Source of the DNA: an uncultured Flavobacteriales bacterium
GTDB lineage: Bacteria; Bacteroidota; Bacteroidia; Flavobacteriales_D; Crocinitomicaceae
DNA length: 64,000 nucleotides
NCBI GenBank assembly: GCA_903939755.1
Contig: CAJAII010000007.1
Location: forward strand, 1 to 64,000
Reading direction: 5' to 3'
The notes beneath the pieces are model-generated. The model saw only the letters and a list, made by a program, of their open reading frames with translations, did not search any database and was not told where the DNA came from. The first letter of the stretch is position 1; every line of letters begins with the position of its first letter. The position numbers were made by a program, and so were the translations under genes. Shown in pieces: positions 1 to 64,000 of this stretch.

Positions 1-72
1 ATCTGGTTTGCCATCGGCCTTGTAGTGTATTTTCTTTATGGACACAAGAACAGTAGATTAGCAAAAAAATAA
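1..72 (+). CDS. C-terminal end of a membrane permease (partial)
   Basis: The first 24 codons are open and end in TAA at 70-72. They encode a hydrophobic stretch (IWFAIGLVVYFLYG) followed by a short basic tail (HKNSRLAKK). A last membrane helix ending in YFLYG and then a short charged tail is typical of APC-family amino acid permeases, so I infer the end of such a transporter. The gene begins before the window. The next start codon lies one base after this stop, so it may share a transcript with the Rieske oxygenase. The family call is based only on this tail and is tentative. Confidence 0.55.
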   Translation: MWFAIGLVVYFLYGHKNSRLAKK

Positions 73-73
73 G

Positions 74-1171
74 ATGAAAAGATTTCATGTTAATGAAGAT
101 ATTCAAAGCGCTTTTACACTTGATTCAGAATTTTATATTTCTGCTGAGGCATTTGAACAGGCCAAAGAAAAAATTTTTACATGTACGTGGCAATTTCTTG
201 GTAATTCAGCTGAAATTCAACTGAATGATCAGATCACTCCATATACCTTATTGCCTGGATTAATCGATGAACCTATAATCGTAACTCGGAATAATAAGGG
301 GGAAGTTCAATGCCTTTCTAATGTCTGTACGCATCGTGGAAACATTCTGGTTGAGCACAAATGTCAAGATAAGAACATCCGCTGTCCCTATCATGGTAGG
401 CGATTTGATTTGAATGGAACATTCCAACACATGCCGGAGTTTGAAGCTGCGCTTGATTTTCCCTCTGATAAAGACAATCTTCCTAAAGTTCCTTATGGTA
501 GTTGGGAAAAACTTTCTTTTGCAGGCCTATTACCTTCGATGACTTTGCAAGAGTTGCTTGGTGATATGCAAGATAGGATTTCATTTCTTCCTTTCCATGC
601 GTTCAAACTTGAACCAACGCGTTCACGAGATTATCAAGTCAATGCACATTGGGCTTTATACACCGAAAATTATCTGGAAGGTTTTCATATTCCATTTGTA
701 CATGCTGATTTAAATGCGGAAATTGATTATGGCACATACACAACTGAATTATTTCGTTATTCGAACTTACAACTAGCATTATCAAAAGGAGGGGAAGACG
801 TTATCGAAATTCCGGAGGGACACCCTGATTTCGGAAAATCTGTTTCGGCCTATTACTTTTGGATATTCCCAAACATGATGTTCAACTTTTATCCTTGGGG
901 CTTATCTTTGAATATCATTAGACCTCTTGGAATTAGCTTAACTGAAGTGTCATTTATTACCTATGTATACGATGAAAATAAATTGGATCGTGGGGCAGGA
1001 GCGCAACTTGATAAAGTAGAACTAGAGGATGAAGCTATAGTTGAAAATGTGCAGAAGGGAATTCGATCTCGGTTTTATGACCAAGGCCGATATTCTCCAA
1101 CTCGCGAAACAGGAATACACCACTTTCATAGACTCATCTGTGAATTCATGAACAAAGAAATCCAAGTATAA
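74..1171 (+). CDS. Rieske (2Fe-2S) aromatic-ring-hydroxylating dioxygenase, alpha-subunit type
   Basis: 365 aa. The N-terminal Rieske domain shows C85-x-H87 and C104-x2-H107 (CTHRG and CPYHG), which bind the 2Fe-2S cluster. The C-terminal catalytic domain has the mononuclear iron motif N199-x2-E202-x2-H205-x4-H210, with an acidic stretch near residues 325-330 that could hold the third iron ligand. This is the architecture of the oxygenase component that takes electrons from a reductase and uses O2 to oxidise a small substrate. No ferredoxin, reductase or beta subunit gene is next to it, so the substrate is unknown. Some family members demethylate or hydroxylate choline-like or carnitine-like compounds. 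The start is ATG one base after the upstream permease stop, suggesting co-transcription. Confidence 0.85.
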   Translation: MKRFHVNEDIQSAFTLDSEFYISAEAFEQAKEKIFTCTWQFLGNSAEIQLNDQITPYTLLPGLIDEPIIVTRNNKGEVQCLSNVCTHRGNILVEHKCQDKNIRCPYHGRRFDLNGTFQHMPEFEAALDFPSDKDNLPKVPYGSWEKLSFAGLLPSMTLQELLGDMQDRISFLPFHAFKLEPTRSRDYQVNAHWALYTENYLEGFHIPFVHADLNAEIDYGTYTTELFRYSNLQLALSKGGEDVIEIPEGHPDFGKSVSAYYFWIFPNMMFNFYPWGLSLNIIRPLGISLTEVSFITYVYDENKLDRGAGAQLDKVELEDEAIVENVQKGIRSRFYDQGRYSPTRETGIHHFHRLICEFMNKEIQV

Positions 1172-1285
1172 TCCTGTCAGTAAGATTCCCAATGAGCGTT
1201 TAGGATGCTGCATAAACAATATGCCGAAACATATTTGTAGAAATCAAAATTGAATTTAAAATCGGAAAATTAGAAAGGTTAAGAA

Positions 1286-1810
1286 TTAATTAGAGGCCTT
1301 TATAATTTTTGTTTGTTGAAGAAAAGCACCGCTTTCATTAAAGAAGTTCAAAAAGTATTGGCCAGGTGCTAAATCACTTTCAAAATCCATTTGATGCCTA
1401 GCATCATTCATTTGTTCTTCTTTGATTAGTTTACCATTTTGATCAATCAATTGAATTTTTGTGATGCCCTTTTGTTCTTCAGGTCCTTGAATAATCGTGT
1501 AATTGTTAAATGGATTTGGGTAAATTAAAAACGAAGGGTCCATTACCGAAATTGCAGTTACGTTAGGAGAAACCGGGAAATTTTGATCGGGTTGTTGGAA
1601 GCCATTATGAATTCTTTTTCCATCCACATTCGACCACTTTACAATTGGTTCCCCGATCGTATAGGATACTGTATTTGTGCTACCTAAAATCAAGTTTTGA
1701 CACTTTGCAACTTTTCCAGCGCTTGCATAAACTCTTCTTTCTGGTCCTTGACCAAAAGTTGTGGAAATCCCACAAATAAGGATTATAATGAGTAGAAAAT
1801 TATTTTTCAT
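1286..1810 (-). CDS. Small secreted protein with type IX secretion C-terminal sorting domain
   Basis: 174 aa. Residues 1-20 are a classical signal peptide ending TTFGQ. The last roughly 80 residues (from SFLIYPNPFNNY to the end) have the Por-secretion-tail pattern: YPNPF, then IQLIDQNGKLI and LAPGQYFLNF, ending in a basic strand. That domain directs proteins through the type IX secretion system to the cell surface or medium. The middle (residues 21-90) matches no domain I know, and contains SYTIGEPIVKW and HNGFQQP, a motif often seen directly before such tails in Bacteroidota. A promoter-like box lies at 1836-1843. It stands alone between the convergent Rieske gene and the divergent ffh. Its function beyond export is unknown. 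Confidence 0.8.
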   Translation of the reverse strand: MKNNFLLIIILICGISTTFGQGPERRVYASAGKVAKCQNLILGSTNTVSYTIGEPIVKWSNVDGKRIHNGFQQPDQNFPVSPNVTAISVMDPSFLIYPNPFNNYTIIQGPEEQKGITKIQLIDQNGKLIKEEQMNDARHQMDFESDLAPGQYFLNFFNESGAFLQQTKIIKASN

Positions 1811-1835
1811 AGCGTGAACAGTTAATAATTAATCA

Positions 1836-1843
1836 TAAAGTTA
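1836..1843 (-). promoter_or_regulatory. Putative -7 box TAACTTTA for the T9SS protein
   Basis: Read on the minus strand this is TAACTTTA, one mismatch from the Bacteroidota consensus TAnnTTTG. A TTG (1866-1868) lies 22 bases upstream, within the 17-23 base spacing of the -33 element. Transcription would start about 20 bases before the ATG at 1810. Confidence 0.45.
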
Positions 1844-1982
1844 CAGAAAAATAAATGTACTAATACAACTTTAGCTTATTAAATTACAATTAATTCTTCA
1901 ATAAATTAGGAATCATCTTTTTTTAGTTTAGGTATTAATTGATTCAAATGCTTAATAAGATTAAAAATTTAGTAATTTTCAT

Positions 1983-1990
1983 TAAATTTG
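1983..1990 (+). promoter_or_regulatory. Putative -7 box TAAATTTG for ffh
   Basis: Perfect TAnnTTTG match, 24 bases before the ATG at 2015. It overlaps the in-frame TTG at 1988, which argues that this TTG is promoter and not the ffh start. No clear TTG was found at the -33 position. Confidence 0.5.
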
Positions 1991-2014
1991 CTCAAGTTAA
2001 AATACCTACAAATA

Positions 2015-3361
2015 ATGTTTGAAAATCTTACCGAAAAATTTGAACGTGCCTTTAAAGTATTAAAGGGACAGGGTCAAATTTCCGAAATAAATATTGCTGA
2101 GTCACTGAAGGAAGTTCGTAGAGCTCTTTTAGATGCCGATGTTAACTTTAATACAGCTAAAAATTTCACTAATACGGTGAAAGATAAAGCGCTTGGAAGA
2201 AATGTTCTCACCGCGGTATCTCCTGGTCAACTTATGGTGAAAATTTGTCATGAGGAGTTAAAGGAGTTGATGGGGGGCAATGAGGTTGAAATAAACCTGA
2301 AGGGAAATCCATCAATTATTTTAATGTCAGGACTTCAAGGTTCAGGAAAAACGACCTTTACAGGAAAATTAGGCAGTTATTTAAAAAATAAAAAAAACAA
2401 GAAGGTACTTCTAGTAGCATGTGATGTTTACCGTCCTGCTGCCATAGATCAATTGCATGTTCTTGGCGATCAATTGGGAATAGAAGTTTTTTCTAATAAG
2501 GAAGAAAAAGATCCTGTGCGGATAGCTAATAGTGCTGTTCAGCATGCAAAAAGTAACAGTTTTAATGTAGTAATCGTCGATACTGCCGGTCGTTTAGCGA
2601 TTGATGAAGAGATGATGGATGAAATTGCACGTGTAAAAACGGCTCTAAATCCTAATGAAACCTTGTTTGTTGTTGATGCAATGACAGGACAAGATGCTGT
2701 AAATACTGCAAAAGCCTTTAATGATAAAATTAATTTTGATGGTGTTATTCTGACAAAATTAGATGGGGATACAAGAGGTGGGGCAGCGTTGACTATAAAA
2801 TCTGTTGTCAATAAACCGATTAAGTTTGTTGGTACAGGGGAAAAAATGGATGCAATTGATGTCTTTTATCCTTCTAGGATGGCGGACAGAATTCTTGGTA
2901 TGGGAGACGTTGTTTCCTTAGTAGAAAGGGCGCAAGAACAATACGATGAGGAGGAAGCGCGAAAGCTTCAACGAAAAATAATGAAAGATCAATTTGATTT
3001 TAATGACTTTTTAGCTCAATTGAATCAAATTAAAAAAATGGGGAATGTTAAGGATTTGATGGGTATGTTGCCAGGGATGGGAAAAGCAATGAAAGATACT
3101 GATATCCCTGATGATGCGTTTAAAGGCATTGAAGCAATCATTCTTTCCATGACACCTAAAGAACGATCAAACCCTGGTTTGCTGAATACATCTCGAAAAG
3201 CAAGACTTGCTTTAGGAAGTGGAACGAATATCATGGAAGTCAATAAATTGATGAAGCAATTTGACGAGATGAAAAAAATGATGAAAATGATGAGTAATCC
3301 TCGTGCAATGGCTAGTATGATGAGTCAAATGAAAAATGCGCGAGGTGGAGCGCCCAACTAA
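2015..3361 (+). CDS. ffh: Signal recognition particle protein Ffh
   Basis: 448 aa from ATG 2015. SRP54-type GTPase that binds signal sequences of nascent membrane proteins and 4.5S RNA and delivers ribosomes to FtsY. The N domain (1-85) is followed by the G domain, with G1 GLQGSGKTT at about 106-114, DVYRPAAIDQL, DTAGR and TKLDGDTRGG. The methionine-rich M domain lies at about 300-448 (LPGMGKAM, SRKARLALGSG, MKKMMKMM). A longer reading from TTG 1988 adds nine residues that are not conserved and would start inside the promoter box, so the ATG is preferred. Length is normal for the family. It is followed after five bases by an M50 protease gene, possibly on the same transcript. Confidence 0.96.
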   Translation: MFENLTEKFERAFKVLKGQGQISEINIAESLKEVRRALLDADVNFNTAKNFTNTVKDKALGRNVLTAVSPGQLMVKICHEELKELMGGNEVEINLKGNPSIILMSGLQGSGKTTFTGKLGSYLKNKKNKKVLLVACDVYRPAAIDQLHVLGDQLGIEVFSNKEEKDPVRIANSAVQHAKSNSFNVVIVDTAGRLAIDEEMMDEIARVKTALNPNETLFVVDAMTGQDAVNTAKAFNDKINFDGVILTKLDGDTRGGAALTIKSVVNKPIKFVGTGEKMDAIDVFYPSRMADRILGMGDVVSLVERAQEQYDEEEARKLQRKIMKDQFDFNDFLAQLNQIKKMGNVKDLMGMLPGMGKAMKDTDIPDDAFKGIEAIILSMTPKERSNPGLLNTSRKARLALGSGTNIMEVNKLMKQFDEMKKMMKMMSNPRAMASMMSQMKNARGGAPN

Positions 3362-3366
3362 TTAGT

Positions 3367-4305
3367 ATGGAGAATGATTCATTGTATCCTGATAAACCTA
3401 TCTTAGTAAAAGAAGAGGTAAAAAATAACTGGGGATTAACTGCTTTTTCCTTAATACTTTTTATTCTGTCGTTCTTACTGATCTTTTCAGATAAGCTTTT
3501 ATTTATCCTGTTTTTAATAATTGTACTTTTTATTCATGAAATGGGACATCTTCTTTTTATGAAGGCGTTTAGATATGAAAATGTTCGGATGTTATTTATT
3601 CCACTTATGGGTGCGTTTGTTCAAGGATCAAAACCAAAATATTCACAACGTGAAAGTCTATTGGTCGTCTTTTTTGGCCCTTTTCCTGGTTTACTGTTTG
3701 GATGTCTTACGTTTATTATAGCTTGTGTTTATCAAAATGATTCAGCGCTCACTTTGGGTTTTATTTTTATCTTTTTAAATACAGTTAATTTATTACCGCT
3801 CGATCCATTAGATGGCGGTCAATTATTTAAATTATTGGTACACCGTCAGCGAGATTTATTCATGATGATTTTTGCATTGATTTCTTCCATTTTAATGATA
3901 GTTATTGGTTGGATGATTCAAGATTATTTAATTATTGTCTTTGGTTTTATTATGGGGATTCGGGTGCGAGGCATGCAAAAAAACCATGTCCTACGTTCAA
4001 CGCTTGACGATTTAGAGGTGAATTATTTATGTACCTATGAAGAATTGTCTAATCGAGATTATGCTACCATAAAAAATGTCCTAATTGAAAGGTCGGCAGC
4101 CTTAAAAAAATACATGGAATTTTCTGATGAAGATGTTAATCCAATGATTGCTTCACAAGTTAGTGCCATTTTAATTGCGCCAATAAAAAAAGATGCCTCG
4201 CTTTTTTTTAAAATCACCTTATTGATTTTTTGGGTTATTTCATTTATTGCACCCATTATTCTATTATTCTCTCTTGATTTTAAGTGGTATTTTGATAAAT
4301 TATAA
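3367..4305 (+). CDS. Site-2-protease-like (M50) membrane metalloprotease
   Basis: 312 aa, strongly hydrophobic with about six membrane helices. The zinc motif H57-E-M-G-H61 lies in a membrane segment and the second motif NLLPLDPLDGG (141-151) supplies the third ligand D149. These two motifs define the M50 family, which cleaves substrates within the membrane. There is no PDZ domain, unlike RseP/RasP, so it belongs to the compact class. The C-terminal part has a soluble loop (about 215-280) and a final helix at about 285-310. It lies between ffh and a small exported protein, and its end overlaps the latter's start by 14 bases. The substrate is unknown. Confidence 0.82.
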   Translation: MENDSLYPDKPILVKEEVKNNWGLTAFSLILFILSFLLIFSDKLLFILFLIIVLFIHEMGHLLFMKAFRYENVRMLFIPLMGAFVQGSKPKYSQRESLLVVFFGPFPGLLFGCLTFIIACVYQNDSALTLGFIFIFLNTVNLLPLDPLDGGQLFKLLVHRQRDLFMMIFALISSILMIVIGWMIQDYLIIVFGFIMGIRVRGMQKNHVLRSTLDDLEVNYLCTYEELSNRDYATIKNVLIERSAALKKYMEFSDEDVNPMIASQVSAILIAPIKKDASLFFKITLLIFWVISFIAPIILLFSLDFKWYFDKL

Positions 4306-5017
4306 AAAGATAGTTTTCTTATTATTTACAGGGTTACTAATTTGTTCATTCAAATTGTATGGACAATGTGATCGTGTACTTATTCAAGGTGAAGTAATTG
4401 ACACTTTGTTTCCGCAAGGATTTTATAATTTGATGGTAATAAACAAAACGAATGGCAGGGGAGTTTTTGGACAACCTGATGGCCATTTTTCAGTAGTGGC
4501 AAGCCCAAATGATATTATTGCCTTATCCACAAAATATTATCCTATTTATCAATTTGTGGCTTATCCAGATTCGAATTGCCAATGTCACATTTCTGTTTTT
4601 ATTGAAAGAATACCTCAAGAAATTAAGGAGGTGATTATTCGCCCATTAAAATCACTTGAGCAAATTAAGCAAGAACGTAATGCATTAGCTTTAAGGGAAA
4701 CGAAATTGGTTACTGGGATTGATGTACTGCAAAGTCCCATCACAGCAATTTATCAGGCTTTTTCGAAAAAGGAACAAAATAAAAAATGGATTGCCGAACA
4801 GGAGTTTAAAGATGACCAACGTAAAGTAGTAAAAGAGCTCTTGAGGTTATATATTTCATTTGATATCATTAGCTTAACAGAAGATGAATTTGATGATTTC
4901 ATTTCTTTTTTAAACTTGGATACGGATTTTTTAAAAACGGCCTCAGAAATGGATTTGATTATTTTTATCAAGGATAAATACGATCATTTTCGAAGGTTTA
5001 ATATTAAATCTGAATAG
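4292..5017 (+). CDS. Exported protein with carboxypeptidase-regulatory-like domain
   Basis: 241 aa when started at TTG 4292. That start gives a signal peptide of ideal length (basic NYKK, hydrophobic core to LICSFKLYG, then mature QC). An upstream TTG at 4247 would place extra hydrophobic residues ahead of it. Residues about 28-95 (VLIQGEVIDT...GHFSVVASPNDIIALST) resemble the CarboxypepD_reg-like beta-sandwich found at the N-terminus of many Bacteroidota envelope proteins. The remainder is helical and charged, without a known motif. It overlaps the M50 protease gene by 14 bases, so translational coupling is likely. Its 3' end overlaps the convergent glycosyltransferase by 14 bases. Probably periplasmic or surface-located; function not known. 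Confidence 0.7.
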   Translation: MINYKKIVFLLFTGLLICSFKLYGQCDRVLIQGEVIDTLFPQGFYNLMVINKTNGRGVFGQPDGHFSVVASPNDIIALSTKYYPIYQFVAYPDSNCQCHISVFIERIPQEIKEVIIRPLKSLEQIKQERNALALRETKLVTGIDVLQSPITAIYQAFSKKEQNKKWIAEQEFKDDQRKVVKELLRLYISFDIISLTEDEFDDFISFLNLDTDFLKTASEMDLIIFIKDKYDHFRRFNIKSE

Positions 5018-6170
5018 ATTTAGAAAGGACTTCGATGATGGTATTCCAATTATATCGTTCTCTTACAAATTCTTTTGCATTTCCTTTAATTTTTTCATAC
5101 AACGCTTTATCAGATAATAATGTCTCAATTCCCAGGACTAGTTCTTCTTTTGTATCAGCCACCCAAATTGTTTCTTTATGTTGAGCCATAATGGCATTGT
5201 TTGCTAATGTGGTGGTTATACTAGGCACACCTAAGGCCATTGCTTCAAGTATCTTATTTTGCATACCTGTACCAATTTGCATCGGGGCAATTAAGATTTC
5301 TCCTTGTAAATAAGATTGTCGAATGTCATCCACCCAACCTGTAATAGTCGTATTAGGACTTAAAGCAATTTGATGTAATAATTTAGTGGAAGGATTAGCT
5401 CCTGAAATAAGTAGAGTTAGATGTGGTAAGGATGGTAAAATCTCATTTAACAGGTAATGAATTGCATCAATGTTTGGCGGATAATTTAAATTACCTACAA
5501 ACACAAGGTCATATTTTTTTTCGACCTTAAGCGATTCGAAATAATAATCATCGATACCGTTTGGCATCACAATCATTTTCTTTTGGTCTGGGTGAGAAAT
5601 GTAGTCTTGATCTTGTTTGCTGATTATTGTTTGAAATTCAAAATAATTGAAAATACGCCGCTCATAATCTTTTAAGCGGTTGGCTTCCAGCTGAAAAATG
5701 AATTTGTAACACCAATTTACCTTGTTAACTCTCCTTTCCATTCCTTTGGAAAGGGCATCCATGTAATCAATAGTTTTAGGACAATCATGATAGTTTTTTA
5801 CATATTCTGCTGACCGTATCAATTGACAAATAATATGGTCCGGTTTAATTAATTTCAAAAGGGCCTCAACTTCACGTTTCTTTTTGAAGGAGGTGAAATA
5901 ATTAATTTGTAAAGGTTTGCTATTGAATATCCCTAAGATCAATCGGAAATACTTACCAATTTTTGATAGTGAATAGAGGTGAATTTCTTTTGTAAACGCC
6001 TGTATTTCATTTAACTGAATTTCTGTAATTGTCTCCTCACATAAACTTATTAAATAAATATCATGCGTTTTATGCAATGATTTTAATAAATAATAGGTTC
6101 GAAGTTTATCTCCTTTTTCTATAGGATAAGGAAACCGAGTTGACATGACAACAATTTTTTTTCTATTCAT
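5004..6170 (-). CDS. Glycosyltransferase, GT4-like (exosortase-associated Stp1-like)
   Basis: 388 aa, GT-B fold. The N-terminus VVMSTRFPYPIEKGDKLRTYYLLKSL resembles the TIGR03087-like sugar transferase group. The nucleotide-sugar-binding half has GNLNYPPNIDAIHYLL (about 225-240) and GTGMQNKILEAMALGVPSITT, the place of the E-x7-E region of GT4 enzymes. It is the last gene of a three-gene operon and its start overlaps the upstream glycosyltransferase by eight bases. The 3' end overlaps the convergent exported-protein gene. It most likely transfers a sugar from a nucleotide donor to an envelope glycan at the inner membrane face; donor and acceptor cannot be read from the sequence. Confidence 0.8.
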   Translation of the reverse strand: MNRKKIVVMSTRFPYPIEKGDKLRTYYLLKSLHKTHDIYLISLCEETITEIQLNEIQAFTKEIHLYSLSKIGKYFRLILGIFNSKPLQINYFTSFKKKREVEALLKLIKPDHIICQLIRSAEYVKNYHDCPKTIDYMDALSKGMERRVNKVNWCYKFIFQLEANRLKDYERRIFNYFEFQTIISKQDQDYISHPDQKKMIVMPNGIDDYYFESLKVEKKYDLVFVGNLNYPPNIDAIHYLLNEILPSLPHLTLLISGANPSTKLLHQIALSPNTTITGWVDDIRQSYLQGEILIAPMQIGTGMQNKILEAMALGVPSITTTLANNAIMAQHKETIWVADTKEELVLGIETLLSDKALYEKIKGNAKEFVRERYNWNTIIEVLSKSIQI

Positions 6171-7338
6171 GCAAGATGGATTTTAATTTATCAATCACGA
6201 TATCTTGCGTGAATTGTGTCTTGATAATATGACTCATTAACATACGATTGGCATCATTCTCAGTAGGATTGTCTAAGAGTTTTTTAAGTTGGGTATATGC
6301 TTCTTCTTTTGTAATAAAGAACGAACTACTATTAGGGAAGTTAATTCCCTCAGCAGATTTTTGACTTAGAACAACAGGGACAGAGGCATTCATGGCTTCT
6401 AGCACTTTTATTTTTATTCCACTTCCATAAAAAATAGGTGAAATGAAAATGCCATGTGATTTTATGAATGTCGGCACATCGTCTATAGCTCCATGGATAA
6501 CAATTCCTTTATTGTTATAAGCAGCTAAGCTTTCTCTAGATCCAAAACCAGCTATATGAAGTGTGATATTGGGGTATTCATTTTTTAAGGTTGAAAATAC
6601 ATTATCGATAAACCAACTAATTCCTTCAACGTTTGGAAACCAATTGAAATTCCCAATAAAACATAACTCATTGTTAGTAATAGTTGTCGCTGGTTTAACT
6701 GGTAGGATGGATACTGGAATAACTTGCACTTTACTTGGTGCGAATGACTTGAAATAATCTGCGTCAGTTTGGCAAATTGCTGCAATCGTATCAACAGCTT
6801 CATGAATTTTCCCCTCGTATTTTTTGACTTTTTTCGCAAGGATATTTAAAAAAATACGCTTCCATTTGTTGGTTGTAATTCCCGCCAGTTCTGACCAAAT
6901 TTGATTTTCTATATTGTGACTTCTATATATTATTTTCGCGTCTGTTAAAGTCCTTAGTTCATGCAAATAGGCTGTTGTATAAAATCCATCTAAAAGGATG
7001 AAGTTATAATTTTTACTCAAAGCTAATTCCTTTATTTTTCCAATGAATTCTTTTTGTTTATACCGTAAAAGATTATATGGTAATGCGGAGAAAAAACTCG
7101 ATAGTAATGGTAAAATTTTAATGGAGGTATCCAATTCAACAGCATGAATTGTTATATTTTTAGCTATTTGTGGCGGAATACTATCAATTGAAATGGGATG
7201 TTTTTTTGTGGTGATGGATAAATAGTCGATTTCTGTATCAACTAGCTCATTTAGATCTAGTAACAATCGATTTATTGCAAAACTCCCCCCGTCAACAATA
7301 GGAAATGCCGGTTTTTGGCTAATGTAGAGTACCTGCAT
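6163..7338 (-). CDS. Glycosyltransferase, GT4-like
   Basis: 391 aa, GT-B fold, a paralogue in style of its downstream neighbour. Residues 1-30 (VLYISQKPAFPIVDGGSFAINRLL) form the first Rossmann strand and acceptor loop. A later block has CFIGNFNWFPNVEGISWFIDNV, then HGAIDDVPTFI and GSGIKIKVLEAMNASVPVVLS, the donor-binding segment. Its start overlaps the LptF/G-type permease by 20 bases and its stop overlaps the next glycosyltransferase by eight, so all three are almost certainly one transcript. The pairing with an Lpt-type permease suggests a role in an outer-membrane glycolipid, an inference from context only. Confidence 0.8.
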   Translation of the reverse strand: MQVLYISQKPAFPIVDGGSFAINRLLLDLNELVDTEIDYLSITTKKHPISIDSIPPQIAKNITIHAVELDTSIKILPLLSSFFSALPYNLLRYKQKEFIGKIKELALSKNYNFILLDGFYTTAYLHELRTLTDAKIIYRSHNIENQIWSELAGITTNKWKRIFLNILAKKVKKYEGKIHEAVDTIAAICQTDADYFKSFAPSKVQVIPVSILPVKPATTITNNELCFIGNFNWFPNVEGISWFIDNVFSTLKNEYPNITLHIAGFGSRESLAAYNNKGIVIHGAIDDVPTFIKSHGIFISPIFYGSGIKIKVLEAMNASVPVVLSQKSAEGINFPNSSSFFITKEEAYTQLKKLLDNPTENDANRMLMSHIIKTQFTQDIVIDKLKSILHE

Positions 7339-8785
7339 TTTTTTTTGTTTTTTTGAATAATCTCCCCCAGAATTCTCGGCTAAAAATGGGAGAATCGTCC
7401 GCTGCAGCTTTTGTAATTAATATAGCAATAGGGGTGAAGAAAAGCGCGGCGATCCACATTCCAAACCACGGAGAAACCACATAACTATCAGCAAGATTTT
7501 CACCTGTACTTATCAAGACAAAATAAAGCATGAAAATAACAGCCGCGATCACAACTGGCGCCCCAAAACCGCCTTTTCTAATGATTGCACCAAGAGGTGC
7601 TCCGATGAAAAATAGAACGATTATTGCATAGGTTAATGCAAACTTGCGATGGAATTCAATCCAATATTGATCTTCCTCATGCGAAATGGTTTTCATGAAT
7701 TCTTTTTGACTTTCGAGATTCCGATTTAAGCGCCTTAACTTTGAAATACATTCATTGGCAGCTGTTGTTTTTTCTGCACTTGTTAATTGATTTATATTAA
7801 TTGGTGTAGCAATTTTTACTCGTCCCATCATATCCATTTTTTGGTTGTCATTGGGATTCACTTTAAAAAAATAGCCTGAGTTGGAAATGATGCCTTCAAC
7901 AAAGGAGTCTCTTATTTTTTTTTGTTTAAGTTTCAATGAGTCTGTTGCGTCATTAATTTGAAAAACGTTTAACATTTCAAATTTATCTGTAAAAATATCT
8001 TCCTCGGTCCGGTTCAACTTAAATCCAGTGACATTCATTTTATAAGAGGCTCTTTGAAAGTGAGAAATACGGCAGGGACGAGTACTTTTTGTGCCTGGTT
8101 CTTCTTTTCCATTTGGAAGGTAAATAGGGCTTTGAATATTAAGCTCTTCATAAATTGCCCCATCTTTTAAATCAAAAAATAGATACATTCCGTTGGTAGA
8201 TCTAAATAATCGGGCTTCTTTCGCTTTAATTGTTTTATATTCTGTTGGAACCGAATGATCGTGAATAATTATGTCCTTAAAGAGGCTATCATTTCCTTCT
8301 TTTACTTTTATTGCATACCCCTCCAATTCCTTTGTATATACCCCTGGTGTAATGATGGTTGATAATTTTGTGTTCTGTATATCGTAGATTAACGAGTGCC
8401 ATTTAAGATTAGCGACAGGAATTACATAATTCGCAAAATAAAAGGTAAAACAGGCAATGAAAATCACGACTACTGTAAGTGGCCTCATTATTTTATACAA
8501 CGATAATCCACTAGACTTTAGAGCAGTTAGTTCATTGCTTTCTGCCAAATTACCAAAGGTCATTAATGAGGAAAGTAATATTGCAAGGGGTAAAGCTAAC
8601 GGAATTAAACTCGCTGAAACGTATAATAGTAATTCTAGAATTACCCAAATACTTAATCCTTTGCCTATTAAATCATCAATGTACACCCAAAAGAATTGCA
8701 TTATTAGGATGAACATTGAAATAACCAATGTTATTAGAAATGGGCCAATAAAAGATCGTATGCTAAATAGGTAAAGCCGTTTCAA
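7319..8785 (-). CDS. LptF/LptG-family permease (lipopolysaccharide export)
   Basis: 488 aa from TTG 8785. YjgP/YjgQ family: three N-terminal helices (about 10-30, 50-75, 100-120), a large periplasmic beta-jellyroll region (about 125-345) and three C-terminal helices ending near the C-terminus. The loop NLAESNELTALKSSGLSLYKIM is the conserved cytoplasmic coupling helix that docks on LptB. These proteins extract lipopolysaccharide from the inner membrane. An in-frame TTG at 8806 overlaps a TATTTTTG promoter box, so the downstream TTG giving MKRLYLFSIRSF is preferred. The C-terminal tail after the last helix is basic (KKTKKNAG). LptF and LptG cannot be told apart here. Confidence 0.88.
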   Translation of the reverse strand: MKRLYLFSIRSFIGPFLITLVISMFILIMQFFWVYIDDLIGKGLSIWVILELLLYVSASLIPLALPLAILLSSLMTFGNLAESNELTALKSSGLSLYKIMRPLTVVVIFIACFTFYFANYVIPVANLKWHSLIYDIQNTKLSTIITPGVYTKELEGYAIKVKEGNDSLFKDIIIHDHSVPTEYKTIKAKEARLFRSTNGMYLFFDLKDGAIYEELNIQSPIYLPNGKEEPGTKSTRPCRISHFQRASYKMNVTGFKLNRTEEDIFTDKFEMLNVFQINDATDSLKLKQKKIRDSFVEGIISNSGYFFKVNPNDNQKMDMMGRVKIATPININQLTSAEKTTAANECISKLRRLNRNLESQKEFMKTISHEEDQYWIEFHRKFALTYAIIVLFFIGAPLGAIIRKGGFGAPVVIAAVIFMLYFVLISTGENLADSYVVSPWFGMWIAALFFTPIAILITKAAADDSPIFSREFWGRLFKKTKKNAGTLH

Positions 8786-8803
8786 GCCGCTGTGTTTAGT
8801 ATG

Positions 8804-8811
8804 CAAAAATA
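8804..8811 (-). promoter_or_regulatory. Putative -7 box TATTTTTG for the lptF/G-glycosyltransferase operon
   Basis: Minus-strand TATTTTTG matches TAnnTTTG, and a TTG lies 22 bases upstream (in TTATTTGAAA). The box ends 18 bases before the TTG start at 8785. Confidence 0.55.
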
Positions 8812-8843
8812 AGGATAATGCGCTTAATTATTTCAAATAATGA

Positions 8844-9227
8844 TTAGGCACCTAAAAGTCTTTTTAAGTCTCCTACTTGTTGGTCCCACAACATTTTTGA
8901 ATTCTCTAAGTCTTCAGGTATACAAAAATCAATTATTCGTAAGGCAACCATGGATGTCATGGAATCAACTTGATAATTTATTTCAAAATAGGTGTCTAAC
9001 CCCTCCTCTTCATCTTCCAGCCAAATAAATCTTATTCTTGAATTCAACTTATGAAGAAGTAATCTAGCTGATTCAGCAACTCCATCCCATTCAAAATGAT
9101 ATATGTCATCACTAACTATCACATCATCAGCAAACCACTCACTTAATCCAGTAGGAGAAGCAATCATATTTTCTAAAACCCGGGGTGAGGTTTTAAGTAA
9201 GTATTCTAATTCAAATTTTTCTTTCAT
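8844..9227 (-). CDS. START-like / SRPBCC domain protein
   Basis: 127 aa. The pattern of a first strand (KFELEYLLKTSPRVLENMIASPTGLSEWFADDV), a middle beta-meander (YHFEWDGVAESARLL, RIRFIWLEDEEEGLDTYFEINYQ) and a long C-terminal helix (LENSKMLWDQQVGDLKRLLGA) is that of the START/AHSA1 helix-grip fold. It is the compact version common in Bacteroidota. The fold binds hydrophobic ligands, but no specific ligand or reaction can be inferred. It stands between the lptF/G operon, whose promoter lies 3' of it on the same strand, and a divergent methyltransferase gene. It is acidic overall, therefore probably cytosolic. Confidence 0.8.
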   Translation of the reverse strand: MKEKFELEYLLKTSPRVLENMIASPTGLSEWFADDVIVSDDIYHFEWDGVAESARLLLHKLNSRIRFIWLEDEEEGLDTYFEINYQVDSMTSMVALRIIDFCIPEDLENSKMLWDQQVGDLKRLLGA

Positions 9228-9249
9228 CCTAGTTTTCTATGAATAATCT

Positions 9250-9257
9250 TATTTTTG
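9250..9257 (+). promoter_or_regulatory. Putative -7 box TATTTTTG for the methyltransferase gene
   Basis: Match to TAnnTTTG located 37 bases before the ATG at 9295. No convincing TTG -33 element is seen. Confidence 0.35.
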
Positions 9258-9294
9258 TTTTTTGTATTGCAATATAATCATTTTTTACAAGCTA

Positions 9295-10029
9295 ATGGCA
9301 TTAATAGATTCTTTCGATAAAAATGGAAAATTCCTCTTCCGTTATAGGGGGCAATTACCCTTGTTGTTTTTTGTTCTTGCCTTACCAATTACCTATTTTT
9401 ATGATTATGATTTTTTAATTTCTTATCCTCGATTAAAGTCGTTGGTGCTGATTCTGAGTTGTTTCGTATTTGTCTTAGGGCATTTATTAAGGATAATCAT
9501 AATTGGTTGTTGTGATAAACATACTTCTGGAAGGAATAGACATGAGCAAGTTGCTCATCATTTAAACACGAAAGGTTGGTATTCGATGGTTAGGCATCCT
9601 CTCTATTTTGCTAATTTTTTAATATGGATTGGTTTATCCCTTTACTTAGTGAATCCAATGTTAAGTTTATTGCTATGTTTATGTTATTGGCTTTATTATG
9701 AACGTATTATGTTCATGGAAGAGAATTTTTTATTCAACAAATTTGGAAATGAATTTCAAATTTGGGCGAATAAAGTCCCTGCCTTTATTCCTAATGTATT
9801 TTTATATGAAAAATCGCCTAATAAATTTTCTTTAAAAAGGGTTTGTGCAAATGAATACCCGAGTATAGTTTCCACCGCGACTAGTCTTCTGATACTTATC
9901 ATCTTTCGCCGGTTTTCAATGGAAGGATCTGAAATTTGGCTTTGGTCGGATGCTTATTTTGCTATTTCCATTCTTGTGTTTGGACTCTCTTTTAGGTGGA
10001 TAAAACACCGCACTTTATGGTTTAAGTGA
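9295..10029 (+). CDS. Isoprenylcysteine carboxyl methyltransferase-like membrane protein
   Basis: 244 aa from ATG 9295 (MALIDSFDKNG); a TTG 33 bases upstream would lie within the leader. About six membrane helices. The C-terminal half has the ICMT/PEMT signature: GWYSMVRHPLYFANFLIWIG (RHP motif) followed by YYERIMFMEENFLFNKFGNEFQIWANKVPAFIPN (the E-E-x2-L...FG..Y/F..W..P pattern), which binds S-adenosylmethionine at the membrane. In bacteria such proteins methylate small lipids or unknown substrates. It converges on recR with seven bases between the stops. The position gives no hint of the pathway. Confidence 0.78.
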   Translation: MALIDSFDKNGKFLFRYRGQLPLLFFVLALPITYFYDYDFLISYPRLKSLVLILSCFVFVLGHLLRIIIIGCCDKHTSGRNRHEQVAHHLNTKGWYSMVRHPLYFANFLIWIGLSLYLVNPMLSLLLCLCYWLYYERIMFMEENFLFNKFGNEFQIWANKVPAFIPNVFLYEKSPNKFSLKRVCANEYPSIVSTATSLLILIIFRRFSMEGSEIWLWSDAYFAISILVFGLSFRWIKHRTLWFK

Positions 10030-10036
10030 TTCCCAT

Positions 10037-10651
10037 TTATGAATGGGGCATCGTAAATTCTTGACGTTGTTCCAGTGAACGTCCTAATGTGAGTTCATCA
10101 GTATATTGTAATTCTGATCCAAAGGCAACTCCACGTGATAACGAAGTAATTAGAAGATCAACTCGTTGTATTTTTTTAAATAAATAAAAATTAGTAGTGT
10201 CGCCTTCCATTGTTGGACTTAGGGCAAAAATAACTTCGGAAACGGAATTATTGCTTAATCTTTCCTGAAGTGGTAGGATATTTAGGTCTTGAGGTCCAAT
10301 TCCATCCATAGGAGATATTAAGCCACCTAATACATGATATAATCCCTTGAATGTTCCTGTAGATTCAATTGCCATGACATCTCTGATGTCTTCAACTACA
10401 CAGATTATCGCCGGGTTTCTTTTAGGATTGGAGCAAATAAAACATATAGGTTCATCACTAATATTACTACAAACCGTACAACTAAAAATATTTTCTTTGA
10501 GTGAAATAATGGATTGTGTGAATTGACTTATTTCTTGTGGACTTCTCTTCAATAAATTTAATGAAAGTCGAAGTGCTGTTCTTTTTCCAATTCCTGGTAA
10601 AGATGATAATTGATCAACCACTTGTTCTAAAACTTTCGAAGGCAAATTCAT
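10037..10651 (-). CDS. recR: Recombination mediator protein RecR
   Basis: 204 aa from ATG 10651. N-terminal helix-hairpin-helix (LSSLPGIGKRTALRLSLNLL), a C4 zinc finger (CTVC and CFIC, about 58-73), then the Toprim domain (ICVVEDIRDVMAIESTG, YHVLGG.ISPMDGIGP) and C-terminal Walker-like region (LTLGRSLEQRQEF). Works with RecF/RecO to load RecA on gapped DNA. A TTG two codons earlier overlaps the promoter box and is rejected as the start. The -7 box at 10655-10662 ends only three bases before this ATG, so the mRNA may be leaderless. Length is normal. Confidence 0.95.
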   Translation of the reverse strand: MNLPSKVLEQVVDQLSSLPGIGKRTALRLSLNLLKRSPQEISQFTQSIISLKENIFSCTVCSNISDEPICFICSNPKRNPAIICVVEDIRDVMAIESTGTFKGLYHVLGGLISPMDGIGPQDLNILPLQERLSNNSVSEVIFALSPTMEGDTTNFYLFKKIQRVDLLITSLSRGVAFGSELQYTDELTLGRSLEQRQEFTMPHS

Positions 10652-10654
10652 GGG

Positions 10655-10662
10655 CAAATTTA
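10655..10662 (-). promoter_or_regulatory. Putative -7 box TAAATTTG for recR, 3 bases from the start codon
   Basis: Perfect TAnnTTTG on the minus strand; only CCC separates it from the ATG. If real, transcription starts at or inside the first codons. Confidence 0.45.
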
Positions 10663-10738
10663 AGGATAATGTATTGTTATAAGTATTGCATGATAAATAT
10701 TTATCAATCCAAGGTCTATAATAAGATTAGAAATGCGT

Positions 10739-10746
10739 TAAATTTG
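10739..10746 (+). promoter_or_regulatory. Putative -7 box TAAATTTG for smpB, 4 bases from the start codon
   Basis: Perfect TAnnTTTG; TAGC separates it from the ATG at 10751. No TTG at the usual -33 distance. The geometry mirrors that of the divergent recR box. Confidence 0.45.
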
Positions 10747-10750
10747 TAGC

Positions 10751-11203
10751 ATGGCGTCACCAGAAATCAATATAAAAAACAAACGTGCTCGATTCGAATA
10801 TCATCTAGAGGAGGAATTTACTGCTGGTATTCAATTATCAGGCACTGAAATAAAAAGTATTAGAGCTGGAAAAGCAAGTATATTGGAGGCATATTGTATT
10901 GCAATAGAAAGTGAAGTTTGGATAAGAAATATGCACATTACAACATACGAAAATGGATCTATTTATAACCACAAACCGAGGGCTGATCGTAAATTATTGC
11001 TTCAAAAAAAGGAAATAAATAGTATCATTAAATTTCTGAAAATTAAAGGAAATACCTTAATTCCTATAAAATTATTCTTGTCAGAAAAGGGATGGTTAAA
11101 GGTGTTAATCGCCTGTGCAACTGGTAAAAAGTTACATGATAAACGGGAAGATTTAAAGTTAAAAGATGATAAGCGTGAAATGGATCGCGCTTTGAAACGC
11201 TAA
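10751..11203 (+). CDS. smpB: SsrA-binding protein SmpB
   Basis: 150 aa. Conserved blocks: N-terminal INIKNKRARFEYHLEEEFTAGIQLSGTEIKSIRAGKASILEAYC, then IRNMHI and the region before DRKLLLQKKEI, and the C-terminal basic tail GKKLHDKREDLKLKDDKREMDRALKR. SmpB binds the tRNA-like part of tmRNA and brings it to stalled ribosomes for trans-translation. The oligonucleotide-binding barrel and the tail that mimics mRNA in the decoding centre are both complete. The stop overlaps the convergent lolA-like gene by four bases. The tmRNA gene itself is not seen in the window. Confidence 0.95.
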   Translation: MASPEINIKNKRARFEYHLEEEFTAGIQLSGTEIKSIRAGKASILEAYCIAIESEVWIRNMHITTYENGSIYNHKPRADRKLLLQKKEINSIIKFLKIKGNTLIPIKLFLSEKGWLKVLIACATGKKLHDKREDLKLKDDKREMDRALKR

Positions 11204-11841
11204 TCTTTAATTACAGGATAACCGGGGTAATTTTTCTTTTCAAATACGAATTTAGTATCATTTATGGTTGGATTCTCTTGGAATTTAGTAACTGAGTAGG
11301 TTATTGTAGTGCCATCTTTTGATTTCATTATTGCTTTCTTCAAAGAACTTGTTGATTTCGATATGTATACGGTTATACTACTGAAGTCTGATTTTGCAGG
11401 GTTTTTTGGAAATAAATTGATAACGTGAACAGTTTCTCCATTTAATGCTTCTTCCTTTTCATATTTGTTTTTAAATCCAGTTTCCCAAATCGTCATTATT
11501 TTTTTTGGATTAATGCTTTCACCATCATTGTTTGCATCCGATTCATAAACTGTTTTATCTTCTTTGATGATGGTCCATGTTTTCATACCGTTTGAAATAA
11601 TGGTATTTCCTCCATAACTAGCGTTGTATTTATTTCCTTTAACCCATCCGTTGCCATTTTGACTTTCCGATTTGCCATTACTTTTGTTTTTAACGCTTGA
11701 ATTAAATTCAACATAAAAACATTTTAAGGATTTCATTTTTCCGGAAACCTTGTTTAATATACCTTCTGCTTTTTTATCTTGTGCAAATAGTTGATTAGGA
11801 ATTGATAGAAGTATCAAAAATGTAAGCGCTAGTAATTTCAT
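11200..11841 (-). CDS. lolA: LolA-like outer-membrane lipoprotein carrier protein
   Basis: 213 aa. A signal peptide (MKLLALTFLILLSIPNQLFAQ) is followed by DKKAEGILNKVSGKMKSLKCFYVEFNSSVKN, the opening helix and strand of LolA-type half-barrels. Further strands (NGWVKGNKYNASYGGNTIISNGMKTWTIIKEDKTVYES) carry the pattern for the concave lipid-binding face. LolA ferries lipoproteins through the periplasm from LolCDE to the outer membrane. The Bacteroidota family is broad, and some members carry other lipids, so the lipoprotein role is inferred. An FtsX/LolC-E-type permease occurs elsewhere in the window (45872-47551). The 3' end overlaps smpB by four bases. Confidence 0.8.
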   Translation of the reverse strand: MKLLALTFLILLSIPNQLFAQDKKAEGILNKVSGKMKSLKCFYVEFNSSVKNKSNGKSESQNGNGWVKGNKYNASYGGNTIISNGMKTWTIIKEDKTVYESDANNDGESINPKKIMTIWETGFKNKYEKEEALNGETVHVINLFPKNPAKSDFSSITVYISKSTSSLKKAIMKSKDGTTITYSVTKFQENPTINDTKFVFEKKNYPGYPVIKD

Positions 11842-11898
11842 ATTGTCATTTTATTTTGCAAATATCATAAATAATGCCATAAATAAGAAGCAGACGCA

Positions 11899-14800
11899 TC
11901 AGTTTTTTATCCAATGCTTGGTTTGAGTAGTAATTTCATCCTGGATTCGAATGATATAACTTCCAGATGCATATTGTGAGGTGTTCAGGTCTATTTGATA
12001 CATGCCTGCTTTTAATAAATCATTTGTTGGAAATGAATATACAAGTCTTCCTTCTGCATCATAAATCGTAATCAATACGAGTTGATCTTTAGGAACATAA
12101 AAGGTTAGCGTTATATTATCTGTTGCCGGATTTGGACTAATCGGAAGGAAAATGACACCGCTATTTTCAAGATTTGAACAAATAATATTGTTACTTAAAT
12201 CCTCATCGACGATGTTAAATAAGTTATTGCCTTGAGCTTCCACACAAATATATTGGTAGTCTTCATCTTGAATCGTAACAAAGGAATTAGGGGAAGCAGT
12301 GAAAATATAAATCTCACTTTCTCCAGGTAATAATTCTCCAAACCATTGTTCCTGAATTAGGGTGGAATTTAACATCTTCAACCTGAGGTTACATTGATTC
12401 ATTGTTATGGCTCCCTCGTTCTTCATTTCTACTCCTAATTGAATAAATCCATTGTTATCTTCCAAATAGATATTTGTAAGCGCGATATCAAAATTATAAG
12501 GACTTATTTCTAATTGGCTGATGATGGTATCAACACATCCAATTGAATTGCCTACCACCATTGTCAATTCAATGGAATCATCTATTAATGAAATATCAAA
12601 AGTATGTATCAACGTATCTAAGTTGGACGTAGTGCCATCACTCAATGTCCATAAACAACTAGTTGAACCGCTACTCGAATTACTAAAAGTTATTGGGATT
12701 TGAGCTGAAACAATATTCGGTTCTATGGAATAACTCGCGGCTAATTCTGCTTGAACATCCACTAAAATCAAGGTATCGGAAATACAACCTTGATCTGAGG
12801 TAACACTTAATGTTACGTATTGAATCCCATTTGTCAAAAATTGGTAACTAGAATTACTGAATGGGTAGTTGTATTGTAAATTAACTTCCCAGTTGGTGCC
12901 GATAATTGTTCCTAAAGGTATGGTAGAGGAATCTGTGAAGGTAGTCCATGAATTTTTACATGATGGGCCAACTAGCCAATCTAATATTGGATTGGGATGA
13001 ATAGTAATTGCTTGCATGCTTGTGTCTGAACACCCATTACTGGATTGGACGATTAGTTGCACATTATACTGACCAAAATTTTGATACTGCTTAGCAAAGG
13101 ATGGATTTATAGCTTGCGTATTGTCTCCATAATCCCATGAATTAATGATTATCGTTGAGGTATCTGAAACAGAACTTGTATTGTTAAATAATACATTGTT
13201 TGATTCACATGTATTATTAAAGGAGAATTGCGAAATCGGAGCGGGAAAAATAAATAAAGGATCGATAATCGTATCTAAACAACCATAAACATCACTGGCA
13301 ATCAATTCGATGTTGTAAGTTCCTGCTACTCCAAATAGATGAATTGGGGAGGCTAAAATACTGGTATTCAATGCACCTGAACTTGCTTGTCCAAAATTCC
13401 ATTGATAGTTGTTTAATGCAGCATTCCCAATGTTATTCGCTTGAAATGAAATATTATCATTGGAACAATCATCGATATTGGACATGGTTAAAACCGGACG
13501 GGGATGAATAAAAATACTGAAGGTGTCTTGTGTGATACAGTTTCCTGTGGAAACGATGATGATGTTTCCCGATAACCATCCGGTATTGGAAGGGAGAACA
13601 GAAATAGATGACGAAGAAAAATTTTGGCCGTTACTAAATGTCCATGTCCTGGATAAAATTTGATTGGGTAAGGTAATCGTGCTGTTTTCTGTTAGATTTA
13701 TCGCGGTATTTTGGCATGCAAAAGGAGGACTCGAATAGCTAAGATTTGCACCAACACCAGCAACTATTACATTGATAGTATCTTGTGCAACACAGTTGTT
13801 TATATTGGTCGTTTGAACTGAATAAACCCCTGAAAATTGAACGGGAAATGTAGGATTGCTTGAGCCGTCTTGCCACAAATAGGTATTGGTCTGTAACGCG
13901 CCACTTTGAAGTGCAATTAGATTACTGGTACATAAGGTAGTGTCGGGCCCTAAATTAGCCGAAAAAGGATACAAATCAACAGTAATGACCAGTGTATCTG
14001 TTCTAATAAAACATCCCGCTGCATCGGTTATTTTAAGGTAGTAGCTTCCTGATTGCGTTATGTTAAAATTATTGGTAGTGGCACCGTTTTGCCATAAGAA
14101 GGTATAGTTGGCTAATGGATAACTTGTTTGCCATTGAATGCTATTTCCAGCACAAATTATTCCTGATGATTGTGGGAAATTATCTTGGTAGGGGGGATAG
14201 ATGATGATAGAATCTACGGTGACGTTTCCAAGAAAATCGGTAGCGGTTAACCAATAGGTTCCGGGTTTATTGACAATTAATTTCGACGCAGTTGTACCAT
14301 TTGACCATAAGTATGTGGAATATCTAGATTGCGCTTTAAGTTGGAAAATGCTACATAAACTATTGCTAGGCATAATCGTGTCTTTACCTAAGGATACTGG
14401 CGGAGCATATCGGTAACGCAAGTAAGAATCCACCAAGGATTTGTTTAGAAGGCTTAGCTCATTATTATAAATCAAGATTTCTCCAATATCTCCTTGGTAA
14501 TATCGCGTTGCTACACCACCATATTTTCCAATTTTTAAGGTTGCCGTAGAATTTGGTAAAACGGATGGGATGATATTTTCTGTAGTTGAAAGTAATAAGC
14601 TGAAATTCTTGAAAAACTTAACTTTTGGAACAAAATTACCATTGTAAACAAGGGTTAAAAGACTAGGCTTTAACAAGGTCATATTCGCATTGGTAGTAAT
14701 AGCCTTCTGATTCCCGGCATCATTAATTGACAATGCCGGTGCAAACATTAATTGATTGCTAGTGGCAAAATCAGTTTGAAAAGCCCATGACCCTTGGGTT

Positions 14801-15483
14801 TGATAATCCCATTTTGCCATAATGGTTTTATTAACTGAAATAATGGTTGGTTTAACAAGGACATGCATGGAGAATTGATCCGTGTAATCAATAGAAAAGT
14901 TATCTAGTATCTCTAAAAAATCATCGGTTCCATCAAATCTAAAAATAGGTTTATTGTTCATCAAGCTATCTGATGCGATAAAAAGCGGTCGTTGCGTATT
15001 ATTATTTTGAAATGCATTGTTTAAGTTGCCGGATTGGTCATTTACGGATTGCACGTTTGCACCCGCTAAACTTACATTCAAACTGGGGTCTATCCAGAGT
15101 GTTAATCCGTTTATTGAGTTGGGATTGAAAAGTAAAAACGATCGTGTTGTTGACCACGGGGAAGCAACAGAATTAAGAACACTTCTAACCCGCCAAAAAT
15201 GTTTTTGACCAACGCCAACTAGCGCAGGTGGGGTATACCAATTGTAATTCGTGTTGGCGGAATACAATAAAGTAGTAAAGTTGGTATCTGTCGATAATTG
15301 AAATTCATATTGAACAGTATTATAAAAATCTTTGTTCCAGGTAAATTTTATGGTCGTAGCGGTAGTTGTTTCATTATTGTGCGGATAAAGCAAAGTAGGA
15401 ACATATTGCGAATAGACCAATGAGCTTAAGCTCAATGAAAAAATGAACAGTAAAATCCTGTTAAATTTAATATGGAACTTCAT
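11899..15483 (-). CDS. Large secreted LamG/PKD-repeat protein with T9SS type A sorting domain
   Basis: 1194 aa from ATG 15483; ATG 15504 is also possible. After a signal peptide (KFNRILLFIFSLSLSSLVYSQ) there is a fibronectin-III-like region (about 27-120), a concanavalin/LamG-like domain (about 125-360; FRFDGTDDFLEI, IGEILIYN), then a series of Ig/PKD-like domains rich in paired cysteines ([25 protein letters not shown], and others). At the C-terminus is a sorting domain (FLPISPNPATDNITLTFYVP, GRLVYSFP, GMYQIDLNTSQYASGSYIIRIQ). The protein should be secreted by the type IX system and attached to the cell surface, perhaps binding carbohydrate. No catalytic motif was recognised. It appears monocistronic. 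Confidence 0.85.
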   Translation of the reverse strand: MKFHIKFNRILLFIFSLSLSSLVYSQYVPTLLYPHNNETTTATTIKFTWNKDFYNTVQYEFQLSTDTNFTTLLYSANTNYNWYTPPALVGVGQKHFWRVRSVLNSVASPWSTTRSFLLFNPNSINGLTLWIDPSLNVSLAGANVQSVNDQSGNLNNAFQNNNTQRPLFIASDSLMNNKPIFRFDGTDDFLEILDNFSIDYTDQFSMHVLVKPTIISVNKTIMAKWDYQTQGSWAFQTDFATSNQLMFAPALSINDAGNQKAITTNANMTLLKPSLLTLVYNGNFVPKVKFFKNFSLLLSTTENIIPSVLPNSTATLKIGKYGGVATRYYQGDIGEILIYNNELSLLNKSLVDSYLRYRYAPPVSLGKDTIMPSNSLCSIFQLKAQSRYSTYLWSNGTTASKLIVNKPGTYWLTATDFLGNVTVDSIIIYPPYQDNFPQSSGIICAGNSIQWQTSYPLANYTFLWQNGATTNNFNITQSGSYYLKITDAAGCFIRTDTLVITVDLYPFSANLGPDTTLCTSNLIALQSGALQTNTYLWQDGSSNPTFPVQFSGVYSVQTTNINNCVAQDTINVIVAGVGANLSYSSPPFACQNTAINLTENSTITLPNQILSRTWTFSNGQNFSSSSISVLPSNTGWLSGNIIIVSTGNCITQDTFSIFIHPRPVLTMSNIDDCSNDNISFQANNIGNAALNNYQWNFGQASSGALNTSILASPIHLFGVAGTYNIELIASDVYGCLDTIIDPLFIFPAPISQFSFNNTCESNNVLFNNTSSVSDTSTIIINSWDYGDNTQAINPSFAKQYQNFGQYNVQLIVQSSNGCSDTSMQAITIHPNPILDWLVGPSCKNSWTTFTDSSTIPLGTIIGTNWEVNLQYNYPFSNSSYQFLTNGIQYVTLSVTSDQGCISDTLILVDVQAELAASYSIEPNIVSAQIPITFSNSSSGSTSCLWTLSDGTTSNLDTLIHTFDISLIDDSIELTMVVGNSIGCVDTIISQLEISPYNFDIALTNIYLEDNNGFIQLGVEMKNEGAITMNQCNLRLKMLNSTLIQEQWFGELLPGESEIYIFTASPNSFVTIQDEDYQYICVEAQGNNLFNIVDEDLSNNIICSNLENSGVIFLPISPNPATDNITLTFYVPKDQLVLITIYDAEGRLVYSFPTNDLLKAGMYQIDLNTSQYASGSYIIRIQDEITTQTKHWIKN

Positions 15484-15523
15484 CGTTTGAATTAGCTTCA
15501 ACATCGTTTTTATTGTATGGAAG

Positions 15524-15531
15524 TAAAGATA
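15524..15531 (-). promoter_or_regulatory. Putative -7 box TATCTTTA for the LamG/PKD surface protein
   Basis: Minus strand TATCTTTA, one mismatch to TAnnTTTG, 40 bases before ATG 15483. The same octamer precedes the other giant surface protein (53669-53676). Confidence 0.35.
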
Positions 15532-15632
15532 CAATCAATATTCAAAATCAATCAATAGTCAATGAATAAAATCCAATATTCGATGAATATTAGTATCTAT
15601 TAGGTACTTTTCGCTCGCTAAAAATAATAAAT

Positions 15633-15640
15633 TACCTTTG
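15633..15640 (+). promoter_or_regulatory. Putative -7 box TACCTTTG heading the polysaccharide cluster
   Basis: Perfect TAnnTTTG, 28 bases before the wzm ATG at 15669. This is the only clear promoter-like box I see before the 19-gene block that runs to 35755. Confidence 0.5.
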
Positions 15641-15668
15641 TAGCCAAAAGCATGCTTAATGTTGATGA

Positions 15669-16523
15669 ATGATTAATAAAGAAACTAATTGGACAGAAAC
15701 AATATCGCCTGTAAATTCATATTGGCAGCTTAGATTAGGCGCCATATTTCGTTATAGAGATTTAATATTTTTATTCGTTAAACGCGATTTTTCTGCCGTA
15801 TATAAACAAACAATTTTAGGTCCTCTCTGGCTATTTATTCAACCTATATTTACAACTTTAATTTTCTTTTTTGTTTTTACTAAGATTGCTAAAATACCAA
15901 CAGCCGGAATCGATCCCATTCTTTTTTATCTGGCTGGAATTACATTGTGGAATTATTTTTCAGATTGTTTTGTCAAGACATCCAACACCTTTGTAGCGAA
16001 TGCTACTATTTATGGAAAAGTATATTTCCCCAGGCTAGTTATTCCTATTTCTATTGTCATTTCTAATTTAATAAAATTGGGTGTTCAGTTGATGGTTTTT
16101 GCCGCGGTTTTTATTTATAAAATAAATTTTGAAGGTCTTTCATTTTCTTTTAATGCCACCCTATTTTTTCTTCCCGTTTTGATTTTGCTAATGGCTATTT
16201 TAGGCTTGGGTTTGGGAATTGTATTTTCAGCCATGACCACTAAATATCGGGACTTTAGTTTTTTATTAGCTTTTGGTATTCAATTATTAATGTATGCGAC
16301 GCCCATAATTTACCCCCTAAGCTATACCTCTGGTCAATTGCATTGGTGGATTAGCATAAATCCATTAACGCCGTTAATTGAAAATTTCAAATTTGCTCTT
16401 TTCGGAATTGGTCATTTTGATTTTGTGGGTTTATTATATACCACTTTGATAAGTACTTTCATATTGTTCTTTGGAATCATTCTTTTCAATAGGGTTGAGA
16501 AGAATTTTATGGATACGGTTTAA
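15669..16523 (+). CDS. wzm: ABC-2 type polysaccharide/polyol-phosphate exporter permease (Wzm)
   Basis: 284 aa. ABC-2 membrane protein with an N-terminal cytoplasmic segment (YRDLIFLFVKRDFSAVYKQTILGPLWLFIQP, the characteristic amphipathic stretch of Wzm/TagG) and six membrane helices. Conserved YGKVYFPRLVIPIS and YPLSYTSG...INPLTPLIENFKFALFG blocks are present. It pairs with the ATP-binding protein 13 bases downstream to move a completed lipid-linked polysaccharide across the inner membrane. It is the first gene of the long cluster. Presence of Wzm/Wzt and absence of Wzx/Wzy in the window indicates ABC-dependent export. Confidence 0.93.
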   Translation: MINKETNWTETISPVNSYWQLRLGAIFRYRDLIFLFVKRDFSAVYKQTILGPLWLFIQPIFTTLIFFFVFTKIAKIPTAGIDPILFYLAGITLWNYFSDCFVKTSNTFVANATIYGKVYFPRLVIPISIVISNLIKLGVQLMVFAAVFIYKINFEGLSFSFNATLFFLPVLILLMAILGLGLGIVFSAMTTKYRDFSFLLAFGIQLLMYATPIIYPLSYTSGQLHWWISINPLTPLIENFKFALFGIGHFDFVGLLYTTLISTFILFFGIILFNRVEKNFMDTV

Positions 16524-16536
16524 CCTGAAGATGTAG

Positions 16537-17772
16537 ATGCACGTATTAAAAGTTGAAAATATTTATAAGCAATACGAATTAGGCCAGGTCAGCACTGGAA
16601 CAATGGCGCACGACTTTAATCGTTGGCTGCATAAAATTCGAGGCAAGGAAGATCCTTATCATAAAATAACAGAGAGAAATACACGAGATGAGAAAGGAGG
16701 GAGCAAGTTCGTTTGGGCCCTAGATGATATTAGTTTTGATGTGCATCAAGGAGATGTAGTAGGAATTATTGGCCGAAATGGGGCAGGAAAAAGTACCTTA
16801 TTAAAAATATTGTCAAAAGTAACTTCTCCAACCAAAGGAAATATTAAAATAAAGGGGAGAATCGCTTCACTTTTAGAAGTAGGAACTGGTTTTCATCCTG
16901 ATTTAAGTGGAAGGGAAAATATCTTTTTAAATGGCGCCATATTGGGGATGACTAAAAAAGAAATTCATGCTAAGTTTGATGAAATAGTTGCTTTTTCAGG
17001 GGTTGATAAATACATTGATACACCTGTAAAACGCTATTCATCTGGGATGTATGTCCGCTTGGCTTTTTCCGTTGCAGCTCATTTAGAACCAGAGATATTA
17101 ATCGTTGATGAGGTGCTAGCAGTTGGTGACGCCGAATTCCAACGTAAATGTCTTGGAAAAATGAAAGAAGTTAGTCAACAAGGCAGGACGGTTATTTTTG
17201 TTAGTCATAATTTAGTCGCTGTGAAATCACTATGTACGAAAGGGATCGTTATGGATCAAGGCAAACTTGTCTTTAGTGGCTCTGCTGATGAAGCTGTCGA
17301 AAGCTATATGAATGCCAATGCTAGTAAAGTAAAACCAAGTACAGTTTTTTCTAGTCCAGATGATGCTATAGGAAATGAATTTATTAAAATAAAATCCATT
17401 ACTGTTCAACCTGAAAAACTTTTTATAACTGACGCAATTCAGCTTGATTTTTCTTTTTGGAATTTTACAGATGAGTTGAAATTCAATGTCTCTTTTGATG
17501 TCATCGATGTGTTTGGTGAAGTGGTATTTGGTTCGGGTAATGAATTCTCGTCAATCAATAATGTCGGAAGTGCTAGCTGCTTAATCCCTTCAAATTTGAT
17601 GAATGATGGAATCTATTCTATTCATGTCTATGTTCATACAGCGGGAATGAGAAAACTCTATGATTTTATGGATATTGTTTCTTTTGAGGTTTTTGATAAA
17701 GAAAGAAATCATGCCTACTATGGTAAAATTAATGGTGCTGTTCGCCCAAAATTAACTTGGAAAGAAGGATGA
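16537..17772 (+). CDS. wzt: ABC transporter ATP-binding protein with C-terminal glycan-binding domain (Wzt)
   Basis: 411 aa. Walker A GRNGAGKST (79-87), signature YSSGM (167-171), Walker B ILIVDE (187-192), and a histidine switch in FVSHNL. The roughly 60-residue N-terminal extension before the first Walker motif is typical of the Wzt/TagH group. Residues about 275-411 form a beta-sandwich like the Wzt C-terminal domain, which in characterised systems binds the modified non-reducing end of the polymer before export. So a terminal cap on this glycan is likely, though which one is not visible. The stop overlaps the next start in ATGA. Confidence 0.93.
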   Translation: MHVLKVENIYKQYELGQVSTGTMAHDFNRWLHKIRGKEDPYHKITERNTRDEKGGSKFVWALDDISFDVHQGDVVGIIGRNGAGKSTLLKILSKVTSPTKGNIKIKGRIASLLEVGTGFHPDLSGRENIFLNGAILGMTKKEIHAKFDEIVAFSGVDKYIDTPVKRYSSGMYVRLAFSVAAHLEPEILIVDEVLAVGDAEFQRKCLGKMKEVSQQGRTVIFVSHNLVAVKSLCTKGIVMDQGKLVFSGSADEAVESYMNANASKVKPSTVFSSPDDAIGNEFIKIKSITVQPEKLFITDAIQLDFSFWNFTDELKFNVSFDVIDVFGEVVFGSGNEFSSINNVGSASCLIPSNLMNDGIYSIHVYVHTAGMRKLYDFMDIVSFEVFDKERNHAYYGKINGAVRPKLTWKEG

Positions 17773-18455
17773 AAAAAGTAGCCATTCTTCAATCCAATTA
17801 TATACCCTGGAAGGGATATTTTGACCTTATGCAGCAGGTGGATGTCTTTGTTATTTACGATGAAGTTCAATACACCAAAAATGATTGGCGAAATAGAAAC
17901 TTAATCAAGTCAAAAAATGGCTTGGAATGGTTGACAATTCCTGTAAAGCAAGAGAAACTTAGTCAACGGATAGACGAAACAGTTGTTTCAACTACTAATT
18001 GGAATAAAAAACATTGGAATACTTTGCTTGCAAATTATAGTAAAGCGCCTTATTTTCATGAATATAGTGCTAATTTTAAGCATTTATACGAAAATACAGA
18101 TTTGACAAATTTATCAAGTATTAATCGCGCTTTTATCAATTTAATAGTTGACTTGTTGGGAATTAAAACTCAACTTCTTGATTCGAAGGAGTTAAATTTA
18201 TCAGGCGATAAAAACGAACGTTTAATACAAGCAGTTAAGCAAATAGGTGGGAATCATTATATCTCCGGGCCATCTGCCAAAGATTATTTAGATGTTAGCA
18301 AGTTTAATGCTGATAATATTGAAGTGAGTTGGGTAAATTATGAGGGATATAAAAGCTATCCTCAGTTACATGAACCTTTTGAACATAGGGTAAGCATCCT
18401 AGATTTACTTTTTAATACAGGTCCTTTAAGTATGAATTATATTACTGAAAGATGA
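17769..18455 (+). CDS. WbqC-like family protein
   Basis: 228 aa from ATG 17769, which overlaps the wzt stop (ATGA). The N-terminus KKVAILQSNYIPWKGYFDLMQQVDVFVIYDEVQYTKNDWRNRNLIK is the WbqC family signature. Further conserved stretches are WLTIPV, LHYISGPSA-like (HYISGPSAKDYLD) and EHRVSILDLLFN. The family is widespread in O-antigen and surface-glycan clusters. Its biochemical role is unsettled: it has been suggested to act in making or attaching amino sugar modifications. The direct neighbours are an acyltransferase and a WecE-type aminotransferase, which supports a link to an amino sugar. Confidence 0.88.
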   Translation: MKKVAILQSNYIPWKGYFDLMQQVDVFVIYDEVQYTKNDWRNRNLIKSKNGLEWLTIPVKQEKLSQRIDETVVSTTNWNKKHWNTLLANYSKAPYFHEYSANFKHLYENTDLTNLSSINRAFINLIVDLLGIKTQLLDSKELNLSGDKNERLIQAVKQIGGNHYISGPSAKDYLDVSKFNADNIEVSWVNYEGYKSYPQLHEPFEHRVSILDLLFNTGPLSMNYITER

Positions 18456-19087
18456 AAAGAGTAGCAATTATTGGTGCTGGAAATTTAGCACAGCAAATTG
18501 TTCATTTAGCGATTTCTGATCATCAGTTTATCCCAGTTGGATTTTTTGATGATTTTGAAGGAAAGGGTGAGGTGAAGTTTGACTTGCCAATTCTAGGTGG
18601 TACCGATGAAATTGTAGATTTATTCAATTTAGGAAAATTTGACGAGATTATTTGCGCTATTGGCTATAATAATAAAGATTTTAGGATGGAAATAGTACAT
18701 CAATTAGTTGGTTTAATACCTTTTGCCACATTGATTCATTCCACCTGTATTATTGATCCTTCTGCAAAAATAGGGCAGGGTTCTGTCTTGTATCCGGGCT
18801 GCGTGGTTGATATGGATGCGGTTATTTCTGACAATGTGTTGATGTATAGCGCCTGTTTACTGTCTCATAATTCAATTATTGGATCAAATTCTATCTTATC
18901 GCCAGGAGTTAAAATCGCAGGGTTTTCCAAAATAGGGGAGTCAGTGCACTTAGGAATTGGAACTATTGTTTCAGATTCGATTACAATTGTAGATAAAACG
19001 ATAACAGGAGCTGGGACGGTGGTAGTTAAAAGTATTACTGAAGCAGGAACGTACGTAGGTATTCCATCTAAATTGATTCAACGATGA
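18452..19087 (+). CDS. NeuD/PglD-like sugar O/N-acyltransferase
   Basis: 211 aa. An N-terminal Rossmann-like domain (VAIIGAGNLAQQIVHLA, residues 4-20; FFDDF) is followed by a left-handed beta-helix of hexapeptide repeats from about residue 90 (IDPSAKIGQGSVLYPGCVVDMDA, then SHNSIIGSNSILSPGVKIAG and GIGTIV), ending GIPSKLIQR. PglD and relatives acetylate the 4-amino group of UDP or dTDP 4-amino-sugars with acetyl-CoA. Gene order wbqC, this gene, then a WecE-type aminotransferase, each joined by an ATGA overlap, strongly suggests it acylates the product of the aminotransferase. The exact acyl group cannot be read. Confidence 0.85.
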   Translation: MKRVAIIGAGNLAQQIVHLAISDHQFIPVGFFDDFEGKGEVKFDLPILGGTDEIVDLFNLGKFDEIICAIGYNNKDFRMEIVHQLVGLIPFATLIHSTCIIDPSAKIGQGSVLYPGCVVDMDAVISDNVLMYSACLLSHNSIIGSNSILSPGVKIAGFSKIGESVHLGIGTIVSDSITIVDKTITGAGTVVVKSITEAGTYVGIPSKLIQR

Positions 19088-20217
19088 AAATCCCATTCAA
19101 CAAGCCTTTTCTTTCTGGCAATGAAACAAAATATATAGAGGAAGCTGTTCTTTCAATGAAAATTTCAGGTGATGGTATTTTTACTAAGAAATGCCATGCA
19201 TTTTTTGAAGAAAAATATGGTTTTCTAAAATGCTTGTTGACAACATCTTGCACAGATGCCTTGGAAATGGCTGCTATCTTGATTGATATTCAAGCGGGTG
19301 ATGAAGTAATCATGCCTTCTTATACCTTTGTTTCTACTGCTAATGCTTTCGTACTACGAGGCGCAAAAATTGTGTTTGTAGATTCATTACCGGACCATCC
19401 CAATATCGATGTTTCAAAAATTGAAGCCTTAATCACTCCAAAAACCAAAGCAATTGTTCCTGTGCATTATGGCGGAGTGGCTTGTGATATGGATACCATT
19501 ATGGAGTTGGCTGATAAATACAACTTATTTGTAATCGAAGATGCGGCACAAGCCATTGATTCATTTTACAAGGGCTTACCATTGGGTGGAATTGGACATT
19601 TAGCTGCTTTTTCTTTTCATGAGACAAAAAACATCATCTCCGGAGAAGGAGGGATGCTGGTCATTAATGATGATCAATTTGCTGAAAGAGCCGAAATTAT
19701 CCGTGAAAAAGGCACCAATAGAAGCCAATTTTACCGGGGTGAGGTCGATAAATACGGTTGGATGGATATTGGTTCTTCCTTTTTGCCTTCCGACATTATC
19801 GCCGCCTTTTTATTCGCTCAATTAGAAAACCTAGATAAAATACAAGCAAAGCGGATTGCTAGTTGGAATGCTTATTACGAGTTACTAAAACCATTAGCAG
19901 ATCAGAATCTTTTTAAGTTGCTCCATTTTGATAAAGATAAAACAAATAACGGGCATCTTTTTGCGCTGATTATGCCAAATTTAGAGGAACGGACACTGCT
20001 CATTGATTTCATGCGGAAAAAAGGAATACTTGCCGTTTTTCATTATTTAAGTTTGCATAAAAGTCCATTTTATAAGGAGAAACACGATGGAAGGACACTT
20101 GAAAATTGTGATAATTTCTCAGATACGCTGATCCGTTTGCCATTTTACTACGAATTAACACAAGAGGAAATCGAATTTATTTGCAATTCAATCATTCAGT
20201 ATTTCGATGAAAGATAA
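19084..20217 (+). CDS. wecE: dTDP-4-amino-4,6-dideoxygalactose transaminase (WecE/RffA-like)
   Basis: 377 aa, DegT/DnrJ/EryC1/StrS family. The PLP lysine is K182 in SFHETKN and the pyridine-nitrogen aspartate is D153 in IEDAAQ. Long stretches such as MPSYTFVSTANAFVLRGAK, IVPVHYGGVACDMDTIM and AEIIREKGTNRSQFYRG closely match remembered E. coli WecE, more so than other family members. WecE aminates dTDP-4-keto-6-deoxyglucose using glutamate to give dTDP-Fuc4N. With the upstream acyltransferase this would yield Fuc4NAc or another N-acyl form. The dTDP-glucose genes (rmlA, rmlB) are not in the window. Its end overlaps the next glycosyltransferase by 11 bases. Confidence 0.9.
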   Translation: MKIPFNKPFLSGNETKYIEEAVLSMKISGDGIFTKKCHAFFEEKYGFLKCLLTTSCTDALEMAAILIDIQAGDEVIMPSYTFVSTANAFVLRGAKIVFVDSLPDHPNIDVSKIEALITPKTKAIVPVHYGGVACDMDTIMELADKYNLFVIEDAAQAIDSFYKGLPLGGIGHLAAFSFHETKNIISGEGGMLVINDDQFAERAEIIREKGTNRSQFYRGEVDKYGWMDIGSSFLPSDIIAAFLFAQLENLDKIQAKRIASWNAYYELLKPLADQNLFKLLHFDKDKTNNGHLFALIMPNLEERTLLIDFMRKKGILAVFHYLSLHKSPFYKEKHDGRTLENCDNFSDTLIRLPFYYELTQEEIEFICNSIIQYFDER

Positions 20218-21361
20218 AGTAAAAGTATTATTTGTTGTTTCTGAATTTTGGCAAGCGGGTACCCAACGATTTACTTTTGAATTGGATCGAGCACTGGATA
20301 AAAAACGATTTGATGTATCTATTTTGTCGATCTTACCTTTAACAACCAATGAATATTTTGGGGATTATTACTACGATAAACATTTAGCACTCGGGAGTAC
20401 CATCATTTTTTTGCAAGACGTTGATATTTTAATCAAACCAACCTTGAAGCAACGGATTTACAGAAAATTTTTTGGTAAAAGTTTGCCTAACGAGCATCAA
20501 TCATTAATTAAATTTTTAGAAAGTTACGATGTGATATCAGTTATGGGAGAGTATAATTACTCTAAAATTAATCAATTTTTAACAGACGATTCCAGAAAAA
20601 GAGTATTTATTCACATCATGAATTCAAAATTTCAATCTAATGCTATTTATGATCAATTTCCAAAATCAGATTCCTACCATTTTATTTCAGGATTTCGAGA
20701 AAAGCAAATTTCATGGGAATTAGCAGAATTCAACAATTTTAAACACACCTATTTTAATTTAAATTTTAAACTTGAAAAGCAATATGCTAAGGGTGATTAT
20801 AAAAAAAGTGATTCACCAAAAATTGGAATATTTACTCGTTTAACGTTTACAAAGCCACTTGATCCTTTCTTTGAGGCTTTCAAATCCTTGCGCAGTAAGT
20901 TACCAAATGCTGAGCTGCATATTTATGGAGGCGGTGATCCATCAAAAGAGGGCGTTTTAAGTTATGTTGAAAAACTAAGCCTGGAATCTTCTGTTTTTTT
21001 TAGAGGACATCAAAATCATATATTAAAAACTGCTATTGAGGATAATATTGACTTAGTTTGGTTTCATGGTTACCATGGAATACCGGGTGGTTTTGCCAGT
21101 TTTGATTTATCAACTGCAAAAATACCCCAGCTTTTCTGGGATTTTGGATCTGCGCCGGGCACAGTTCATTATTCTTTTTTACCGATGTTTAATGACCTTG
21201 AGAAATTAGCTGATTTTACCTATACAATATTGAATGACCCCAAGGAAGCAAAGTTATTAGCTCAACAACAATATGATTTTATCGATGCGAACTTCAATAT
21301 CGATACGAATGTCCATCAGATAGAAGAGTTATATATTAGTACTTCAAAAAAACAAATTTGA
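20207..21361 (+). CDS. Glycosyltransferase, GT-B fold (GT4-like)
   Basis: 384 aa. The first domain starts VKVLFVVSEFWQAGTQRFTFELDRALDKKRFDVSILSIL, as in GT4 enzymes that bind the acceptor near a glycine-rich loop. The second domain has KIGIFTRLTFTKPLDPFFEAF, ELHIYGGGDP and VFFRGHQNHI, and then GIPGGFASFDLSTAKIPQLFWDFGS in the place of the usual E-x7-E donor motif. That motif is not conserved in its normal form, so this is a divergent member. It overlaps wecE by 11 bases and probably adds one residue of the polymer. Donor and linkage unknown. Confidence 0.72.
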   Translation: MKDKVKVLFVVSEFWQAGTQRFTFELDRALDKKRFDVSILSILPLTTNEYFGDYYYDKHLALGSTIIFLQDVDILIKPTLKQRIYRKFFGKSLPNEHQSLIKFLESYDVISVMGEYNYSKINQFLTDDSRKRVFIHIMNSKFQSNAIYDQFPKSDSYHFISGFREKQISWELAEFNNFKHTYFNLNFKLEKQYAKGDYKKSDSPKIGIFTRLTFTKPLDPFFEAFKSLRSKLPNAELHIYGGGDPSKEGVLSYVEKLSLESSVFFRGHQNHILKTAIEDNIDLVWFHGYHGIPGGFASFDLSTAKIPQLFWDFGSAPGTVHYSFLPMFNDLEKLADFTYTILNDPKEAKLLAQQQYDFIDANFNIDTNVHQIEELYISTSKKQI

Positions 21362-21367
21362 TAAGTG

Positions 21368-22351
21368 ATGTTAAATAGATATAAACATAAACTAATTCAA
21401 ACTAGAAGTCTTACCATTATAGCCTTCAGGATTTTTATGTACAATAAAAGCGAAAGAAGAAAACAGAAAAAAAAGCTACATTCAAAAATCGCCAGCGCTT
21501 TCACCTCGGTTCAACACTCCCTTTTCAATTCTGACACTAAAAGAACGGTTCAAATGACCGATATTGATTCCAATCTTAAGGAAGTTATTGTCACCTGTTA
21601 TTTTACACTGAAACCTGATCCTCAATTAGGCATTTTGCGCAACTCAGCTGATTTCAAGTACATTCAACCGTGGTATGATTCAATTATGAAAATTGGTGTC
21701 TCAGGAATAATTCTGCATGACGGTTTAGAGTCAGCGTTTATTGAACGCTACCAAAACGAGCAAGTTCAATTTCGCTTTTGCGAAATGGGGAATTATTCTA
21801 TTTTCGAGGAACGATGGCTGTTGTATCACCTTTTTTTAAAACAATTACCAAAATTAGAAAAAGTATTTTTTACCGATAGTAACGATGTCTACATCACGCA
21901 ACATCCATTTTCATTTATTAGTGATCCTGAAGCGCTTTACGTTGGAAGAGACAATGCCAATCGAATTAAAGATTCGGGTTGGCTGAAAGAGGAATGTGAC
22001 CAGTTTATAGAAGAAAGTATTTACCCACTACCTTTGACCTATTCCTATCAGTGGGCTTACAATGCGGGTTTGGCTGGTGGTAGCCGCAATTTGATGTATT
22101 TTTTTACCGCTGAAATGACAAAACTAATCTTCAAAGCAACAAGTAATTACCACAAAGATATGACCTTGTTGAACATGGTGATTCATGAAAATTTTTATCC
22201 TTTCTTGTCAATCGTAAATTGGAATCAACAGTTGGTTGATACAAAACAGGATTCTTTGGCTTCTCATCAAAAATTAATTACGGGATTTCCATTCAATAGT
22301 GGTTTTAAAGACCTAGATTTAGAATCAAAAGCACTATTTATTCATAAATAA
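21368..22351 (+). CDS. Uncharacterised protein, possible GT-A glycosyltransferase
   Basis: 327 aa from ATG 21368; a GTG directly before it is equally in frame. I do not recognise a named family with certainty. Residues about 75-110 (EVIVTCYFTLKPDPQLGILRNSADFKYIQPWYDS) and LEKVFFTDSNDVYITQHPF (about 180) look like a GT-A nucleotide-sugar domain in which TDSNDVY replaces a DxD metal motif. YNAGLAGGSRNLMYFF follows, similar to the acceptor-side segment of GT8-like and DUF-type transferases. The N-terminal 55 residues are very basic, consistent with membrane association. Position between two glycosyltransferase genes with gaps of six and seven bases supports a glycan role. Confidence 0.6.
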   Translation: MLNRYKHKLIQTRSLTIIAFRIFMYNKSERRKQKKKLHSKIASAFTSVQHSLFNSDTKRTVQMTDIDSNLKEVIVTCYFTLKPDPQLGILRNSADFKYIQPWYDSIMKIGVSGIILHDGLESAFIERYQNEQVQFRFCEMGNYSIFEERWLLYHLFLKQLPKLEKVFFTDSNDVYITQHPFSFISDPEALYVGRDNANRIKDSGWLKEECDQFIEESIYPLPLTYSYQWAYNAGLAGGSRNLMYFFTAEMTKLIFKATSNYHKDMTLLNMVIHENFYPFLSIVNWNQQLVDTKQDSLASHQKLITGFPFNSGFKDLDLESKALFIHK

Positions 22352-22358
22352 ATTAAGT

Positions 22359-23174
22359 ATGTCAAAACCTCTTGTTTCCTTTATCATCCCATACTATAAC
22401 GCAGGAACTACGATACAAGAAACAATTGATTCCATTTTTAATCAATCCTATCCGAATTTTGATATTTGGCTCATTAACGATGGCAGTACGGATCAATTTT
22501 CGATTGACAAATTGAAAGAATTTGAAGGAATTGAAAAAATTCACCTACTACATCAAGAAAATGCTGGGCCGAGTGTGGCTAAAAACCTAGGTGTAGAAAA
22601 TGCTAGAGGAGAGTTGATTTGTTTTGTAGATGCTGATAATATCCTTCTTAATAATTATATTGAAGAAGCAGTTATTGCTTTTGATGAAAACCCATCGATT
22701 GATGTAGTTTATTCTGATTTTGAGTATTTTGGTGATCGTTTGGGGATTCATAAATCAAACAAAATTGATTCATCTACTATTTTTATTGGAAATTCTGTAG
22801 ATAATTGCGTTGTAATTAGAAAAACAACTTTTCTCTCGGTTAAAGGTTTTGATTCTAATCTTTCTAAATTAGGTTTAGAAGATTGGGAACTTTGGATGAA
22901 TTTATTAAAAAATAAAAAGAAGTTCTTTTATATTGAAAAGATTCATTTTAGGTATCGAGTAATTTCCACTTCACGAACCAACATTACTGCAAACTTGAAC
23001 ATCGAAAAAATAAATAAATACATTGCAAACAAGCATTCAGATTTTTTATCGGAAATATATATAGAAACCTATTATAAAAATAAAATGACCTTAGAGTCAA
23101 TAGATTTTCGAATTGGTAAATTAATCTTGTCTCCCTACAGATTAATAAAATCTATATTTTTCAAATCACGATAA
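22359..23174 (+). CDS. Glycosyltransferase family 2
   Basis: 271 aa, GT-A fold. The start PLVSFIIPYYNAGTTIQETIDSIFNQSYPNFDIWLINDGSTD is the canonical GT2 opening. The DxD equivalent is FVDADN (about 88-93) after the ARGELI strand, and LEDWELWMNLL supplies the catalytic acidic ED motif. The C-terminal tail is basic and lysine-rich (SPYRLIKSIFFKSR), suggesting peripheral membrane binding. It is more AT-rich from here on into the following acyltransferase gene. Neighbours are seven bases upstream and four downstream, so it is one operon. It likely adds a sugar to the growing chain. Confidence 0.88.
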   Translation: MSKPLVSFIIPYYNAGTTIQETIDSIFNQSYPNFDIWLINDGSTDQFSIDKLKEFEGIEKIHLLHQENAGPSVAKNLGVENARGELICFVDADNILLNNYIEEAVIAFDENPSIDVVYSDFEYFGDRLGIHKSNKIDSSTIFIGNSVDNCVVIRKTTFLSVKGFDSNLSKLGLEDWELWMNLLKNKKKFFYIEKIHFRYRVISTSRTNITANLNIEKINKYIANKHSDFLSEIYIETYYKNKMTLESIDFRIGKLILSPYRLIKSIFFKSR

Positions 23175-23178
23175 GATT

Positions 23179-24276
23179 ATGTTTAAGAACAACATTTTTT
23201 TCTATGAAAATCGAATTTTAGGATTAGATCTATTACGATTTATTGCTATATTTTATGTTTTTTGGGGTCATGGTGAAATATTAATTCCAAATGAACTTTC
23301 TTGGCTTTATAATATCCCAACTATTATTCCTTTTGAAGGAGTTTCAGTTTTTTTTGTTCTTAGTGGCTTCTTAATTGGGACAATTTTAAATAAAACTATT
23401 TTTAATACGGATTTCCAAAGTAAGGATCTAATGCGTTTCTGGATAAGACGTTGGTTTAGAACGATCCCTCTTTATTTTATTGTTTTAATTGTAATGATTT
23501 TTGTAACAAATGATTTATGGAATAATAATTTTCTTTATTTCATTTTTTGCCAAAATTTATTTTTTAAGCATCCCGATTTTTTTGGTGTTGCTTGGAGTCT
23601 ATCTGTTGAGGAATGGTTTTATTTTTTATTTCCTGCATTATTATTTTTACTAAACAAAATACTGAAAAACAAGATTAACTCAATACTAATAATTTCATTC
23701 TTGTTTATTTTAATTCCATTATTACTGCGAATGTTTTTTTTTAACAATCTAGATTTAGATGTTAGTAAAAAAATAGTTTTCTTACGCTTAGATTCAATGA
23801 TATATGGAGTGTTTGCTTCTATAATTTATTTTCATAAAAATGAATTATGGAGGAAATTTGATAAATATTCAATAGCAATTTCTTTCCTATTATTGATTTT
23901 ACTTTTTACCAAAAATTATTATTTAAGTCCAAGTAATATTAAAATATTTACCTTCAACTTAGAATCATTGTCCGTAATGTTTCTGCTTCCTTATTTAAGT
24001 TCTGTTAAAAAATTTCGCTTTCAAATTATAAATAAATTGATTGTTTATGTTAGTAAAATATCATACTCACTTTATTTAATTCATGGTAGTTTAATTTTAT
24101 GGTTTATAATTAGAAATATCGAAATTTCAGATTTTATTTTAAGCTTCAGATTTGAAAATCAAAGATTCATGTTGTTCGGACTTTATATATTATTTTCTTT
24201 TGGTTTAGCGACATTAATGTACTTGTACATTGAAGTTCCAATTTTGAAATACCGAGATAAAATAACCAATCATTAA
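23179..24276 (+). CDS. Acyltransferase 3 family membrane protein (OafA/NolL-like)
   Basis: 365 aa, about ten membrane helices. Family marks: RILGLDLLRFIAIFYVFWGHG near the N-terminus, with the conserved histidine, then GVSVFFVLSGFLIGTIL, RFWIRRWFRTIPLYFIVL and GVAWSLSVEEWFYFLFP. These enzymes use acyl-CoA in the membrane to O-acylate polysaccharides. The base composition is visibly richer in A/T than wzt or wecE, as in the second acyltransferase at 28168, suggesting a later acquisition. It probably acetylates a hydroxyl of the exported glycan. Confidence 0.9.
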   Translation: MFKNNIFFYENRILGLDLLRFIAIFYVFWGHGEILIPNELSWLYNIPTIIPFEGVSVFFVLSGFLIGTILNKTIFNTDFQSKDLMRFWIRRWFRTIPLYFIVLIVMIFVTNDLWNNNFLYFIFCQNLFFKHPDFFGVAWSLSVEEWFYFLFPALLFLLNKILKNKINSILIISFLFILIPLLLRMFFFNNLDLDVSKKIVFLRLDSMIYGVFASIIYFHKNELWRKFDKYSIAISFLLLILLFTKNYYLSPSNIKIFTFNLESLSVMFLLPYLSSVKKFRFQIINKLIVYVSKISYSLYLIHGSLILWFIIRNIEISDFILSFRFENQRFMLFGLYILFSFGLATLMYLYIEVPILKYRDKITNH

Positions 24277-24288
24277 AAAAATAATTTA

Positions 24289-25227
24289 ATGACTAATTAT
24301 ACATTTAAAAAGCTAACAATTGAAAATTTGAGTGACTTAATCCCAATTTATGAAAATTCTTTTGGGAAAATTGTAACAACTGAATTTTTAATAAATAAAA
24401 TGTGTCCCAAAATATTCGGTGAAAATTGTATCGGCTTCATTGCCTACGATCAAAACAATACGCCGGCTGCATTTTACGGCGTATATCCATGTCAAATTGA
24501 ATACCAAGGAAAATTATTTTTAGCCGCGCAATCAGGCGACACAATGACGCATAGCGCACATATTGGTAAAGGATTATTCACCCAATTAGCGTTGAAAACT
24601 TATGCGTATTGCCAAGAAAATGGCTTTCATTTAGTTTTTGGCTTCCCCAATGAAAATTCTTACCCAGGATTTATTAAAAAGTTGGGATGGTCGCATTTTG
24701 ATGACATAACGCCGTATCTTATTCGTGTAAAATGTATCCCTTGGATTCGTGTAAAAAACACCTTTAAATTACCCCAAGCCTTGCACGATAAATGGTGCGA
24801 TTTTGTCTTAAATAAATTAAAAAAAGGACATCCATTTAAAAGTTCTGCATTCACAGTTGAAACACCGGTTATCGATCATTCAAAGGAATTCTTTGCCTAT
24901 AAAACGTATGCAAAAAATTATTTAGTTCAACTCAATGGAATCAATGTATGGCTCAAGGTGGACGATCGTTTTTTAATTATTGGGGACATTGATAGTTGCG
25001 CTGAAACCGAATTTATAAAGACGATTCAAGGCTTAAAGAAAATTGCTTTCAAATTGGGATTACCCCATTTGCGCTTTCATACCAGTTCGAATACGTGGGG
25101 TCAAAATATGTTTAATAAATTTGGCTTTCCAATGGAATTGAAATATCCCGTTGGAGGAATTAATTTTACAAATGAAATCCCATTGGAAAAATTGAAATTC
25201 ACAGGTGCTGATAACGATACATTTTAA
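24289..25227 (+). CDS. GNAT-family acyltransferase-like protein
   Basis: 312 aa. The first 130 residues fit the GNAT fold: FKKLTIENLSDLIPIYENSFG, CIGFIAYDQNNTPAAFYGVYPC, AAQSGDTMTHSAHIGKGLFTQLALKTYAYCQENGFHLVFGFPN. HIGKGLFTQL stands in the place of the acetyl-CoA loop (R/Q-x2-G-x-G/A). The C-terminal half is another alpha/beta unit (about 190-300), as in the double-GNAT proteins of exopolysaccharide loci. A related protein with the same arrangement lies at 33497. Likely acylates an amino sugar or peptide-like modification; the substrate is unknown. Neighbours are 12 and 3 bases away. Confidence 0.72.
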   Translation: MTNYTFKKLTIENLSDLIPIYENSFGKIVTTEFLINKMCPKIFGENCIGFIAYDQNNTPAAFYGVYPCQIEYQGKLFLAAQSGDTMTHSAHIGKGLFTQLALKTYAYCQENGFHLVFGFPNENSYPGFIKKLGWSHFDDITPYLIRVKCIPWIRVKNTFKLPQALHDKWCDFVLNKLKKGHPFKSSAFTVETPVIDHSKEFFAYKTYAKNYLVQLNGINVWLKVDDRFLIIGDIDSCAETEFIKTIQGLKKIAFKLGLPHLRFHTSSNTWGQNMFNKFGFPMELKYPVGGINFTNEIPLEKLKFTGADNDTF

Positions 25228-25230
25228 GAT

Positions 25231-26274
25231 ATGAACTGGATCGAACGGAAAATTCTTGGTTTTTTTGTCAAAACAAAAGGAATATTTTCTGCGCCACTTT
25301 TTGGCGGAAAAGGTATAATATTTATGCTTCACCGTGTCTTACCTGAAAATGAAAGAAATGCCTTTACATTGAATAAGGACCTGGCGATTACACCTGAAAA
25401 ATTAGAAGAATTCATTCTGTTTTTCAAGCAAAAAGGGTACGTTTTTATTTCATTAGATGAATTAGCTGATTACTTAGACGAGAAAATTAAATTCCAACAA
25501 AAATTTATCTGTCTCACTTTTGATGATGGTTATAAGGATAACCTAATCGTTGGCTTGCCTGTTTTAAAGAAACACCAGGTTCCTGCTACTATTTATGTGA
25601 CAAATTGTCTTCCAAATGGAACGGCTATCATGTGGTGGTATTTATTTGAAAATCATGTGAAATCTCATTCTGAATTAATTTTAAATTCGTCGAAGGGTAG
25701 ATCAGTATTCCAATGGGAAAATGAGCCAAGTGCTTTTAGTCAGTTTGGTAAAGTGAGTGAGGCTATTAAATCAATTCCCGGAAATGAATTGCCGGTTGTA
25801 TTAAGTCAGAGTTTTGGTTTAAGTGTTTCCGAAATGGAAGCACATGGTGAGGCCATCTCATTGTCGTGGGAGGAAATAAAAGAATTGTCCAATGATCCTT
25901 TAATAACAATAGGTGCGCATACCATGAATCACATTTGCCTTAAGCAGCAATTGGAAGAATTGGTTGTTGAGGAAATGAAGGCATCAAAAATTGAAATTGA
26001 AAAGTACATCGGCAAAGAGGTTGTTCATTTCGCCTATCCATTTGGTGGGGAGGTGGATGTCAGTAAAAGAGAGCTGGAAATAGCTGCTGAAGTTGGTTAT
26101 AGAACTTCTACTTTAAATCAAGCAGGTTCTATTTTTAAGAGCAACAAAAAGAGTAAACAAGCTTTGGCAAGAATGCCACTAGGAAATCGAATAGATAGTG
26201 AACGAATTTCCAATTATATAAATGGTATTTACCATTTTTCGGTGAATGGGTTTAAAAAGCAGAAATACCAATAA
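25231..26274 (+). CDS. Polysaccharide deacetylase family protein (NodB homology domain)
   Basis: 347 aa. The NodB motifs are present: metal and catalytic aspartates in CLTFDDG (D98, D99), and zinc histidines in GAHTMNH (H230, H234). FAYPFGGE forms the third motif, and the substrate base region lies towards VGYRTSTLN. The N-terminal 90 residues carry the common IIFMLHRVLPEN...LEEFILFFKQKGYVFISLDELADYL lead-in of carbohydrate-esterase-4 proteins found in surface glycan clusters. There is no signal peptide, so it acts in the cytoplasm, for example on a lipid-linked precursor. It would remove N-acetyl groups from an amino sugar. Confidence 0.88.
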   Translation: MNWIERKILGFFVKTKGIFSAPLFGGKGIIFMLHRVLPENERNAFTLNKDLAITPEKLEEFILFFKQKGYVFISLDELADYLDEKIKFQQKFICLTFDDGYKDNLIVGLPVLKKHQVPATIYVTNCLPNGTAIMWWYLFENHVKSHSELILNSSKGRSVFQWENEPSAFSQFGKVSEAIKSIPGNELPVVLSQSFGLSVSEMEAHGEAISLSWEEIKELSNDPLITIGAHTMNHICLKQQLEELVVEEMKASKIEIEKYIGKEVVHFAYPFGGEVDVSKRELEIAAEVGYRTSTLNQAGSIFKSNKKSKQALARMPLGNRIDSERISNYINGIYHFSVNGFKKQKYQ

Positions 26275-26275
26275 G

Positions 26276-27292
26276 ATGACAAACAGTAAGGTAGCTATTT
26301 CGATTATTATTGTAAATTATAAAACACCGCAGCTCCTATTGCAATGCGTACGTTCCATTGTCGATACTACAAAAGAGCTGTCCTATGAAATTGTTATAGT
26401 GGACAATCACTCAGAAGATGAATCAGAGATATTAATTGCAACAAATTTCCCCAACGTCAAATGGATTAATTCAGGGTACAATGCTGGTTTTGCAAGAGCA
26501 AATAATAGAGGTATTCGAGAAACCAATGGAGATTTTATTTTTCTTTTAAACCCTGATACAACCTTAACAAGTAATTATTTAGTTAAAATGATCAATCACT
26601 ACCAACTGCTTTCTAAAACGGAGAAAGTTGGTCTTTTAACATCACGAATTATATCATCAATCGACCATTCCTTATTAGTAGGAACAGGAATTGGGTTTGC
26701 AGGTATAAAAAAAGAATGGAAAAAAAATCCTTTAAGTCTGAAATGGCGACAAATTTTCAAGCGTAAGAATAAAGAAGGGGTTTACCATGCCGATACAATG
26801 CACTATAAAAACCATGAGGTAGATTTCGTAAGTGGAGCTTGCACATTCATCAAACGATCTACACTTGAAAAACTGAATTTATATATGGATGAAGATTTCT
26901 TTTTGTACTGGGAGGATGTTGAATGGAGTTTTCGTGTTAAAAAGAAGGGTTTGAAGAATTTCTTTTTTTCGGATGGAGAAATATTTCATGTAAATTCTGC
27001 AAGTACTGGCAATTCAAGTCATCGTATAGCACAAATACGAATTTCAGAATTCCTTTTTTATTCCAAACGCTATAATAAATTTACCTTCTATCTTCTCGGT
27101 TTAGTGATACGGATCAATTACTTATTTAATTCTCAACTATTAAAAAGAAGTAAGGATGACGTTTCGTTAGCGGAATTAAATGTTGATAAACTCCTATTTA
27201 AGCAGTATTTTTATCAAGCTTATGAACGATATTGTAATAAAAACAAGAATGAGCGACCTTATTTAAAGTATGTTGAAGAGGCTATTAAATAA
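26276..27292 (+). CDS. Glycosyltransferase family 2 (rhamnosyltransferase-like)
   Basis: 338 aa from ATG 26276, one base after the deacetylase stop; a longer in-frame reading would overlap that gene. GT-A opening ISIIIVNYKTPQLLLQCVRSIVDTTK, then IVDNHSEDES, WINSGYNAGFARANNRGIRETNGDFIFLLNPDTTL (NPD in place of DxD), GACTFIKRSTLEKLNLYMDEDFFLYWEDVEWSFRVKKKGL. This is the WbbL/RfbF-like group that often transfers rhamnose or other 6-deoxy sugars. The C-terminal part has one hydrophobic stretch (FTFYLLGLVIRINYLF). Its 3' end overlaps the next gene by 23 bases. Confidence 0.88.
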   Translation: MTNSKVAISIIIVNYKTPQLLLQCVRSIVDTTKELSYEIVIVDNHSEDESEILIATNFPNVKWINSGYNAGFARANNRGIRETNGDFIFLLNPDTTLTSNYLVKMINHYQLLSKTEKVGLLTSRIISSIDHSLLVGTGIGFAGIKKEWKKNPLSLKWRQIFKRKNKEGVYHADTMHYKNHEVDFVSGACTFIKRSTLEKLNLYMDEDFFLYWEDVEWSFRVKKKGLKNFFFSDGEIFHVNSASTGNSSHRIAQIRISEFLFYSKRYNKFTFYLLGLVIRINYLFNSQLLKRSKDDVSLAELNVDKLLFKQYFYQAYERYCNKNKNERPYLKYVEEAIK

Positions 27293-28184
27293 ACTTAAGA
27301 AATCACAAAACAAGGAGATACTAGCTCACTTGGCAATTAAACTCCAAGAGCTAAGCGAAAACAATCCTGTTTTGGTTTTGTACGGGTCACCTACAGAAGG
27401 GAATTGGAAAGGGATTGCTAACGGAACAGTTGGCCTGTTTCCTTCGAATTCATTAGAAATTCCACAATGGTATTCGAATACTGTTTTAAATGAGAAAGAA
27501 ACTATTGAAATTTGTACACTTATTAATCAAGCTAAATTTGAGAAAATAGTCATTAGCGGTTTTGCTCCATATTTCTTCGATTGGATTGAATTGCTCCACC
27601 CACATACTGAAATAGAAATTATATATCATGGCACCATTAGTGAATTTCATGATCCTTTAAAGCAAAATTTTATTGAACAACTGATTTCCTTTGGGAAAAC
27701 GAAGAAAATAAGTCGTTTTGGATTTGTTAAGGAAGGATTAGCAGAAGTTTTTTCAAAATTATACGATTTCAATTCTTTTCATCAGCCTCTGAATCCACCA
27801 ATAATACCGAAAGAAATAAAGAAAATTGAATTGGATAAAACTAAAATCCACATTGGCGTTTTTGGTGCAGCTACCTTTAATAAAAATTTACACAACCAAG
27901 TTATTCATGCCCTGATGATTGATGAAGTGGTCGTGCATGTGTTGGATAAAAGTATCTTCAACTACCTGGATAAGGAAGATCGAATCGTGGAACATGGTAA
28001 AGATTTACCCCGAGAACAATTCTTGTCCATTTTAGGTTCCATGGATTTGAATCTATACATGTCATTCAATGAATCTTGGGGATTGGTGGCTAAAGAAAGT
28101 GAAGCGATGGGGGTGTCCCTTCTTTCACCTTCAAACGTTGACTATCTTAAATTAATACTCAATAAAATTGAAAAAAGAATTTAG
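27270..28184 (+). CDS. Uncharacterised protein with GT-B-like C-terminal half
   Basis: 304 aa. Not recognised as a whole. The C-terminal half (about 185-300) resembles the donor domain of GT4 enzymes: KIHIGVFGAATFNKNLHNQV, VHVLDKSIFNYL, REQFLSILGSMDLNLYMSFNESWGLVAKESEAMGVSLLSPS, where ESWG...ESEAMGV takes the place of the E-x7-E motif. The N-terminal half (VLVLYGSPTEGNWKGIANGTVGLFP, FEKIVISGFAPYFFDWIEL) is a compact Rossmann-like domain, shorter than normal. The protein ends soon after the motif, earlier than most GT4 proteins. It overlaps the preceding gene by 23 bases and the next by 17, so it is in the same operon. Likely a divergent glycosyltransferase. Confidence 0.6.
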   Translation: MLKRLLNKLKKSQNKEILAHLAIKLQELSENNPVLVLYGSPTEGNWKGIANGTVGLFPSNSLEIPQWYSNTVLNEKETIEICTLINQAKFEKIVISGFAPYFFDWIELLHPHTEIEIIYHGTISEFHDPLKQNFIEQLISFGKTKKISRFGFVKEGLAEVFSKLYDFNSFHQPLNPPIIPKEIKKIELDKTKIHIGVFGAATFNKNLHNQVIHALMIDEVVVHVLDKSIFNYLDKEDRIVEHGKDLPREQFLSILGSMDLNLYMSFNESWGLVAKESEAMGVSLLSPSNVDYLKLILNKIEKRI

Positions 28185-29331
28185 TGTTTATTTTAAAGGT
28201 TTAGATGGTTTAAGAGCAATTGGTGCATTAAGCGTTGTTTTTGGACATATAGAACTTTTAAAATCAGATTTTTCACTTCCTAATTTACTTCATCTTCCAT
28301 TCTATAAGTATACTTCTGGACATTTAGGCGTGATTTTATTTTTCGTTTTAAGTGGTTTTTTAATAACTTATTTACTTTTGGTAGAAAAAGAAAAATTCAA
28401 AACAATTTCAATTAAACGATTTTATTTTAGAAGGATATTAAGAATTTGGCCAATTTATTATCTAATCTTAATTTTATTAATCTTTGTTTTTCCATATATC
28501 ATTCAACTTCCCTACAACTCCAAACCGGAATTCACCGGTTTATTAGATAATTATCCAACTTTAATAATATTCTTTTTGATGGCCCCTAATTTTATGGCTT
28601 TTGGGATCCCAGGTATTGGGGGTGGATTTCATTTAAGTTCTATAGGAACTGAAGAACAATTCTATATGTTTTGGCCATGGCTTATTAAATGGGTTGAAAA
28701 TTTGTTGATACCCTTATTCTTAATTTTTATTGTTTTTGCCCTTGCCCCAAATCTCTTAGATTATCTTAATAATAATTTCTTTGAAAAAAAATCTACAACT
28801 TACCAGTTCATTCAACAATTAAGAATATTTACCGAGTATTTTAAAATTGATTGTATGGCTTTAGGAGGGGTATTTGCTTTTTTTTATTTCAAGAAAAAAA
28901 ACAAAATATTAAACTTTTTATTTCTCCGAAATACACAAATAATTTCAATACTAGTTGGAGTTGGGTTTTGGTTATTCGGAATAAATATTCCAATTTTTAG
29001 AGATGAATTTTTCGCATTATTCTTTGCAGTTATTATTTTAAATACGGCAGTTAATCCAAATAAGATTATTTCTTTCGATTATAAATGGTTAAACTACATT
29101 GGGAAAATATCCTATGGAATTTATGTCTATCATTGGATTATAATATTGTTCGTTATGAATATAATTATTCAAGTTAAAGAAAATTTATTCCTTTTTAATA
29201 TTTTACTATATGCTGGATCAATTAGTTTAACAATTTTGATTGCCCACTTTTCATTCTTTAAATTTGAACGTTATTTTTTAAAATTTAAAGATCGATTTAC
29301 ACAAATAAATTCAAAATCAATTAATCAATAA
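28168..29331 (+). CDS. Acyltransferase 3 family membrane protein
   Basis: 387 aa starting at TTG 28168. About ten membrane helices. Family marks are KGLDGLRAIGALSVVFGHIELL (conserved His), GHLGVILFFVLSGFLITYLLL, RRILRIWPIYYLILIL and SSIGTEEQFYMFWPWLI (Glu of the GTEEQFY box). The C-terminus is highly basic (FERYFLKFKDRF). The gene is more AT-rich than most of the cluster and has many short runs of A and T. It overlaps the upstream gene by 17 bases. It is presumed to O-acylate the same glycan as the other family member at 23179, at a different position. Confidence 0.9.
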   Translation: MKKEFSVYFKGLDGLRAIGALSVVFGHIELLKSDFSLPNLLHLPFYKYTSGHLGVILFFVLSGFLITYLLLVEKEKFKTISIKRFYFRRILRIWPIYYLILILLIFVFPYIIQLPYNSKPEFTGLLDNYPTLIIFFLMAPNFMAFGIPGIGGGFHLSSIGTEEQFYMFWPWLIKWVENLLIPLFLIFIVFALAPNLLDYLNNNFFEKKSTTYQFIQQLRIFTEYFKIDCMALGGVFAFFYFKKKNKILNFLFLRNTQIISILVGVGFWLFGINIPIFRDEFFALFFAVIILNTAVNPNKIISFDYKWLNYIGKISYGIYVYHWIIILFVMNIIIQVKENLFLFNILLYAGSISLTILIAHFSFFKFERYFLKFKDRFTQINSKSINQ

Positions 29332-29335
29332 ATAA

Positions 29336-30469
29336 ATGAAAATCCTCCACATTATACCCAATCTCAAAAAAGGAGGTGCTGAGCGAATTGTCATTGATAT
29401 TGTTCGGAATTTGAGCCAAAAAAATGAGAATACGGTTAAATTGGTTCTCTTTGATGATAAGATCGAATATGAAGTTGATGACATAAAAAAACTGATTGAA
29501 ATAGTGCCAAGCAAAGTAGAACTTTCGATTACGAAAAAGCACCAAATAAGCATTCTTGAACTTCAAAATACAATCGAACTATTTCAACCAGATAGTATTC
29601 ACTCGCATCTATTTGAAGCAGAAATTGTATCTAGAAGTTGCACTTTTCCCAAAGCAAAATGGTTTACGCATTCCCATGACAGGATGAGTTCATTGAATAA
29701 TTTAAATCTTTTTTCAATTAAATCGAAACGGGATTTAACCAATTATTTTGAGAAACGTTACTTACTAAAGTGTTATCGGAAAAATGGTGGAAATAATTTT
29801 ATTGCCATTTCTGAAGATATTCTATACTTTTTGAAATCGGTATTGCCAAATCATATGCAAAGTATCCAACTACTGCAAAATGCAATTGATCTAAAGCGCT
29901 TCGAAAAACCAATGGATTTCAATAAGGTAAGGGATAATGCTGTTTTTAACATGGTCTCAATTGGTCGACTGGATAAAAATAAAAATCATCAATTTTTAAT
30001 TGATGTAGTGTTGGACTTGAAAAATAGGAAAATTCCTGTTGATTTAACAATTGTAGGGGAGGGGAATCAACGAAGTGCTCTCCAAGAAAAAATTTCTCGC
30101 TTGGATTTATCAAATCAAATTTCGTTGGTTGGTTCACAAGAAAAAGTGGAAGCGTTTTTGTGGAATGCGGATTTATATATTCATAGTGCAATCACTGAAG
30201 GGTTTGGTCTTACTTTAATCGAAGCTATGGCATGTGGTTTACCAGTGGTTTGCACGGATGGAAAAGGAAACCGGGACTTAATCCAAGAAGGAGAAAATGG
30301 TTTTATGGTGGGGGAGAAAGATGCAAAACTTCTAGCCGATAAAATTGAACTATTATTTAAAAATGACAATTTACGCCAAAAGATGGGTGCAAAAGCGAGA
30401 AAGTTTGCTCAAGGATTTGGAATGGAAAAGTACGTGGAATCTCTTTTGCTTTTATATAAAAACACTTAA
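29336..30469 (+). CDS. Glycosyltransferase family 4
   Basis: 377 aa. Typical GT4: N-terminus KILHIIPNLKKGGAERIVIDIVRNLSQ, with the glycine-rich GGAER loop. Centre FIAISEDILYFLKS, NAIDLKRFEKP, then the donor domain FNMVSIGRLDKNKNHQFLIDVVLDL, LTIVGEGNQRSALQEKI, VEAFLWNADLYIHSAITEGFGLTLIEAMACGLPVVCTDGKGNRDLI. E-G-F-G-L-T-L-I-E is the E-x7-E motif. All elements are intact and the length is normal, so it should be active. It lies four bases after the acyltransferase gene and two before asnB. Confidence 0.92.
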   Translation: MKILHIIPNLKKGGAERIVIDIVRNLSQKNENTVKLVLFDDKIEYEVDDIKKLIEIVPSKVELSITKKHQISILELQNTIELFQPDSIHSHLFEAEIVSRSCTFPKAKWFTHSHDRMSSLNNLNLFSIKSKRDLTNYFEKRYLLKCYRKNGGNNFIAISEDILYFLKSVLPNHMQSIQLLQNAIDLKRFEKPMDFNKVRDNAVFNMVSIGRLDKNKNHQFLIDVVLDLKNRKIPVDLTIVGEGNQRSALQEKISRLDLSNQISLVGSQEKVEAFLWNADLYIHSAITEGFGLTLIEAMACGLPVVCTDGKGNRDLIQEGENGFMVGEKDAKLLADKIELLFKNDNLRQKMGAKARKFAQGFGMEKYVESLLLLYKNT

Positions 30470-30471
30470 AT

Positions 30472-32340
30472 ATGTGTGGAATAGCAGGTCTTATTGATTT
30501 TGGAAACAATTGGGAAGTAGATGAAAATAGCTTGCGTCAAATGGCGCAAGCACTTCAATTCAGAGGACCGGATCAAGAAGGGTATTGTTTTCAAAATAAT
30601 CCAAATTTCACCTTTGGACTTGCACACAAGCGCTTAAGTATTCTTGATTTATCGGAAGCAGGCAGACAACCCATGTGGAATGCTCAAAAAAACAGTGTAA
30701 TCACTTTTAATGGGGAGATTTATAATTTCCCATCATTAAAAATTCATCTCGAAAAGGAAGGCGCTACTTTTAGATCATCCAGTGATACAGAAGTCATTTT
30801 AATAGCCTATCAATGTTGGGGAATCGAAAAATTGCTCAATGAATTAGAAGGAATGTTTGCTTTTACTTTAGTTGATATTGAAAAACGTACGGTCTTTATT
30901 GCACGTGATCGCTTTGGAGAAAAGCCGCTTTATTACCATGAAAAAAATGAATTTTTCGCCTTTAGTTCTGATATTCGGTCTTTTCATTCCCTTGGTATAT
31001 CTAAAGAAATTGACCTTCACGCATTAGGCTATTTTTTCTCTGAAATGTCTACTCCAATTAATTCTTCCATCTATTCGGAAATTAAAAAGCTTCCTCCAGC
31101 AAGTTATATCCAATTGACTGCCCAAGGAAGTGAATTGAAAGAATATTGGCGTTTGAATTATAAAGAAAAAACAACTCTAAGCTTACAAGAAACAATTGCT
31201 CATACCGAAGTATTACTTGAAAAAGCAGTTCAGAAAACCTTGCTTTCAGATGTGCCCGTGGGATGCTTTCTAAGTGGAGGACTGGATTCTTCGCTAGTTT
31301 CATTGTATGCCGCCAAAAATTATTCGACACAACTAAAAACGTTCAGCGTTGGTTTCGAATATGAATCATTCAATGAATTACCATTTGCACGCGCAATTTC
31401 AAAACAAATTGGCTCAGATCATAATGAAATTATCTTGAACCCTAGCGATTTGTCCATAGTTGACGACTTGTTGAAGGAATATGGTGAACCTTTCGCAGAT
31501 TCTTCGGCGATTCCTACTTATTACGTTTCTAAATTTGCAGGAAATTCAGTGAAAGTGGCTCTAGGTGGTGATGGTGGTGATGAAGTTTTTGCGGGATACC
31601 GAACCTACAACCAAGGCTTACGCATGCAACAGTGGTACAATAAGCGCTATTTAAATTTACCTTTGACTGTATTGAAAAAGCTGACTCATTCAGAAAAAGC
31701 GACTTATTTAGCAGGTTTAATGAAAAAAGACCCTGCAACCTTGGCAAGTGCATTATACCGAAATATGGGATTTGCTCCAGTAGAATTAAAAGAATTGTTG
31801 AACGATAAGTTATTTTTTGAAGCACCAAAACGCGAACACGAGCAAGCTGTTTTAAAAGCACTTGGCGAGACACACGATGTCTTTGATGTCTTGTTGCACG
31901 CGTCCATTAAAACCCGCTTGGTAAATGATTATTTAGTAAAAACAGACCGCGCATCTATGTTTAATTCCTTGGAATTACGCACACCATTTTTGGATAAAGA
32001 CCTCATAGAATTTAGTAGTAGTTTGCCTTACGATTTTATCATGCATGGGGGAGAAAACAAATACATCACCAAAAAAATGGCTGAAAAGCATTTTTCGAAA
32101 GAATTGGTTTACAGGGAAAAACAAGGATTTGGAATTCCTATTGGTCAATGGATGAGAAATGTATGGAAAAATCAATTTGAAGAAGTCGTTTTTGAAAAAC
32201 AGGATATTGTTCCGCTGAACTACACCTATATTGAAAAAATCTGGCGAGAACATTTATCAAATCAAAAAGACCATTCTCATCGCTTATGGATTATTTATGT
32301 TTTTCATAAATGGATTAAAAATGAATACCTAAAGGCATGA
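30472..32340 (+). CDS. asnB: Asparagine synthase (glutamine-hydrolysing) family amidotransferase
   Basis: 622 aa. N-terminal class II glutaminase with the nucleophile Cys2 (MCGIAG), then RGPDQEG, HKRLSILDLSEAGRQPM and TFNGEIYNF. The C-terminal synthetase domain has the PP-loop FLSGGLDSSL (about 265-275) and ALGGDGGDEVFAGYRTY (about 365-380). Length and motifs are typical. In surface-glycan clusters such paralogues (for example WbpS-like) often convert sugar carboxylates to amides, using ammonia from glutamine and ATP. That role is inferred from its position among glycosyltransferases, not shown by sequence. The stop overlaps the next start in ATGA. Confidence 0.9.
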   Translation: MCGIAGLIDFGNNWEVDENSLRQMAQALQFRGPDQEGYCFQNNPNFTFGLAHKRLSILDLSEAGRQPMWNAQKNSVITFNGEIYNFPSLKIHLEKEGATFRSSSDTEVILIAYQCWGIEKLLNELEGMFAFTLVDIEKRTVFIARDRFGEKPLYYHEKNEFFAFSSDIRSFHSLGISKEIDLHALGYFFSEMSTPINSSIYSEIKKLPPASYIQLTAQGSELKEYWRLNYKEKTTLSLQETIAHTEVLLEKAVQKTLLSDVPVGCFLSGGLDSSLVSLYAAKNYSTQLKTFSVGFEYESFNELPFARAISKQIGSDHNEIILNPSDLSIVDDLLKEYGEPFADSSAIPTYYVSKFAGNSVKVALGGDGGDEVFAGYRTYNQGLRMQQWYNKRYLNLPLTVLKKLTHSEKATYLAGLMKKDPATLASALYRNMGFAPVELKELLNDKLFFEAPKREHEQAVLKALGETHDVFDVLLHASIKTRLVNDYLVKTDRASMFNSLELRTPFLDKDLIEFSSSLPYDFIMHGGENKYITKKMAEKHFSKELVYREKQGFGIPIGQWMRNVWKNQFEEVVFEKQDIVPLNYTYIEKIWREHLSNQKDHSHRLWIIYVFHKWIKNEYLKA

Positions 32341-33491
32341 CAAAGAAGAAAATTCTATATATCGCGGATGGCAACAGTTTTCATGATATAAAGTGGATAA
32401 AATATTTTTCAAAACAAACAGAAAAATATAAATGTTATATTTTAACGGATAGTTCCTCATTAATAAGCGAATCATCAAAGTTAATACTCAAACAGCATCA
32501 AATTGAAATATTAGGGCCCATAAATCCGATTTCGATTTCTAAACCTTTAAAAACAATCCAGAGTATAATTAAATTTAAACTATTAATAAAAGAAATTAAT
32601 CCTAATATAATACATGTTTTATTTGCAACACCGAATGCACTTTGGGTTAACTTTACAAACAATCCCTATATAGTATCTACTAGAGGTTCAGACATCTTGA
32701 ATGTAATACCCGATCTTTTAAAAACAAATGGGATAAGAGGCTTTTATGATCGATTCCTTTTTAGAAAGTTTAAAATTGCATTTTCCAAAGCACAATATGT
32801 AACAGGAACCTCTTACAAGCAAATTGAGAAACTTAAACAAGATATGGGTGTCAGAAATCCGGTTTTGGTAAGAACAGGAGTGGAAATAAACAAAATAAAT
32901 TTGTTAGAAAAAGAGGAGTTATTAGAATTGAGTATTCGAAATACACCAACAATATTATCTCCTCGTTTCATGAATCCGATATACAATATTGATTTGCAAG
33001 TTGATACAATTTACCTGCTGTCAAAGGTTATAATAGATAAATATACTTTTATTTTTATTAAAGGAAGAACATGTGAAAACAAATATTATCAAAAAATAAA
33101 AGAAAAATTAGAGGATCTAGAAAAGAATAGAAATCTTAAATATAAAATTTATGATTTTGTAGATCAAGAAACGCTTTGGATGTTGCTCAAAAAAACATCT
33201 CTATGCATAATGACCCCAATAAGCGATGGAACTCCCAATTCTGCACTTGAGGCTATGGCGGCTAGGAAGCCTCTAATAATTCCTGCTCTTGAATACGATA
33301 AAGATTTATTTGAAAAATCTTGTTTCCAACTTTCATCATTTTCTAAATTAGAATTAAAATCGAAAATTGAGCAAGCATTAGAATCATATCCTCTTGAAAT
33401 GATTGAACTTGGATATAAAAAGGTGACTGAATTTGGAGACAATGCAATAGAAATGAGTAAAATTGAGGCGTTTTACAAATCAATAAAATAG
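32337..33491 (+). CDS. Glycosyltransferase family 4
   Basis: 384 aa. GT-B: N-terminus KKILYIADGNSFHDIKWIKYFSKQ, then INPNIIHVLFATPNALWVNF and YIVSTRGSDILNVI. The second domain has TILSPRFMNPIYNIDLQVDTI, FIFIKGRTCENKYY and the donor motif CIMTPISDGTPNSALEAMAARKPLIIPAL, where the first glutamate of E-x7-E is replaced by D-G-T-P-N-S-A-L-E. It starts inside the asnB stop (ATGA) and is visibly AT-rich, with many lysine and isoleucine codons (AAA, ATA), like the two following genes. Probably one of the last transferases of the cluster. Confidence 0.83.
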   Translation: MTKKKILYIADGNSFHDIKWIKYFSKQTEKYKCYILTDSSSLISESSKLILKQHQIEILGPINPISISKPLKTIQSIIKFKLLIKEINPNIIHVLFATPNALWVNFTNNPYIVSTRGSDILNVIPDLLKTNGIRGFYDRFLFRKFKIAFSKAQYVTGTSYKQIEKLKQDMGVRNPVLVRTGVEINKINLLEKEELLELSIRNTPTILSPRFMNPIYNIDLQVDTIYLLSKVIIDKYTFIFIKGRTCENKYYQKIKEKLEDLEKNRNLKYKIYDFVDQETLWMLLKKTSLCIMTPISDGTPNSALEAMAARKPLIIPALEYDKDLFEKSCFQLSSFSKLELKSKIEQALESYPLEMIELGYKKVTEFGDNAIEMSKIEAFYKSIK

Positions 33492-33496
33492 GTAAA

Positions 33497-34513
33497 ATGG
33501 AGACAATAAAATTAAAAATAAATGAAAACTCAAATAATATAATAGATTATATTTCCCAAACTAGAAATCGAAGTTATAAAAAGAAATATTTATTTTGGCA
33601 ATACAAGCATCCTAAAAGTTTAATTTGTTGTATTCAAAAAGATGATCAAATACTAGGTTCACAGGGAATGATTTTCACAGAATTGAAACTCGCACAAAAG
33701 TCAATAATCTCCCACAAAAGCGAAACAACTTTTGTAGACGATTCACTGAGAGGAAAAGGGCAATTTGAACGCTTATATGAATATAGTGTCAATGAAGCTA
33801 TACTTGAGGAAAGTCAATTAATTTGGGGATTTACTGCGCTGGGAACTTTGTGGGAGAAAAAGTTACATTTTAAATGTAATAAAGAGTTAATTTTTGAAGC
33901 TAATTTAATTGTAAATCAATCAAATTCTATTCAAGGTTTGAAAAGAGTCTATTACTTTTTTAAGGGGGTTCAAAATAGGCTTAAACGGTTAGTAATATCC
34001 GAAAAGAATTTAACTATTGAGAAATTCAACCTGTCAAATGAAATTTCGGTGCTAAAACAATTTGAATCAACACTTTCTGAAAAAACAGTTTCACTCGATT
34101 ATCAATCAGAAACTGTTAAAAATAGAATTTTTAATTCTCCAGTAATTTCTTATCACTATTTGAGAATCCACTTTTTAGGAAATCTAGAGGCGGTGGTCAT
34201 TTACCATATTGCTAAAAATCAATTTATCATTTCTGAATTTTTATACCTTGATCAGGATAAACTTCCGTCCGTTGTAAAAAAAGTAATTAGTTATTCCTTG
34301 GCACAAAAAAACATAACCAATATTCGTTTTTGGGGGAACAAAAAAAATGAGCATTATTGCGCTATTTTTGACAATTTATCAAAATTTGGAAGCAACATAA
34401 TTCCAGTACATAATATGCAACTAGTTTATAAACCGATTGATGAAAATTTAATGGAAATTGACCCTTCTAATTATATGATTAATGGTTTATGGACTGAAGG
34501 CTTTACTTATTAA
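33497..34513 (+). CDS. GNAT-family acyltransferase-like protein
   Basis: 338 aa. A distant relative of the protein at 24289: QDDQILGSQGMIFTELKL-like strand (residues about 50-65), then HKSETTFVDDSLRGKGQFERLYEYSVNEAILEESQLIWGFTALGTLWEKKLHFKC. LRGKGQFERL is the acetyl-CoA loop and GFTALGTLWEKKLHF the following helix. The C-terminal half repeats an alpha/beta arrangement (LRIHFLGNLEAVVIYHIAKNQFIISEFLYL). No signal peptide. It is AT-rich and sits five bases after a glycosyltransferase and nine before a deacetylase-like gene. Probably acylates an amino group of the glycan precursor. Confidence 0.65.
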   Translation: METIKLKINENSNNIIDYISQTRNRSYKKKYLFWQYKHPKSLICCIQKDDQILGSQGMIFTELKLAQKSIISHKSETTFVDDSLRGKGQFERLYEYSVNEAILEESQLIWGFTALGTLWEKKLHFKCNKELIFEANLIVNQSNSIQGLKRVYYFFKGVQNRLKRLVISEKNLTIEKFNLSNEISVLKQFESTLSEKTVSLDYQSETVKNRIFNSPVISYHYLRIHFLGNLEAVVIYHIAKNQFIISEFLYLDQDKLPSVVKKVISYSLAQKNITNIRFWGNKKNEHYCAIFDNLSKFGSNIIPVHNMQLVYKPIDENLMEIDPSNYMINGLWTEGFTY

Positions 34514-34522
34514 AAAAACGAA

Positions 34523-35755
34523 ATGTCAAAATTCATCGATTTTGTCTGCGAACAATTAGTCAAAACATCGCATACTATTGAAATTGTTAATGATTCTATT
34601 CATGTTAAAGCGAATGGTCAAGTTTATTCAGAGGCTATTTTTGATCCAGCGGTGGCATTCACGGAAAACGAAATCCAACAATTAATTTCCATTTCCAATG
34701 ATGTTATTAACGAGAAAAAAATCCAACTTGTCGATTTTCCTATCTTAAAATGTTGGTATTTGATTACACACGAGAAATACTTCAATAAACTAATTGTGTT
34801 CGATAAATATGATAGAATTGGTCAGGAAAATCTAAAAAAGGAATTTTTGGAAATTCTAAAAATTCCAATTGCAGATGTACTCAAAGTTCACTTGAACAAT
34901 TCTCTAGGTATCACAATTCAAAATCAACCGTCAATATATCTTACTTGCGATTTCGATATTTTAAATGTTTGGGACGTTTGGATAATAAAAGATCTTGCGA
35001 GGGAAATTTTATATACTTGCAAAAAATTAGAATTGAAAAAGCTATATGAAACGATTGGATCATACTTATTTTCTAGGAAACGCTTAAATTTTAATGGCTT
35101 TTTAAATGAAAGGATGTATTGTTTTGATTCTCGTTTTATAAATATTGGATTTTTCATTGCTTCACCTGAAAATAAAAAATATGATGGAACGATCGACTAT
35201 CAAAATAACTTGGTGCAATCATATATACAAAACCTCAAACAAAAAGGAGTTGTTTTTGGCTTGCACACGAATTTTGACACGAAAGATGCTCCAGAAAGTA
35301 TTATGAATCAACAAAATGATTTCGAGTCGCTATTTCATGAAAAAACATCGTTGAACCGTCACCACTATTTGAGGTTTCATTTCCCCGACTATTTGGAAAC
35401 ACTTGAAATGGGTAACATCGAAAAAGATTTTTCAATCTATTTTCCAGAATCAATGTTGTTCCGTGCTGGAACATGCAGTGAATATTATGCATGGAACGAA
35501 AAGGAATCTAGGCCCTATAAAACAAAATTGATTCCAACCACCATTATGGATGGCACGTTTTCGGATTATTTACATTGTAATTATGATGAAGCGATAACGC
35601 TATCAATTAATAAAATTGAACTTACCTTGAAATATTGTGATTCAGTTGTTTTGCTTTGGCACAATAGAAGTACGTATCAATATGCGAATATTCAAAATAA
35701 TTATCATCCCAAATTAATAACGGCTTTAATTGAATACCTGAAAAAAGTCTATTGA
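34523..35755 (+). CDS. Divergent polysaccharide-deacetylase-like protein (DUF7033 type)
   Basis: 410 aa. An N-terminal region of about 130 residues (AIFDPAVAFTENEIQQL, FPILKCWYLITHEKYFN) resembles the DUF7033 lead domain. A NodB-like part follows: IYLTCDFDIL (D143, D145), KGVVFGLHTNFDT (H248), HHYLRFHFPDYLETL and CDSVVLLWHN near the end. The D, H and RFH motifs are ordered as in deacetylases but are not the standard TFDDG and HxxxH, so the fold is inferred from pattern only. It is the last gene of the 19-gene block; no signal peptide, so it is cytoplasmic. It may deacetylate, or otherwise hydrolyse, a sugar of the precursor. Confidence 0.6.
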   Translation: MSKFIDFVCEQLVKTSHTIEIVNDSIHVKANGQVYSEAIFDPAVAFTENEIQQLISISNDVINEKKIQLVDFPILKCWYLITHEKYFNKLIVFDKYDRIGQENLKKEFLEILKIPIADVLKVHLNNSLGITIQNQPSIYLTCDFDILNVWDVWIIKDLAREILYTCKKLELKKLYETIGSYLFSRKRLNFNGFLNERMYCFDSRFINIGFFIASPENKKYDGTIDYQNNLVQSYIQNLKQKGVVFGLHTNFDTKDAPESIMNQQNDFESLFHEKTSLNRHHYLRFHFPDYLETLEMGNIEKDFSIYFPESMLFRAGTCSEYYAWNEKESRPYKTKLIPTTIMDGTFSDYLHCNYDEAITLSINKIELTLKYCDSVVLLWHNRSTYQYANIQNNYHPKLITALIEYLKKVY

Positions 35756-35847
35756 ATTAGCCTTTTTGGAAATTACATTTTCCAAATAATTCAAAATCAA
35801 TCATAGTATGTTAGCTATCCTATCTCAATTTACTATCTTAGCAACCG

Positions 35848-35934
35848 ATGAAAAAAGTTCTCATTCTTGCTTATGATTTTCCACCTTACCTTTCTGCAGG
35901 GGGCTTAAGGGCACACAATTAGTTTAAGATTTAA
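35848..35934 (+). pseudogene. Broken 5' end of a glycosyltransferase gene
   Basis: An ATG at 35848 opens 24 codons ending in TAG (35920-35922). By eye, 20 of the 24 residues match the start of the complete glycosyltransferase at 36998 (MKKVLILAYDFPPY, GGLR), and 60 of 75 bases match. The stop replaces the TGG of a conserved Trp, and similarity continues for about 12 more bases with a one-base deletion before it is lost. So this is a decayed 5' fragment, not a functional gene. It lies between the end of the long operon and rhuM. The 92 bases before it contain no perfect promoter box (TATCTTAG at about 35834-35841 is closest). Confidence 0.8.
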
Positions 35935-35976
35935 TTTTTATATTATTATCGAAAAAATATCCGTATATTAAACTAA
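35919..35976. repeat. 9-bp inverted repeat flanking the rhuM leader
   Basis: TTAGTTTAA at 35919-35927 and TTAAACTAA at 35968-35976 are perfect reverse complements, separated by 40 bases. The left arm begins at the stop codon of the glycosyltransferase remnant, the right arm ends two bases before the rhuM ATG at 35979. The spacer is very AT-rich. It could be an operator or the edge of the inserted segment. Confidence 0.45.
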
Positions 35977-35978
35977 AT

Positions 35979-37001
35979 ATGACAGAAAATAACACACAAA
36001 TAATTATTTATCAAACTGAAAGTGGAGACACAAAATTAGAAGTTCGATTAGAAAATGAAACCGTGTGGCTAAGTCAGAAATTGATGGCAGCTTTATTTCA
36101 AACTACAGTTGCCAATATTAATATTCATCTCAAAAACATTTTTGAAGAGGGCGAATTAATAGAGTCGGCAACTATTAAGGATTTCTTAATAGTTCGATTG
36201 GAAGGAAAAAGGGAGGTTAACCGAACAATTGAGTATTACAATCTTGACGCAATCATTTCTGTTGGTTACAGAATAAAATCAAAAGTTGCAACGCGTTTTC
36301 GTCAATGGGCAACGCAGCATATCAAAGAATATATTGTAAAAGGTTTTGTGATGGATGATGAGCGGCTTAAAAACCCAAATCAACAATTTGATTATTTTGA
36401 AGAGCTCATTAGGCGTATTCAGGATATAAGAACATCCGAAAGAAGATTTTATCAAAAAATTACAGACATATATACAACTAGCGTAGATTACGACCCAACA
36501 CTTGAAATGAGTGTACTGTTTTTTCAAACAGTTCAAAACAAAATGCATTGGGCAATTACTGGTCAAACTGCAGCTGAGATTATTTCTGAACGGGCTAATA
36601 GTAAGGAACCAAACATGGGTTTAACTAATTGGAAAAGAAATAAACCTCGAAAACAAGATGTTGTCATAGCAAAAAACTACTTAAGCGAAGATGAACTTTT
36701 AGCACTAAATAATTTAGCTGAGCAATATTTAATATTTGCCGAAGGTCAAGCTATTCGTAAAAAGACAATGCATATGAAGGATTGGATTGAAAAATTAGAT
36801 GGTTTTTTAACGTTAAACGATCGACAAATTTTAACAAATGCGGGTAAAATATCACATCAATTAGCAGTTGATATGGCCGAAATAGAATATGAGAAATTCA
36901 ATCAAAACCTTATCAATTCAATTGAAAGTGATTTTGACAAGGAAATTAAAAAAATACAATCAGCGAACCTATTTCGTATTGAAAAGAATAAAAATAAATG
37001 A
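35979..37001 (+). CDS. rhuM: RhuM family protein
   Basis: 340 aa. RhuM family signature: N-terminal IIIYQTESGDTKLEVRLENETVWLSQKLMAALFQTTVANINIHLKNIFEEGEL, a phage Bro-N-like helix-turn-helix module that places a target-specific module (TTVANINIHLKN) in a winged DNA-binding surface. Then YYNLDAIISVGYRIKSKVATRFRQWATQHIKEYIVKGFVMDDERLKN. The remaining half (about 140-340) is helical. RhuM was first noted in a Salmonella pathogenicity island; close relatives occur in mobile islands, and some are described next to toxins or defence genes. Its function is not established. It sits in a glycan cluster directly after a broken glycosyltransferase fragment, and overlaps the intact one by four bases (ATGA). 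Confidence 0.88.
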   Translation: MTENNTQIIIYQTESGDTKLEVRLENETVWLSQKLMAALFQTTVANINIHLKNIFEEGELIESATIKDFLIVRLEGKREVNRTIEYYNLDAIISVGYRIKSKVATRFRQWATQHIKEYIVKGFVMDDERLKNPNQQFDYFEELIRRIQDIRTSERRFYQKITDIYTTSVDYDPTLEMSVLFFQTVQNKMHWAITGQTAAEIISERANSKEPNMGLTNWKRNKPRKQDVVIAKNYLSEDELLALNNLAEQYLIFAEGQAIRKKTMHMKDWIEKLDGFLTLNDRQILTNAGKISHQLAVDMAEIEYEKFNQNLINSIESDFDKEIKKIQSANLFRIEKNKNK

Positions 37002-38332
37002 AAAAAGTTCTAATCCTCGCTTATGATTTCCCACCCTATGTTTCTGTTGGTGGCTTACGTCCATACAATTGGTACAAGCATTTGAAAGAATTTGAGGTAG
37101 AGCCAATCGTGGTAACGCGACAATGGGGAAATGTCCACGGCAATCACTTGGATTATATTTCTGCTGGTGAATCAGAAGAATCTATCCTTGAAAATACGGA
37201 GTTTGGAATGATTATCAGAACGCCTTATAAGCCAAATTTCGCGAATCGATTGATGTTGAAATACGGAGACACGAGATATCGAATTCTCAGAAAATCAATC
37301 AGTGCTTTTTATGAAATCGCCCAATTTGTTTTCCCAATAGGACCAAAAGCAGCGTTGTATCGAGGGGCAAAAGAATTCTTGAAAAACAACAAAGTGGATG
37401 TAATTCTTGCAACAGGGGATCCTTTCGTTTTATTTAGTTTCGCTTCCAAATTGAGTAAAGAGTTTGGTATTCCTTGGATAGCAGACTATCGAGATCCTTG
37501 GAGTCACAATGAAGAACGTAGAAAAATGGTCATTCAAAAAAAATGGAATGCCTATTTTGAGAAGAAAACAGTTGCTTCATCGTCATATATCCAAACAGTT
37601 TCAAAATTTGTACATTCCAAGATAGATCATTTAATTCCAAATAAACCATTTAGTATTTCACCAAACGGTTACGATTCATTGGTAATAGACAAATTAAAAA
37701 ATATCCCACAAAACAAAGAAGTCTTTAGTATTTCTTTTGTTGGAACAATTTATAATTGGCATCCAATTGAAAGTTTCCTTCGCGTAGCAAACGCTTTTGT
37801 CAGAGAAAATCCACAGGCCAAAATAGCCTTTAAATTTTACGGAACAAATCTGGCGAATGAATTAAATAGATTCGTTTATGAGGAATTCCCGAAATTAAAA
37901 GATCATGTTTTCATATCACCTAAAATGCAAAACAAAGAATTACTTGAAAAATTAGCTTCAGATAATGTCATGCTTCTATTTAATTATTACTCTTATATGG
38001 GCACCAAAATTTTTGATTACCTGGGAATTCGTCGAAAAATAATAATGTGTTATTCAAATGATCCAGAAGCGAATATTCTGAAGCAGAAATACTATTCTAT
38101 TGATGAATCAGGTAGTGATAGCAAACAACTCCAAGCTGAACTAATCAATGAAACAAATGCTGGCATAATCGTGAAGGATGCTGCGCATTTAAAAGAAGTA
38201 CTCATGGAATTGTATGCGGAATTTAAAGAAAATGGATGTATTGCCTGCGATTCAAAGGGCATTGAAAAATATTCCCGTAAAATTCAAGTAGAACGATTGG
38301 CTGAGGTAATAAAGGGGATTGCAGCTTTGTAG
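36998..38332 (+). CDS. Glycosyltransferase, GT4-like
   Basis: 444 aa. Long GT-B protein. The N-terminus KKVLILAYDFPPYVSVGGLRPYNWYKHLKEF contains the acceptor-site GGLR loop. Further blocks are VILATGDPFVLFSFASKLSKEFGIPWIADYRDPWSH, IQTVSKFVHSKI, FSISPNGYDSLVI, the donor-domain strand FSISFVGTIYNWHPIESFL, and LLFNYYSYMGTKIFDYLGIRRKIIMC in place of E-x7-E. It is similar to the WcaI-like group of putative transferases. It starts within the rhuM stop codon. A related, decayed 5' copy lies at 35848-35934, so this gene seems to have replaced or followed an older allele. Confidence 0.82.
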   Translation: MKKVLILAYDFPPYVSVGGLRPYNWYKHLKEFEVEPIVVTRQWGNVHGNHLDYISAGESEESILENTEFGMIIRTPYKPNFANRLMLKYGDTRYRILRKSISAFYEIAQFVFPIGPKAALYRGAKEFLKNNKVDVILATGDPFVLFSFASKLSKEFGIPWIADYRDPWSHNEERRKMVIQKKWNAYFEKKTVASSSYIQTVSKFVHSKIDHLIPNKPFSISPNGYDSLVIDKLKNIPQNKEVFSISFVGTIYNWHPIESFLRVANAFVRENPQAKIAFKFYGTNLANELNRFVYEEFPKLKDHVFISPKMQNKELLEKLASDNVMLLFNYYSYMGTKIFDYLGIRRKIIMCYSNDPEANILKQKYYSIDESGSDSKQLQAELINETNAGIIVKDAAHLKEVLMELYAEFKENGCIACDSKGIEKYSRKIQVERLAEVIKGIAAL

Positions 38333-38420
38333 TTTAGAGCTTGCATTTATTTTCCTTGAGGAGCTTATATCATTAAGTAACTAAAAATTAAGGAGACAAT
38401 CGCGCTACTTGTCATATCAA

Positions 38421-38436
38421 AAAAGTAATTACTTTT
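38421..38436. repeat. 16-bp perfect palindrome upstream of hisH
   Basis: AAAAGTAATTACTTTT reads the same on both strands, five bases before the hisH ATG at 38442. It has no loop or T-run, so it could be a regulatory protein site and is unlikely to be a terminator. Confidence 0.35.
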
Positions 38437-38441
38437 AATCT

Positions 38442-39053
38442 ATGATTGTAATAATAGATTATAATATGGGCAATATTTTTTCAGTGCAAAAGCGCTTGGA
38501 GAAATTAAATCAGGAATTTATTATCAGTGCTGATCCAGCTGTAATTGCAAATGCAAATCGTCTTATTTTGCCTGGTGTTGGTCATTTTGCTGTGGCTATG
38601 GATAATCTTAGGACATCTGGTCTTATTGAGGTGTTAAATCGTGCGGTGTTGATTGATAAAGTTCCCATCCTTGGCATCTGTTTGGGAATGCAGTTAATGT
38701 GTGCTTTCAGTGAAGAAGGTGACTGTGAAGGATTGGGTTGGTTTGATGCAAAGGTGGTGAAATTTAAATTTGAAGACACACTTCGTTTTAAAGTGCCCCA
38801 TACTGGATGGAATCAAATACACATTACGAAAAAAAGTCAATTAATGATTGATATTCCTGAGGCTTCCTATTTTTATTTCGTGCATTCTTATTTTTTGAAA
38901 TTGAATGAGGAAACTGATCAATTAAATTTCACAAGTCATGAATATAATTTCACATCGGCTATCGAAAAGGAAAATATTTATGGGGTTCAATATCACCCAG
39001 AAAAAAGTCATGATATTGGTTTGCAACTATTGAAAAACTTTATAAACATGTAA
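38442..39053 (+). CDS. hisH: HisH-type glutamine amidotransferase of sugar amidination (HisH2)
   Basis: 203 aa. Class I glutaminase: nucleophile C80 in LGICLGMQLM, H185 and E187 in GVQYHPEKSH, plus the conserved LPGVGHF oxyanion region (43-49). HisH supplies ammonia to HisF. In this location, with HisF and a WbpG-type enzyme downstream and glycosyltransferases upstream, it is likely the HisH2 paralogue of the acetamidino-sugar system and not the histidine pathway enzyme. No other his genes are near. It begins 109 bases after the glycosyltransferase stop; no perfect TAnnTTTG box was found there. Confidence 0.88.
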   Translation: MIVIIDYNMGNIFSVQKRLEKLNQEFIISADPAVIANANRLILPGVGHFAVAMDNLRTSGLIEVLNRAVLIDKVPILGICLGMQLMCAFSEEGDCEGLGWFDAKVVKFKFEDTLRFKVPHTGWNQIHITKKSQLMIDIPEASYFYFVHSYFLKLNEETDQLNFTSHEYNFTSAIEKENIYGVQYHPEKSHDIGLQLLKNFINM

Positions 39054-39120
39054 ATCGGAGATGGATTTTAGAGCTGAAGGTTAGATGTAGAATTTAGATA
39101 TAGAAATTGGAACTGGAGTA

Positions 39121-39148
39121 AACTTAACTTAACTTAACTTAACTTAAC
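39121..39148 (+). repeat. Tandem pentamer (AACTT)n
   Basis: Five full AACTT units and a partial one, in the hisH-hisF spacer. It is directly followed by degenerate CTAAC-rich repeats. Confidence 0.9.
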
Positions 39149-39173
39149 ACCAACCTCTAAGTCCAAGTTTAAT

Positions 39174-39225
39174 GCTAACCTCCAACGCTAACCTCCAACG
39201 CTAACCGCCAACTCTAACCTCTAAC
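39174..39225 (+). repeat. Tandem 13-mer repeat, four copies
   Basis: Units GCTAACCTCCAAC (39174, 39187), GCTAACCGCCAAC (39200) and TCTAACCTCTAAC (39213). It ends 14 bases before the hisF ATG at 39240, so copy number would change the distance between hisH and hisF. Confidence 0.9.
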
Positions 39226-39239
39226 TATAACTTAAAAAA

Positions 39240-39992
39240 ATGCTTCGTCCTCGTATCATACCCGTGCTTTTGCTCAAAGGAAATGTCCTAGTGAAAACGA
39301 TTAATTTTAAAAAACCAAAATATATAGGTGATCCGATAAATGCGGTGAGAATTTTTAATGATTTAAGAGCAGACGAATTGGTTTTTTTAGATATTGATGC
39401 AAGTAGAGAAAAACGTTTGGTTTCAATTGAACTAATTAAGAATATTGGTGAAGAAGCAAATATGCCCTTTGCTGTAGGTGGTGGGATTCGGTCTTTGGAT
39501 GATATTCGCAATATTATAAGCGCTGGAGCTGAAAAGGTAATTATTAATTCTTATGCTATCGAAAATCCTGATTTCATTTCCGAAGCTGCAGCAGCTTTTG
39601 GTTCTTCGACAATTGCTGTGTGTATCGATGTAAAAAAGAGTTTGTTTGCTGGCAGGAAAACTTGGAGTTATGGAGGCTCAAAAGCAAGTGGTTTTGCACC
39701 AATTGAATTGGCAAAATTAATGGAAGCGAAAGGGGCTGGAGAAATTATAATTCAATCTATTGAAAAAGATGGAGAGATGAACGGATATGATCTTGAATTA
39801 GTAAAACAAATTTCAGCAGCTGTTGAAATACCAGTCGTTGCTTTAGGTGGTGCAGGTTCAATTTCGGATTTAAAAATTGCTTTTCAAGAAGGTTTAGCGA
39901 GTGGCTTAGCTGCAGGAAGTTTGTTTGTTTTTGAAGGAAAGAAAAGGGGAGTTCTAATAAATTACCCCGAAAAGAAGGAAATAGATTTCTAA
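39240..39992 (+). CDS. hisF: HisF-type cyclase subunit paralogue (HisF2) lacking catalytic Asp11
   Basis: 250 aa, (beta/alpha)8 barrel. It aligns without gaps with the T. maritima HisF N-terminus: RIIP-VLLL replaces RIIA-CLDV, so Asp11, one of the two catalytic aspartates, is Leu11. Asp130 is present (AVCIDVKK) and Asp51 too. The ammonia-gate residues Arg5, Glu46 and Lys99 match exactly, and E168 in GAGE corresponds to Glu167. I infer a barrel that still channels ammonia from HisH but cannot do the imidazole cyclase reaction, as expected for the sugar-amidination partner of WbpG. Repeats lie in the spacer from hisH. Confidence 0.88.
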   Translation: MLRPRIIPVLLLKGNVLVKTINFKKPKYIGDPINAVRIFNDLRADELVFLDIDASREKRLVSIELIKNIGEEANMPFAVGGGIRSLDDIRNIISAGAEKVIINSYAIENPDFISEAAAAFGSSTIAVCIDVKKSLFAGRKTWSYGGSKASGFAPIELAKLMEAKGAGEIIIQSIEKDGEMNGYDLELVKQISAAVEIPVVALGGAGSISDLKIAFQEGLASGLAAGSLFVFEGKKRGVLINYPEKKEIDF

Positions 39993-40101
39993 CTTTTTTT
40001 CTACATTAATTAATTTCATGTGTTTGCTAGAGATGCTTTTTGTTTTTTGCGTTGCAATGGAATCGATTTTTTAATGACCATTTAACTTCTTTGATTGAAA
40101 G

Positions 40102-40137
40102 AAAATAGGGGAATAATTAGATATCCCCTATTTTTTT
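40102..40137 (+). terminator. Rho-independent-like hairpin with T-run after hisF
   Basis: Arms AATAGGGGA (40104-40112) and TCCCCTATT (40124-40132) are perfect reverse complements with an 11-base AT-rich loop; A/T pairs extend the stem and a T-run follows. It lies between hisF and the next gene, so it would separate the two unless read through. Confidence 0.7.
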
Positions 40138-40174
40138 CTTTTTGAACTTTTTTTTGCAAGTACATTTATAAACT

Positions 40175-41308
40175 TTGGAAAAAACTCACTCTCAAATCTG
40201 TACACGTTGTGTCATGGATACATCTGATCTCGGAATTTCATTTACAAGTGAAGGCTTATGTAATCATTGTATAGAGTTCTTAGACAAGCGAAATAAATAC
40301 ACTTATAAAGGCACCGAAAGTGATGTGCAGCTTGATAAAATTATTGCACGGATAAAAGAAGCAGGAAAGGGTAGAGAATACGATTGTGTAATTGGTCTGA
40401 GCGGCGGAGTCGATAGTAGTTATGCTGCAAAAATCTGTATAGATCAAGGATTGCGAATTTTGGCTGTTCACCTCGACAATGGATGGAATTCTGAAGAGGC
40501 CGTTTCGAATATTAAAAATGTTGCTAGAAAATTATCTATTGATTTTGAAAGTTACGTATTAAATTGGGATGAATTTAAGGATTTACAGTTATCTTTTTTA
40601 AAAGCATCGGTTCCTGAAGCGGATACGCCAACAGATATTGCCATTTTAGCAGCTTTACATAAAGTAGCAGCAAAATATAATATAAAAAGTATTATTTCAG
40701 GTGGAAATTTTGCAACGGAAGGAATTTTACCAGAGACTTGGCATTACAATGCAAAAGATTTAACCTATTTTAATTATATTCATAAAAAATTTGGTAATCG
40801 AAGATTGAAAAGCTTTCCAACTTTTGGATTCATGAGAGAATTGTATTACAAAATATTTAAGGGAATTAAAATGATTTATATATTAAATTATGTTCCATAT
40901 ATAAAAAATGATGCTATTTCTCTATTAGAAAATCAATTGAGTTGGAAGAATTATGGAGGTAAACATTATGAATCTAAATACACTGGATTTATACAATCCT
41001 ATTATTTATATCATAAATTTGGAATTGATTATAGAAGGGCCACTCTATCATCTCAAATTTGCACGGGTGAAATAAGTCGAGAAGATGCTTTGGAGATTTT
41101 AAAATTACTTCCATATAAAATGGAAAGGGTGGAAGAAGAAATGAAATACATTGCAAAAAAACTTGAGATATCGAAGGGAGATTTTCAAAATATCCTAGAT
41201 GCTGAATCAAAATGGTATTTTGATTATCCTAATGATCAAAAAAGATTAAATTTCATCTATAATTTGTATCGTAGGATTTTCCGAAAAGAAAAATTAGGGA
41301 ATTTTTAA
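40175..41308 (+). CDS. wbpG: N-acetyl sugar amidotransferase (WbpG/PseA-like)
   Basis: 377 aa starting at TTG 40175; the conserved cysteines begin at residue 9, so a later start is unlikely. C9-x2-C12 and C29-x2-C32 form a zinc-ribbon-like N-terminus, followed by the PP-loop SGGVDSS (76-82) of ATP pyrophosphatases, then GGNFATEGILPETWHYN. Such proteins activate the N-acetyl carbonyl with ATP and use ammonia from HisH/HisF to make acetamidino sugars. The three genes together are the WbpG-HisH2-HisF2 set known from Pseudomonas B-band O-antigen. A hairpin precedes it, and TACATTTA at 40161 may be its own promoter. Confidence 0.88.
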   Translation: MEKTHSQICTRCVMDTSDLGISFTSEGLCNHCIEFLDKRNKYTYKGTESDVQLDKIIARIKEAGKGREYDCVIGLSGGVDSSYAAKICIDQGLRILAVHLDNGWNSEEAVSNIKNVARKLSIDFESYVLNWDEFKDLQLSFLKASVPEADTPTDIAILAALHKVAAKYNIKSIISGGNFATEGILPETWHYNAKDLTYFNYIHKKFGNRRLKSFPTFGFMRELYYKIFKGIKMIYILNYVPYIKNDAISLLENQLSWKNYGGKHYESKYTGFIQSYYLYHKFGIDYRRATLSSQICTGEISREDALEILKLLPYKMERVEEEMKYIAKKLEISKGDFQNILDAESKWYFDYPNDQKRLNFIYNLYRRIFRKEKLGNF

Positions 41309-41319
41309 AGAAAATAGAA

Positions 41320-41886
41320 TTATTTCCCTCTTCCTCCGCCAGTCTTAACAGTAGCCACTTTTTTAACTGCTGCAGGTTTAGCTGATTTATTTGGAGCAGC
41401 ACTTGTTTTTACTGCTGCTTTCTTTGGCGCTGCTTTTTTCGGAGTATCTGCTTTTTTAGCTTTTGAATCTTTTTCAACTATTTCTTCTGTTGCAACTTCT
41501 GCTTCAACAACCAATAATCCTTCTGCTAATAGCATGTTGTACCATTGAAATAATTTCTTGATATCAGAAAAATAAACCCGCTCTTTGTCATAATTTGGTA
41601 ATGCTTCTTCAAATTTTGAACGTAATGTTTTCTCATCACTTTTATTGGAAGGCCCTTCTGCTCCAGCTTGAATTTCGAATAATTTAGTTAGTACATCCAC
41701 TAATTTAGCATCTTCATCGTAGGTAAACATGCTAATATCTTCTAAGGAAGAAATTTTTTCAGAGGAATGTGCAGGAAATCGTTTCTTGTCCATTAAGGAT
41801 TCTACAATTACACTATTTTTCCCTTGTGTTATAACCTTATACAAGCCTGGTCTTCCTGAAATGGAAATAATTCCTTTTAAATTCAT
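41320..41886 (-). CDS. DUF5606 protein with lysine/alanine-rich tail
   Basis: 188 aa. The N-terminal 45 residues (MNLKGIISISGRPGLYKVITQGKNSVIVESLMDKKRFPAHSSEKISSLEDISMFT) and following helix are the DUF5606 domain, a small family restricted to Bacteroidota as far as I recall. From about residue 135 the protein becomes a histone-H1-like run of K, A and P (KKADTPKKAAPKKAAVKT...) ending GGGRGK, which would bind nucleic acid or another acidic polymer. Function not known. It converges on the wbpG-like gene with 11 bases between and is followed upstream by the divergent helicase gene, so it has its own promoter region at 41887-42022 shared with the helicase. Confidence 0.8.
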   Translation of the reverse strand: MNLKGIISISGRPGLYKVITQGKNSVIVESLMDKKRFPAHSSEKISSLEDISMFTYDEDAKLVDVLTKLFEIQAGAEGPSNKSDEKTLRSKFEEALPNYDKERVYFSDIKKLFQWYNMLLAEGLLVVEAEVATEEIVEKDSKAKKADTPKKAAPKKAAVKTSAAPNKSAKPAAVKKVATVKTGGGRGK

Positions 41887-41993
41887 TGAATAATTTTTCT
41901 CAAAAATATAAAATCTTTATCATTTTTAGCAATTTAAATTTTATTTGTTTTAAAGGTATTCTTTATTTAATTAGTGCTTCCTAAATTTATCTG

Positions 41994-42001
41994 TACCTTT
42001 G
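41994..42001 (+). promoter_or_regulatory. Putative -7 box TACCTTTG for the helicase gene
   Basis: Perfect TAnnTTTG, 21 bases before ATG 42023, giving a short A-rich leader. Confidence 0.5.
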
Positions 42002-42022
42002 CACCCAATTTAAAATAAAAAA

Positions 42023-44065
42023 ATGACATTTGAAGAGCTGGGTTTGAGGGGTGAGGTACTGAAGTCGTTAGAAGATTTGGGTTTTTCAGTACCAACTCCA
42101 ATCCAAGAACAAGCAATCCCACATTTGATGAAGGATGATTGCGATTTTGTTGGGCTTGCCCAAACAGGAACCGGGAAAACTGCAGCGTTTGGTCTGCCGT
42201 TAATTAGTAATATCGATACAAGCTTAAAATTACCGCAAGGCTTGATCATTTGCCCCACACGCGAGCTTTGCTTGCAAATATCCAAAGATTTAGGAAATTA
42301 TTCTAAGTACCTTGATTGCAATATCGTTGCCGTATACGGTGGTGCAGATATTCGTAAGCAAATAACGGATATTAAAAGAGGCGCTCCTATTATTGTGGCA
42401 ACGCCGGGAAGATTGATGGATTTAATCAAACGTAAAGTGATTCAGCTTTCTCAAGTAAGGTATGTTGTTTTGGATGAAGCCGATGAAATGTTAAACATGG
42501 GATTCAAAGAAGATATTGATAGCATTCTAGAAACAACACCGAAGGAAAAAAATGTTTGGCTATTTTCAGCTACTATGCCTAAGGAGGTTGCTTCAATTGC
42601 TAAAAATTATATGAGTGATCCGCTAGAAGTATCTATCGGTCACAAAAATCAAAGTAATGAGAATATTGATCATATCTATTATATGGTCAAAGAAAAAGAT
42701 CGATACGAGGCGGTAAAACGTCTTATTGATTTTAATCCAACTATTTATGGTTTAATATTTTGTAGAACCAGGTCGGAAACGGCTACGGTTGCTCAAAAAT
42801 TAAGCAGGGATGGATACAATGCTGAACCACTTCACGGTGATTTGTCGCAAGCAATGCGCGATTTGGTTATGCAACGATTCAGAAGTAAAGAATTACAGCT
42901 CTTAGTAGCAACGGATGTTGCCGCAAGGGGATTAGATATCGATAATATCACCCATGTTATTAATTATAACTTGCCGGATGATATTGAAAATTATACGCAC
43001 AGAAGCGGTCGTACTGCTCGTGCTGGAAAAAAAGGCGAATCTTTAGTGTTGGTTAGTGCAAAGGAAGGATTTAAGATTAAAGCTATTGAACGACAGATGC
43101 GTACTACTTTTACAAAAGGTGAAATTCCTAATGCGAAAGAGATTTGTCGTATTCAATTGATGCGCTTGATCGAAAAGGTAATCGCTACTGAAATTAGAGA
43201 AAAAGACATCACGCCATTTTTACCTACCATTTTTGCTGAATTTGAAAATTTTTCTAAAGAAGAGGTGGTTAAAATGTTCGTTTCGGCTGAGTTTAATCGA
43301 TTTATCGAATATTACGAGCGTGCTGGTGATTTGAATGCATCAAACGCTGGCTCGGATCGGGAAGATCGAGGTCCAAAAGGAGAGCGTTCAAGAGGTAGTG
43401 ATGTTGGTAAAACAAGGTTCTTTGTTAACATCGGACGAAGAGATGGTTTTAATCCTGGCGCACTTTTACGTGTAATTTGTGATGCAACAGGTTTGAATTC
43501 AACTGCTGTTGGAAAAATAGATATTATGACTTCGTTCTCTTTCTTTGAAGCGGATGAGGAACATGCAGATAATATTATTAAGCAAGTAAATGGAACTGAT
43601 TTTGACGGAAATACGGTAAGTATCGAAGTAACTACTTCTAAAGAAAGTGGTGGCGGATTTAGAGATAAGCCTCGCTCAGGATTTGGTGGTGGAGATCGTT
43701 CAAGAAGCGGTGGTGGTGGAGGCGGTGGCCGAAGCAGCTCATACGGTGGAGGCGGAGGCGGTGGCCGAAGTAGTTCATACGGTGGTGGCGGAGGCGGAGG
43801 TCGAAGTAGTTCATACGGTGGTGGCGGAGGCGGAGGCCGAAGCAGTTCATACGGTGGCGGTGGCGGTAGAAGTAGTTCGTACGGTGGAGATCGATCAAAT
43901 TCAAATGACGGAGGTGACCGACCGAGATCAAGTGCAGGTAATGATCGCCCAAGAACTGGTGGAGGTACAGATCGTCCACGAACAGGTGGAGGTGGAGATC
44001 GTCCACGAACAGGAGGTGGTGATGATAGACGCGATGGTGGTTTTACTAGAAAAAGAAAGTTTTAG
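42023..44065 (+). CDS. DEAD-box RNA helicase with DbpA/CsdA-type domain and RGG-like tail
   Basis: 680 aa. Helicase core with AQTGTGKT (46-53), PTREL, VLDEADEML (about 150), FSATMP, and HRSGRTARAGK. After about residue 460 there is a DbpA-type RNA-binding domain (TRFFVNIGRRDGFNPGALLRVICDATGLN) and from about 535 to the end a Gly/Arg/Ser-rich tail with a fivefold repeat of G-rich RSSSYG units. This is the CsdA/DeaD type, which unwinds RNA in ribosome assembly or cold shock. The tail is likely an unstructured RNA-binding region. TypA follows ten bases later, which suggests co-expression of two ribosome-related genes. Confidence 0.93.
   Translation: MTFEELGLRGEVLKSLEDLGFSVPTPIQEQAIPHLMKDDCDFVGLAQTGTGKTAAFGLPLISNIDTSLKLPQGLIICPTRELCLQISKDLGNYSKYLDCNIVAVYGGADIRKQITDIKRGAPIIVATPGRLMDLIKRKVIQLSQVRYVVLDEADEMLNMGFKEDIDSILETTPKEKNVWLFSATMPKEVASIAKNYMSDPLEVSIGHKNQSNENIDHIYYMVKEKDRYEAVKRLIDFNPTIYGLIFCRTRSETATVAQKLSRDGYNAEPLHGDLSQAMRDLVMQRFRSKELQLLVATDVAARGLDIDNITHVINYNLPDDIENYTHRSGRTARAGKKGESLVLVSAKEGFKIKAIERQMRTTFTKGEIPNAKEICRIQLMRLIEKVIATEIREKDITPFLPTIFAEFENFSKEEVVKMFVSAEFNRFIEYYERAGDLNASNAGSDREDRGPKGERSRGSDVGKTRFFVNIGRRDGFNPGALLRVICDATGLNSTAVGKIDIMTSFSFFEADEEHADNIIKQVNGTDFDGNTVSIEVTTSKESGGGFRDKPRSGFGGGDRSRSGGGGGGGRSSSYGGGGGGGRSSSYGGGGGGGRSSSYGGGGGGGRSSSYGGGGGRSSSYGGDRSNSNDGGDRPRSSAGNDRPRTGGGTDRPRTGGGGDRPRTGGGDDRRDGGFTRKRKF
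43708..43887 (+). repeat. Tandem 36-bp repeats encoding GGGGGGGRSSSY
   Basis: Within the helicase 3' end, about four full 36-base units plus a shortened fifth (30 bases). They differ at synonymous Gly and Ser positions, so the repeat is old enough to drift, but units remain alignable by eye. Confidence 0.85.
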
Positions 44066-44075
44066 AATTTAGCAA

Positions 44076-45875
44076 ATGGAAATTAGAAATATTGCAATAA
44101 TTGCGCACGTTGACCACGGTAAGACTACGTTGGTAGACAAAATGATTGAAGCGGGTAATTTTTTAAATGAGAGAGATCGCCCAACGGGTGAATTGATCAT
44201 GGATAATAATGATTTAGAGCGGGAAAGAGGGATTACTATCGTATCTAAAAATGTTTCAGTATCCTATAAAGGAACTAAAATTAATATTATTGACACACCA
44301 GGTCACGCTGATTTTGGTGGTGAGGTCGAGCGCGTTTTAAATATGGCGGATGGTGTTTGTCTTTTAGTTGATGCCTTCGAAGGTCCAATGCCTCAAACGA
44401 GATTTGTGTTAGGAAAGGCTCTTTCAATGGGGTTGAATCCTTTAGTGGTTATCAATAAAGTCGACAAAGATAATTGTACGCCAGAAGAGGTGAACGAGAA
44501 AGTTTTTGATCTTATGTTCGAGTTGGATGCAACGGAAGAACAATTAGATTTTCCTACCATTTATGGTTCTGCTAAAAATGGTTGGATGTCTACGGATTGG
44601 AAAAAACCGACGGACTCAATTGCTCCTTTGCTGGACGAGATTTTAAATTATTTTAAGCCGCCTGTTATTGAAGAAGGAAACACGCAAATGTTATTAACGT
44701 CGTTGGATTATTCCGCTTACGTTGGTAGAATTGCTATCGGAAGATTAAGTCGTGGGGTCATAAAAGAAAATCAAAATGTCATTTTGACAAAACGTGATGG
44801 TGCGCAAGAAAAACATCGTATTAAAGAGGTGTTCGTATTTGATGGTTTGGAAAAAAGAAAAGTTGAATCAGTTACACCGGGTGATATTTGCGCTATAACT
44901 GGCTTAGATGGATTTGAAATTGGAGATGCTGTTTGTGATGCGGAAAATCCGGAAGCATTAGCCACTATCCAATTGGATGAACCGACGATGTCGATGTTAT
45001 TTACGATTAACGACTCCCCATTTTTTGGTAAAGAAGGCAAATTTGTAACTTCAAGACATATTCAAGAGCGTTTACATAAAGAATTAGAGAAAAATTTAGC
45101 ACTGCGTGTTTTAGATACAGATAAAGCTGATCGTTGGATGGTTTATGGTCGTGGGGTATTGCATTTATCGGTTTTAATCGAAACTATGCGTCGTGAGGGG
45201 TATGAATTGCAAGTGGGCCAACCTCAAGTAGTTTTTAAAGAAATTGATGGAAAAAAATGTGAGCCAATTGAAGAATTGACGATCGATTTACCAGAAGAGT
45301 TTGGTGGAACTGCTGTTGAAGCGGTAACTAAACGAAAAGGTGAAATGACGAATATGGCACCAAAAGGTACGCGTATGATCATTCAATTCTTGATTCCTTC
45401 AAGAGGTATTATTGGCCTTAGAAGTTACCTATTAACGCAAACTGGAGGGGAAGCAATTATGACGCATCGATTCTTAGATTACCAACCTTTCAAAGGGGAA
45501 ATTCCTGGTCGCCAAAACGGATCAATGATTTCTTTGGAGCAAGGCATGTCGATTCCTTTTTCTTTAAATAATCTTCAAGAAAGAGGTAAGTTTTTTGTTA
45601 TGCCTAATGAAAACATCTACGAAGGTCAAGTGATTGGAGAAAATTCTAGAGCAGGAGATTTGTGTGTTAATGTGACCAAGACAAAGAAAATGTCTAACAT
45701 GCGTTCTTCAGGAGCAGATGAGAAAGTGCGTTTAGCGCCACCGAAATTATTTAGCTTGGAGGAATGCTTGGAATATATTCAAAGTGATGAATTGGTTGAG
45801 GTTACGCCGAAGTGTCTTCGAATTAGAAAAATATTCTTAAAAGAAACCGATCGTAAACGTTCAGGAAAAGTTTAA
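44076..45875 (+). CDS. typA: Translational GTPase TypA/BipA
   Basis: 599 aa. G domain: AHVDHGKT (10-17), RGITI, DTPGHADFGGEVER, NKVD and the domain II beta barrel. The C-terminal region has the BipA-specific block AVEAVTKRKGEMTNMAPKGTR, RGIIGLRSYLLTQTGGEAIMTHRF and VNVTKTKKMSNMRSSGADEKVRLAPPKLFSLEECLEYI. It assists large-subunit assembly and cold or stress response on the ribosome. Complete and normal length. Its stop overlaps that of the convergent permease by four bases (45872-45875). It lies ten bases downstream of the RNA helicase. Confidence 0.96.
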   Translation: MEIRNIAIIAHVDHGKTTLVDKMIEAGNFLNERDRPTGELIMDNNDLERERGITIVSKNVSVSYKGTKINIIDTPGHADFGGEVERVLNMADGVCLLVDAFEGPMPQTRFVLGKALSMGLNPLVVINKVDKDNCTPEEVNEKVFDLMFELDATEEQLDFPTIYGSAKNGWMSTDWKKPTDSIAPLLDEILNYFKPPVIEEGNTQMLLTSLDYSAYVGRIAIGRLSRGVIKENQNVILTKRDGAQEKHRIKEVFVFDGLEKRKVESVTPGDICAITGLDGFEIGDAVCDAENPEALATIQLDEPTMSMLFTINDSPFFGKEGKFVTSRHIQERLHKELEKNLALRVLDTDKADRWMVYGRGVLHLSVLIETMRREGYELQVGQPQVVFKEIDGKKCEPIEELTIDLPEEFGGTAVEAVTKRKGEMTNMAPKGTRMIIQFLIPSRGIIGLRSYLLTQTGGEAIMTHRFLDYQPFKGEIPGRQNGSMISLEQGMSIPFSLNNLQERGKFFVMPNENIYEGQVIGENSRAGDLCVNVTKTKKMSNMRSSGADEKVRLAPPKLFSLEECLEYIQSDELVEVTPKCLRIRKIFLKETDRKRSGKV

Positions 45876-47551
45876 TCAAATTTTATTGATTTTATCGGAC
45901 TTATTCGGCTAATAATTACGCTTGGAATTAACAGCGCGCCTGCACATACCATAAATGATAAGACGTTGAGCATTAACCAATGCGTGAAAGTTAATTCAAT
46001 GGGAACTTGACTCAAATAATAGACGGACGGATCTAGTTTAATTATTCCAAAGGTCGATTGTAAGTAACAGAGCGCTAATCCGATAACATTTCCAATCAAC
46101 ATGCCTTTTAGAATTAAATGACTGGCTTGAAAAATGAATATTTTTCGTATGCTCCAGTTTGTAGCGCCCATTGCTTTCAATATACCAATAAAGTTTGTCC
46201 TCACGATAATCATCACTAAGAGTGCCGATCCCATGTTGATTATTCCTATGATAATCATTAATGTAATTATAATGCCTACGTTGATATCCAAAAAACTTAA
46301 CCAATTAAATAAATCTTGTTCTTCTTGAAGTATAGATTTAATTTCAACTAATTCACCATTTTTGGTGGGCTTCATTTCGAGTTGGTTTGAAATTATCTTT
46401 TCTATTTTAGCATGATCATCCCAGTTGTTAAGCTGGATTTCGTATCCTGCAATGTATTCTTGCCAGGTTCCTTTTCCATCTTTGATTGTAACGTTTATCG
46501 CACCATTATTTAATAAGATGTCATATTCAGTTCCTGAATCATTTGAAGCGATTTTCGTCAATTCATTTTCGTCATTTAATTGTATTAATGAATTTCGGTC
46601 TTTTTTACGTAATGTGATTGACGATGTGTCAACGGGAATCAATTTGCCCTTTGGTTTATCAAATTGATAGGTAACGACACGCAAAGTGGTATCGGTAAAA
46701 TTAGGTAGGATGGCTTTTCCTTTATATTTATCTGGTCCTTGTCCCCAATCGAAACTTAAGTTTTCCGCGTTTCCAGCGACATCAATTCTAATGATTAGGC
46801 GATTTTGATAAAGTGTATCATCTATTGAAAGGGAAGTATTTACTCCCCAATCATTGAGTTTTTGAATGTGGCGGATATCACAAAAAATCATTTTTTTGTC
46901 ATAATCTTCAAATCCGGTATCAAAAATCCCAACGATTTTAAATTTGCGCATTATAGGTTTTTCTTTCACAAAAAATAGGGAGACTTCTTGATTTAAATGA
47001 AGGTTTAGTAAGCTAGCTATTTTTTTTGATACTAATATTTCATCGATTGGTTTGGCCGTTTTAAGATTTGGAATTCTTCCTTCACGTAAGTTTTTTGAAA
47101 TAAACTCCCAATTATAAGTAGCTTCAACACCTTTCATGACAATTCCTAACACTTCTTGTTTTTCAATTATTGTATCTTTTTTAGAAATTAATCTTAGGGT
47201 GTCAATGTATTTAGAAGATTGTATAAGCCCAGGTTTGTAGGCAACGGCATTGATGTTTTGAATCCCTTTAACTCCAAGTAAATACGAAGCTATTTGATCG
47301 GATGACTTTATTGGTTCACATTCAATTATACTGCTTGAGCCTGCTTTAGTTAATATAATTGGTGCGGAATAACCTGTAACTTTTTGACGTATTTCGTTTT
47401 GAAATCCTGTTACAATAGCTAAGGTTATTAAGTTAACAACAATGGATAGTGAAATACTTATTACTGCAATACGTAAAATTGGTTTAGAAACTTTTATACC
47501 TTGTGCATTAAAAAGTAGTAGACGCTTTGATATGAAAAATTCAAAAGACAA
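45872..47551 (-). CDS. FtsX/LolC-E family ABC transporter permease
   Basis: 559 aa from TTG 47551. N-terminal [12 protein letters not shown]...SKPILRIAVISISLSIVVNLITLAIVTGFQNEIRQKVTGYSAPI, the first helix and fold marker of lipoprotein-release permeases, then a long extracytoplasmic domain (about 60-400). Three helices follow near the C-terminus (DINVGIIITLMIIIGIINMGSALLVMIIVRTNFIGILKAMGATNWSIRKIF). No ATPase gene is adjacent, unlike a LolCDE operon. There is an upstream -7 box at 47571-47578. The 5' end overlaps that of the divergent DUF1343 gene by 20 bases. Confidence 0.85.
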   Translation of the reverse strand: MSFEFFISKRLLLFNAQGIKVSKPILRIAVISISLSIVVNLITLAIVTGFQNEIRQKVTGYSAPIILTKAGSSSIIECEPIKSSDQIASYLLGVKGIQNINAVAYKPGLIQSSKYIDTLRLISKKDTIIEKQEVLGIVMKGVEATYNWEFISKNLREGRIPNLKTAKPIDEILVSKKIASLLNLHLNQEVSLFFVKEKPIMRKFKIVGIFDTGFEDYDKKMIFCDIRHIQKLNDWGVNTSLSIDDTLYQNRLIIRIDVAGNAENLSFDWGQGPDKYKGKAILPNFTDTTLRVVTYQFDKPKGKLIPVDTSSITLRKKDRNSLIQLNDENELTKIASNDSGTEYDILLNNGAINVTIKDGKGTWQEYIAGYEIQLNNWDDHAKIEKIISNQLEMKPTKNGELVEIKSILQEEQDLFNWLSFLDINVGIIITLMIIIGIINMGSALLVMIIVRTNFIGILKAMGATNWSIRKIFIFQASHLILKGMLIGNVIGLALCYLQSTFGIIKLDPSVYYLSQVPIELTFTHWLMLNVLSFMVCAGALLIPSVIISRISPIKSIKFD

Positions 47552-48830
47552 TAGGAAATATTTTAGGATTCAAAAATACGCAAAGCAATTATGCCTTGAA
47601 ACTATTTTATTGATTTTACTTTGTTCTTGTAATTTAGAAGCTGGTGTAGCCTATTCAAATAACGGGTCAATTGTTATTGAGGAAGATTCCATTCCATTGG
47701 TTAATAGTAATGATCCTTCACCAATTTTTACAAAACCTCCTCAATTAGGTATTGATCGTTTGCATCTTTTTGTTGATTCCCTTAAAAATAAAAGAATTGC
47801 CGTTGTTGGTAATCAAACTTCTGTTGTCAATGGTATTCATTTAGTGGACACGATGCTATCCTTGCATTTAAATGTGGTAAAAGTATTTTCCCCAGAACAT
47901 GGTTTTCGTGGGGATTTAGATGCAGGAGAGAAGGTTAATAGCTCGATCGATAAAAAAACCGGTATCCCCTTAGTTTCTCTATATGGAAGTAATAAAAAAC
48001 CTTCAGCCGATGATTTAAAAGATATTGATCTTGTTATATTTGATATTCAAGATGTTGGTGTTCGTTTTTATACTTTTCTATCTACTTTGCATTATGTAAT
48101 GGAGGCTTGTGCTGAAAATAATAAGCAATTAGTAGTGCTTGATCGACCAAATCCCAATGCACATTATATTGATGGCCCTATACTAGAACCTGCTTTCACC
48201 TCATTTGTGGGTATGCATCCTGTTCCTATCGTTTATGGAATGACAATCGGAGAATATGCTTTGATGATAAATGGAGAAGGTTGGCTAGCTAATAAGCGTA
48301 AATGTAATATGTGGATTATTCCTTGTAAGAATTTTACGCATAAAACGAAGTATGTGTTGCCTGTTGCACCGTCACCTAATTTAAAATCAGAACTTGCCAT
48401 TTCATTATACCCTAGTTTGTGTCTATTTGAAGCGACAACGGTAAGTGTTGGAAGGGGAACGGATCAACCTTTCGAAATATATGGGCATCCTAAATTTCCT
48501 GTTTCTGATTTTTCATTTACACCAACATCACAAGTGGGGGCAAAAAACCCTCCTCAAATTAATAATAAGTGCAATGGCTATCGGTTAGATTCCTATTTAA
48601 CGAAACGTAGTTATGAAATTAATTTAAACTACCTAACGAATGCTAGGGATTTATTGGGGGATTCGAGTGTCTTTATTGATCAAAATTCATTTTTTAACCG
48701 CTTGGCTGGCACTGCTACCTTGAAGGAACAATTAGATAAAGGATGGTCAGCTAAGGAAATTCGAGAGACTTGGGAGCCTGGTTTAGAACGTTTTAAAGTA
48801 ATTAGGAAAAAATATTTACTCTATAATTAA
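47532..48830 (+). CDS. DUF1343 lipoprotein, NamZ-like exo-beta-N-acetylmuramidase
   Basis: 432 aa from ATG 47532. An N-terminal extension and hydrophobic stretch ([12 protein letters not shown]) forms a lipobox, so the protein is probably a lipoprotein. The domain has [78 protein letters not shown] and [21 protein letters not shown], the DUF1343 pattern. A member from Bacillus (NamZ) removes N-acetylmuramic acid residues from cell-wall fragments, so wall turnover is likely here. The 5' end overlaps that of the divergent permease gene by 20 bases. The 3' end overlaps purE by four. Confidence 0.87.
47571..47578 (-). promoter_or_regulatory. Putative -7 box TATTTTTG for the LolC/E-like permease
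   Basis: Perfect TAnnTTTG on the minus strand, 19 bases before the TTG at 47551. It lies inside the divergent DUF1343 reading frame. Confidence 0.4.
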
Positions 48831-49309
48831 TGGAGTTCTGATTGACTTTTTTCAACATCCTCCCTCATTTTGTTTGCATATTTTTCTAAGGAAAGTTGAA
48901 TATTGCTGTCAGAAACACTTAAAATTCTAGCAGCTAGAATTCCAGCATTTTTACTAGCATTTAATGCTACGGTGGCAACAGGAATGCCATTAGGCATTTG
49001 AAGGATACTTAAGATGCTATCCCAGCCATCAATTGAATTGCTCGATTTTATGGGGACACCAATAACTGGTAAAGTCGTTAATGAGGCAACCATACCTGGT
49101 AAATGTGCTGCACCTCCAGCTCCAGCAATGATAACTTTATATCCTTTTGAAACAGCATTTTTCGCGAAGTCAACCATCTTTTCTGGGGTCCTGTGTGCAG
49201 AAACGACTTCTACATCAGCACCAATTCCCAACTCTTCTAATATTTCTTTTGCTGCTTTCATCGTTGGATAGTCCGAGGAACTACCCATTATTATCGCTAT
49301 TTGAATCAT
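48827..49309 (-). CDS. purE: N5-carboxyaminoimidazole ribonucleotide mutase PurE
   Basis: 160 aa. Class I Pur[14 protein letters not shown] (phosphate loop), [12 protein letters not shown] (catalytic His), [48 protein letters not shown]. It converts N5-CAIR to CAIR in purine synthesis. All key residues are present. No purK is adjacent. The gene overlaps the upstream tatA-like gene by 29 bases, so translation is probably coupled, and its 3' end overlaps the DUF1343 gene by four. Confidence 0.95.
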
Positions 49310-49724
49310 TATTATTACTATTAACTTCGTTACTATTTGTAATGGTATTTTCTTTATTCTCTAGTAATTCTGATTTTTCTTTTATTTCCTCAACTGCTTG
49401 AATTGGTTCTTTATTTCCGGTATTGCTTTCATAATGAATGGTGTTTTCAATTTCTGAATAAATTTGATCCATGGGTGCCAGCAGTTCTTCTTGTTTTTCC
49501 GTTAAGATATTTTTAATATTAATATCTGTTGTAATGTCGGAAACTGAATTCTTTATTTCATGCTGAATTTCTGCTGTTGCATTTCTAATTTGATATAACC
49601 CTTTACCGAGAGTTTTAGCAATGCTGGGTATGCTTTTAGAACCAAAAAATATCAAAATAAAAAGTAAAATAACTATTATCTCAGAACCTGAAATGTCATT
49701 TAAAAATAAGGGGATGTGTATCAT
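49281..49724 (-). CDS. tatA: Twin-arginine translocase TatA/TatE-like protein
   Basis: 147 aa. An N-terminal membrane helix ([40 protein letters not shown]) carries the GS-x-x-x hinge and the amphipathic helix of TatA-type subunits. A long charged, asparagine-rich tail follows ([17 protein letters not shown] at the end). It lacks the usual FGxxKLP motif but keeps [16 protein letters not shown]. TatA subunits form the pore for folded proteins in the Tat pathway. No tatC is next to it. A promoter-like box lies at 49741-49748 and purE overlaps the 3' end by 29 bases. Confidence 0.85.
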
Positions 49725-49740
49725 TTTTAATTACTTAAAA

Positions 49741-49748
49741 CAAAGGTA
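49741..49748 (-). promoter_or_regulatory. Putative -7 box TACCTTTG for tatA-purE
   Basis: Perfect TAnnTTTG on the minus strand, 16 bases before the ATG at 49724. Confidence 0.5.
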
Positions 49749-49835
49749 CAATTTTATATGGTTTTTATTTTTTATATACCTAAGGAAATAACAATAATCC
49801 TTTTTTTTTTAACAGCTAAAATGTCTGCAACTACA

Positions 49836-52800
49836 TTAGCGAATTAAATGGAAGAAACCGTAATAGGTTGGACTTGAATTCTCAGTAAAAATAATTGTGT
49901 AAACACCTTCCACTAGTGGTTTTCCGCCAAGATCTTCGCCCTTCCAATTGTTTTGATAGTTATCGGATTCAAAGACTAAATCTCCCCATCTATTTAATAT
50001 CAGAAGCTTTGAATTTGGTTTAAGACCATCAATCGTGAAAAAATCATTTGAGCCATCGCTATTTGGTGTAAAAACATTCGGAACGGTGAATTCGTCGTAG
50101 ACAACAATATTTTGTGTAATTGTATCTGCACAACCTTGGTTGTTACTCACTATTAATTGAACTGGATACGTTCCTTCTAAAGAAAAGGAATAGGGGATAG
50201 GTGAGTTGTTAAATGGCTGTCCACTGATTAACCAGTTTTCAATGGTCCAATTTCCTGACGATGTATTTGTAAAGGTGATTACTTCATTTAAGTCTGGGTC
50301 TATTGGTGTAAAGGAAAAATTGGCAATTGGGTAGGTAGGGGGCGTTAAAATAATATTGGAAAGTGTATCCGAGCAATTGGAAGTTAAATCCAATACGACG
50401 AGGGTATAATTGCCAGCTGATAAATTGGAAATATCCAAGGTGTTTTGATTGGTATTACTCCATGTGTATGAGAAATTACCTGTGCCGTTGCTAACCTGAA
50501 TTCCACTTATACTTCCTAATTGTAGACAAGTCGGTTGAATCAAATTGAGTAATGTAGCATCAATTAATGGGGCTGTGTATCCTGTAATATTGAGCGATAT
50601 ACTATCCGAACAATTATTTTGATTGGTAACAATTAAAACATAAGTCCCCTCAATAAGATTTGGGTTGTCTAAAGTGGTAGTTCCATTTGACCAAAGGTAA
50701 GTGTTTGCAGTACCGCTTACGCTCAATCCACTAATTCCACCAAGCGTTCCGTCACATTGTACCATAGCTAAATTCAGTCCATTTGTACCGATCGAAGGGC
50801 CGCCATTTGTAGAAATAAGCAAGGGACCAAGGCTATCCGAACAGCCAAATACATCGGTCACATACAAGGTATAAGTTCCTCCTGATAAATTAACGATGTC
50901 CAAGCTTGCTTGAGCGGTGTTATTCCAAGTAATTACATAAGGAAGGGTTCCTCCGCTTACTGTAATTCCAGTTATTGAACCGTTATTTTGATTGCAATCA
51001 TCTGGTGTTAATACGGCGGTATTGGCAATGGTCGGTGGACTTGTATTATTAACAGTAACTGGCCCAAATTGTGCGGAACAGCCATTTGTATCTGTCACAG
51101 TAAGCGTATAGTTTCCTGCTGATAGATTTGTTAGATTATTGGTGGTAATTCCTGAAGGATTCCATGCGTAGTTAAGACCAACACCATTTGCTGTAAGGCC
51201 TGAGATGGAACCATTACCCTGAAAACAATTTTCGTCTGTTACTTGTAATTGAGTTCCGTTTATCGTTGGTCCACTAATAAAAGGAACGGTGAATGGCCCA
51301 GCTGTTGCTACACAACCATTTCCATCGGTAACGGTTAATGTGTAATTTCCGGCTACTAAATTACTAGGATTGATGGAAGAGCTCGCTGTTCCTGTCCAAC
51401 TATAACTTAAATTGGTCCCTTGTGCAGTTAACCCGTTGATACTACCAAATGTTCCATTACAAGACTGGGAAATTATGCTAATTCCTACTGCATTGACTAT
51501 TGGTCCTGCAGTTCCCAAAATTGTGTATGCGGTACTTGAACTAGCGCAGCCAAGTGCATCTGTTACGGTAAGTGTATAAAGCCCTGGAATAAGATTAGAA
51601 ATCGATGCAGTTGGTGAAATAACGCCATTCCATGAATAAACATAGGGTTGTGTCCCACCTGTAGCGCCCAGCCCTGAAATTGAGCCAGCACTTATGCAAG
51701 TTGAATTCGTTACAATTGCCACTCCGTTAATCGTTGGAGGTGTACTTACAAATACTGTTACGGGCTTTCTAAAACTTCCTGGACAAATTCCAATCCAGTA
51801 AGTGGTAGTGGCATTAACAACTGGTGTTGTATATGAATTTCCTGTCGCAACTACCGTATTTCCAAATGCGCTTGTATACCACGTTAATAATCCGGGAGGA
51901 GGATTGCCGATTGTTGAAGCTGTTAATGTTACGGATCCACCCGCACAAATGGTATCATTTGCAGCAATGATGTCAAAAAAGGACGAATTGGTGGTAGTCG
52001 TTCCAGCGCCCCCTGCAGTTGCACCATTAGGAGGAAAATTAGTTACATGTGCAGAGTTTGTGGTACCATTCGTTCCACCTATGACACTTTGAGTAGCTGT
52101 TCCAGCTGTAATGGAAATAAGTCCACCACCACCACCACCACCGGGGCCATCTGCCTCCATTGTTGGATTAGAAGCAAATAAACCAACCGATAACACTTGT
52201 GTGCCGCCAGCGCCCCCTTTGCTATCAAGCATTAAAGAAGGAGGTAGCGTTCCAGCATTTGAAATATAAATGGTTCCGCCGCCACCTGCGCCACCTGCTG
52301 CATCGTTACCGTATTTTATAGCAGAGGTTTGCGGTGCAGTTAATCCAGCGAAATTGGCATTTTGACCAGCTGCCCCACTTGCTTCAATTGTTCCCGGTCC
52401 ACTTACGGTACCATATACTTTTATAAAAGCGATTCCCCCACCGCGACCACCGTTTCCACCTTGACTATTGTTTTGGTCGCCTGCCCCACCGCCACCGCCA
52501 GCAAAGATGCGTGTTGCGTCTAATGCTAAAGGATGTCCACCTAATCCACCTTCTTTTCTACGATAATCTCCTCCCCAAGCTGTATTGTTTGGCCCAATAG
52601 TCAATTCATTTTGATCAATGGTGGATCCGGAATAACCGCCTCTTCCTCCGCCTGAACTAAACGATCCGCCGAATCCTGCGCCCTCGAGATTCCAAGCGGT
52701 ATTATAAATTGGATTTGGCACTCCTTTTCCGGTATACGTACCAGTTGCCACATTAGAGCCACCTCCACCACCAGCGTTGTGATTTCCTCCGCCTCCTCCG

Positions 52801-53642
52801 CCATTAGCGGGAGCAGATTTACAATACCTGGAGTATATAGCATCGTATTCTACATAGAATCCGGCAATTCCTTCTCCTTTTTCAGCGCCTTGGGTTGAAA
52901 CATGCGAAGCGCAAAAACCAATATTGTTAACACTTCCTGGAGGAGCTCCCAAGGTAAAATCTTCCGTTTGTCCACCGCGGAATCCAGCGCCCGTGGCAGA
53001 TATTTTACTTGCTGTATTAAATACAAGGTTTCCATTAATTTCCAACGCGACGATTCCACCTGAATTACCGTTCCACAAAGACGGAACAATCGAAGCATTC
53101 GCATTTAATGTCAGGTTGGCATACCTGGGAATGCGAACTATTTGTACATGTCCGCTGGCCGTGTACGAATTCACCAAAGGACACATCAGATTAATAGTAT
53201 TTGCACCTGAAACTGATTTTACTTCTGCTAATTCAAATTTTCCTGCATTATTATATGCGGCAATCTCCCCCCATAAATTTTGGTATTGATTCCAATCATT
53301 TAAATGACCAATAGGTGTGGTATATGGCCCCCAAAACATTCCATTGGAAGTCACGTATTCGTTGGCTGCATAAGTATCTACATTCATAGTAGCACCTTGC
53401 ATTTGTATAATTAGTAGTAAATCCCCGGGAGCTAAATTTAAGGTGAAGAATCCTCCGTTTAATGTATTGTTGAATGCTGAAACGACAGATTGTCCTGCAG
53501 TTGCATTTGAAAGTAAATATGAATAGCTGTTTAGCGTGGTATTTGAAGCATTAACGGTATAGTTTCCATCCTTTGCACGTTGTGAATGAGCATTATAGCT
53601 AGATAAAAATAATATTAATGTGGATATTACTATATATTTCAT
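49836..53642 (-). CDS. Giant secreted SprB-repeat protein with T9SS type B C-terminal domain
   Basis: 1268 aa from ATG 53642. Signal peptide ([20 protein letters not shown]), then a beta-helix-like region and a very glycine-rich region (about 260-520; GGGGGG stretches with Asn and Ser). After an Ig-like CHU domain ([15 protein letters not shown]), six SprB-type repeats of about 80 residues follow, each with [13 protein letters not shown] and a GC, then a PKD-like domain. The last about 75 residues ([37 protein letters not shown]) are the gliding-motility-associated type B domain. Likely a surface adhesin or motility-related protein. No catalytic motif is seen. Confidence 0.88.
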
Positions 53643-53668
53643 GTATGAATTTGAGTTTTTAGGACGTA

Positions 53669-53676
53669 TAAAGATA
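53669..53676 (-). promoter_or_regulatory. Putative -7 box TATCTTTA for the SprB-repeat protein
   Basis: Minus strand TATCTTTA, 26 bases before ATG 53642. An alternative reading TTGACA-N17-TACGTC overlaps it. Confidence 0.35.
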
Positions 53677-53723
53677 GTCATTCGTTGTCAATCGATTAAA
53701 TAAAAATGGTGTATCTAATAAAA

Positions 53724-54500
53724 TCATTTACTTAACCCATTTTGGCATCTCGCCATTCCGATCATGATTTTTTGATCGAGCATATCTTTTGCTTTTTCTA
53801 CAATTTCTTTTCGGTTAGGCCGTGCATGTTCCAAATGAAATTGAATGGCTTTAAAGCGCATGGAATAAGGTAGTATTCCTAATTTAACGGCTCTCCATTC
53901 GATATCGACATCTTCTCCGTAACCGGGATTTTGATAGTCTTCATCAAAGCCATTTAAGGCGATTAAATCCAATTTGTGCCACCCCATGTTACAGCCTAGA
54001 AGCTTTGGTTTTGATAATAAGGATTGAGGAAAACAAGGTGCGTATAGTAGCTCCTCAATACGTTTTGTTTTATTTTTTATGAAATGGAATAAATTGGCTT
54101 TTTGTATGCTATTACTTCGTAGTAAGCTCGCTGTTTTGCTATCTACATCCAAACGGCGGCCAGCACAACATCTTCCTTTGACGATACATCGTTCATAATT
54201 CCGAATGAAATGCTTGTGCAACATGCAATCGCCATCTATAAATACGATTTTATCGAAACTTGTTTGTTGAATCGATTTGTTTAATATTTCATTTTTCCGA
54301 AATCCCAGGTCTTCTTGTTGAACCACTTTTATTTGTAAGGCAGATTGGTATTTTTGAATTAGGGAATGAATGGTAACATCATTGCTATCATGTGCGATAA
54401 TAATTTCGAAATTTTTATGACTTTGAAGCACCAATGAATTTAACACGCATTGTAAAGCTGGGTAATCGTTATAAACTGAAATAATTAAAGAAAGTTCCAT
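53724..54500 (-). CDS. Glycosyltransferase family 2 with galactosyltransferase-like C-terminal domain
   Basis: 258 aa from ATG 54500 (MELSLIISVYNDYPAL). GT-A core: LSLIISVYND, QSHKNFEIIIAHDSND, FDKIVFIDGDCM (DGD in the DxD place), KLLGCNMGWHKLDLIALNGFDEDYQNPGYGEDVDIEWRAVKLG. The ED and W residues of that last block place it with the Glyco_transf_7C/chondroitin-polymerase-like group. It starts seven bases after the YkgJ gene, so both are probably co-transcribed. It is outside the main polysaccharide block, so its acceptor may be different. Confidence 0.86.
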   Translation of the reverse strand: MELSLIISVYNDYPALQCVLNSLVLQSHKNFEIIIAHDSNDVTIHSLIQKYQSALQIKVVQQEDLGFRKNEILNKSIQQTSFDKIVFIDGDCMLHKHFIRNYERCIVKGRCCAGRRLDVDSKTASLLRSNSIQKANLFHFIKNKTKRIEELLYAPCFPQSLLSKPKLLGCNMGWHKLDLIALNGFDEDYQNPGYGEDVDIEWRAVKLGILPYSMRFKAIQFHLEHARPNRKEIVEKAKDMLDQKIMIGMARCQNGLSK

Positions 54501-54507
54501 ATTGATA

Positions 54508-54990
54508 TTACTTAACCGAACAAAGTTTTTCGACAATTGCTGCAACTGCCGGACAAATTTGCGTATTAGCCGCTGTTAATTCTAATATTTGATACATGTT
54601 TTTTCGATTGGTGTGTGGATATTCTCTACAAGCTAAGGGCCTATATTCATATATGCTACACGTATTATCCGCTTCAAGAAAGGCACAAGGCGATGTTTTT
54701 AAAACTAAGTCGCTATCCTCATCCATTCTTAAATAGTTGTCTATAAATTGACTTTCTTTTAACCTCAAGTGTTTGGCAATTCTTTTCACATCAGTGTCTC
54801 GAAAAATAGGACTGGTCGTTTTACAACAATTAGCACAATTAAGGCAATCTCTATTCTTAAATTCAGCTTCATGCGCAACTCTAAAAACATCATCCAGGCG
54901 TTTGACACTTTTTAATTTTAGGGTCGCTTTTTTAATCGCCTGTTTATCTTTTATTGCTTTTTCCAGCAAAAGTTGATCATCTAATTTCAT
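54508..54990 (-). CDS. YkgJ-family cysteine-cluster protein
   Basis: 160 aa from ATG 54990; a TTG three codons upstream is possible but less likely. The family pattern is CLNCANCC (about 49-56), a further Cys in SPCAF, then CSIYEYRPLACREYP. The cysteines suggest zinc or iron-sulfur binding. The YkgJ family includes zinc/iron-chelating proteins of unknown role and is common next to unrelated genes. Followed by a GT2 gene after seven bases, with which it may form an operon. It is divergent from the flavoprotein gene at 55061. Confidence 0.85.
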   Translation of the reverse strand: MKLDDQLLLEKAIKDKQAIKKATLKLKSVKRLDDVFRVAHEAEFKNRDCLNCANCCKTTSPIFRDTDVKRIAKHLRLKESQFIDNYLRMDEDSDLVLKTSPCAFLEADNTCSIYEYRPLACREYPHTNRKNMYQILELTAANTQICPAVAAIVEKLCSVK

Positions 54991-55060
54991 TGGTACCAAT
55001 TCAAAAAATCAATTTAAAATCCTATAACAATCATTATATTTACGCGAATTTAGTGAAAGA

Positions 55061-56551
55061 ATGGAAGAATTTGATCTTATTGTAATTGGAGGTGGACCTG
55101 CCGGGTATGCCGCCGCAATGCGAGGAATTGATTTTGGCAAGCGAATTTGTCTGATTGAAAAAGATAAAGTAGGAGGGGCAGGCGTCTATAATGGCGCTCT
55201 TTCCTCTAAAACATTGTGGGAATTATCTTGCCGCGTAGCAGATATTAACGACATGATCGTCGCTAAAGGAAGGTCTAGGTTTGAATTGAAATGGGAGGAG
55301 GCTAGGCAAATTCTTGCTGAGGCAATCTTTGAGCGAAAATTCCAATATTCTGCGCATATTAAGTTAATGCAGACTGAGTCCATGAATAATTTACTGCATT
55401 ATGAAAAAGGACATGCCATGCTTATGGATGAGCATCGTGTTAAAATAAATCATGAAGGCGAAGAGAAAATAATTTTTGGACACAATATCATTCTTGCTAC
55501 CGGAAGTCGGCCGCGTGCGCTGCCAAATATTGAAGTAGATGGTAAGGTAATTATGACCAGTGATGGCATAGATTCCATATCAGACTATCCTAAAAGTATG
55601 GTTATTGTTGGTGCTGGGGTAATTGGATGTGAATACGCAACCATATTTTCAAATTTCGGAAAAACAAAGGTTCATATAATTGATCGTCAAGAAAGAATTT
55701 TGCCTTTCGAAGATGAGGATATTGCTAAATTAGTTTCTAAAAACCTAAGTAAAAATGGTGTGGTACTTCATTCCAATGCTCAATTAGAACGATTAGAAAG
55801 AATAGGCGATGAAGTAGAATATGAATTGTCATATCCTGATGGTTCGCGTGAAGTAATAAGGGTTGAAAAAGCGCTTTTATCGGTAGGAAGACAGCCAAAT
55901 ATTGAAGGAATTGGCCTTGAAAATGCTGGTGTCACGCTTTCAAAACGAGGGGTGCATATTGGAGATGATGATACACGGACAAATATTCCTCATATCTACG
56001 CTATTGGAGATGTTTCTGGAAGAATTGCTTTGGTAAATGTGGGTGAAATTGAAGGAAGGCATGCCGTTGAAAAGGCATTTGGTGAAACACCGGATAAACT
56101 CAATTACGATAATATCTGTACGATCATGTTTCTTGCCCCAGAGGTAGCATCCGTTGGATTAAACGAACAACAATGCGTGGAGAAAAATATTCCTGTGAAG
56201 GTTGTGAAAATTGATTACTCGTTGATTTCAAGAGCAATTGCCATGCGGAAAACACAAGGTTTTTTCAAGATAATAGTGACAAATGATAGTGAAATGCGCA
56301 TCTTGGGTATGCGCGTGGTTGGTGCACATGCCTCAACGGCTATTCAAGCAATAGGCTTATTAATTAAACTCAACTTGCCGATTGAAGTCTTGGCAGAATT
56401 AGTGCATCCGCATCCTTCGATTGTGGAAGGAATTCAAGAATGTGTTCGCATGCTCTTAAATAAGTCAATTTTTAAATCATCTGTTTTCAAAGATAAATTA
56501 GCTTGTTATTCCTTAGTTAATGGTGTGAAAACGCCGTTGGATAGAATGTAA
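55061..56551 (+). CDS. Lipoamide-dehydrogenase-like flavoprotein lacking the redox disulfide
   Basis: 496 aa. FAD site GGGPAGYAAAM (10-20), NAD(P) site VIVGAGVIGCEYATIFSNFG (about 185-205), second FAD site HIYAIGDVSG and dimerisation domain with HPHPSIVEGIQE, where the catalytic His-Glu pair is kept. The expected C-x4-C redox motif (GGTCLNxGCIPSK) reads VGGAGVYNGALSSK at 37-50: the cysteines are Gly41 and Ala46. So it cannot run the normal disulfide chemistry of lipoamide dehydrogenase or glutathione reductase. A transhydrogenase-like or other NAD(P)H oxidoreductase role is possible. An in-frame promoter-like TATATTTA lies 18 bases before the ATG. Confidence 0.85.
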   Translation: MEEFDLIVIGGGPAGYAAAMRGIDFGKRICLIEKDKVGGAGVYNGALSSKTLWELSCRVADINDMIVAKGRSRFELKWEEARQILAEAIFERKFQYSAHIKLMQTESMNNLLHYEKGHAMLMDEHRVKINHEGEEKIIFGHNIILATGSRPRALPNIEVDGKVIMTSDGIDSISDYPKSMVIVGAGVIGCEYATIFSNFGKTKVHIIDRQERILPFEDEDIAKLVSKNLSKNGVVLHSNAQLERLERIGDEVEYELSYPDGSREVIRVEKALLSVGRQPNIEGIGLENAGVTLSKRGVHIGDDDTRTNIPHIYAIGDVSGRIALVNVGEIEGRHAVEKAFGETPDKLNYDNICTIMFLAPEVASVGLNEQQCVEKNIPVKVVKIDYSLISRAIAMRKTQGFFKIIVTNDSEMRILGMRVVGAHASTAIQAIGLLIKLNLPIEVLAELVHPHPSIVEGIQECVRMLLNKSIFKSSVFKDKLACYSLVNGVKTPLDRM

Positions 56552-56571
56552 TTCACTCGTACTACTCTTTA

Positions 56572-56877
56572 TTAAATCGAAGTTTTTTTCAAATACTTTC
56601 TTTCTATCACAAAAGTAGCAAAGGGTATTAGGGAAGCGAATAGTATAATTCCTAAATTTATTAAGCTCCATTTCTGCGACTTTTTTAATAAGATCGCTAG
56701 AATAATGTATCCAATAAATAATACGCCATGCGACATGCCAATTGGGTATAACAACGATTTATAAAGAACTAAATCTGAGGGTTTAACAAATAACATATTA
56801 GCTAATAGCGCTATGTACGATATTCCTTCCGAAATAGCGGTCCATCTAAATACATTCAGGGCAGTGTTACTGTTCAT
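56572..56877 (-). CDS. DUF3817 membrane protein
   Basis: 101 aa, three membrane helices. FRWTAISEGISYIALLANMLFVKPSDLVLYKSLLYPIGMSHGVLFIGYIILAILL matches the DUF3817 family (integral membrane, short). Its ATG overlaps the uvrB stop (ATGA), so it is likely made from the uvrB transcript. Function unknown. It converges on the flavoprotein gene with 20 bases between the stops. Confidence 0.85.
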   Translation of the reverse strand: MNSNTALNVFRWTAISEGISYIALLANMLFVKPSDLVLYKSLLYPIGMSHGVLFIGYIILAILLKKSQKWSLINLGIILFASLIPFATFVIERKYLKKTSI

Positions 56878-58898
56878 GGTTTTTCTTTTAGTTTTTCTAA
56901 TTCAAATAATTGATCTCTGAAGTGTGCTGCTTCAATAAAATCCAAGGATTTTGCTGCTTTTTCCATTTGTTTACGCAGGTTTTTAAGCACATCTTTTAAT
57001 TGCTCTTGGTTCCCATAAAAACTTTTTTGTTCCGCCGCTTCGGACTGAATTTGTTTTATTTCTTGGGATAGCACCGTCATTTCCTTCTCAATTTCTAGTT
57101 TTTTCTTCGATTCTAAACTTATTTCAATTGATTTATTCAATGCTGTTGGAATTTGACCATGTTCCAGGTTATACTCAATTTGCATCGTTCTTCTGCGTGC
57201 CGTTTCATCGATAGTCCGTTGCATGGAATGGGTGATTTTGTCGGCATACATAATTACTTTTCCGTTGACATTTCTAGCTGCTCTACCAACAGTTTGAACC
57301 AAGGATCTTTCGTTCCTCAAGAATCCTTCTTTGTCCGCATCTAAAATCGCTACGAGTGAAACTTCTGGTAAATCGAGTCCTTCTCTTAAAAGATTAACTC
57401 CTATTAATACGTCAAAAACACCTATTCTTAATTGACGTAAAATTTCTACTCGATCGATGGTGGTTACTTCGCTATGGATATAGCGACACTTAATACCAAG
57501 TTTATCAAAGTATTTCTGAAGTTCTTCCGCCATTCTTTTCGTTAGCGTAGTGACCAAGGTCCTTTCACCTGCTGTGATTCTTTCTTGGATGGCCTCCATT
57601 AAATTATCGATTTGATGTTTGCTCGGTCTTACTTCTATGAGTGGATCTAAAAGTCCTGTGGGTCGTATTAACTGCTCAATGATAACCCCTTCCGATTTTT
57701 CCATTTCGTAATCGGCAGGAGTCGCAGATACGTATATTGTTTGATTAAACATTCCTTCAAATTCTTCAAATTTTAAAGGTCTATTGTCAATGGCTGCTTG
57801 AAGACGAAAACCATAATCGATCAAGTTTATTTTTCGAGCACGATCTCCGCCATACATTCCTTTAACTTGAGGCAAGGTGACATGACTTTCATCAATAATC
57901 ATAAGGTAATCAGCTGGAAAATAGTCGAGTAAGCAGAAGGGCCGCTCACCTGATTTTCGTTGGTCGAAGTAGCGAGAATAATTTTCAATTCCTGAACAAT
58001 ATCCGAGTTCTCGAATCATTTCAAGGTCATAACTAACTCGATCTTCCAATCGCTTAGATTCTTCTATTTTACCAGCAAGTCTAAAATTTTCAACTTGGAC
58101 AACTAAATCATCTTGAATTTGATGAATGGCTTGTTGCGTGTTTGCCGGACTTGATACGAATAGATTAGCGGCAAAGAGTTGGATATTTTCAAAGCTTTCA
58201 AGTCGTTGGTTTGTTTCAGGATCAATACTTGTGATTTTCTCAATTTCATCCCCAAAAAAATCAATCCGCAACGCATGATCGGCATAAGCCAAGAAGATAT
58301 CTACGGTATCTCCAATCACTCGAAAAGTCCCTCGTTTAAAATCTTCCCCTGCACGAGAATATAAATTTTCCACCAGGCGGTGCAAAAACTTATTTCTTGG
58401 AATACTATCACCCACTTTTATTTCAATAATACTGTTTCGAAATTCTGTGGGATTTCCAATACCATAGATACAGGAAACTGATGCCACTACAATAATATCT
58501 CTCCTACCGGATAGTAATGCGGAAGTGGCAGAAAGTCGTAGTTTTTCAATCTCATCATTGATTTGCAAGTCTTTTTCAATGTACGTATTCGTCACAGGAA
58601 GATAGGCTTCTGGTTGGTAGTAATCGTAGTAGGAGACAAAATATTCGACCGAATTTTCTGGGAAAAATTGCTTGAATTCGCCGTATAATTGGGCGGCTAG
58701 CGTTTTGTTGTGCGATAATACCAGTGTTGGCCGGTTCACTTTTTCTATCACATTTGCCACAGTAAATGTTTTACCACTGCCTGTAACACCTAGTAAAGCT
58801 TGATGGCGAATTCCTTGCTCTAATCCCTCTACCAATTGTCGTATGGCTTCCGGTTGATCGCCAGTTGCTTGGTAGTTAGATACAAGTTCAAATTTCAT
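56874..58898 (-). CDS. uvrB: Excinuclease ABC subunit UvrB
   Basis: 674 aa. Walker A GVTGSGKT (about 38-45), SYYDYYQPEAYLP beta-hairpin, SCIYGIGNP, DESHVTLPQ, YVSATPADYE, IGVNLLREGLDLPEV, QTVGRAARN and the C-terminal UVR domain (AAKSLDFIEAAHFRDQLFELEKLKEK). It loads at DNA damage from UvrA and directs UvrC. Length and motifs are normal. Only four bases (TACA) separate a TACATTTG box at 58903-58910 from its ATG. DUF3817 follows, with a four-base overlap. Confidence 0.97.
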   Translation of the reverse strand: MKFELVSNYQATGDQPEAIRQLVEGLEQGIRHQALLGVTGSGKTFTVANVIEKVNRPTLVLSHNKTLAAQLYGEFKQFFPENSVEYFVSYYDYYQPEAYLPVTNTYIEKDLQINDEIEKLRLSATSALLSGRRDIIVVASVSCIYGIGNPTEFRNSIIEIKVGDSIPRNKFLHRLVENLYSRAGEDFKRGTFRVIGDTVDIFLAYADHALRIDFFGDEIEKITSIDPETNQRLESFENIQLFAANLFVSSPANTQQAIHQIQDDLVVQVENFRLAGKIEESKRLEDRVSYDLEMIRELGYCSGIENYSRYFDQRKSGERPFCLLDYFPADYLMIIDESHVTLPQVKGMYGGDRARKINLIDYGFRLQAAIDNRPLKFEEFEGMFNQTIYVSATPADYEMEKSEGVIIEQLIRPTGLLDPLIEVRPSKHQIDNLMEAIQERITAGERTLVTTLTKRMAEELQKYFDKLGIKCRYIHSEVTTIDRVEILRQLRIGVFDVLIGVNLLREGLDLPEVSLVAILDADKEGFLRNERSLVQTVGRAARNVNGKVIMYADKITHSMQRTIDETARRRTMQIEYNLEHGQIPTALNKSIEISLESKKKLEIEKEMTVLSQEIKQIQSEAAEQKSFYGNQEQLKDVLKNLRKQMEKAAKSLDFIEAAHFRDQLFELEKLKEKP

Positions 58899-58902
58899 TG
58901 TA

Positions 58903-58910
58903 CAAATGTA
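58903..58910 (-). promoter_or_regulatory. Putative -7 box TACATTTG for uvrB, 4 bases from the start codon
   Basis: Perfect TAnnTTTG on the minus strand; if functional, the uvrB mRNA would be essentially leaderless. Confidence 0.45.
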
Positions 58911-59012
58911 TTAATAAGATTTTAGGGAATTGTTTGAATTCGATAACAAGTCTTATCTGTATAACCACAAGCAAATCAATTGCCAATGCCAATTCAACCA
59001 TTTTTGGTTAAG

Positions 59013-59041
59013 AAGAAAGGAGGCGTTACCCCCCCTTTCTT
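59013..59041 (-). terminator. Hairpin after the lipoprotein gene, possible terminator
   Basis: The arms AAGAAAGG(A)GG (from 59013) and CC(C)CCTTTCTT (to 59041) pair with one mismatch over a seven-base loop. It lies 17 bases after the stop of the lipoprotein gene at 59058. The T-run after it on the minus strand is weak. A smaller dyad AACCA/TGGTT (58996-59009) is adjacent. Confidence 0.5.
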
Positions 59042-59057
59042 GCTGACATTTTCATGG

Positions 59058-59444
59058 TTAAGGAATTACCACACAAGTGACAGATTTAGTAGCCATTTTT
59101 CCAGAACGGTTCAGATTAACAGTTACCTTAACCTCTAGAATTGAAGTGTCCAGAACGGATACTTCTTGGTGTTCGTGGAAGGCATATTCTTTTTTCTTGT
59201 TTGATGTACTTCCGGTATAAATTAGTTCATTGGTACTAAGATTTGTGAGCGTCAATGTATATCCATGTAGCTTGGATCCGCCTATAATGGTCCCTTCCAT
59301 GTGCAGGGTGTCCAAATTAAAAATGGTGTCATTGATTACTGGTTCTTCAATAGTAATAGTTGCATCATTTTGTTTGTTACATGCACTAATTAAACCTAGT
59401 CCAATGGTTAGCGCTACGAATAAATAATAGTTAGTTTTTTTCAT
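59058..59444 (-). CDS. Small lipoprotein, possible ligand-binding beta protein
   Basis: 128 aa. Lipoprotein signal peptide with lipobox LISAC (Cys22), then a beta-rich domain (ITIEEPVINDTIFNLDTLHMEGTIIGGSKLHGYTLTLTNLSTNELIYTGSTSNKKKEYAFHEHQEVSVLDTSILEVKVTVNLN) that carries several His residues (HMEG, LHGY, FHEHQ). It is the last gene of a three-gene run whose first two carry cysteine motifs, with 11 bases between this gene and the preceding barrel-like one. His-rich strands suggest metal binding, but that is only an inference. I do not recognise the family by name. Confidence 0.7.
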   Translation of the reverse strand: MKKTNYYLFVALTIGLGLISACNKQNDATITIEEPVINDTIFNLDTLHMEGTIIGGSKLHGYTLTLTNLSTNELIYTGSTSNKKKEYAFHEHQEVSVLDTSILEVKVTVNLNRSGKMATKSVTCVVIP

Positions 59445-59455
59445 GTTCTTTAATT

Positions 59456-60358
59456 TTAATTGGTTTTACTTTTTTTGATTAAATAGCTTACTGACAACGA
59501 AACATTCGAGCCTTGTTTCATGCTGCCGTTGTTAAAATTTTGAAGGATAGGTTGCATTAAATGGCAACTCCATAGCCATCGATTGGTCAAATAATTCAAA
59601 CTTATTTGACTTGAAAAATCGTACCCTTGATTATTATTTACACTCATTGGTACTCCAAGTTCTGCGCTCGGTTCGAAGAACTCAGCTTTAAGACCTAATC
59701 CAACAATCATTCTGCTCATTCCTAGCTTATTATTTCTTATTAAGGTTGAAGCAATGGAGTAGGTGTTTCCATACCGGAACCCATTCTTATCGGCTAATTT
59801 ATAAGTAACGATACCCTCCTGTTGGATGCTAAAATGTCCATTTAATCGCATTGTATGAGTTAGTAAACCACTGATGTTCCATGCACCTGTTCCAGGATAT
59901 AGATTTCGAATCAAACTGGTTGCTGGAGCCATTCGTCCCAAAGGAGTTTTTATCCCAATCCCTGCGGATAGAAATTGTTTCGTGCTCCCACTGCTATCTT
60001 TATGGTGGAGAAAAACATGATTTACAATTAAACTTGGGTCACCTAAGCCTGAAATAACTTCGCGGCCTAGATCACGCTTTTGAACCCCAATTTGAAATGG
60101 AATGGTAGCAAATAACTGCCATCTAGGAGTAAGTTGCCATCGACCCGTAAGTTCTTGTTGATACACCCGTTCGTGAGAATGGATGATCCCAGAAAGGTAG
60201 CTTCGATAGGTTCTAATGTTACTTTTTATACCGACCATATGAAACTGCGTCGAAGCAAATAAGCCAATGGAGGCATTACCAGAAACTCCGCCACAAATAT
60301 CACATGACCTAGATGGAAACGCCCATAAAGCGAGTCCGAAAATCAAGGTGAATTTCAT
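59456..60358 (-). CDS. Outer-membrane beta-barrel-like protein with CxxC mature N-terminus
   Basis: 300 aa. Residues 1-18 are a signal peptide ending SRS; the mature chain would begin CDICGG (C19, C22). The rest is a string of amphipathic strands (STQFHMVGIKSNIRTYRSYL, GRWQLTPRWQLFATIPFQIGVQKRD, ALGDPSLIVNHVF-like, WNISGLLTHTMRLNGHFSIQQEGIVTYKL) with a final strand that fits an outer-membrane barrel. I recall many Bacteroidota proteins annotated only as transporter with a CDxCGC-like start. The role is unknown; a metal or redox link is possible. It lies between a cysteine-containing small protein and a lipoprotein. Confidence 0.68.
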   Translation of the reverse strand: MKFTLIFGLALWAFPSRSCDICGGVSGNASIGLFASTQFHMVGIKSNIRTYRSYLSGIIHSHERVYQQELTGRWQLTPRWQLFATIPFQIGVQKRDLGREVISGLGDPSLIVNHVFLHHKDSSGSTKQFLSAGIGIKTPLGRMAPATSLIRNLYPGTGAWNISGLLTHTMRLNGHFSIQQEGIVTYKLADKNGFRYGNTYSIASTLIRNNKLGMSRMIVGLGLKAEFFEPSAELGVPMSVNNNQGYDFSSQISLNYLTNRWLWSCHLMQPILQNFNNGSMKQGSNVSLSVSYLIKKSKTN

Positions 60359-60412
60359 GTATGAATGCGTTAAGATTAAAAAAAAAATATATATAGGATT
60401 TCTTTTTAATTC

Positions 60413-60808
60413 TTATGCACAGGGAGGATGGAACACCTTGTTTAAGTGAGCATTCGAGAAATGACTGTTATATCTCGAACGGGTCAAATCTAGTTGAACT
60501 AGAAAAGGGGTTTGCTCGGAAATTTGGACATTTTGTGAAATGAAAAAACCTTCTAATTCCAATTGTTTAATAAGCTTCAATTGCGTTTGTTGGTCATTAT
60601 TCTTCTGAGCCAAGTCTACTTCAGCTTTTCGAAGTTGTTTCGCCAAATAACATTTTCCATTACATTTTAAGGCAGGTCGATTTCGGTTCTCACAGGATAA
60701 GCGAACAATTTCTTGTTGATTGATGTGAAAATAAACCAACCAAGTTGTGGTGTAAATGAATTTTCCACAGAACAACAAAAGCAAGAAAATTGCAACTACC
60801 TTTTTCAC
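60413..60808 (-). CDS. Small membrane-anchored protein with CNGKC motif
   Basis: 131 aa from GTG 60808. An N-terminal hydrophobic helix (VAIFLLLLFCGKFIYTTTWLVYFHI) anchors a soluble part with CENRNRPALKCNGKCYLAKQLRKAE (cysteines at about 39, 49 and 53) and an end FHPPCA. I recall this as a conserved unnamed Bacteroidota protein often located near outer-membrane transport genes. The CNGKC cluster may bind a metal or act in thiol chemistry. It is the first gene of the three-gene run down to 59058 and is preceded by a dyad and a TAGCTTTG box. Confidence 0.66.
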   Translation of the reverse strand: MKKVVAIFLLLLFCGKFIYTTTWLVYFHINQQEIVRLSCENRNRPALKCNGKCYLAKQLRKAEVDLAQKNNDQQTQLKLIKQLELEGFFISQNVQISEQTPFLVQLDLTRSRYNSHFSNAHLNKVFHPPCA

Positions 60809-60812
60809 AATG

Positions 60813-60820
60813 CAAAGCTA
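60813..60820 (-). promoter_or_regulatory. Putative -7 box TAGCTTTG for the cysteine cluster
   Basis: Perfect TAnnTTTG on the minus strand, four bases before the GTG at 60808. The dyad at 60835-60859 lies where the -33 element is expected. Confidence 0.5.
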
Positions 60821-60834
60821 AGCATTATTGAATT

Positions 60835-60859
60835 AGTTGTCACACGATTTGTGACAACT
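60835..60859 (-). promoter_or_regulatory. Perfect 9-bp dyad, likely operator
   Basis: AGTTGTCAC (60835-60843) and GTGACAACT (60851-60859) are exact reverse complements around a seven-base spacer. It lies between the stop of the secreted-protein gene and the -7 box of the cysteine cluster, with no T-run, so an operator is more likely than a terminator. The regulator is unknown. Confidence 0.55.
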
Positions 60860-62827
60860 CTAATTTTTTGTTTTTTCAGGTGCAATATAGGAGTTGAAAT
60901 TTGCAAAGAACACCAATTTTTGCCGTGTTAATTTCTTGAAAGCATTAAAGAAATCATCGTCAATCAATTTGCTTGGGTAAGTCAGCCAAAACCGATTGTA
61001 ACCCTCATCGGTTTCTATACTTGAAAATCCCCTTATTCTAGCTTTTAGCCAGAATTTAACTGGATAATCTGCGTCTATGTCTATGGCGGCAATTACTTTG
61101 TTGTCGCAATAGTTTATCCTTTGTAGATTACGGTTGGTATAGAATAGTTGGCTAACAAATGAAATACTGCTATCTCTCACCAATTGTTTCAATACCTTTC
61201 TTCTCGTTTTGTCATCCAAATTTTGCAGGCTAAAACATCGTTGAATTTCATCAATCCAAAAAGTGGAAATTTCTGGATACTGCTTTTGCAATGCTGTTAT
61301 GTAGCCGTTTGTTAATTCGTACTTGTTTTCATTACTTGACTTTAAAATTCGGTCATTTAAGATAATGGTATATTGGTTTTTGACAACTTCAAATGGTATT
61401 TCGTAGCGGTCAATTTTCAGCGTTCTTTCATTAGGTTTGAGAAGATAAAACGCTATATCTGTATAAATCGAAAGTTGCTTGTATTTCAAATCAATGTCAA
61501 ATTGGGTAGAATCAGTGTAAGCAACAATTTTTTCTGTTTTTGGATTAATAAACAAGCTAATTTCATTATTCGCTGCATCCATTATTGGTTCTTTCCAACT
61601 GCCATTTTCAAAAACTTTCACCTTGAAATGATTATGTTCTAAGCCATAGGTATCATCCAATGCGGTCAGGGAAATAGATTTGGAATACCCAACCAGCTCA
61701 CTTTCAATAGTCCCTTCTTTATAATGTACCCAATGGCCCACTCTTCGATTGGTATCCTTGTCTAGTATGGTTCCTTTAATACTTATTTGTCCGGAAGGAT
61801 ATGTAAAAACTACAGTAGAAAATCTTGCATTGGGTTGGTTACCAATGGCATAATTTACGGAACTATCCGGACGATAATAGACTATGGAATTGTTGCTAAT
61901 AGTAGGAATATTTACATCGAATGATAGGATAGATCGATCGGTCAATGTGAGGGCACAGTGGAAATAATTGGTCGTAAAATCATAACTATCTTCTCTTAAA
62001 ATGCCATTGAAAATTAGGGGCGTTTTTTGTTTTGGTAATAAAGTTGGATTGATACTGAAGAACGCTTTGCTAGCACTTTGTACTTGGGTGATGTAAAGCG
62101 TATCGTCACACGTATTGTATAGCCAAAAGGTATCCTTAACTTGTAATTTTGTATCGTTTCCTATCACTGCTTTTAAAGGAAGTTGGTGTGATTTTTTATC
62201 CACCGAGATAAAATTGCTCGAAGGATATTTTATTTTGGGTGGTATGGGTTCGAATAGTGCTTCGTTTGTATCGATAAGTAACCACTTTTTATTTTCTAGT
62301 TGATAGGTGTAGGTAATTCTTGATTTGGCTGATGTTTTAAAGACATATCGCCTCAACGACTTCAACTGCTCGTCAAAAAAGACGTCATTGTGATTGCTCA
62401 ATGTGGTGTCAAGGTAATATGATTTTTTGGTGGAATCAAAGAGGTAGAAATTTCTTTTAGTTCTAGCGCAAAAATGTATTGGGTCATACCAGCTGTCCAT
62501 TAATACAGAGAAATCTTTTGCTTCTGCAATTTTTCGCTTGTAAAAATCGATATACTTTACATTGTATTTATTTTCTTTATCTTGTATTATTAATTTACTT
62601 GGAATGTCTATTTCTTGGATAAGATTTCCTGTTGTTGAATCATATATTTTAGCACCAGAAATACGATACCCACTGCTTGCTTCGCTTTTAGATTCAGGTA
62701 TTTCATTAAACTCAAATTGAACAGTATATACCAAGTCGTATTTTTCTACAACTGGATCTACTTGTTGTGCAAACATGGAATTCACCAAAAAAAGCAGCAC
62801 TGATGAAAAAATAATTTTTATGGTCAC
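60860..62827 (-). CDS. Large secreted protein of unknown function
   Basis: 655 aa from GTG 62827. An N-terminal signal peptide (IIFSSVLLFLVNSMFAQ) and no obvious lipobox or sorting tail, so it is periplasmic or exported by another route. The centre (about 210-320) has IgG-like strands (LWLYNTCDDTLYITQVQSASKAFFSINPTLLPKQKTPLIFNG) resembling DUF1573-type domains, which are common in Bacteroidota, then a MORN-like strand (ISIKGTILDKDTNRRVGHWVHYKEGTIESE). The C-terminal half is helical and charged. A TATATTTG box lies 26 bases before the start. No enzyme motif was recognised. Separate from the downstream dyad-controlled cluster. Confidence 0.68.
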   Translation of the reverse strand: MTIKIIFSSVLLFLVNSMFAQQVDPVVEKYDLVYTVQFEFNEIPESKSEASSGYRISGAKIYDSTTGNLIQEIDIPSKLIIQDKENKYNVKYIDFYKRKIAEAKDFSVLMDSWYDPIHFCARTKRNFYLFDSTKKSYYLDTTLSNHNDVFFDEQLKSLRRYVFKTSAKSRITYTYQLENKKWLLIDTNEALFEPIPPKIKYPSSNFISVDKKSHQLPLKAVIGNDTKLQVKDTFWLYNTCDDTLYITQVQSASKAFFSINPTLLPKQKTPLIFNGILREDSYDFTTNYFHCALTLTDRSILSFDVNIPTISNNSIVYYRPDSSVNYAIGNQPNARFSTVVFTYPSGQISIKGTILDKDTNRRVGHWVHYKEGTIESELVGYSKSISLTALDDTYGLEHNHFKVKVFENGSWKEPIMDAANNEISLFINPKTEKIVAYTDSTQFDIDLKYKQLSIYTDIAFYLLKPNERTLKIDRYEIPFEVVKNQYTIILNDRILKSSNENKYELTNGYITALQKQYPEISTFWIDEIQRCFSLQNLDDKTRRKVLKQLVRDSSISFVSQLFYTNRNLQRINYCDNKVIAAIDIDADYPVKFWLKARIRGFSSIETDEGYNRFWLTYPSKLIDDDFFNAFKKLTRQKLVFFANFNSYIAPEKTKN

Positions 62828-62853
62828 CTTGATTCGTTTTTAGCAAGATGAAA

Positions 62854-62861
62854 CAAATATA
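62854..62861 (-). promoter_or_regulatory. Putative -7 box TATATTTG for the large secreted protein
   Basis: Perfect TAnnTTTG on the minus strand, 26 bases before the GTG at 62827. Confidence 0.45.
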
Positions 62862-62933
62862 AACTATCCACTTCTATAAGTAACTGCTTTTATCTACCTT
62901 CTCAGATTATTCGGTTGTAAAATAGGTTGATTC

Positions 62934-63569
62934 TTAATGCATTGTCTCAGGATAAAATTGTACTTCACCTGTTGAGATGTCATGCATTCCTCCAATAATT
63001 CCAATTTGTCCACTATTAATCATTTCACTTAGGATGGGGCTACGTTCCATTATTGCTTGAACGGTCTGTTTAACATTTATCGTCGCTACATTTTCAACGA
63101 AAACTGAATTGTTTGCATTCCGATTTTCCTTTGTCTGTGTTTCACTGTCAACGGCAGGTGATATTTTGCTCAATAAGGCTGTTAAGTTACCCATTTCAAC
63201 ATGGTCACAAGCACCTTTTATTGCGCCACATTTTGTGTGACCTAAAACAACAATAATTTTTGAACCTGCCACTTTACAACCAAATTCCATACTGCCTAAA
63301 ATATCCTCATTAACAATGTTTCCAGCAATACGCACACTGAATACGTCACCAAGGCCTTGGTCGAAAATAAGTTCGGCAGACGTTCGACTGTCAATACAGC
63401 TTAAGATAACTGCAAAGGGATGCTGGCCGTCAGATGTTTCGTTTGCTTGTTGTAAAAGATTTCGGTTAACCTTGAGGTTATTTACAAATCTTTTATTCCC
63501 TTCTTTTAATAAGTCTAGTGCCATAATTGGGGTGATGGCCGTTTGCATTTCTTTTGTTAATGTTTTCAT
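62934..63569 (-). CDS. Beta-class carbonic anhydrase
   Basis: 211 aa. The zinc and catalytic residues are C58, D60, R62 (CIDSR), H111 and C114 (HTKC). The flanking block FDQGLGDVFSVRIAGNIVNEDILGSMEFG is typical. It interconverts CO2 and bicarbonate. No signal peptide, so cytoplasmic. The gene downstream of it in the window is the secreted orphan; the one upstream on the same strand is the bestrophin-like channel 20 bases away, probably the same transcript. Length is somewhat short, as in compact bacterial forms. Confidence 0.93.
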   Translation of the reverse strand: MKTLTKEMQTAITPIMALDLLKEGNKRFVNNLKVNRNLLQQANETSDGQHPFAVILSCIDSRTSAELIFDQGLGDVFSVRIAGNIVNEDILGSMEFGCKVAGSKIIVVLGHTKCGAIKGACDHVEMGNLTALLSKISPAVDSETQTKENRNANNSVFVENVATINVKQTVQAIMERSPILSEMINSGQIGIIGGMHDISTGEVQFYPETMH

Positions 63570-63589
63570 TTTTTTTGATGTTTAATTGT

Positions 63590-64000
63590 TTATAATATGT
63601 AAAATTTTTCTGCTTGGTGTGCTTTTGGGATTTCGGTATCTTTTAATAGCTGCTTTAAATTAATTTCTATAGTTCTTGCAATAGCCGTCATAGCGGTATC
63701 TGTTGGCCTGTTTTCAAAAGGATCTTGCATATGTCTAGCTGATTTTTCTAATAAGAAAAATGATGCTGAAATAGCCACTAAAAGCGGTGTCTCAAATAAC
63801 CCATCAACTCGTAATGAAATAGCAAGAGTGATAACAAAAAGGTAAATTAAACCTTGAAGGAATAGTCGATAGGTAACTGGGAATATAGTCGTTTTGATTC
63901 GCTCACATTTTCCTTGCGCATCACAAAGACGCACAAGAGTATTGTCTAATTGTATTTGCGAAAATAGATCTAATTGATTGGTATCTTTAAGTTGTTTTAT
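63590..64000 (-). CDS. Bestrophin-like (UPF0187) channel, C-terminal part (partial)
   Basis: The frame stays open from 64000 to the stop at 63590, so the gene begins beyond the window. The visible 136 residues have LRLCD-like VRLCDAQGKCERIKTTIFPVTYRLFLQGLIYLFVITLAISLRVDGLFETPLLVAISASFFLLEKSARHMQDPFENRPTDTAMTAIARTIEINLKQLL. QDPFENRPTD matches the conserved PFxxxxxD segment of bestrophins, which are anion (chloride, bicarbonate) channels. Close placement 20 bases upstream of a carbonic anhydrase suggests a link with bicarbonate. The N-terminal pore helices are outside the window. Confidence 0.85.
   Translation of the reverse strand: MKQLKDTNQLDLFSQIQLDNTLVRLCDAQGKCERIKTTIFPVTYRLFLQGLIYLFVITLAISLRVDGLFETPLLVAISASFFLLEKSARHMQDPFENRPTDTAMTAIARTIEINLKQLLKDTEIPKAHQAEKFYIL

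Follow-up and report, generated by a model that had tools for sequence, protein, structure and literature searches.

The window analysed here, a 64,000-nucleotide stretch from an uncultured bacterium of the Crocinitomicaceae, carries the gene of a flavoprotein that keeps the FAD- and NAD-binding motifs of the disulfide reductases and has no cysteine at either position of their redox disulfide. This protein belongs to a real, discrete and conserved family of Bacteroidota, which sequence trees place as a fully supported third clade in the group of dihydrolipoyl dehydrogenases (LPD, or E3) and soluble NAD(P) transhydrogenases (STH, the SthA type). On the strength of the sequence and of analogy with characterised proteins, we give a probability of about 0.55 to the reading that the protein would share the LPD/STH fold and use its FAD to oxidise NADH without a redox disulfide, and that its acceptor, as a best guess, may be a quinone-like or small organic molecule.

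The gene and the features discussed below are collected in Table 1. The window protein matches Pyr_redox_2 (PF07992; 185.6 bits, 1.8e-54) and Pyr_redox_dim (PF02852; 90.5 bits, 1e-25), both above the gathering cut-offs, and its Gly41 and Ala46 align to the CxxxxC motif of LPD in the solved structures 1ebd, 6uzi and 1jeh. Invariance was judged on 37 aligned rows taken from the 137 family loci in hand, and besides the residues in the table it extends to Tyr16, Glu33, Lys50, Glu191 and Gly316-Asp317. An earlier note, made from the letters of the DNA, had claimed that both redox cysteines are replaced while the FAD and NAD motifs and the His-Glu dyad remain; the translation and the invariance across all 37 rows bear this out. 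The same genome encodes two full-length paralogues with an ordinary CxxxxC motif (L002, GGVCLNWGCIPTK; L003, GGTCLNVGCIPSK), so that lipoamide reduction is probably covered there.

Table 1. Features of the flavoprotein gene and its divergent neighbour, in positions of the window. Residue counts are alignment rows unless different proteins are named.
Feature	Position	Strand	Remarks
Gene of the disulfide-free flavoprotein	55061..56551	+	496 aa plus stop, uninterrupted ORF; Pfam Pyr_redox_2, Pyr_redox_dim
FAD-binding GxGxxG, residues 10-15	55088..55105	+	G10, G12, G15 invariant in 37/37 family rows
Former redox-disulfide segment GGAGVYNGALSSK, residues 38-50	55172..55210	+	translation, family motif scan
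Gly41 codon, at first redox Cys position	55181..55183	+	family Gly 34, Ala 3 of 37; LPD Cys 11/11
Ala46 codon, at second redox Cys position	55196..55198	+	family Ala 37/37; STH Thr 31/31; LPD Cys 11/11
NAD-binding GAGVIG, residues 184-189	55610..55627	+	G184, G186, G189 invariant in 37/37
Asp208, end of second strand of NAD domain	55682..55684	+	family Asp 37/37; LPD Glu 10/11; STH Asn 16, Ser 8, Asp 3, others, of 31
His451 of dyad	56411..56413	+	family His 37/37; LPD His 11/11; STH Tyr 28, Phe 3 of 31
Glu456 of dyad	56426..56428	+	family Glu 37/37; STH 29/31; LPD 11/11
Cys461, family-specific	56441..56443	+	110/110 different family proteins; Ala in 31/31 STH and 11/11 LPD rows
C-terminal extension, residues 475-496, predicted strands	56483..56548	+	pLDDT 68-91 by block, residues 471-496
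Cys482 in C-terminal extension	56504..56506	+	109/110 different family proteins
Divergent neighbour, CxxCxxCC protein (PF03692, YkgJ type)	54508..54999	-	61 bases from flavoprotein gene

The replacement is a property of the family. The whole motif, with Gly or Ala at position 41 and Ala at 46, is readable in 136 of the 137 family loci, which encode 110 different proteins; at the remaining locus, L066, the frame is interrupted immediately ahead of the motif, yet the same two places read Gly and Ala. (This family member comes from a metagenome assembly, and its broken frame may reflect either an assembly error or a pseudogene.) Comparison of the gene with close kin gives dN/dS between 0.019 and 0.074 in four of seven pairs, three of these four being rough because dS exceeds 1.5; in the other three pairs dS is beyond correction. 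Purifying selection acts on the gene, as these four pairs indicate. Because 137 of 137 loci agree at positions 41 (Gly or Ala) and 46 (Ala), a sequencing error at the two codons, which the earlier note had named as something that would undo its claim, is ruled out, and with purifying selection added so is a pseudogene.

The family is also sharply bounded. A profile built from 31 members (A1) finds it in 8 of 395 phylum genomes, each scoring at least 776 bits, with a drop to 325 bits for the match that follows. In a 296-genome phylum sample, seven genomes including the window's own hold a member above 500 bits (the other six members at 49-56% identity), while the next matches reach at most 258 bits, and the 21 of these that we fetched all have an intact Cys pair. 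The earlier supposition of a conserved and uncharacterised Bacteroidota group thus held up: 137 loci are in hand, and searches of open-licence PubMed Central papers listed none whose title or opening abstract lines name the family.

What sets the family apart emerges from an alignment of 37 family rows with 31 STH and 11 LPD rows. The redox CxxxxC motif is present in 11/11 LPD rows and in 0/37 family rows. Position 53 is Trp in 37 family rows, Arg in 30 STH rows and Leu in 9 LPD rows; position 326 reads Asn (37), Ser (30) and His (11) in the same order; and position 48, Ser in 32 family rows, is Pro in every STH and LPD row. Position 208 is of the NADH type throughout the family. NADH is favoured by an acidic residue where the second NAD-domain strand ends, and by this rule Asp208 suggests a preference for that nucleotide. 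In LPD the His-Glu dyad acts on the site of the partner subunit, and the family keeps both of its residues. The C-terminus is longer than in the compared groups, and some members have further cysteines there: Cys485 occurs in eight members and Cys490 as well in six of them, all eight belonging to families of the order that differ from that of the window, and the sole protein that lacks Cys482, L174, has both Cys485 and Cys490. A Cys-rich tail of the CYSCVDGVC type is seen in L162, L164, L167, L168, L169 and L174, and in part in L112 and L173. Judging from these alignments, Ala46, the kept His-Glu dyad, Asp208 and the tail with two conserved cysteines are better diagnostics of the family than the loss of the redox cysteines.

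Searches with library models show how such a protein may be misread. Its best NCBIfam match is the dihydrolipoyl dehydrogenase model TIGR01350, at 381.5 bits just under the cut-off of 408.8 (30 other members match the same model with a best E-value of 2.1e-116), so that the family could easily be misnamed dihydrolipoyl dehydrogenase. The STH model NF003585 gives 297 bits against a cut-off of 465, the MerA model 285 bits, far under its cut-off, and the NAD(P)H-quinone dehydrogenase model NF005883, which we take to be a model of the LpdA type, 282.7 bits against 479. The predicted monomer (pLDDT 88.6, pTM 0.87; the five models average 73-89) has as its best fold match the LPD 2qae, with Z 42.1 and an rmsd of 2.1 A over 457 residues, followed among others by the STH 9n4y (Z 40.5) and the LpdA structure 1xdi (Z 39.5). 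Because many structures differ by less than 3 Z units, LPD, STH and LpdA cannot be told apart by fold, and since all 50 structure matches listed stop at model residue 475 or earlier, they have no bearing on the fold of residues 476-496.

LPD is one of the closest known systems. The family resembles it in fold, in the His-Glu dyad, in an acidic residue at position 208, in the top NCBIfam score and in the top match of a profile search of solved structures. It differs in having no CxxxxC motif, in scoring under the model's cut-off, in standing on a separate branch and in its surroundings, where 101 loci hold no E2-like neighbour: the C-terminal part of E. coli AceF, the E2 of a lipoamide complex, finds no match with E up to 1 among the 1109 ORFs of these loci, family proteins included, while as a positive control the same query finds the end of Bacillus pdhC at 3e-40. 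The motif, the score gap and the separate clade rule out an ordinary LPD that has merely drifted, and the residues at the usual site rule out, as far as sequence can, dihydrolipoyl dehydrogenase activity there.

To ask which of the two groups lies closer, we turn to the trees. The careful tree, built from 55 proteins, has three separate branches, namely the family (25 rows, support 100/100), STH (15 rows, 100/100) and LPD (11 rows, 100/99), and the family lies outside the STH clade as its sister (98/93). The same sister placement, with support 82, came from a preceding quick tree of 53 rows in which STH was represented by E. coli SthA alone. Three of four further quick trees put the family with STH at 89-93, one of these without the active-site columns, whereas the fourth, with glutathione reductase (Gor) as the sole outgroup, joins family and LPD with support 0. 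An AU test leaves a clade of family and LPD unrejected (p = 0.184), mean identity of the family is 28.9% to LPD against 26.9% to STH, and a search of solved structures with the family profile ranks LPDs higher, 1ebd at 280.5 bits against the single STH, 9n4y, at 240.9 bits. A family tree had been proposed in the earlier note, and the one built here returns a fully supported separate clade; given the conflicting signals of trees, AU test and identity, we read it as a third clade for which STH is the more likely sister, a choice that these tests do not settle.

The comparison with STH also changes how the loss of both cysteines should be viewed. STHs have been defined by a CxxxxT motif together with a Tyr (YxxxxE) where the dyad would have His, according to PMC9460512, and the earlier note had held that double loss is unusual against SthA-type proteins, in which one Cys usually goes. 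This did not survive a look at the phylum. An STH-model match over the NCBIfam cut-off occurs in about 41-46 of 296 phylum genomes, and among the best 30 of 46 such matches (L179-L208), named STH from the NCBIfam model score alone, 27 have no Cys at either position (e.g. GGSNTHKGTIPSK, GGTWINTGTVPSK, GGAGVNTGTVPSK); the first Cys is kept only by L180, L186 and L189. Double loss is thus common among the STH-like proteins of Bacteroidota, and yeast Irc15p, discussed below, has no Cys pair either. It is important to note that the published CxxxxT signature fails for these 27, a point of relevance to metabolic modelling and to selecting enzymes when NADPH supply is engineered.

Could the family then be a variant soluble transhydrogenase, passing hydride from NADPH through FAD to NAD+, or in reverse, at one nucleotide site? 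We consider this the strongest of the alternatives and still an unlikely one. The sister placement in the careful tree and in three of the four quick trees argues for it, as do the FAD/NAD fold without a disulfide, the double Cys loss just described and Phe216, common to 36/37 family rows and 30/31 STH rows and found in 0/11 LPD rows. The role would also be vacant in the order, where 0 of 199 genomes hold an STH match over the cut-off. Against it, the STH score is far under that cut-off; the family has Ala46 where STH has Thr, His451 where STH has Tyr or Phe, and a tail with conserved cysteines; Asp208 favours NADH over NADPH by the rule given above; and the AU test, the identities and the structure-profile scores leave LPD a place, the last two slightly nearer LPD. 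The chemistry points the same way: in E. coli SthA, PMC9460512 reports that the C45A change costs about 10-fold in transhydrogenase activity, sends 37% of electrons to H2O2 and lowers coupling from 98% to 62%. Nor does the family behave as a stand-in for the membrane transhydrogenase, a candidate role we rejected since PntB occurs in 11 of the 81 order genomes that have the family and in 15 of the 118 that lack it (Fisher p = 1.0). In the phylum sample, an STH match is present in 0 of 7 family genomes and about 41-46 of 289 others, compared by eye and in numbers too few to judge.

We favour instead, as the most likely reading by analogy, a non-disulfide, NADH-dependent oxidoreductase of the diaphorase/quinone-reductase type. 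With no thiol beside the FAD, the usual site cannot carry out dithiol-disulfide exchange, and direct transfer from reduced FAD is the natural reading. The invariant FAD and NAD residues, Lys50, Glu191 and the dyad make a hydride route from NADH through FAD to an acceptor the most likely one. In this scheme NADH would reduce the FAD on one face, the opposite face, with Gly41 and Ala46, would present a small surface free of thiols, the acceptor would draw electrons directly from the reduced FAD at that surface, and His451-Glu456 of the partner subunit would probably serve in acid/base catalysis; the NADH preference, the hydride route and the acid/base role are what we infer from these residues. 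The direct-transfer chemistry suggested in the earlier note is plausible on the same residues, its premise on STH aside. The family offers a conserved experiment of nature on how the LPD/STH scaffold functions when the disulfide is gone and the acid/base dyad is intact.

Two characterised proteins supply the analogy, both as described in PMC6296175. Yeast Irc15p is LPD-like, has no Cys pair and keeps the dyad; it is reduced by NADH, which it prefers, has diaphorase activity and reduces menadione, ferricyanide and dyes, and is reported not to reduce lipoic acid, glutathione or cystine. Irc15p is a microtubule-associated paralogue of yeast LPD1, so the cysteines were presumably lost independently. 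M. tuberculosis LpdA (Rv3303c) is stated there to be a non-disulfide quinone reductase; unlike the family it keeps one Cys and has no His-Glu dyad (PMC6296175), and the window protein scores far under the cut-off of NF005883.

The two cysteines conserved outside the former disulfide are a counterpoint to this non-disulfide reading. They may replace the disulfide as a displaced thiol centre, with Cys482 of the tail and Cys461 (joined by Cys485 in eight members, six of which add Cys490) reaching the active site of the partner subunit and still reducing a disulfide, a peroxide or a metal ion. We hold this to be improbable, clearly more so than the transhydrogenase. In its favour are the near-invariance of both residues, with the one protein that lacks Cys482 carrying two other tail cysteines, the Ala that STH and LPD have at position 461, and the kept dyad. 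The authors of the Irc15p study read the dyad there as a possible sign of a retained dithiol-disulfide type of reaction (PMC6296175), and this favours the tail thiols over a non-disulfide oxidoreductase. Furthermore, in A. vinelandii LPD Tyr16 is stated in PMC6296175 to bond His470 across subunits, and Tyr16 is invariant in the family. On the other side, the usual place beside the FAD has no Cys to relay electrons, and position 461, within a predicted helix, takes small residues, so that a Cys there may only be packing. The stricter version, in which the redox thiols have moved rather than been lost and Cys482 of the family-specific tail and Cys461 would form a new redox centre with FAD and the partner's dyad, is slightly less probable again; if true, it would describe a flavoprotein reductase that relies on a tail thiol pair only, with no CxxxxC relay.

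Of the 199 order genomes, 81 carry the family, one copy each, a few of these being partial matches. Within the genus it is patchy (8 of 21 sampled genomes), and the genomes that have the gene are larger, averaging 2.79 Mb where those without it average 2.39 Mb (one-sided Mann-Whitney p = 0.006, uncorrected for descent). Conserved and under purifying selection, yet patchy and found in larger genomes, it fits a conserved accessory enzyme. The same dispensability is consistent with a redox sensor or structural flavoprotein that undergoes an NADH-driven conformational change and has no meaningful catalytic acceptor, as is the NADH-dependent conformational change reported for Irc15p (PMC6296175). 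We think this quite unlikely: the residues of the cofactor site and the dyad are invariant in 37/37 rows, and sensing alone would not need them.

Beyond these samples, a pattern scan of genome contigs, whose patterns reach close kin only, confirmed 98 relatives, of which 80 were kept at 65-99% identity. The records of 73 of these 80 are titled Flavobacteriia/Flavobacteriales, Crocinitomicaceae or its genera, or unplaced Bacteroidetes/Bacteroidia. Orthologues are present in Lishizhenia tianjinensis (L042) and Fluviicola chungangensis (L048). The other seven titles (L005, L021, L022, L039, L051, L060 and L083; 71-99% identity) look doubtful; they belong to metagenome-assembled genomes titled Chryseobacterium gleum, Chitinophaga pinensis or Polynucleobacter meluiroseus. 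Among at least 5000 plasmid records with a match, the best 60 include no relative (identity is at most 34.5% in those 60 and below 60% in all), and four plasmid records scored with the family profile, which was otherwise run on Bacteroidota genomes, reach 279 bits at most. Among viral contigs, 0 of 68 pattern matches were confirmed as relatives.

The gene neighbourhood, compared across 101 loci, names no acceptor, and its change between lineages is a further counterpoint to the oxidoreductase reading. The most constant neighbour is the divergent CxxCxxCC gene: in 58 of 101 loci, or 56 of 99 with different family proteins, a homologue lies directly next to the flavoprotein gene in divergent orientation. 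Its homologues occur in 155 of 199 order genomes against 81 of 199 for the family, and being far more widespread than the family they rule out a functional tie. A cluster that we take to be FolD-like is present in 32 of 101 loci, and all clusters other than these and the one described next are in fewer. A same-strand ORF lies downstream in 46 of 101 loci, and in 14 of 101 it is the same short one of 76 aa. The window also holds, at 49836-53681 on the minus strand, a large secreted-looking repeat protein whose end presumably resembles C-terminal domains of the gliding-motility type; members of its single-linkage cluster are found in 47 of the 101 loci.
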